Part shown: piece after piece, positions 1-29,627 of the stretch
Layout of the letters: the number at the start of each line of letters is the position of its first letter
Numbering within the stretch: the first letter of the stretch is position 1
From: Saccoglossus kowalevskii
Taxonomy: Eukaryota; Hemichordata; Enteropneusta; Harrimaniidae
Reading direction: 5' to 3'
DNA length: 29,627 nt
NCBI RefSeq assembly: GCF_000003605.2
Contig: NW_003151270.1
Span: 89,787-119,413, forward strand
Notes under the pieces: model-generated
What the model saw: the letters and a program-made list of their open reading frames with translations, nothing else
What the model was told of the DNA's origin: nothing
Databases searched by the model: none
Position numbers and translations under genes: made by a program

Positions 1-1032
1 AACATCCTTTCACCCACAGTTACTACCGTGTTTCACCAGTGTATTCTATTTGACGTCAGAAGAAATTGAAATAAACAAATTAATTATAATTTCAGCCTCT
101 AGTTGACCACTGATTAAATAAACTATCTCGTCTTTATGTCAACTTGCAGTTATTCGTTGCCTACATCAGTGACTTCAAAATATATGTTTCAATCCCAGGA
201 ATTTCACTCGCTGTTAATTGCATGGGAGTGGCAGTCTTTAATGAATTTCTATTGTCATGTCAATTTCTTGCGATTACTCGAACATTAAGCTGTAACCACA
301 TACCGCCTAGGTGCTGTAATTAAATCTTGGTGTAAGCACCATATGAACTATGAACAATGCATGTGAAGCCAGCTGTGGGGTATATTCAATCCTATAGATT
401 TCTCATTGTTTGGTAACTATTTGCTGCAAATGCAACAAAAATCAATATAAAAAATATTACCCACACAGTATTCTACAGGTTACTTGTTGTATTTAGTAGT
501 GGCAACTTTGCAAGGCTTTAGCCATGAGACACATCCATGTAATAACGTGATCGTGTCAACAACTGCAGCGATTGGCTGATTGCATGTTTACTCTGCCACG
601 CCTTAGAGACTTGACTTTTAATATGGGAGTTTGTAACCTTTTTAAGAGAAGGGTAAGAGGAGGAAGCAGCAGAGAATGGTACAGCGAGGGGTTGTGAATA
701 AAGCAGGACTATATGTAATGAATTAATGTGTATTCATTCTGGTATCTCTACGTGTAAGCCACAGTCAGCTGGCGCACATCTGATATAATAAAATAAATGC
801 GATATTTACTATATGGGGGCCGCCATCTTGAATGACGCATAAAACTAAATAAGAGACAAGTTGTGAAACGCGTTTTTCAGATTCCTACAAATCAGGACAA
901 AAATACCAATCTTTCACAAAAATACGGTCCGTTGGGGTTATATTAAGCCAACTGATAACAAAATTCGCCAGAATTCGTCGTTTTTGTGTGGAAAAATCCC
1001 TTGCATACGAACACCTAATTACGCGAAGAACC

Positions 1033-1152
1033 TAGAACACTAAGCCGGGGTATTTGAAACCGAAATTGTCATCTAAGCGTTAGGCCGTCGCTGATTGGCT
1101 GCTGTGCTGGAATGCCAATTTTTAGTTTCAAATACCCCGGCTTAGTGTTCTA
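1033..1152. mobile_element. MITE-like palindrome, 28-bp perfect terminal inverted repeats
   Basis: Bases 1033-1060 and 1125-1152 are perfect reverse complements over 28 bp, separated by a 64-bp loop. The arms begin TAGAACACTAAG, and the outermost bases are TA on both sides, which fits a TA target duplication as made by Tc1/mariner-type transposases. There is no coding capacity. The intact arms suggest a recent insertion or a selected hairpin. A second copy was not seen in the window. Confidence 0.75.
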
Positions 1153-1605
1153 TCATTTCACCGGTAGTATCCGCCATTCTGTGACCTGTTTCAGTGACGT
1201 CACCAAAGCACGGCGTCTATGATCGGTTCAATAAATAAGTCAGAGGGGATCTCGTTGAAATCTCGTTATATATACGTCAGTTCAGATGCATGTGGCGATA
1301 GTAATACAACATAAGGTGTACGTAAATTCACGCCGTACAATACATGTTGCGTGTACATACGTGTTTCGTGCGTCCTTGTCCTGTCGGGTTGTCACGTGGT
1401 CAAACTAATCACGGGTAAATAACATATAGAACAGCGATAATAATGTAGATGATTGCTATCAACGGATCGCTGTCAGATTCAGTTTGATGCTAGAAGATGA
1501 TACAAATTGATCTATTCAACAAGAACAATCTATCAAAAAAAGGACTGAAAACGTTTGTAATGATATGCACATACTGCAAGTTTGTCTTATCTGGGTTATT
1601 TCAGT

Positions 1606-1773
1606 GAAAACGTTGGGCTAATCTGCACTGGCTCGGAAGGTTGTAAATGATTAGCTAGTTTGAATTTGCATAACAATACTGACAATGAACGTGCATTCAA
1701 CGCCACAAGTTTTTTGTATTTTTAGCCAATCAGAATTCATCTTCCGAGCCAGTGCAGATCAGCCGAAAACGTT
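1606..1773. mobile_element. Short inverted-repeat element with 9-bp direct flanks
   Basis: Arms at 1616-1639 and 1741-1764 are inverted copies over 24 bp with one mismatch (core CTGCACTGGCTCGGAAG). The body 1615-1764 is flanked by the direct repeat GAAAACGTT at 1606-1614 and 1765-1773. A non-coding body with TIRs and a 9-bp duplication is a non-autonomous DNA transposon. The duplication length and GG(G) start would suit a Merlin-like or Mutator-like element, but the superfamily is inference. Confidence 0.7.
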
Positions 1774-2250
1774 TCAAATTCTATATTTGTTTGTTCTTTT
1801 ATTTCATGTCGCATAATTTTAAGCAAATGACATTATTTGAACATTGTCAAATGTAGATTTGTGTAACTGGGTGGCATTGCAAAACATTTAAACACTAAGA
1901 CATTGATATTGTCCCAGGTTTAGACAATATATACTGGTTAATAATAATAACAGCAACTAACTTGTTGTTATAATAAATTGTTGTAACAAATATTGTCAAT
2001 AAATCGCGCCCCCGATAGACCAATCAGTAGCTATTGTGAACATATTGAAAAAGACATTGTTATATTTGCGTAATAAACAACAATGTATTTTCGCACAATG
2101 TCGGTACACATACTCAGTGAACACGTGTAGAGAATATATATTTCGAAACAGTTCTTTAAAATACACGGTTACTATATTATATGGTGCAATATGGGACAAA
2201 TTAAAAACATTTACCGTCATAAAGTCGTTTACTACCACATAGGTCATAAG

Positions 2251-2461
2251 TACTGTAAAATGACTAATTTTCACTGGGTTTAAATTTCACTGATTTACCA
2301 TTTCAGGCATATTCAGTAGGTTTTTAATTCACGGTTTTATCATTTAGATCATGTGTTCTATGATCAATTTTACATATTCACTGGGTTTTAATTTAGCACA
2401 TCTTCCAGTCAGCGAAATAAGCTAAATTAAAACCCAGTGAATAATTAACCCTTTTACAGTA
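2251..2461. mobile_element. MITE family A, copy 1 (TACTGTAAAA ends)
   Basis: A 211-bp element that starts TACTGTAAAA and ends TTTTACAGTA. It contains an internal palindrome built on CACTGGGTTTTAATTTAGC. A second copy at 25397-25591 matches it over nearly its full length, apart from a short insertion here in the loop of the palindrome. TA lies at both outer ends in each copy, which fits TA target duplication. It has no coding capacity. Confidence 0.85.
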
Positions 2462-2529
2462 TTGATCAATACGTCATTTGTATTGTTCAATACGTCACCG
2501 GTATTGAGCAATACGTCATTGGTATTGCT
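2460..2529. repeat. 21-bp tandem repeat carrying TACGTCA sites
   Basis: Three 21-bp units of the form TATTGxxCAATACGTCAxxxG, followed by a partial fourth (TATTGCT). Each full unit contains TACGTCA, a CRE/ATF-type half-palindrome. The array abuts the right end of the MITE at 2251-2461. A further TGACGTAA lies near 2586. Binding by CREB/ATF proteins is inference. Confidence 0.75.
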
Positions 2530-4087
2530 ATTAAAAAACAATTACATGGTTTCTACAAACCATTACTACATAGTTGATGTGGCATTGACGTAATACGTAC
2601 CATGTCGATTTCTTTTTAACTATAACACATTTGTTGATAAAATATATTACTGGATATAAATCACATTGAAATATGAGCAAGGCTCAAATGAGTTTTTTTC
2701 TCATGCTTATATATTGAATGCATCGTCGTCGACTGAATATCATGCAGCGTAAATCACGTTACAATTTGCGTAATAAAATAAAATAAATACAAATAGTTAT
2801 TTGATTTAGTATGAGAAATAAATATGCCTCCGCTCGATAGCTATGATACAGCAATACAATTCACCTCTTCCTCATGGACGGATGAGGTTATAACTGTTTT
2901 TATAATATGTATTTTGCGGTTCAATGGAGCTTTATAATATTGAGGTGAGATATTCACCGAAGATGCATACATTGTACCATGAACGGTTCGAGGATAATGT
3001 GATGACCGATATTTACAAACATTTGATATAGTAACAAAACTGTGTTAGGAATTACCGATTTTTGCGGTACGTTTCTACCTAATCGACACTATTTTAAGAT
3101 CATAATCACTGTAGTGTAGTCTTTGGCAACATGCCAATCCCGCCCGTATACTCTACATCGACAATAGAGGGAGACAGACTCGCTTACACAGACAACACTG
3201 TTTATATTGTAAATAATTTTCGAAGCAATTCAAAATGGAGGTCACTATTTTACGATGTGACGTGTATAATTTGTGTACAGTTTGTCTCTACTTCTCTGAG
3301 AAGTCGTTTTATGTTAGTAAGCATCGTGGGATTATATTGCAGTGGTCACTTACCACGTGGACGTCTGGCATGATTGCATTTATATCAAATGCATATTAAT
3401 TAGAAACAATTCAAACTAAATTAATTGAAATATATTAAATGTGAAAACTTTAAGTCGTACTGAATGGCAGTTAGTGTCATCATAATATTGATAATAAAAA
3501 AGTTAGTAACAGTTATATTGCTGATTGTCGGCCATTTTGTTTTATTGTGTTTGCCAAAAAAACTCTAGAAACAAGAATTCTACTCGATATCCCAATTGTT
3601 TTTAAATTTGTGTCTTTAATGCCACAAAATTGCCATATTTTAAGGGCTAAAGAAAGCATCATTGATCAAAAAAAAATCCTAACAAAACATATCAATTTAG
3701 CAAACACGAGTTACACAAAGGAAACTGTGAGATAATTTCGTGTGATATTCTTATATAGCCAATTCCTTGCTTGCGATGATGAACCATGACTCGTTAAGTC
3801 AGTTGATCAGAGGTGGTTGTATCACATTAGTCAAAGAATGGCGAAGGACATATGCTTTGTACACAGCTCTCTCGTGACAGTGTGAATAGATCAGTAATAG
3901 GCGCCACGCGATCTGCCGTCGGCGATCATCTTAGCATAACCATGCATCTTTGTCCCAGTACTATTAACGTACACGACATCCTCGCATGGGTAATCTAAAG
4001 GACATCTGTCATTCACAGTATGTAGCAATTTCTCGCCTTAGGTGACCAAGTGTATCTAATAATTGCATTCGCCCCCTTTTGTGGCTC
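2530..4087. other. Non-coding stretch upstream of precursor gene 1
   Basis: This is AT-rich sequence. The reading frames in it are short, have no recognisable domain, and show no splice-site support. It presumably includes distal regulatory DNA for the gene beginning near 4115. No repeat unit stands out other than short AT-rich words. Confidence 0.5.
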
Positions 4088-4120
4088 TTTATAAAGCCCG
4101 CAACACACAATTTGACAGTT
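4088..4120 (+). promoter_or_regulatory. TATA core promoter of precursor gene 1
   Basis: TTTATAAAG at 4088-4096 is a good TATA box. Transcription would be expected about 25-30 bases downstream, around 4115-4120. That leaves a 5' leader of roughly 30 bases before the ATG at 4149, with no sign of an intron. TATA promoters with short leaders are common in strongly expressed, cell-type-restricted genes; applying that here is inference. Confidence 0.6.
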
Positions 4121-4148
4121 AAGGGAGACAGCAGCCACTGCACCAACA

Positions 4149-4661
4149 ATGCCTGTCATTCGGCTCGCTAACGTTCTACTGTTTTTCGCCTGGGTCTCCG
4201 TCTGCCTGCGTGTAGTCAATCTGGAAACCCTGGACGGGAAAGACGACGGCCCTATGATGGGCACCGTTGACGACAGCCTGTCAATGGGCATACAAAGCAC
4301 CGGTTCAAAACAAATTGATCTGCGATGTCAGAAGTGTCAGCGTACTGCGCGTTTCACCAATAGGCTCAAAACTACCAGAACAAACACAGACTGTCCCGCA
4401 ATATGTAGTATACAGAGTTACTGGAAAAGAGAAGAACCTGTCGGTGTTAAAAAGGATCCAAGTTTGGTAACACGCCGGCATACTTGGAACAGCAATGCTC
4501 TTCAGAACTGCAAGTCGTACTGTAGTTGGATTCGCAAAAGATCGTGGACGCCGAAATGTGTGGGAACGTGTACAGGGGAGCAGGAACAAGACATGACGAA
4601 ACGAGCGCTTATTGGATTGCCATACTGTGTCGCAGTGTGCCAGGAAATGAACCAAGGCTGA
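4149..4661 (+). CDS. Putative secreted cysteine-pair peptide precursor 1
   Basis: A 170-aa single-exon protein of a family I do not recognise. Residues 1-19 or so (MPVIRLANVLLFFAWVSVC) form a signal peptide. Five close cysteine pairs follow: C60/C63, C82/C86, C121/C125, C137/C141 and C160/C164, the last four C-x3-C. Dibasic sites lie at KR93-94, RR109-110, RKR129-131 and KR151-152, so convertase cleavage would give several peptides, each with one small disulphide loop. One is HTWNSNALQNCKSYCSWI (111-128) and the last is ALIGLPYCVAVCQEMNQG. The protein ends in Gly, which could serve as an amide donor. The start codon has A at -3 and follows a TATA promoter. The paralogue at 15419-15940 shares the architecture. 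A multi-peptide neuropeptide or hormone precursor is the favoured reading. A folded cysteine-stabilised helical hairpin is the alternative, since C121-C141 has C-x3-C-x11-C-x3-C spacing. Confidence 0.75.
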   Translation: MPVIRLANVLLFFAWVSVCLRVVNLETLDGKDDGPMMGTVDDSLSMGIQSTGSKQIDLRCQKCQRTARFTNRLKTTRTNTDCPAICSIQSYWKREEPVGVKKDPSLVTRRHTWNSNALQNCKSYCSWIRKRSWTPKCVGTCTGEQEQDMTKRALIGLPYCVAVCQEMNQG

Positions 4662-7600
4662 TATATACTGGCACAGTCTGATATACCAGTCGTTATGGAA
4701 ACGAAACTTCATTTTGACAAAGTTTGTTTTTGTACATACTACTGACATTGTTCGGATCGATTGTTGAATACTGAAGACGAACAATGAATATTGGTGAACA
4801 TTGAATCGAGAGAAAAAAAGTACGTTCGCGAATTACCTATATAGATTGTAGTATGTGTGTATCTATCAACTTAATTTATACTGTGAAAATTAATGTAAAT
4901 GTATATTTTGCTTTGCAAAAGTACAATATATCCTGTACAAAACTGTGTTATGTACCATCATCTTCAACAACGCCAACGGTGTTGAAACTTTTCTGTTCTT
5001 GAGAGCTTTTTGAAATTATTAGGTTTGTAGTATTTCACCTCCACTAAATATTAAAAAAAACACGTCTTAAAAATAAATCTTTGCATCTCGAATATCCATT
5101 GTGCATATCGATTATACAGAACCGAAGGCACGTATCGACAGAAAGAGCAAATCTATACTTATTCAGTTGTATTTTATATAAAGAGAAAAATCTGTTTATA
5201 TATGAAATAATTACAGCAGTCGGAATCAGTTTCAATAGTCACGTGATATTGTGGGACGATAACTACTGATTAGGAGCGATGCATAGCTCAGGAGAACTCG
5301 TCTAAAGCAAGAAAGATTCAAAATTATAGGTGTTCTTTCATCGAATGTAATTTATCCATCATTCACTTATCCATTAAAACTATTATTCGTTCTTACACTT
5401 GGCACGTATCTGTGTGTTTTCCATTGTGTAAGAACGTGTTCTCACAATAACGTTCCCCCCTTGTGTAGCTTCAGCCCGAGGGTTAGATGAAATAGCCACG
5501 TGATCTATAGAGTATTCCCGAGAAATAGACACGGAAACCCCGATTTTCAAATATCAAGTTTTTGTAACGCTCGTGATAATGACACAACAGTGCAAACTCG
5601 CACTGAATGGCGATCACACGTTTTGAGTACACGTAAACAAATCACTATTGTAGTAAAAAATAGTGAATCCATACAGCACACGTTGGCAAGCATCGTAAAC
5701 TAAAGACGTTGCTGCTGTAGCACATTACTGCTATGAGCCCGGAGAAAAATGGTTCAAAATATGTTTATTTCAATTTTTTTTTGATTATTAGGAAGATGTA
5801 ATTTTGTGTCTGTGTGTTTAGGAAGGGGAAGTACAACCATTCCAATTCAAAGTTAATACTTTAGCATATTTTGAAATTATTATATTATCCTTTCTGCCAT
5901 CAAAATAGTATAAGGCTTGATAAAAGTAAAGTTATTATTACATGTATGTAAGGTTCCATATTAAATATGCCTTAGAATATTATATAATTCATGATGTTCT
6001 GTTCGCTACGTAAGATATACTGCTATCTTTAATACATGTGTTATTTAAGTCCTAGAAATTTGCGTTCCCTATTAGCTCAAGTATTTCATTTCTAAAAGCA
6101 GCGACCAGGCTAGCAGGCTAGTCATGTAATAAAGCGGGAAAACTGGAGAGTTTATTTAACGTCATTCGTGTGATGCTTCCTGTGTAATCTGAAATCGTAT
6201 AATTATTCTTTGGGAATCGTGTGATTTCCCCCCGACAAACTGTCCTAGTATCCGGAAAAGTGGATTAAACGGCACATGCTATACTGAATAATTGCAATTT
6301 TTTAAATATTTTGGTTTTATATGCACAACATATGATTAAGAAGTTATATCAGTCTAGCATATAATGTCTGGTTCATGTTTTGTTTTGCTCGAATGGGACT
6401 ACCGTTACCATTTTTCACAAAATATCCCAAAAAAAACGAATTTGCTTGTGTAACGTTAATTAAACATAACAACCGGTAATCGTTAGTATTACGCCCATAG
6501 AGTCGGTCTTGGTGGTAGGTAGAACACAAAGCAGAAGTATACACAGGTAAGTATGTTTAAGATACTGTCATACAATGTTCGCATATCGTAAATTATGTCA
6601 CATGGGGGTCGTATTGGTTACTGACATGAATGGGATTGCCTTCAAGCACGTATAGTAAGGAAGTGTCATAAGTTACATTTAATATGTAAAGTAAGTGACT
6701 TCGAACAAAGACTGCCCATGTGCATTATTATTTATTTGTTCGTTAAACCCATAACTTATAGTCAACAGTATGTTATGTGATTGTATGGGTAACTTGTGGC
6801 TCAACAATGTTGTGATTTGTGATTTTCTTCGCATTTACAATTATTTTGTTTTACCAAATTGTATGAACGCGTCAGTGAATTGGTACAACTAGTTACGACA
6901 CAGCAAATCTGCGTGCGTCGCTGGTGGTGTATCATGTCGGCTTAGATGGAACACTGATGCTAAATCCGACAAATGAACATGTAACTAAATAGTTATGACA
7001 AATTGTATTAAACCTCAGCCTTTTGGTTAGACAAAGACAAAGTTAGGCTACTCTTGATAGTCACCAGTAGTATTATGCCATCAATAATATGTCATACTCA
7101 TAGTCAAATTTTATCAAATCAACCGATTAATTCCATCCCAAACAGATGACGATAACGATAATGAAACGGTGTAAGCAGTAGAAGTTGTTTTCATAATATG
7201 AAAGTATAATTGTCCAACTCAAGTCACTAAATTAGTTTGACTGTATTGGTTAGAAACCGTATCTACGATTGAATCAATCTAGTGCAAAACTTATGAAAAG
7301 AAATCGGTAGAAAAAGGTTGAACAAAACAAAAAAGCTACGCCACTTAAAGTCAAATTAATTATGGGTTTTTTTTCCAAAGCTGTATATAAAACCAAAATG
7401 TAGAATATTCACAACATGGCGAACAAATATATTGTCTTGTTTTTTAAGTATGAGATAAACCCGTCGAGACATTTTGTTTCCACGAGGAGCATTTTATATC
7501 CCTGGAAAGTCCCTGTATGAGGCCTTTATCTGACTTTAAAACCCACCACTTCCAAACCATCAATTTTTCGGAATTTTTCATTTTTTTGAAGGCTTTCAGT

Positions 7601-10276
7601 GAGTCTTGTAAACTATTTTGCACACATTTTCGGGAAAGGGGATCATGCCCCTTTTTCAAATGGACTATGCGCGTACACGTGTGCGTAAGCATTGTCTTCT
7701 CGGAATGTTCTCATGCAATTATCATACTGAAATTAAGGTGGGTGGACCGTATACGCAAGATTTATATAATGCACACTTGTGAATAGTCATGACTGATATA
7801 AAAAATTAATTAGTCCAAAAGCCAATGACCGACATAGAATTTCAAATAGCTCAATGAGAGGGGTGTTTGCCATGTCGATGTGTGAGTTGCGAATTCGACA
7901 CCAAACTTACGTGTTACATGTTACGGGATATGTATAAAAGTTTCGGACAATTTATGAGAATAAAAGCTTATAAAATGTCTAGGAAATTTATTTATAAAAG
8001 TCCTATGACAAAACAGCACATTTAGTGTTTATGAAGTCCCACAACAGGACATTAAGATTGGTCGATAAGCACTAGGTGTGTTGTAACGGCAATTATCTAA
8101 AATAAAAAAAGGTTATCACTGTGACTTTTTTGTGCATGGCTCTAATGGCTAAGAAGAATGTATAATCAGATAATTGAATCTTTCAATGTCATTTATTATA
8201 ATAGATAGGAATTTGATATTCGACATTCATTACTCTTAAAGACTGATATATAGTGTGATGGGAATTGTGAAATGGTCACAGTAAAATTATTATATCTCTG
8301 CTTTATTCTCGTCATTTGCGATTTTGTCCCGTGATCTGTGTTCCCAAAATGACAAAGCAGTTTGTTTTTCCAGCATGTACTTTAGAAGAAATGCCATCTA
8401 TTTAAACTTGAAATGCCTAAAATTTGATCAAAACAGATTGTTATTCTTGTACATACACTATAACTAAACATGCATATCCACACAGCTATATCATGACACT
8501 CGTACAGTCGTTGTAATTGTAATATCTACTAATGTCGGATATGTGTATAAGAATAATAAATCAATTCAAAATATGTACGAGTGTAAAATAGCATAAATAA
8601 TAATATTCCACCAATATTTGTATACGCATTGGCAGTTATTAATATTTCAACTCAGTGTCTATGAAGTAAATACATTATATTTTAATATTGTGTGATTATG
8701 TTTGCTCGATTTCACCAAAATAGATAAAATTTGACTTTTTTAAAACGTAAAATTCTGCGAAAACGTTTGGTGCTGTTAATTTATAACTCCTAGCATTTTA
8801 TAAAAATTTGAAAATTATAAAAAATATTTGCCTTGAAAAGTTGTGGCATAGAGAACACAGCAGCTAGTCGTGTTTCCGTGGTGCAAAAGTTTCCGTTAAA
8901 ACTCTGTGAGCTTGACTTCAGTAGTTACATCATATGCATTGTTACATATTGTACCCCTTACTGTGCTGTGTCGTCAATGTGTTACTCAGATCATTAACCA
9001 TTTAACAGGTTTATTGTCAGCGTTGGTTTGCTGTACATAAGCTGTACGTGTAGAGTGCCTTATATATTTTATTTGTTTCATTGAAACTATTAACTCTCGT
9101 ATATTAACATTATAGTCAACGTTTCCAAAAGAAATGTAAACTTTGTGGGTAATCATAACCCCCACTGTATTATATACGATTATTAGAGAAACCGTAGTGT
9201 ACTCAATATCATGCATTCATGAACAACTTGGGTGTTTTTGACTCAAATAATATGACAAACGAACAATAATAGTTAAGATTTTGCATTCATATTTTAAAAA
9301 CCGTTTATAACTTGACTGCCTAATTCTGCAGCCCAGTATCTCCATGGCATTTGCGACAAAATACAAATATACTTGCCTGACCACCCCTTCAACGTGTGAG
9401 CACCACTCCTTGTACTTGAAAGAGATTGTAATATAGTTCAAAACTTATAGCCTTATAATATCCCATCAATACATTCCCTCATTTCCATATACTTTTCTAC
9501 AAATAATGTGAATATTATATATTCTATGAATATATATTTCTCATAAGATTCTTGCTATGTTGTATATATGTATACAGCTGTCTTATAATAATGCAGCAAG
9601 TTTTCCCAGGTAATAATAATCACGGAGTCATGGTGTGTGAGGGTAACATTTACCCCAAAATCTAAAACTGAATGCCCGTTTGTGTCACATCACGATAAAG
9701 GTTGTATGAAGAGAAGAATATTGTAGGATATATATATCACAAAGATGGTTTATATCCCATGTCTTCATTTGATTTTTGTTCATACATACATTCATTTGAT
9801 TTTGGTTAGGTTAGAGATAGATAGTTTGCACAGTGCAGTAACCACAAAGGTATATCTTTACCTAGAATGATAGGTCAACATCACCATAAATGTGTATTAA
9901 TGTATATAACATCTAACTGGCCGTAACTTATCACCAAGTAAAATGATGATTTTTGCTTGTGCTTTTAATTGACGAAAAATTGTTGTTGTTTTTTAAGTAA
10001 GGCTCATGCATGTTGTTGACTTATAGTGACATCTCGCAGAGGAATCGGATTTTATAGCGTGCGCCCATGATTATACTCAATTACCCTAATAAATATGTAA
10101 ATTGCGTCATTTTGTTTTTCCACTAAAATGAGTATCAACAGCGACATTTGAAAAAATAACGATGCAATCACTTAGCTTAGAAAATAAATCTTGGAATTTC
10201 GGGGATTTAACGTAAAACGATAAACACAATTTACACTTACACCATTGGCATTATGCGCGCCTTATTTTACGTAGCA
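4662..10276. other. Long AT-rich gene-free interval
   Basis: No reading frame here has a recognisable domain, signal peptide or convincing splice context. The open frames at 5044-5269, 6344-6544, 7444-7786 and 8986-9441 look like chance. Possible polyadenylation signals for precursor gene 1 exist (for example AATAAA at 5072-5077). TATA-like words occur at 7383 and 7933 but cannot be tied to a gene. Confidence 0.5.
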
Positions 10277-10296
10277 AACAAACAAACAAACAAACT
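10277..10296. repeat. (CAAA)n microsatellite
   Basis: About five perfect CAAA units in a row. It is a simple repeat with no other feature nearby. Confidence 0.8.
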
Positions 10297-10764
10297 GTTC
10301 TGCACGCATTGTATCGTCGCATGGATCTACTTCGAACGCAACTGTACTAATGCCTCATTTTCCACATACATCAGCATGACAATGGTGTGAATGAAACGCA
10401 TACATCACTTTACTCATCAAAGCAGTTGAGTCGAAGCAAATATTATAATACATGGCAAAATGTGATAAGTCGGAAATTCAGGCACAATCTCGTAAATAGC
10501 TTCGCGTTATCTCAATCGTGGTGGCGGTGTGAATGACAACCAAGTAATAACTGTAATTTCGCCTAACGAATATTTCGGTTTAGTATATATATTATGAAAC
10601 TGGATTAGCCTAAAAACAAATCTATAAGAGTGTTGTAGGATTCAAAACATTCGCTTTCGTTTATCAGTAAAGGTTGCGATGTAGTGGCAAACATTCGTCT
10701 GTATGAAAATCGTTTAATTTGCACTGCTAAAAATTATCATGATTTTCGGATTTTCGTGAAGACA

Positions 10765-10833
10765 ACATTTTGCGAAAGTCACCGACACTTTATGTCGTAG
10801 GACTCCAGAAAAAGTGTCACTGCTGCAAAATGT
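10765..10833. repeat. Imperfect inverted repeat
   Basis: The left arm starting ACATTTTGC and ending near ACACTTT (10765-10791) pairs imperfectly with the right arm ending GCAAAATGT at 10833. It could be a decayed miniature element or a hairpin. There are no clear target duplications. Confidence 0.4.
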
Positions 10834-11988
10834 TTCACTGACATTTGTTTCTCAGGTAATTGGAACAGTTCACAGTGGTAGGCTGTGATATGCTGACGGG
10901 TACTAAGAAGCAGTAGTTGTACTTGTTTGTTTCACGTATGCGTGCCGACCCCCGAGACTCGATACAATACATTGTCTCATTTCTTAAGTCACGCAGTTAG
11001 CATATACACCAGTTATTTATTCGCATCGTACAACTTTATATTCAATGAGCTAAAGCATTATTTCCAACCATCTACTTTGCCTCGTGTAAAATCAACTAAA
11101 ACCTACTTATCATCTGTACACACTAAACGATGGACGTGATATGCATTTGATCCCCACAGCTGTACGGGGTTCAGAAAGGCCACTTACAGATATACGCAGA
11201 ATCCCCTATAGAGGACAGTTATGATGAGAAGGACTATGCAAAGCGAGTGATAACGTTGATGAGGTGAAGAGCAAACCAACTGTCAGTCACAATAGTATAT
11301 TCGGGAAATCACGAATTTCCCTAACCACTGGACCCGCACGCCCCAGTTATGATCAGTGCCACTGGGAGAAGCGGGTCTGTAGGATTATAGTCATATTTGT
11401 ATTCATAGAAAACAAACTTGCATTCGGATTAAAGATTAAACATGATCCCTCCATGTAAGCCAAGTGATGTCAGAACTCAGACTCGTTATTATTAACAACA
11501 CGCGTACAAGTTTGCTTTCTAAGACTCGGGCACAGACGACGACGTTTAATATCACATACTTATACTCCAATATGACGTAATTGCCATTATCTGATTTACA
11601 AGAAAATTCCACACTGTCATAAAAAAACACTTCGTGTATTGTGCGGAGACACGTACATACATTTGTGTAGTGTCTAATGTGAAAATGGGTGTTGTGATTA
11701 GACGTATTGCGATAACGATGTAATATACATAACTCGCCTTAATATGTTTGTGTGAGTACAAAGTCAATCTACACTGATATACACACGAATATTGACATGA
11801 AAAGTCTCGTGTTCAAAGTATAAATACATTCACGTGATTGGTGTCGATCACGATATACGAATGCATGGACAAATGTAAAGATCGATTAATTAACTGATCG
11901 ATTAGCGACAGGCTAATACTGAACAGAGGGATATTTTCGTAACAACAATTCTTAAACTCAAAATATCAAAAATATTATAAAAACTTAA

Positions 11989-12112
11989 AATGTAATTAGG
12001 AATTTGCTTTATATGTAAAGTGTAAAAATCTATATTTTACTGTAAATGGAACATTCATTTTATTTCCTGTAAAAACGTAAAATTCCGTTTTTATTTCCCG
12101 TAACCTGTACCA
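11989..12112. repeat. Dispersed repeat, copy 1 (partner at 28701-28824)
   Basis: About 124 bp that matches 28701-28824 in the same orientation, beginning AATGTAATTAGGAATTTGCT and ending near CTGTACCA, with scattered differences. It is an interspersed repeat of unknown class. Neither copy shows clear terminal inverted repeats or coding potential. Confidence 0.75.
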
Positions 12113-12149
12113 ATTCATATTTTACAATGAATATTGCAGCCATACCAAT

Positions 12150-12216
12150 AAAATACAATGAATTAAAATAAATTAAAATACATTGAATTAAAATTAATTA
12201 AAATACATTGAATTAA
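12150..12216. repeat. 25-bp AT-rich tandem repeat
   Basis: Roughly two and a half units of about 25 bp built on AATTAAAATACATTG. It is an AT-rich minisatellite lying just after the dispersed repeat at 11989-12112. Confidence 0.6.
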
Positions 12217-13019
12217 CATTTCTAGGTGCATGAAGACGATTAGACACTGTGTGATATGAACACTGCTTGCGCAGTATGATAATTACCAAATCAGTAATGA
12301 CGACATTTATTATGCAAATATGAATGTCATTCACACATTTCCTCAGAAAAGTTGTTAAAACTTGTGAACGGTAATGTTAATATTTTATTGGCGTTAACGT
12401 GCGCCATGTAACATTCTTCGCATTTGTATGACTGTACATGTCAAGGGATAAACACCTGGCCGATCTATGACATCATTAATTGAGGGGAGGGGGTGTCAGA
12501 CATATATATGGTCTATCGTCATCGGATACTACTCAGCTTACTGCTGAGTACGACTCCACTCACGTGACGTGTTGAGAAACGTTTTTTTTTAAATTTAACT
12601 TTAATTTGTTAACATAACAGTTGAACATCCAATTAAGGAGAATTAAACAAGGTGGTCACAGTCAGTCGTACAAATTGTTAATCACAATAAGTCTGACGAG
12701 ATTTACTGAAATTCAGATATCTCTATACTCCGCAATTCTACAATATTGTCTTCTTGTAAATAGAATCTTTCTGTTTTATTACGTACCATGAAAATTCATT
12801 TGTAGTACCTTTTAAAATGTTTAAACCTGTCTCTAAAAATAAACTGAATAACATAAACAAAACTTCCCCAAACTACCGAGTACTGTGAAATCTGCATCGT
12901 GACATTCGAGCTGAATGGTGATAAAACGGCTCTGTAATAGTTTTTGGTTTGAGGCTTGACTACATTATCCTCAGAAATAAAATTATTACCATATTTTACA
13001 ACATATTACATGATACGCA

Positions 13020-13312
13020 CCCTCCACTAAGCGTCACGCGATCCTCGTCCCCATCAACTTACCCTCTTCGCCCTCTTTTGTCCTATCAACTTAGTGTCAA
13101 TTGTACATTCCCTCGTGCTCAACTAAGTGTAGCATGCTTGCGCCACGGTCCCTACTGTGGGGCTGTGTCCGCGCCTTATGTCCCTTAACTTAGTGCCACA
13201 CGCTCTTCGTCTCATGCTCCTCAACTAACTATTACATGCTTTTCACTCCGTGCCCCTCAACTAAGTGTCAGACACCCCCTCAACTTAGTGTCACGCGCTC
13301 CTTGTCTCGTGG
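13020..13312. repeat. Degenerate ~36-bp C-rich satellite
   Basis: About eight diverged units, most opening TCAACTTAGTGTCA or TCAACTAAGTGTCA and continuing with a C/T-rich stretch such as CGCTCCTTGTCTCGTG. Units vary from about 23 to 66 bp. The GC content and C/T strand bias differ sharply from the AT-rich surroundings. The 79-residue open frame across it is a by-product of the repeat. Confidence 0.75.
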
Positions 13313-15402
13313 TCATTTTCTGAGTACCAAACACTCGCCGCCTACTGAACTCACTGTCTTGCCAAATACCACACTTTTCTAAATGTCAAACGGCTTCGCC
13401 ATGATTCGGGCGACAATTTAAAATGTCACGCTAACCGACGTCACCGCAAAGGTAGCCGAGATCGCGTGTTTCATTTGCAAAATATCTGCGTTTCGTGAGA
13501 AGAGACAAACACTTTCTGTAGTTGAGTTATCTGCATCACAATCAATCATACGAGAAAGTCATAGAAACCATGAAATTGTCAACGCATACTGACTGGTTAC
13601 TTGCATTGCAACTGTAATACATTTCTACACCTACTCAACCTCACATTTACTTCCTAGGGGGTACTTACACTGAGCAGGTATAATTTCGAAGTGTAATGTT
13701 TTATTTGAACCACGTACTATTTTAAAGTTTTTACTTTAATAGTCTCAATAGAGGTTTATGCTCAGCACCTACAGCTGATGAGCAATCCTTAATTAACAAA
13801 AAATCTTCGTCTCGGGGGGGGGCTGTCTGTTACAACACACGAATTGCATCAAAGAAATCCGGTCTGTAACTATGGATACAATTTTCGCAAAATTGTGAGA
13901 GAGTGATATTCATATTCGCATCGCGGCTGTTTCGGCCCCTGGGCAATTTTATTATTTATGTACGGGTATGCGAAGCGCCAACTTTTAGTGAAAAACACGG
14001 TCCGGGAAACCAGTTCCTTCAAAAACCCACACCTTGAAACAAATTTTCAAAGACAACCCGCCTCTGAAAACATTTTTCTTTTGCAGCAGCACAAAACTAG
14101 GTAAAATGTCACTGTTACGTATATCGCGTTACATGCACTATTAGTATATCAACACAGCTTTGATTCCTGAAAATATTTCCTTGACAACTAGCTTGAGCCT
14201 TGAAAATGTCAAAAAAGACCCCTTGCCCATTTTGACACATAATTTATAGACCCATCGTATGCCTCTTGGTAGGTTAGTACTAGCCCCTCTCACACCCCCA
14301 CGGGGGAAACCCCAATCACGTAACCATAGTAGTAAGTCCGGGGTTACACTGATCGACGACAAGGTATACCTTATTGATGAATCACTGATCAACCAATTTA
14401 TCGGGTGGAAGAGGAATAGTACAACGCGTAAGATTATAATGCATTCAAATATTGAAAAAGGGTGTTTCATGCGTTTCCAATAAACAATATCTACCATGGT
14501 CCGCTGCGTATGCATGCTTTCTTATCTGAATACGGAAGACAGTAAATAGTGACCTCTATTGATGACCAAAAGCCTTAATGGCAGGGGGCGCAATTCATGC
14601 GAGTAGCAGCATTTTTCAGTTTGTTTTATATTTACAATAATTATTGTGATTAACCAAAATATATGCGACAGGCAGTCATCGGAGGGCAAATATTCAAATG
14701 AAGGCAACGTACAAACATGTAATCTGTATTTTCATTCATAATTTTTGTAATTTTGAACACGTGAATAAAAGTACCAGAAACAATTATGATTACGTGTGTA
14801 GAGCCTCGTTTTCATTAAAGCAATATAGACGAGAACATTTAATTTAATTTTTGAAATTGTTTGTTACTGTATGTTGGTAAATACATTAGGGTTATTTTTC
14901 ACCATTGCATGAACACGCCTTTCTTGTGGCACACATGTGAGTTTTCCTTCAAAGAAATACTGAAATTCTCTAGTACGCATGTGCATTGGCTGTGTCGGTA
15001 CGTCAGTCAGTGCACATGCGCAGTAGTGTGTTTTGATTTTTCATCTAACGAACTCTGTTGTGTGTCCTCCAAACGCAACATGTTTAGTTCATTAAAAATC
15101 ATAGTCTGATTCGGTCTGCATTACATACTGAGCCATGGGAATAGGCTCTTTTTTTAAAAATTCAAATATATGAATTTTGAAAAAATGAAGCCCATACTTA
15201 CCTGGGTTTTTAATCAGATTGTGTATTGAGTATCGAACAATGAAATTATAAAATATATATTTTTGACCATGTTGCTTCTTTAATTATAATCTTAATCGTA
15301 CAAATCGACATCGACTATAACAAATGAATTACTGGTACACTATTATTGCATATATAGTAACTTTTATTTCCATTAAAGTGAACAAACTGTTGTTTTTTTT
15401 CA
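13313..15402. other. Gene-free interval upstream of precursor gene 2
   Basis: No recognisable coding exon. The open frame at 14141-14515 (minus) has no identifiable domain. A (G)9 run lies at 13814-13822. A short imperfect inverted repeat built on GCATGTGCA/TGCACATGC lies at 14971-15026. The 5' untranslated exon of the gene at 15404 should lie somewhere upstream, but I could not place it. Confidence 0.45.
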
Positions 15403-15403
15403 G
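15391..15403 (+). promoter_or_regulatory. 3' splice acceptor before precursor gene 2
   Basis: TGTTTTTTTTCAG is a strong polypyrimidine tract plus AG. It places the start of the coding exon at 15404, 15 bases before the ATG at 15419. Gene 2 therefore probably has an intron in its 5' leader, unlike gene 1. Confidence 0.7.
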
Positions 15404-15418
15404 GAGGTACTGCTTAAA

Positions 15419-15940
15419 ATGTGTACCATGCAAAAGAGTGTGTTCCTAACCCTAGTATTGGTCGGAATAGCAACCGTAATAGCCATTGAAATCGACCTCA
15501 CCGAAAACGCTGAAGTGAACAATCCCTTTGATGACGTCACAGGCCTAGTCAAGAAAAAGAATGGTGCTTGCAACACCCCAAAATGTCAAAGTGGGAGATC
15601 CCGACAGCGCCAGCTACGACTCCTTCACGCCGAAGGGAAACCGTGTGGTCGATACTGTCAAAGTTGGAAACGGAGTGCGCTCGCTGGAGATACGGACCTA
15701 CATGTCGATGGCGACGACAAAATAAGACGAGAATGGTACGACCAAGCTTTACAAAATTGTAAACCTTATTGCAACTGGTTAAAACGCAGATCTAGGAGCA
15801 CGACTTGCAAGTGGCCATTTTGTGATAACAGTCAGTCTCCTGACATTGACGACGATGACAATAACAGCGACGACAACGACGGAAGAAGGGCGCTTATCGG
15901 TTTACCGTACTGTTTACCACTGTGTCAAGGGAGAAACTGA
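15419..15940 (+). CDS. Putative secreted cysteine-pair peptide precursor 2
   Basis: A 173-aa paralogue of the protein at 4149-4661. The signal peptide covers about residues 1-22 (M4 at 15428 is an alternative start). Five cysteine pairs occur in the same order: C51/C56, C76/C80, C114/C118, C130/C135 and C165/C169. Basic sites KR84-85, RR103-104, KRR122-124 and RR156-157 correspond to those of gene 1. The mature peptides would include EWYDQALQNCKPYCNWL (105-121) and the final ALIGLPYCLPLCQ, followed by G-R-N, where cleavage at the Arg could yield an amide. An Asp/Asn-rich spacer (142-155) before the last peptide is longer than in gene 1. Sequence outside the cysteine peptides has diverged strongly while these motifs are kept, which points to selection on the peptides. 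The coding part is a single exon. Possible AATAAA signals lie at 16222-16227 and 16313-16318. Function is unknown. Confidence 0.8.
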   Translation: MCTMQKSVFLTLVLVGIATVIAIEIDLTENAEVNNPFDDVTGLVKKKNGACNTPKCQSGRSRQRQLRLLHAEGKPCGRYCQSWKRSALAGDTDLHVDGDDKIRREWYDQALQNCKPYCNWLKRRSRSTTCKWPFCDNSQSPDIDDDDNNSDDNDGRRALIGLPYCLPLCQGRN

Positions 15941-17342
15941 ACCTCGGACAAAATGAACAGACCTTCAAAACATTTATATTTAATTTATACACAGAAATCC
16001 GAAGATTATGTCAATTAGTATCAATTTCCTTCTGAAAAATAACAAAAACAAAAAAAACAAAAAAAAAACAAGACTGTTCACTCTAATTTATTGTTTATTT
16101 ACCATTTCCGATGTGTTCAGGGAGTTTGTTTTGAATCATTTCTAATTTGCTTCATTGAGCAAATGTGATAATGACGTCACGGTCCATTTTTCCAACAATT
16201 CATCGTATCACAGTATTCGCTAATAAACATTTAAAATGTCTTAGTGTGTCATTTTAGCAAGTTGTGTAGTGTTATAGCTGTATTTAACGATAATTAAACA
16301 AGTTTCATAATGAATAAATTAATATTATAGTATTTTAAATTTAGTAATTATACTGGAGAATGGTGGCAAGTCGGTGTTGCTAGGAGCTACAGAAGAGACA
16401 TTTGTCATTTTACAATGTTTGAAATTGTAAATAGATTTGAGCTTTCAACTCAGCTAGATATGTTCAGCCTTGAATTTTCCGAATTATTTCGTATTATACC
16501 AAGTGTTGCTATGAAACAGGCGTCGCAAAAAGACCGCATTTAACGACAGTGTCGTGAACGTTGTAACACGAATGCACAATTGCTTAGTGCATTATCATCA
16601 ATCCCTTGCTAGTTCAAAATGCCATCTACAACTTTGTCTCCGATTTCTTATATTACCCCCAATGTGCTTGCAGTCGTTGTGTGTATCACAATCACCTAGT
16701 AACATATATTTGGATAGACAATTTATTGTAACCGAAACTGGTATAGTTTTGTTATTTTATACTACAGTGGGAATCCATCTAAACTTACCACTTGGACAAC
16801 CGTCGAGTTAGGTGAGCTTGAAAGTAATTGTGTATAAGTGGACAAAACTTCTGGCACCAGCGAATGAAAACAAATTATCGCTAGGAACAAATGGTTTTAT
16901 CTTCTATCGGTAAAATATTTTAATTGTCAGTGTTTTAATTTATAACTAATTTATAAAAAATATTCTAGTCAGGCGTTCAAGTTTCAAACTCAGATGAAGT
17001 GCACATTGTATCCATGTTGTCATGTATAACCTGTATCCCCATAAATATAAATATACAATACTGCATTATTCAGCAAGCTCGTCGTTGTTTTTCTCCTTCC
17101 GGTGTGTACACTCTATGGAATACATGTGCAATATTGCATTTTAATGATCAAGGTCAACTACGCCACCAACGATGAACATAGCGTCGGTAGTTTCATAACC
17201 AGTGTTAGTTTCTAACAGGGTACCCTCAGAAAAACAACAACACTGTAGTTGCATTATTTTAGAATAATTATATCTTTAACATGACGACTGTAACACCGGG
17301 ATTATCGACAAATTATTACCTAGATACATGTACATAATGATG
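15941..17342. other. 3' flank of precursor gene 2, otherwise empty
   Basis: It contains the presumed 3' untranslated region with AATAAA at 16222-16227 and 16313-16318 and an A/C-rich run near 16050. The open frame at 16554-16811 has no recognisable features. Nothing else is supported. Confidence 0.5.
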
Positions 17343-17532
17343 TACTGTAAATTATATTATCTTCACTTAGAATCAATTTTCGCTCATGGGATAAATTAGT
17401 CAAAATAAAATCAACCTATGTTTTACATTCAACACATTAAAAATCACTGAAAATAACAAACTGCTACACAAAACAGCCAAAATATCTTTTCAGCGAATAT
17501 TAATTCTAGCAAAAATAAAATATTTTACAGTA
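17343..17532. mobile_element. MITE family B, copy 1
   Basis: A 190-bp element that begins TACTGTAAAT and ends TTTTACAGTA, with TA at both outer ends. Its right end reads CAGCGAATATTAATTCTAGCAAAAATAAAATATTTTACAGTA in two blocks and matches the right end of the element at 25800-26007. The left end carries a decayed mirror image of it. Non-coding. Confidence 0.75.
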
Positions 17533-17914
17533 TTCTGTGAATTGTCTAACTTTGGATGATATTGTTTAGAAAACATTTTACCGGACATTTATCCTCAACT
17601 CACCTTTCATATTTTTCCAAATGAACAGAGACACGCGGTCCCGGTGTGGTACTGGAGAACACCTGTGAAAGTTTGTTTATGGAATGACGTTCATTTCACC
17701 ACAAATGCAGAGTGTGAATAAAACACTTTCAACCAGGTTTCATTTTGTTGTAAAATTTGATATGATATTAATACTATCGTTAAGGGAGTAATTTACGAGA
17801 TGCATGTTAGCAATCAACTGTCATTGCCTTGGTTACATATATTTGTGGAATAAGACATCTGAATAGACGAGAAATCGATTAGGAAAAAACATATTATCAT
17901 GATTAAATACGAGT

Positions 17915-18400
17915 CAATAATAGCCATTCGCTGGTTTCCGGTGCCCCTTGCGAGTGGCAAGGAGAACGCAAGTAACTAGTAATCGCCCCGGGTAATCGCC
18001 ATATTGTTTATTATCGCCACTGGACGGGATTTCGGCCCCAAAGTGACAGAATGACGTAATTTGAAAACATTCCAAGTTCTGTTGTACGTAAACGTGTCTG
18101 TGATACTACAATAATTTCAACTTCGAACAGTTAATTCTAACATTTCTCGCCTTTTTTGTGCAAAGTTAAAAAGAAAAACAATTTATATTCATGCAACTTT
18201 TGAGAGCATGGGAAATCCCTGCTTTATACATGGAATGACCACAACGGGTAAGCGCTGACGTCAGGTAACCAAGGGGAAAAAGAACAAAAAACGAGAACGT
18301 GATGGACCAACCAGAATCCTGGATCATTGCGAGTTACCCGGCCTCTTGTGGCTTGGCGCTCCATGACACTTGAGGCGGGAACCAGCCAATAATAGCCATT
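17915..18400. mobile_element. 458-bp element with short TIRs and 14-bp direct flanks
   Basis: The 14-base word CAATAATAGCCATT occurs at 17915-17928 and again at 18387-18400. Immediately inside lie inverted ends, GCTGGTTTCCG on the left and CGGGAACCAGC on the right (11 bp, one mismatch). The 458-bp body is more GC-rich than its flanks and contains TGACGTCA near 18257. The combination looks like an insertion with a target duplication. Fourteen bases is long for a cut-and-paste transposon, so the class is unclear. Confidence 0.6.
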
Positions 18401-19068
18401 GAGTTAGTTTTTTTAGATGGGATTATTTGGCGAAAAAAGAAAAATCTTCAACTCGTTGCCGAAATCGAAAATAGCCAATTTATTCGCAAAACGTTTTCTG
18501 TTGCCAAAGTTATCGAAGTACCTCGAGGTATAGCTTGACATTTCGAGATGCAATAGCTATTAAATGTGATGGTTAGTCCACGCACACTGTTAATACGAAT
18601 GACTATTATGTATTTTGATGATCCAGGGTATAACGCCCTCAACGAATAACAGTGATGTTTATTAATTTTATATAGCTATATTAGTGAGAACGGAGGTGGG
18701 GGGCACTCGAACACATATACAGTACTCTGACAGGAGTCATCAATTGTAATATTATTAATGACATTATAATAATAAATATGATACGTGTATAAATATCTAT
18801 AAAATATGTTCAAATAACTACATCCACTTTATAATAACACAAAATACATACTTCACGGGCGGCAGCGCCCCATGCTTCGACTAATACAATTCCTTTCAAT
18901 TTTCTTAAATAAATTTAATAATTCAATATTGGACATTTGAAATAAATTTTTCTTGTTTTTTCTAAACATGTTCTATATTTTCCAACATGTTATACGCCTC
19001 CACGAGGCTACAGCCGTATGATATACATAACGAATATTATGTAATGTTTCTGCAACTTCGAGTTATGT
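18401..19068. other. 3' flank of the bHLH gene
   Basis: No coding exon was recognised. On the minus strand an ATTAAA word (plus-strand 18914-18919) lies about 150 bases beyond the bHLH stop codon and is a candidate polyadenylation signal. The rest is AT-rich. Confidence 0.45.
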
Positions 19069-21413
19069 TCAGCTTGCGGAGCTGTCGTTGTTAACCGGAA
19101 TGTTTGAGTTGTTGTTGTTGTTGTTATCGATTGGTGTCGGGGCTGGAAGAATGCTTACATTTCTCGACGGCAATACTTGGACTACAGAGGGCGCTCCAGT
19201 GTAGGATATCATCATTGGTGGCGGCATTTCCTCAACACTGAAGTACTTCATTCCTACAAAAACGAAAAGATAGTTATTTATTCTATGTACAATTAAAAAT
19301 AATGCATTCACGTAATTTCATTTTTCAAAACAGGGGAATAAATACGGTTGTGCTACCACAATGAGACACAATATTGCTCTACGGAATCAAGTGCACAGAA
19401 AAAAAGTTTCAGAGGCGTACATTTCCGTGCACAGTTTTCCAGCGAGTTGAACCCAGAATAAATAACGACCCGTCCCTAACGTAACCCCGATGAAGAGACT
19501 ATAAACAACAATGAGGTGGTGTTTTTAACATTTCGTCGATCGTTTACAAACTAAAATAGGACTGTGCGTAAAACAAGAAGTCAATGCCTACCTTCTTGGC
19601 GCGACTGTAGCTGAGGTACCACGTGACCCGTTGCTGACGTAGTCGGTTTGCGCAGAATCATTTCAAGTTTATGCATATAAGATATAGCACATCGTAACGT
19701 TTCCACTTTGCTCATTTTAAAAACTCTCTTACCGGTATGTTCGGTCTTCATGAGGAGGTCCTTTGGCAAGACACTACGAAGCAAATCAAATGCACTGTTT
19801 AATTTATTGACCCGTATCCTTTCCCGTGCATTGGCTTTTCGGCGAACGAATTCTTTGCTGTCAGTCTCCGGCGAACTCCCCTTATTAGAAGGCATTCTGT
19901 GTGTTTCCTTAAGCAGTAACCTCAAGGGCGTTTTCTTCCGACGTCGGCTAACGCGGCAGCGTAGACGCTGTTGTGGGCGTATCGTCGTATTTGGAGGTCG
20001 GGCGTTCAGTAGTGTCTGTGACGATATAGGACGTTGGATTTGTACAGGGATGCACTGGACTGGGGCACCTGATTCGGTGATGGAGGTTGCCATGACAACA
20101 TTAGGAGCTGACAAAGTCGTCGGTGGCATTGGTGCGATTGGTGGAAGGAAGGACTGCGACTGACTAATATAGGTCGGATTCAGTGATATGTTGGAAGACG
20201 TCGTCGTGGTAACCGGGGCGGAGGGAGTCGTCATCATGCTGTTGGTGATTTGCAATGAGTTGACAGGCAAAATGTTTTGAAACTGATTACAAAACGAGTT
20301 ATTCTGCTGTATTTGCTGAAAAGTTGGTGGTATGTTCACAGGATTGTTGCTCTGTATGACGTCATTACACCTTAATGGTATGAAATCGGCAGTCGGTCCA
20401 CGACGACTTGCAGTATGAGATGGTGGCAGGTTCGTGACGTTAGAGGGCGATATAGCAAGTGGAATACCCTGAACCGATGACTTTGGCCGAATTGGGCGCA
20501 GGCTACTCAGTATAGCAGTTTTCGAGTCCAAATGAGTTTTTCGTTTAGCCGAAAAATTTTGAGATGGCGGGCGGAGGGTGCGTACGATCGGTGGAGGCGT
20601 ATGAATGCAATTGCATTCCTCCATCCCTGGTGGCGTTCCCTTGGTAACTGGGGGTGTTTTGCCATCTACGTCATCAGAATAGGCTTGCTCACGTTCAGAA
20701 ATGACGTCAACACTTGCAAATCCGACTGCAATATCACCATTATATTCCCCAGGGTTCTCAGCACTACTCTGGATTGTAATAGAATCATCAACATTCTCGG
20801 AAACGCGATCATTTTCGCAATGTTCACTCGCAGGGGTTGGTTCATCTGGTATTGTTTCGTATATGACTGGTCGGCACGGTACATTGCAGTTATCGCCTGT
20901 CGCAGATGAATGAAGAAAGTGGTTATATACACTGATGCTTGTGCCAGGTAAACTTGGGATATAGCTTGAATGCACAAGTGACGGCGCATTTTGAGTTTGT
21001 ACACGAGAACCAAGTATATTTGATGCATTTGGCCTAACTACAACGTTATTCGAAGACTGCAGAATTGTTTGGTGGTCAAACACTGGTCTGGAATTCAGAT
21101 ATCCACCTGCTTGTATGGCTCCAGTTGCTGTGGCACATGGCCGCGCCAACAACCCACGTGGTTGAACTTGTCGGGGAACCAACAACTGCGGCTGGCTTGG
21201 ATAGATGGAGCGTGGTTGGTACGTCTGTCTGCCACCACATTGTAGAACGCCATAGTCTTGTGGAAGCGGTAATAGGTATGGTCTTGTGAAGAGCGAATTG
21301 GAGTTTAGTTGGGGAGCCGGAAACATGTTTTGAAATCCGACGACACATGGGTTGACCCCAGGATACGCCGTGTAAGTCTGTTGCGCAGCTGCCCGGGGAA
21401 CAAAGTTGTCCAT
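19069..21413 (-). CDS. Group A bHLH transcription factor, two exons
   Basis: Exon 1 runs 21413-19592 and ends AAG|gtaggc. The intron is 19591-19254 and its acceptor reads tttttgtag. Exon 2 is 19253-19069. The join is in phase 1 and gives 668 aa. The first ATG follows an in-frame TAG 16 codons upstream. Residues 1-520 are low-complexity (Pro, Gln, Ser, Asn, Thr) and probably form a regulatory region. The bHLH lies at about 524-588. Its basic segment RRKANARERIRV includes E531 and R532, expected to contact E-box DNA. Helix 1 (LNSAFDLLRSVLP) resembles neurogenin/Mist-type proteins. Helix 2 (KMSKVETLRCAISYMHKL) resembles achaete-scute types. The loop, P550 to K566, is about nine residues longer than in Ascl proteins. 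Exon 2 adds a Pro-rich and poly-Asn tail. As a nuclear factor it would be expected to bind CANNTG with an E-protein partner; the exact subfamily is unresolved. Confidence 0.85.
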
Positions 21414-21702
21414 CTTGTGCTCAAGGTGTTCGCAAAGAGTGACAGTAAAGCACGTGTCAGTATGCTAAAATCTGTGACGTTTGCACCCATCGCCGTTGAA
21501 TTTACATAAATGAATAGATTATTTTCGTTCTAAACACCTGGGCCATTTTTTCAGAAACAACAACGTAATGTGAATAATCATCGATGGTGAATTGCAGTTA
21601 TGTTCTTTAAAAAAGCTTGAAATGCTAGTGTCATAATACTTATCAATTTGATGAAACGAGATTTACATACCAGTGGCCATGCCAATTTCATTGATGATGG
21701 CA

Positions 21703-21812
21703 CAGGTGCTAATCTCGTGACTGAGATAATTACCGTCTGCTTACGTGATGAGATTCACGTCCAAAATGCCCACCTGACAGCAAACTTGAAGTCTGGTTGT
21801 CATATCCACCTG
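21703..21812. promoter_or_regulatory. E-box cluster upstream of the bHLH gene
   Basis: CAGGTG at 21703-21708 and CACCTG at 21771-21776 and 21807-21812 make three identical-class E-boxes within 110 bp, about 290-400 bp upstream of the bHLH start codon. The last two lie in the repeated 10-mer CCACCTGACA. Between them is ACGTGA-TGAGAT-TCACGT, a perfect spaced inverted repeat. E-boxes of this type suit group A bHLH/E-protein dimers, so autoregulation is possible. A CACGTG lies at 21451-21456 in the probable leader. Confidence 0.45.
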
Positions 21813-21869
21813 ACAACTAACTATAGGTATAGTTTTCTTGTAATAAAAAATAAATGTCTCGCAGAATAA

Positions 21870-24300
21870 CATTAAATGGATTTTCACGGCGAAATAGTCC
21901 CGGAAGGAGTGTCATTTGACAAGCTTGAAAATCCGTCAACGTGGGAACGTAGTCTGTTACCATGTTACCATGTTACCATATTTGCATATTTTTTTTATTT
22001 CACAGCCTCGTTCTCGACACGGAATTTTAAGATTATTGCAGTAGCTAGTGAATCTTAAAATTACAAATGTCGACAAAAATATCAAGAATTCAGCGAGACA
22101 TGTCACAGAGTGATCTTCAAGTGTATCATGGGAAGAAATTATTTGGTAAAAATGAACTACTGAGGTATAATTGAAATTATTTGTTGTGAAATCATTAAAA
22201 CGACTTTTTTAATATTTCCAGCCGAAATCGTAATTCGTTATAATCCATTTTGACAGTTTCCCATGCCTTTACTTTTGCGATAATTGTACACAAATTAATG
22301 TACGGCTACTAAGAGTTCAGTCTCAATTCACATAAATTCACCGTGACACCGTGTTTTGATTGGCCAACAAACAGTCAGAGAGCAGTGTATTTGTTGACGG
22401 GCTTTTCGACATTCTGCCGAATACATATCTTCGATTCAACTGACATTTCATGGCACCGTTTGGGAGATATTATGTCATTTCAATAATTTCTTTAGTTATT
22501 TTTCCAAATGTAGATTTTTTTTGTAAAATGTGGAAACAAATTATGTAAGTTTGTTCCATAAAAAATGACAAATAATGATGACCTTGGCGTTCAAAGCGGG
22601 TAATGTACTGAATCACTCTACTGTATGCTCTGATTACTAACTTGGTGATGTCTGGTACTCAATGTTTATTTCAAAGCCAAAATATAAATATCTGCGAAAC
22701 ATTAACAAAGTATTGCAAAACTATATGAACATCTTCCAATTACTCAAAAGGAAGCAGAAGTTGACTTTTGTTTTATTTATATGGTGGTGGTCGTCGTGAA
22801 GCGACAATGTATTTTACACGCGTTGTGTACGTCGCTATGAGTCATATATCGCGGTGCGATGACTAGATGTCATGGTTTCTCACTTGTGCGTTTGCGGCCA
22901 TGTTCCCGTTGTGTATTTTATATTAGGTTGTTAATTTGAAATTGGGGGGGGGGTATTAAATTAGCTCGTAAGATTTAAGTTGTTACAATTCATTCACTAA
23001 AGTTGCTCAGGCTGCAACGTAATAATGTATAATAATGAATTACATGGGGGAGTGTTGTTTAATGACGCGTCATTGCCGCGTTGTATTATGGTATTTGTGT
23101 ATGAATAACGTCGGTTTTAGAGGCGGCTCCGACTACGGTCCTGTAAATCTTCTACCGGACTATACCACTCTGATAACGCATCAATATGCACAACAGTACT
23201 CGGGAGGGGGGCATTTACAACCCTTCGAACGACTTATCATGAATGCTATATCAAAAATGTATGGTATAACAAATTGTCAGCTGAAGCTTCTTCTGTTATT
23301 TAAGTATTCTGTTTTCATTTAGGTACAAACCGATGTTTTATTTTTTATCATTTCTTCTTTATTTACAATTTTTAAAACCATCCGTAATAAAATGTTGACA
23401 GGAAAAATACAATAAAGGAAAACAAAATAAACTATACTGCGAGGCGTTGTAGGTTAGGTACATAATCTTGAGAAATTTTGAAATCTACAAATCCGAGACC
23501 AATGCGAAGCGGAAAACAAAATTGTATTCAACCCCAACACCTAGCAGTCAGACCAGCTTGTTAGTTGATATTTTTTCGACGCATCAAATTTTATATATGC
23601 CCGAATAACAACAGCAGATGTTTGTCGTGTAATCGTATTTATGGAAGCTAAGTCGATGCCTACAAATTGTGTATAACAGAACACACTATCAAAGTTTGTC
23701 TAAAATTATGTTTTTGCATCAACAACAAAATAATACGTCCATAATCTGTTATATAATGTACTCCTACCGCGTGACACTCGTTTAATGTATATACATGTTC
23801 TTGCAAAACTCGGCATCATGTAAAAAAAAAATAGTATGGATATTATTTTTCTAGATATGTTATCTTTGTAAATGCACTGGGCCTGAGACCATTATGTTAA
23901 ATATTTGACTAATATTTTTTTTCAATCATTTATACGCCGATTCAATACGACAGTCAACTGATCCCCATACTTGCATCAATGTACAGCAAGCTAAGTAGTC
24001 CCATAAGTGGAGAACACAAACAATCAAACATTGCGTGTCGAATGTCATGTAAAAAGTGCGGAAGTTAGATACTGTGTTTGTGGTCTAACTGCGATATTAT
24101 GGCTTTGTCTCATCAACCCAATCTATCACAGGAGCAAGTTCGCAGTAAGTACTGTGTACTGTTTTTCTTCACAGGAACAACAACAATGCTGATTCGAGCT
24201 TTTCCGATCCCATCGCCTGTTTTGACGCAGTGGTCATAAAATACAGTGTTCTGCCCCCCTGGAGACGTGCCGCCATTTGGGGTTGTAATTGTTAGCTGTT
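21870..24300. other. Gap between bHLH and C10 genes
   Basis: No supported gene. It holds a (G)10 run at about 22944-22953 and AT-rich sequence. The minus-strand motif CCAAATGGCGGC near 24270 resembles a YY1 site, but the open frame it starts stops after about 36 codons. The missing first exon of the C10 gene probably lies in this interval or the next few hundred bases, but I could not identify it. Confidence 0.45.
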
Positions 24301-24301
24301 T

Positions 24302-24650
24302 GGTCTAAAATGGGGTATAGATTTGCTTGCTTTTAGATCCAATACCACGTTTGCCTGTCTAGGACACATGCGCTGTGGTCTTGGATGGGGCCGGGCAGGG
24401 GTCTGTTTTTTTTTGTTTTTTTTTAAATTTCCATGTATTTACCCAAGCACAGTCCCTCTATCACGGACTGTGACCCAAGTTTTAATATTTTATTGATGAG
24501 TCCGGATGATGAGTCGTTTCAACCTATAACTGAATAAATTTAGTGACAATTTTCAGTCTGTCTCTGATGGGATATACAAAATCTCTATTTGGTTTATAAT
24601 GGGGTATGGTTTTTGAGGTGAAAATAGTCTATGATGGGATCTGGGTTTTT
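24302..24650. repeat. Degenerate interspersed/tandem repeat with TATAATGGGGTATG motif
   Basis: Related words recur at 24302-24320 (GGTCTAAAATGGGGTATAG), about 24555-24577, 24591-24609 (GGTTTATAATGGGGTATGG) and about 24626-24645 (AGTCTATGATGGGATCTGGG). They look like decayed repeat units with uneven spacing. Non-coding. Confidence 0.45.
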
Positions 24651-24959
24651 ACTTACTGGCCGGCGGCCACACACCCCTACCAAACTGAAAGGCCAGTGAT
24701 ATATTTCTCAAAATACAGGTTGATGTAAAAATTGTGTAAACAGACTTGGAATTATTTATTAATAGAAGGCATGCATGTGCATTATGCTTGTCTTTGGAAG
24801 TGATGTGTCGAGCATTGGATCCAATTATTATCAGATATAAATTTGAGTGAAAATAAATCACAGGCATTTACATTTTTTCATAAATACATTTATAAATTAA
24901 GGTATTTGCAAATTGGTTTTTGTCTTGTTTTAATGTAGCATTTGGGGAAAACAATTTAA

Positions 24960-25003
24960 TACTGTAGAAATATTTTGCTTGGAATTTTCGCTGAAGGAAT
25001 GAT
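24960..25003. mobile_element. MITE family B, lone left end
   Basis: TACTGTAGAAATATTTTGCT followed by GGAATTTTCGCTGAAGGAATG matches the terminal sequence of the family B elements, in inverted orientation relative to the right end at 25800-26007. No matching right end was found nearby, so it is a fragment or solo end. It lies just upstream of the C10 coding exon. Confidence 0.55.
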
Positions 25004-25148
25004 TATTGACAACTGATTGGCTGTTGTTATTTGGTTGTATATTTGAATGTATTCTGATTGTCTTTTTATAAATACATTTATAAACTAACGTTTGGGTATG
25101 TGTATGTTCACTATATTCAAGCAGTCTTTACTCTGGTTGTTTTGTTAG

Positions 25149-26292
25149 GCCTTCTAAAAGATGTTATAGCTGCATTTGATTCCCCAGAAAACATGATTAG
25201 AATGGATGAAGCACATGACAACGCTGGTAATGATATGATGAAAATGATGCAGATTGTGTTTCCCGTAGCAACGCAAATACAACAAGAGGTCATACAGAAA
25301 TATGGTTTTACTCCTGATGGCGATGGTAAGAAGATTTAGTCACCTAATAGTCTTGATATTGTACTCTGAAAAAATTGTGAATATTTTGTTTTTGGCTACT
25401 GTAAAATGACTAATTTTCACTGGGTTTAAATTTCACTGATTTGGCATTTCAGGCAATATTCAGTGGGTTTTAAATTCACGATTTTATCATTTAGATAATG
25501 TGTTCTATGCTCAATTTTACATATTCACTGGGTTTTAATTTAGCACATTTTCTAAATTAAAACCCAGTGAATAACTAAATCTTTTACAGTAATAAATTAA
25601 GTTATTGTTACCTGCTTATCGGTCTTTGTAGATAAGAAAACTAATGAAAGAAGAAATTAAATGAATTGTCATCTATCAAATGTTACATTTTCATTCTATT
25701 TATAACTTTCTCTGTTATTGTCTAGTATTTAACATTGTATCTATCGCCTTTATGTTGAATTGATTCATCAACATGCTTGTTTGTACATTTCAATCATATT
25801 ACTGTGAAATACTTTATTTTAGCTGGAATTAATTATCGCTGAAATAACTTTTTGGGTGTTTTATATGGAATTTAGTTTCACTGATTATTGTATGTGAAAG
25901 TTAAATGTGAAATATTGGAAAAATAGTATATTCGCTGTATTTTATTTTCACTGAATCATTCCTTCAGCGAAAATTAATTTCAAGCAAAAATAAAGTATTT
26001 TACAGTATTCAATTTATCAATTCAACTTTCAAAACTATTATATGGGATTATGGGATTTTCTTGTTTCTGCTTTTCAGGAGCTATCAAGTTCGCACAGTCG
26101 ATTCGTCAGTATGAGAATTTAGACTCTGAAATATCCCAGATGGGCGCAAAGTTGAAATCAATGTTTTTACCTCCAATGCCACAGATGACAAGTTTTTCAG
26201 CGGTAGATGCATCATCAACAACTTCACTTTCACAACAACCATTAGTCGCAATACCGCCATTATCAGAAAGAGCTCGCAGTGCTGATGTCTGA
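25149..26292 (+). CDS. C12orf57-like: Protein C10 homologue (C12orf57/GRCC10 family), 5' end missing
   Basis: Two coding exons: 25149-25325 (acceptor TTTGTTAG, donor G|GTAAGA) and 26078-26292 (acceptor CTGCTTTTCAG). They join in phase 1 and give 130 residues plus the stop. The first reads GLLKDVIAAFDSPENMIRMD and continues with DNAGNDMMKMMQIVFPVATQ, matching the conserved core of animal Protein C10. The second continues GAIKFAQSIRQYE and LKSMFLPPM, also family hallmarks. The tail after FLPPM is Ser/Pro-rich and somewhat longer than in the 126-aa human protein. Exon 25149 starts in phase 1, so an upstream exon coding for the start Met and roughly 15-20 residues must exist, and I could not find it. 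The family is small and widely conserved; the human gene is linked to a neurodevelopmental syndrome, and the molecular role is not well defined. Possible AATAAA signals lie at 26805-26810 and 26815-26820. Confidence 0.9.
25397..25591. mobile_element. MITE family A, copy 2, in C10 intron
   Basis: A 195-bp element with TACTGTAAAA and TTTTACAGTA ends, close to identical to 2251-2461. The right half holds a palindrome: CACTGGGTTTTAATTTAG pairs with CTAAATTAAAACCCAGTG across a loop of a few bases. It sits 72 bases after the splice donor and does not disturb the splice sites. Confidence 0.85.
25800..26007. mobile_element. MITE family B, copy 2, in C10 intron
   Basis: A 208-bp element beginning TACTGTGAAATACTTTATTT and ending AAATAAAGTATTTTACAGTA, with imperfect terminal inverted repeats of about 45 bp that include TTAATTNTCGCTGAA. 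TA lies at both outer ends. Its right end matches 17343-17532. It ends about 70 bases before the splice acceptor of C10 exon 26078. It shares the outer TACTGTAAAA of family A but has a different body. Confidence 0.85.
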
Positions 26293-26317
26293 CCTATAAG
26301 ATGATATCATGTGGGCA

Positions 26318-26612
26318 GTGCGCCCTCTAACAGGACTTACTTTGTAGGGATACTGAGTCAAACTGGTGTCTTTTAAAATCATGATAAGCTGCGGAGGTCA
26401 GTCTTCGAGTAAAAACAAAAATGGTATGTGACAGTATAGTTGAAACACCAGCAAAAATGTTGTTCCGTTCATTTTCGCTTTCATTTTGTCTATAAACGTG
26501 AATTTCATTTTACCAAATTACAAACTCTATAGTGAGATTATCAAGATTGTGTTGTGTCAGTGACAGGCCAGTGAATTAGTCCAGTGGCTCATCTTAGACT
26601 TAGAGGGCACAC
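26318..26612. mobile_element. Possible ~295-bp TIR element in C10 3' region
   Basis: GTGCGCCCTCTAA at 26318-26330 is inverted at 26600-26612 (TTAGAGGGCACAC, one mismatch). The body has no coding capacity and begins 25 bases after the C10 stop codon, so it would form part of the 3' untranslated region. No target duplication was evident, so this is tentative. Confidence 0.4.
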
Positions 26613-26647
26613 TACATTGTTATGTGCTTTGAGTTCTTCATGTTAAA

Positions 26648-26683
26648 ATACTATAATAATAGTATAATAATAATATAATAGTA
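26648..26683. repeat. AT-rich trinucleotide-like microsatellite
   Basis: A run of ATA/TAATA words (ACTATAATAATAGTATAATAA and onward) downstream of the C10 gene. Confidence 0.6.
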
Positions 26684-27124
26684 TGAGGTGCATCTAAAAT
26701 GTAGGCGCATACATGCCAACATTCTTTAAGTGTAATAACCTAAAACTTCTAGTTTGTATATTTTTATACAGATTGCCCGCTGTGAAAACCTCCTTGGATA
26801 CCAAAATAAATAGGAATAAATGGTGTTGACAGGCTATGCGTTTAGTTATATTTATTATTATTATACATCTGGCACCGTAACGGCATAAGTTACAGCGTGC
26901 CGTAATTTTGCGGGGTATTTTCATCCTTCCATATAAGGAAATGCGAATTCCAAATATGGAATGATTATGCACGTAAGCGTCCTCTAATAATAAAAACAAA
27001 CATGGCTGCCATCGGGGTTTGACCAGACTTCACACACAAAGAAGTTCGCTGATTCTGTTCTAAACTTTTTTGGATTTCGGCATTCCCATGATGTACCATT
27101 GGAAGGAAAAGATGTATAATAATA

Positions 27125-27253
27125 AGGTTATTACGAAGATACCTCAAAGTATGTACTCAGACAGTATGCCGCGCATCGAACTCCACTGCGCGTCGACCGA
27201 TACTCCAGCTGTACTGTCTTCGTGCATATTTTGAGGTATCCTCGTAATAACCT
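27125..27253. mobile_element. 129-bp palindromic element
   Basis: Arms 27125-27156 and 27222-27253 are inverted copies over 32 bp with three mismatches (outer AGGTTATTACGA, inner GATACCTCAAA). Weaker pairing continues inward (CGCGCA/TGCGCG). The whole unit could fold into a long hairpin. Non-coding and MITE-like. Confidence 0.7.
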
Positions 27254-27320
27254 CATATTAGAACTAGTAAAGTATATTAATTATGTAAAGTATTGTTGAT
27301 TAGTCATATTTAATCCTTTG

Positions 27321-27926
27321 AATGGGCCATTCCAGTTTATATCTGCACCCCCCTGTTGATGAGTTTGTGTGTTTACTTCATACAGGGTATAATTTCCATG
27401 GGTGTATAAGTCATACAAAGTTGTATTTCCAAATCACCATTCACCATACAGTAATGGAAATCCAAAACTATAGGTCCTACTTATGGTGTTGATGAGTTCC
27501 TTTGTGACACCATACATAGTAGTATTTCCAAATATAATTCTCATCATATGCTTAATTTACCAAGTTAAAAATTTTATATCTGATAATGGAAATCCAAACT
27601 AGTCCTGATTCACGGTGTTGATGAGCTCATTCGTCCCACCATCATTATCTATTTCATACTGGCCCAATACAGTCAGAATTCCAAGTTTTTTTAGTCATAC
27701 AGTGTTGGAAATCCAACCTCATCAACCGGTATGTGGTGAGATAAACTAGGCCATATTTTATTTAGTAGCCATAACTGCCTGGATTTCCAGAATTTTTTTT
27801 TCCATACTTCTAGATTCTGTTTCTCCATATACAGTTGGAAATCCTGGGTATTTTCCCCATCATACAGTGCTGGAAATCCGACCTCATTAACAGGGGGGGT
27901 GCAGATATAAACTGGAATGGCCCAAT
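27321..27926. mobile_element. 600-bp non-autonomous element with ~40-bp TIRs
   Basis: The left end 27324-27363 (GGGCCATTCCAGTTTATATC, then TGCACCCCCCTGTTGATGAG) is inverted at 27884-27923 with few differences. AAT flanks both sides (27321-27323 and 27924-27926), a possible 3-bp target duplication as in PIF/Harbinger-like elements. The interior repeats GGAAATCC, CATACAGT and GTTGATGAG many times in both orientations. A 79-residue minus-strand open frame with two copies of DEVGFPTLYD/NEVGFPALYD is a translation of these repeats, not a supported gene. Confidence 0.75.
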
Positions 27927-28202
27927 GCAATTTCGAATTTTAGTCACCTTTTTTCAAAATTCATTCACGTTACCTTTTTTCATGTTTTTTTTCAAATATT
28001 TTGATTAAGAATTATGTTCATTTACTCCGAAATACAGTATGTCAATATTTTTGTTTTCTAGTATTTTTAAATAAATATTTGTAGCTGCTTTGAGTGTTAC
28101 TGTGGCATGAATTAAGGCATGAATAGGTGACAGAAATTGGGAAATTTCTGTTAGAGGCCGCTGCTTATTGTGCTACTTATTTGAATTTCATGAAAAAGGG
28201 TG

Positions 28203-28300
28203 GGTGGTCGTCGCGCAGCGCGCATTCAATATCACGTAAACAATGTAAAATACATTGTTTATTTACACCAAATTCGGACATGCACTGTGCGACGACCACC
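28203..28300. mobile_element. 98-bp inverted-repeat element with central palindrome
   Basis: Arms GGTGGTCGTCGCGCAG (28203-28218) and CTGTGCGACGACCACC (28285-28300) pair with one mismatch. Inside, TAAACAATGTA (28237-28247) and TACATTGTTTA (28251-28261) form a perfect 11-bp palindrome with a 3-base loop. A third GGTGGTAGTCGTCGCGC lies at about 28312-28328, and a related GGTGGTCGTCG near 22789, so the end sequence is repeated. Confidence 0.65.
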
Positions 28301-28317
28301 ATGCTTTAAAGGGTGGT

Positions 28318-28435
28318 AGTCGTCGCGCCACACATGCGCGAGATATATGGGTCTCGTACATACAAAGATGGCGGCTTTCACTGTTGTGCAGATCAACGAG
28401 TAGAAACTGAGACGTTGCCAAGCTTTAATCAGGTA
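28318..28435 (+). promoter_or_regulatory. Possible promoter/first exon with AAGATGGCGGC motif
   Basis: A locally CpG-containing stretch contains AAAGATGGCGGCTTTC at about 28363-28378, a near-consensus YY1 site of the type often found over start codons. Starting at that ATG gives only MAAFTVVQINE before a stop. A possible splice donor CAG|GTATTT lies near 28432. This may be the 5' end of a gene whose remaining exons are outside the window, or a chance match. Confidence 0.3.
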
Positions 28436-28700
28436 TTTTTAGGTGATTTGAAGGTATCGAAGGAGTCAGCGGTGGTAATTAGTGCAAGTCGCGCCCATAT
28501 CAAACCTCATACTTGTGATTTTCATTAGAAGAGCTCATTGGATTGTGGGAAAATCTATGTAATCAGCTATTCGTCCGTAATTTGTCGGCAAAGGTCTTAT
28601 TTTTTGTAAGCGTATAAAGCATTTTCAACATCAAATGTCATAATTCGTACGCAATTTCCAGTTTTGATTCTTAAACACAAATTATCAAGTATATTATAAG

Positions 28701-28824
28701 AATGTAATTAGGAATTTGCTTTATCTGTAAAGTGTAAAAACTATTTGTTATTGTAAATGGAACTTTTCTTTTTATTTCTTGTAAAAACGTAAAATGCATT
28801 TTGTATATCCTGTAATCTGTACCA
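28701..28824. repeat. Dispersed repeat, copy 2 (partner at 11989-12112)
   Basis: It matches 11989-12112 in the same orientation from AATGTAATTAGGAATTTGCT to CTGTACCA. Similarity extends weakly upstream (ATATTATA). Non-coding repeat of unknown class. Confidence 0.75.
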
Positions 28825-29627
28825 GCTACCCCCTAGCCTCCTCATTATTACATAGGTAGAGCTGTTCGTTTAAAAATGGAACGCGATTAACTGCATTATA
28901 ATACTGGCCGTGCTTATTATTATGCAAATTGATACAGTTGCGCTAAAAAAAAAACATTTGGTAAAGCCCAGAGGCAATATAATTTTCTGCGAAATTGACA
29001 ACATTTTCAATTATGAACGGCTGTACATGTTCATACTATCGTCGCTTGCAATGTATCAGTTAAAATAAACGGTTATTACATCCATACATTTACGGAGATA
29101 ATGAGTCTTCAACTCTGGGCTCGTCGGCCCGATGCAATGTTACTTTGGAAAACGCATAATAAGGCCAAAAAAAAAAAAAAATTGTTTTGAAATATCGGGT
29201 CGCGATTTATTTCTTTAATATGCCCAAATATTAAAAACTCACCATTTTAAGTAGTAAAAAAGTGTTTCCTCTAAAAATGTACGTTCCCAGACCGTTGTTT
29301 GGTCTCCAGAGTTCCCTGGGGGGGGGGGGATAAGTGGCGACTTTGAACCTCGAGTTGATCTGTATTTAAATACAAAAGACTGAATGAAACACTTTGATTT
29401 TTGTGTTTAATATCTAGCATGCGTTTGATTGATTCCCATATACCTCAGATATTTACGATACCCTTAGTTTTCACGAGTTTAAAAAAAGAAAAATCCGACC
29501 GATCGACCGATATTTCAATTTTCCGACTTGAGGGCAACATAAGTTTTTTTTTTGGCCTAATATATGCCCGACGTTGATGGCGCTGCTTTTTCCAGAAAAG
29601 CTCAATTGATGTATGCGCACGCTAGGA
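28825..29627. other. Right end of window, no gene seen
   Basis: Low-complexity sequence including an A14-like run near 29168 and a (G)12 run at about 29318-29329. A short GACCGATCGACCGAT repeat lies near 29498. No coding exon could be supported. Confidence 0.5.

Follow-up and report, generated by a model that had tools for sequence, protein, structure and literature searches.

The window analysed here, a stretch of 29,627 nucleotides from the enteropneust hemichordate Saccoglossus kowalevskii, carries two genes, P1 and P2, separated by 10,757 bp on the same strand. Each has a single coding exon with an uninterrupted frame, and the initial annotation, which described two same-strand genes about 11 kb apart encoding 170 and 173 amino acids, was accurate in its coordinates and lengths. 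Consensus matches lie in both 5' flanks: a putative promoter and initiator-like element precede P1, and a tract resembling a 3' splice site (a T-run and CAG) precedes P2, so that an untranslated 5' exon of P2 may lie upstream of this acceptor-like tract. AATAAA, again as a consensus match, occurs at 5072 and 16222; such matches are not a sign of transcription in themselves.

4090..4095, + strand, TATAAA, putative promoter of P1, 59 bases 5' of its ATG (consensus match only)
4115..4120, + strand, putative initiator-like ACAGTT 5' of P1 (consensus match only)
4149..4661, + strand, P1, precursor of 170 aa, one coding exon (reading frame)
15392..15403, + strand, 3' splice-site-like tract 5' of P2, 15 bases before its ATG (consensus match)
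15419..15940, + strand, P2, precursor of 173 aa (170 aa if Met4 is the start), one coding exon (reading frame)

Judged by their sequences, P1 and P2 are real paralogous genes, as first proposed. A BLASTP comparison aligns them at E 2e-13 with 35 of 94 columns identical. With the first 24 and 22 residues omitted, the local alignment score is 149, which none of 2000 shuffles reached in any of three designs (free; Cys fixed; Cys, Lys and Arg fixed), the shuffle maxima being 69, 76 and 93.

The window forms the end of a 119,413-base contig in a 572-Mb assembly. In the mitochondrial contig of that assembly (17,037 bases, 15,800 of them read), COX1 is inverted, ND5 adjoins CYTB, ND6 is on the opposite strand and ND2 precedes ND1; Pfam identified COX1 and ND6, and the other genes were recognised by eye. 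ATA is found at conserved Ile positions and AAA at conserved Lys positions, by visual inspection of CYTB and COX2, and none of the eight genes counted uses AGG. For S. kowalevskii, PMC3121625 describes an inverted COX1, a displaced ND1 or ND2, AUA as Ile, AAA as Lys and a lack of AGG, and PMC2697986 describes nd5 beside cob in two hemichordates. Gene order and codon use thus point to S. kowalevskii or a very near relative, and a mollusc or other lophotrochozoan as host was rejected on this evidence.

Pfam scans of the window covered the three forward frames, the three reverse frames up to 14,999 and one of the three reverse frames of the right half. They returned no match between P1 and P2 on the forward strand, nor on the reverse strand up to 14,999. 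Farther along, a bHLH protein (Pfam HLH) is encoded on the strand opposite to P1 and P2 at 19581-21413, and a Protein C10 gene (Pfam) lies on the + strand in two exons at about 25.15-25.33 kb and 26.07-26.18 kb, the second of which taken alone scores under the family cut-off (23.6 vs 27 bits). Scanned against Rfam and for tRNA genes, the window gave no matches. Ten kilobases of upstream sequence, translated in six frames, contained no Pfam family, and a comparison of four 10-kb stretches with P1 and P2 yielded a single match, at E 4.0.

Cysteine pairs, basic clusters and predicted peptides

The N terminus is strongly hydrophobic in both proteins, and the P1 model, built from a single sequence, places a helix at residues 3-26, where the first two ten-residue blocks have pLDDT values of 75 and 84. 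The description of these proteins as secreted agrees with this predicted signal region. Behind it each protein has ten cysteines arranged as five close pairs; one extra cysteine in each (Cys19 of P1, Cys2 of P2) falls within the signal region. When ten cysteines are placed at random, five separated close pairs arise in 3 of 200,000 draws for a length of 146 and in 1 of 200,000 for a length of 150, and of the 91 stop-to-stop frames of at least 60 aa in the window, none but P1 and P2 reaches four C-x2-4-C pairs. The within-pair gaps are 2, 3, 3, 3 and 3 residues in P1 and 4, 3, 3, 4 and 3 in P2, so only pairs 2, 3 and 5 are C-x3-C in P1 and P2 alike. The five close pairs in the same order, as originally described, are present, but they are not all C-x3-C, since pairs 1 and 4 vary. 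Spacing between successive pairs is 18/19, 34/33, 11/11 and 18/29 residues (P1/P2), and only the last gap is unlike.

Basic clusters show a similar correspondence. Four of the five in each protein align (KR93/KR84, RR109/RR103, RKR129/KRR122 and KR151/RR156), which upholds most of the claim that dibasic sites occupy corresponding places; KK101 of P1 and KKK45 of P2 are exceptions without a partner. Neither protein has a dibasic site between pairs 1 and 2. The shared clusters flank two short blocks, ALQNCK-x-YC-x-W and RALIGLPYC-x3-CQ, which do stand out against a diverged background as the initial annotation had it. At both C termini KR or RR is followed by ALIGLPYC-x3-CQ and then a Gly placed for amidation. 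If the clusters are cleavage sites, four peptides, A to D, would be predicted from each precursor, none of them a copy of another within the same chain:

4149..4205, + strand, P1 signal-peptide-like segment, about residues 1-19, putative cut point (hydrophobic stretch VLLFFAWVSVC; P1 model)
4326..4424, + strand, P1 peptide A core, Cys pairs 1 and 2 to Trp92, then KR at 4425-4430 (sequence)
4479..4532, + strand, P1 peptide B, HTWNSNALQNCKSYCSWI, between RR (4473-4478) and RKR (4533-4541) (conserved block)
4542..4598, + strand, P1 peptide C, Cys pair 4, between RKR and KR (4599-4604) (sequence)
4605..4658, + strand, P1 peptide D, ALIGLPYCVAVCQEMNQ-G, Gly before the stop, putative amide (most conserved block, pN 0.13)
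15560..15667, + strand, P2 peptide A, Cys pairs 1 and 2 to Trp83, between KKK (15551-15559) and KR (15668-15673) (sequence)
15731..15781, + strand, P2 peptide B, EWYDQALQNCKPYCNWL, between RR (15725-15730) and KRR (15782-15790) (conserved block)
15791..15883, + strand, P2 peptide C, Cys pair 4 as C-x4-C, acidic tail, then RR (15884-15889) (sequence)
15890..15928, + strand, P2 peptide D, ALIGLPYCLPLCQ, then G-R-N-stop, putative amide after cleavage at Arg (conserved block)

Are the basic clusters really cut? In favour of peptide prohormones, the clusters are kept despite changed letters and codons, and Gly is available for amidation at both C termini, where Gln-amide ends are predicted. RKR in P1 and KRR in P2 have their codons swapped (CGC-AAA vs AAA-CGC), an exchange which suggests that selection maintains the basic nature of the site. 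The steady pair-to-pair spacing counts against this reading, as it is also expected of a folded, uncut protein, and so does the lack of repeated copies among the four peptides of a precursor. The main rival is accordingly a disulphide-rich secreted protein whose basic sites stay intact, for example one built of helical hairpins of adjoining C-x3-C motifs, and an even number of cysteines behind the signal region is in keeping with it. Helical hairpin peptides have two neighbouring C-x3-C motifs in one chain. Pairs 3 and 4 of P1 fit that arrangement (C-x3-C-x11-C-x3-C), and both models draw a helix, at low confidence, over ALQNCK-x-YC. In P2, however, pair 4 is C-x4-C, and with pair 1 at C-x2-C in P1 and C-x4-C in P2 the twin C-x3-C is broken, as pairs 1 and 4 each depart from it in at least one paralogue; pairs 3 and 4 are, moreover, separated by a basic cluster, unlike in a hairpin. 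The conserved positions of the basic clusters also speak against an uncut protein, as do the searches: neither sequence matches any Pfam-A family up to E 10, or a PDB sequence better than E 0.3 (best values 0.30 and 0.45, both to unrelated chains). Outside the N-terminal helix neither chain has a confident fold, the remaining ten-residue blocks of P1 all averaging pLDDT 53 or less (whole-chain mean 44) and the P2 model, whose alignment held P1 only, averaging 39; this is weak evidence, because the P2 model drew on a single relative and the P1 model on none. A folded, uncut protein appears rather unlikely on balance.

Substitutions and copy number

Substitutions were counted by the Nei-Gojobori method on the protein alignment of P1 and P2 (155 codons). 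Over the whole length pS is 0.83 and pN 0.49, and 28 of the 50 identical residues use different codons. The CK-x-YC-x-W block has 12.0 synonymous changes on 10.5 synonymous sites with a pN of 0.32, and the ALIGLPYC block 8.5 synonymous differences on 11.2 sites (pS 0.76, pN 0.13); outside both blocks pS is 0.78 and pN 0.62. The two genes are thus conserved at the protein level while their synonymous sites are saturated. As for purifying selection in the peptides, which had been raised at the outset, the lower pN of blocks B and D against the rest points that way, with the reservation that the low block values are partly circular, because the blocks were chosen after alignment; the synonymous saturation is not affected by this choice. 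Could the genes be chance open frames or decayed copies? A conserved protein under synonymous saturation, intact frames and conserved motifs argue strongly against it, and the probability of such an origin is close to nil.

Protein searches of the 572-Mb assembly with P2 and P1 returned 2 and 4 matches, of which only P1 and P2 themselves are significant; the two further matches (E 1.1 and 3.6) contain internal stops. These counts are lower bounds, since the best candidates were scored with introns ignored and a short or split copy may escape. The pattern IGLPYC occurs at six places in the assembly, namely P1, P2 and four in unrelated frames, against nine for the reversed control. CK-x-YC-x-W occurs at 56 places against 15 for its reversed control: P1, P2, 26 within a single contig rich in repeats (of which 21 were retrieved and their distinct frames read) and 28 others, all of which were read and none of which is family-like, though their number is still above the control. 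Two copies in the assembly and saturated synonymous sites together imply a single old duplication. The family had been thought to have expanded locally; with two copies found (a lower bound), the duplication is instead old and not a recent expansion.

Copy number and divergence also bear on a second alternative, in which the precursors are processed in the same way and their products are epidermal defence or mucus peptides, acting on microbes or serving as constituents of mucus rather than binding a receptor. Small disulphide peptides and strong divergence outside the blocks would suit such a role, as would the charge of P1 (24 basic vs 15 acidic residues over the whole chain). P2, however, is nearly neutral (25 basic vs 23 acidic), two copies were found and no array, and a near-identical ALIGLPYC under synonymous saturation resembles the fit to a fixed partner. 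We regard a defence or mucus role as improbable.

A candidate pair of peptide prohormones

The best reading of these observations taken together is that an enteropneust hemichordate makes signalling peptides from two paralogous prohormones, P1 and P2, a reading to which we assign a probability of about 0.68. We infer that the proteins are secreted, cleaved and amidated, that their disulphides follow the pattern given below, that neurons or gland cells express them, and that the peptides have a receptor. P1 and P2 would enter the secretory pathway via their signal peptides, and local disulphides would form within each close cysteine pair. A PC2-type convertase would then cut at the shared KR, RR, RKR/KRR and KR/RR sites, releasing A (four cysteines and a free Trp end), B (CK-x-YC-x-W-I/L), the variable C and the C-terminal D (ALIGLPYC-x3-CQ), which PAM would amidate. 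The constrained parts, B and D, would most likely act on G-protein-coupled receptors. PC2, glutaminyl cyclase and PAM serve as peptide-processing markers in S. kowalevskii, according to the available portion of PMC10508912.

Hemichordates inform reconstructions of the ancestral deuterostome nervous system. In the part of PMC4062910 at hand, the S. kowalevskii receptors of QRFP, PrRP and GnIH/NPFF type lacked a ligand as of 2014, and the P1 and P2 peptides are possible ligands for receptors of this species that have none known. Bombesin-type receptors are also reported for S. kowalevskii (PMC12002301). These precursors would probably escape a similarity search that starts from known families. 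They supply concrete candidates for synthesis, foremost ALIGLPYC-x3-CQ-amide, which could be tried against orphan receptors and in staining in situ.

Comparison with known cysteine peptides

The view that no named family is recognisable here held across the libraries searched: Pfam, NCBIfam and the sequences of the PDB gave nothing significant, although NCBIfam, a library made for bacterial and archaeal proteins, says little here. A scan of viral contigs with the P1/P2 alignment gave 76 pattern matches and no relative, in a collection that is not an animal one. Six motif strings are likewise absent from the literature searched, which was covered as running text. The neuropeptides of S. kowalevskii listed in the available text of PMC10508912 include VIamide, luqin, WFMRFamide, NNFamide, vasotocin, orexin, GnRH, CRH, TRH and calcitonin, and that portion makes no mention of a pair like P1 and P2. 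Peptide prohormones as a class are well known, and this family appears undescribed within the libraries and literature text searched.

Peptide A of P1 ends in C-x3-C-x5-W before its KR site. Endothelins follow the pattern C-x-C ... C-x3-C-x5-W, in which the Trp is the free C terminus, and Pfam includes a model for them. The tail of P1 peptide A is as in that pattern, while that of P2 peptide A (C-x3-C-x2-W) is unlike it; with C-x-C absent from both proteins and Pfam returning nothing up to E 10, membership was rejected. A broader proposal would make the two precursors hemichordate sources of ligands for the endothelin/bombesin/CCHamide receptor group. If this were true, the four-cysteine peptide A of P1 with its free Trp would carry the endothelin type outside vertebrates. 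The missing C-x-C and the absence of the tail from P2 weigh against it, as do the bombesin-type and CCHamide-like ligands already described in ambulacrarians, as far as the consulted sections of PMC12002301 and PMC5627052 go, and it seems very improbable. More generally, the P1 and P2 peptides, putatively looped by disulphides, resemble the endothelin, CCHamide, GGNG (EP) and elevenin ligands, but unlike these they come several to a precursor.

The CCWamide or agatoxin-like peptides of lophotrochozoans and arthropods offer another parallel. As described in the accessible part of PMC8557429, they too come from a secreted precursor with a cysteine-rich peptide behind a basic site, and an aromatic residue often stands between two cysteines, as in P1 and P2. 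They differ, on the same partial text, in having eight cysteines in one C-terminal peptide with an amidated aromatic end and usually three exons, against five separate cysteine pairs and one coding exon here; since the C-terminal peptide D has two cysteines rather than eight, membership was rejected.

Amidated peptides with two cysteines are a further point of comparison. In the portion of PMC5627052 available, endothelins and elevenins are non-amidated and CCHamides amidated, and CCHamide/GGNG precursors carry a single amidated two-cysteine peptide in their N-terminal part; peptide D is C-terminal and its precursor has several cysteine pairs, so P1 and P2 were not placed in that group. Among ambulacrarians, amidated two-cysteine peptides are reported in the available parts of PMC4772807 and PMC9793003 for a starfish (Arnp25) and a crinoid (PCNP3a and PCNP3b, structurally related to each other). 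The Arnp25 peptide, later named CCHamide-like (PMC5627052, same portion), adjoins the signal peptide, unlike peptide D. With Arnp25, and with PCNP3a/b as far as these are known by description rather than by their letters in the same parts of the sources, peptide D of P1 and P2 shares its two cysteines and its predicted amide.

The CKIYCDW repeat on contig C2030

The CK-x-YC-x-W pattern is matched at 56 places across the assembly (15 in the reversed control), P1 and P2, the paralogous precursors of putative cysteine-pair peptides, included, and 26 of these fall on one other contig, C2030. A repeat there (loci L029-L049) has a frame that reads CKIYCDW many times; it is repeat sequence and is unrelated to the peptides.

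Neighboring genes and repeats in the window

A MITE-like element with the terminal inverted repeat TACTGTAAAA is present in three copies. Copies 1 and 2 are 93-97% alike (three ungapped pieces), copy 3 shows a likeness of about 65%, and copies 2 and 3 both sit between the two exons of the Protein C10 orthologue. The bHLH protein has a long N-terminal region.

Genes and repeats by window position
1613-1767, inverted repeat, 45-nt arms, 78% complementary
2251-2461, MITE-like copy 1
11989-12112 and 28701-28824, dispersed direct repeat pair, aligning as two ungapped pieces with identities of 98% and 85%
19581-21413, minus strand, bHLH transcription factor, single open frame, 610 aa
about 25151-25327, plus strand, Protein C10 orthologue exon (Pfam P_C10)
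25397-25591, MITE-like copy 2
25800-26007, MITE-like copy 3
about 26074-26181, plus strand, Protein C10 orthologue exon (Pfam P_C10)
27122-27256, inverted repeat, 45-nt arms, 87% complementary
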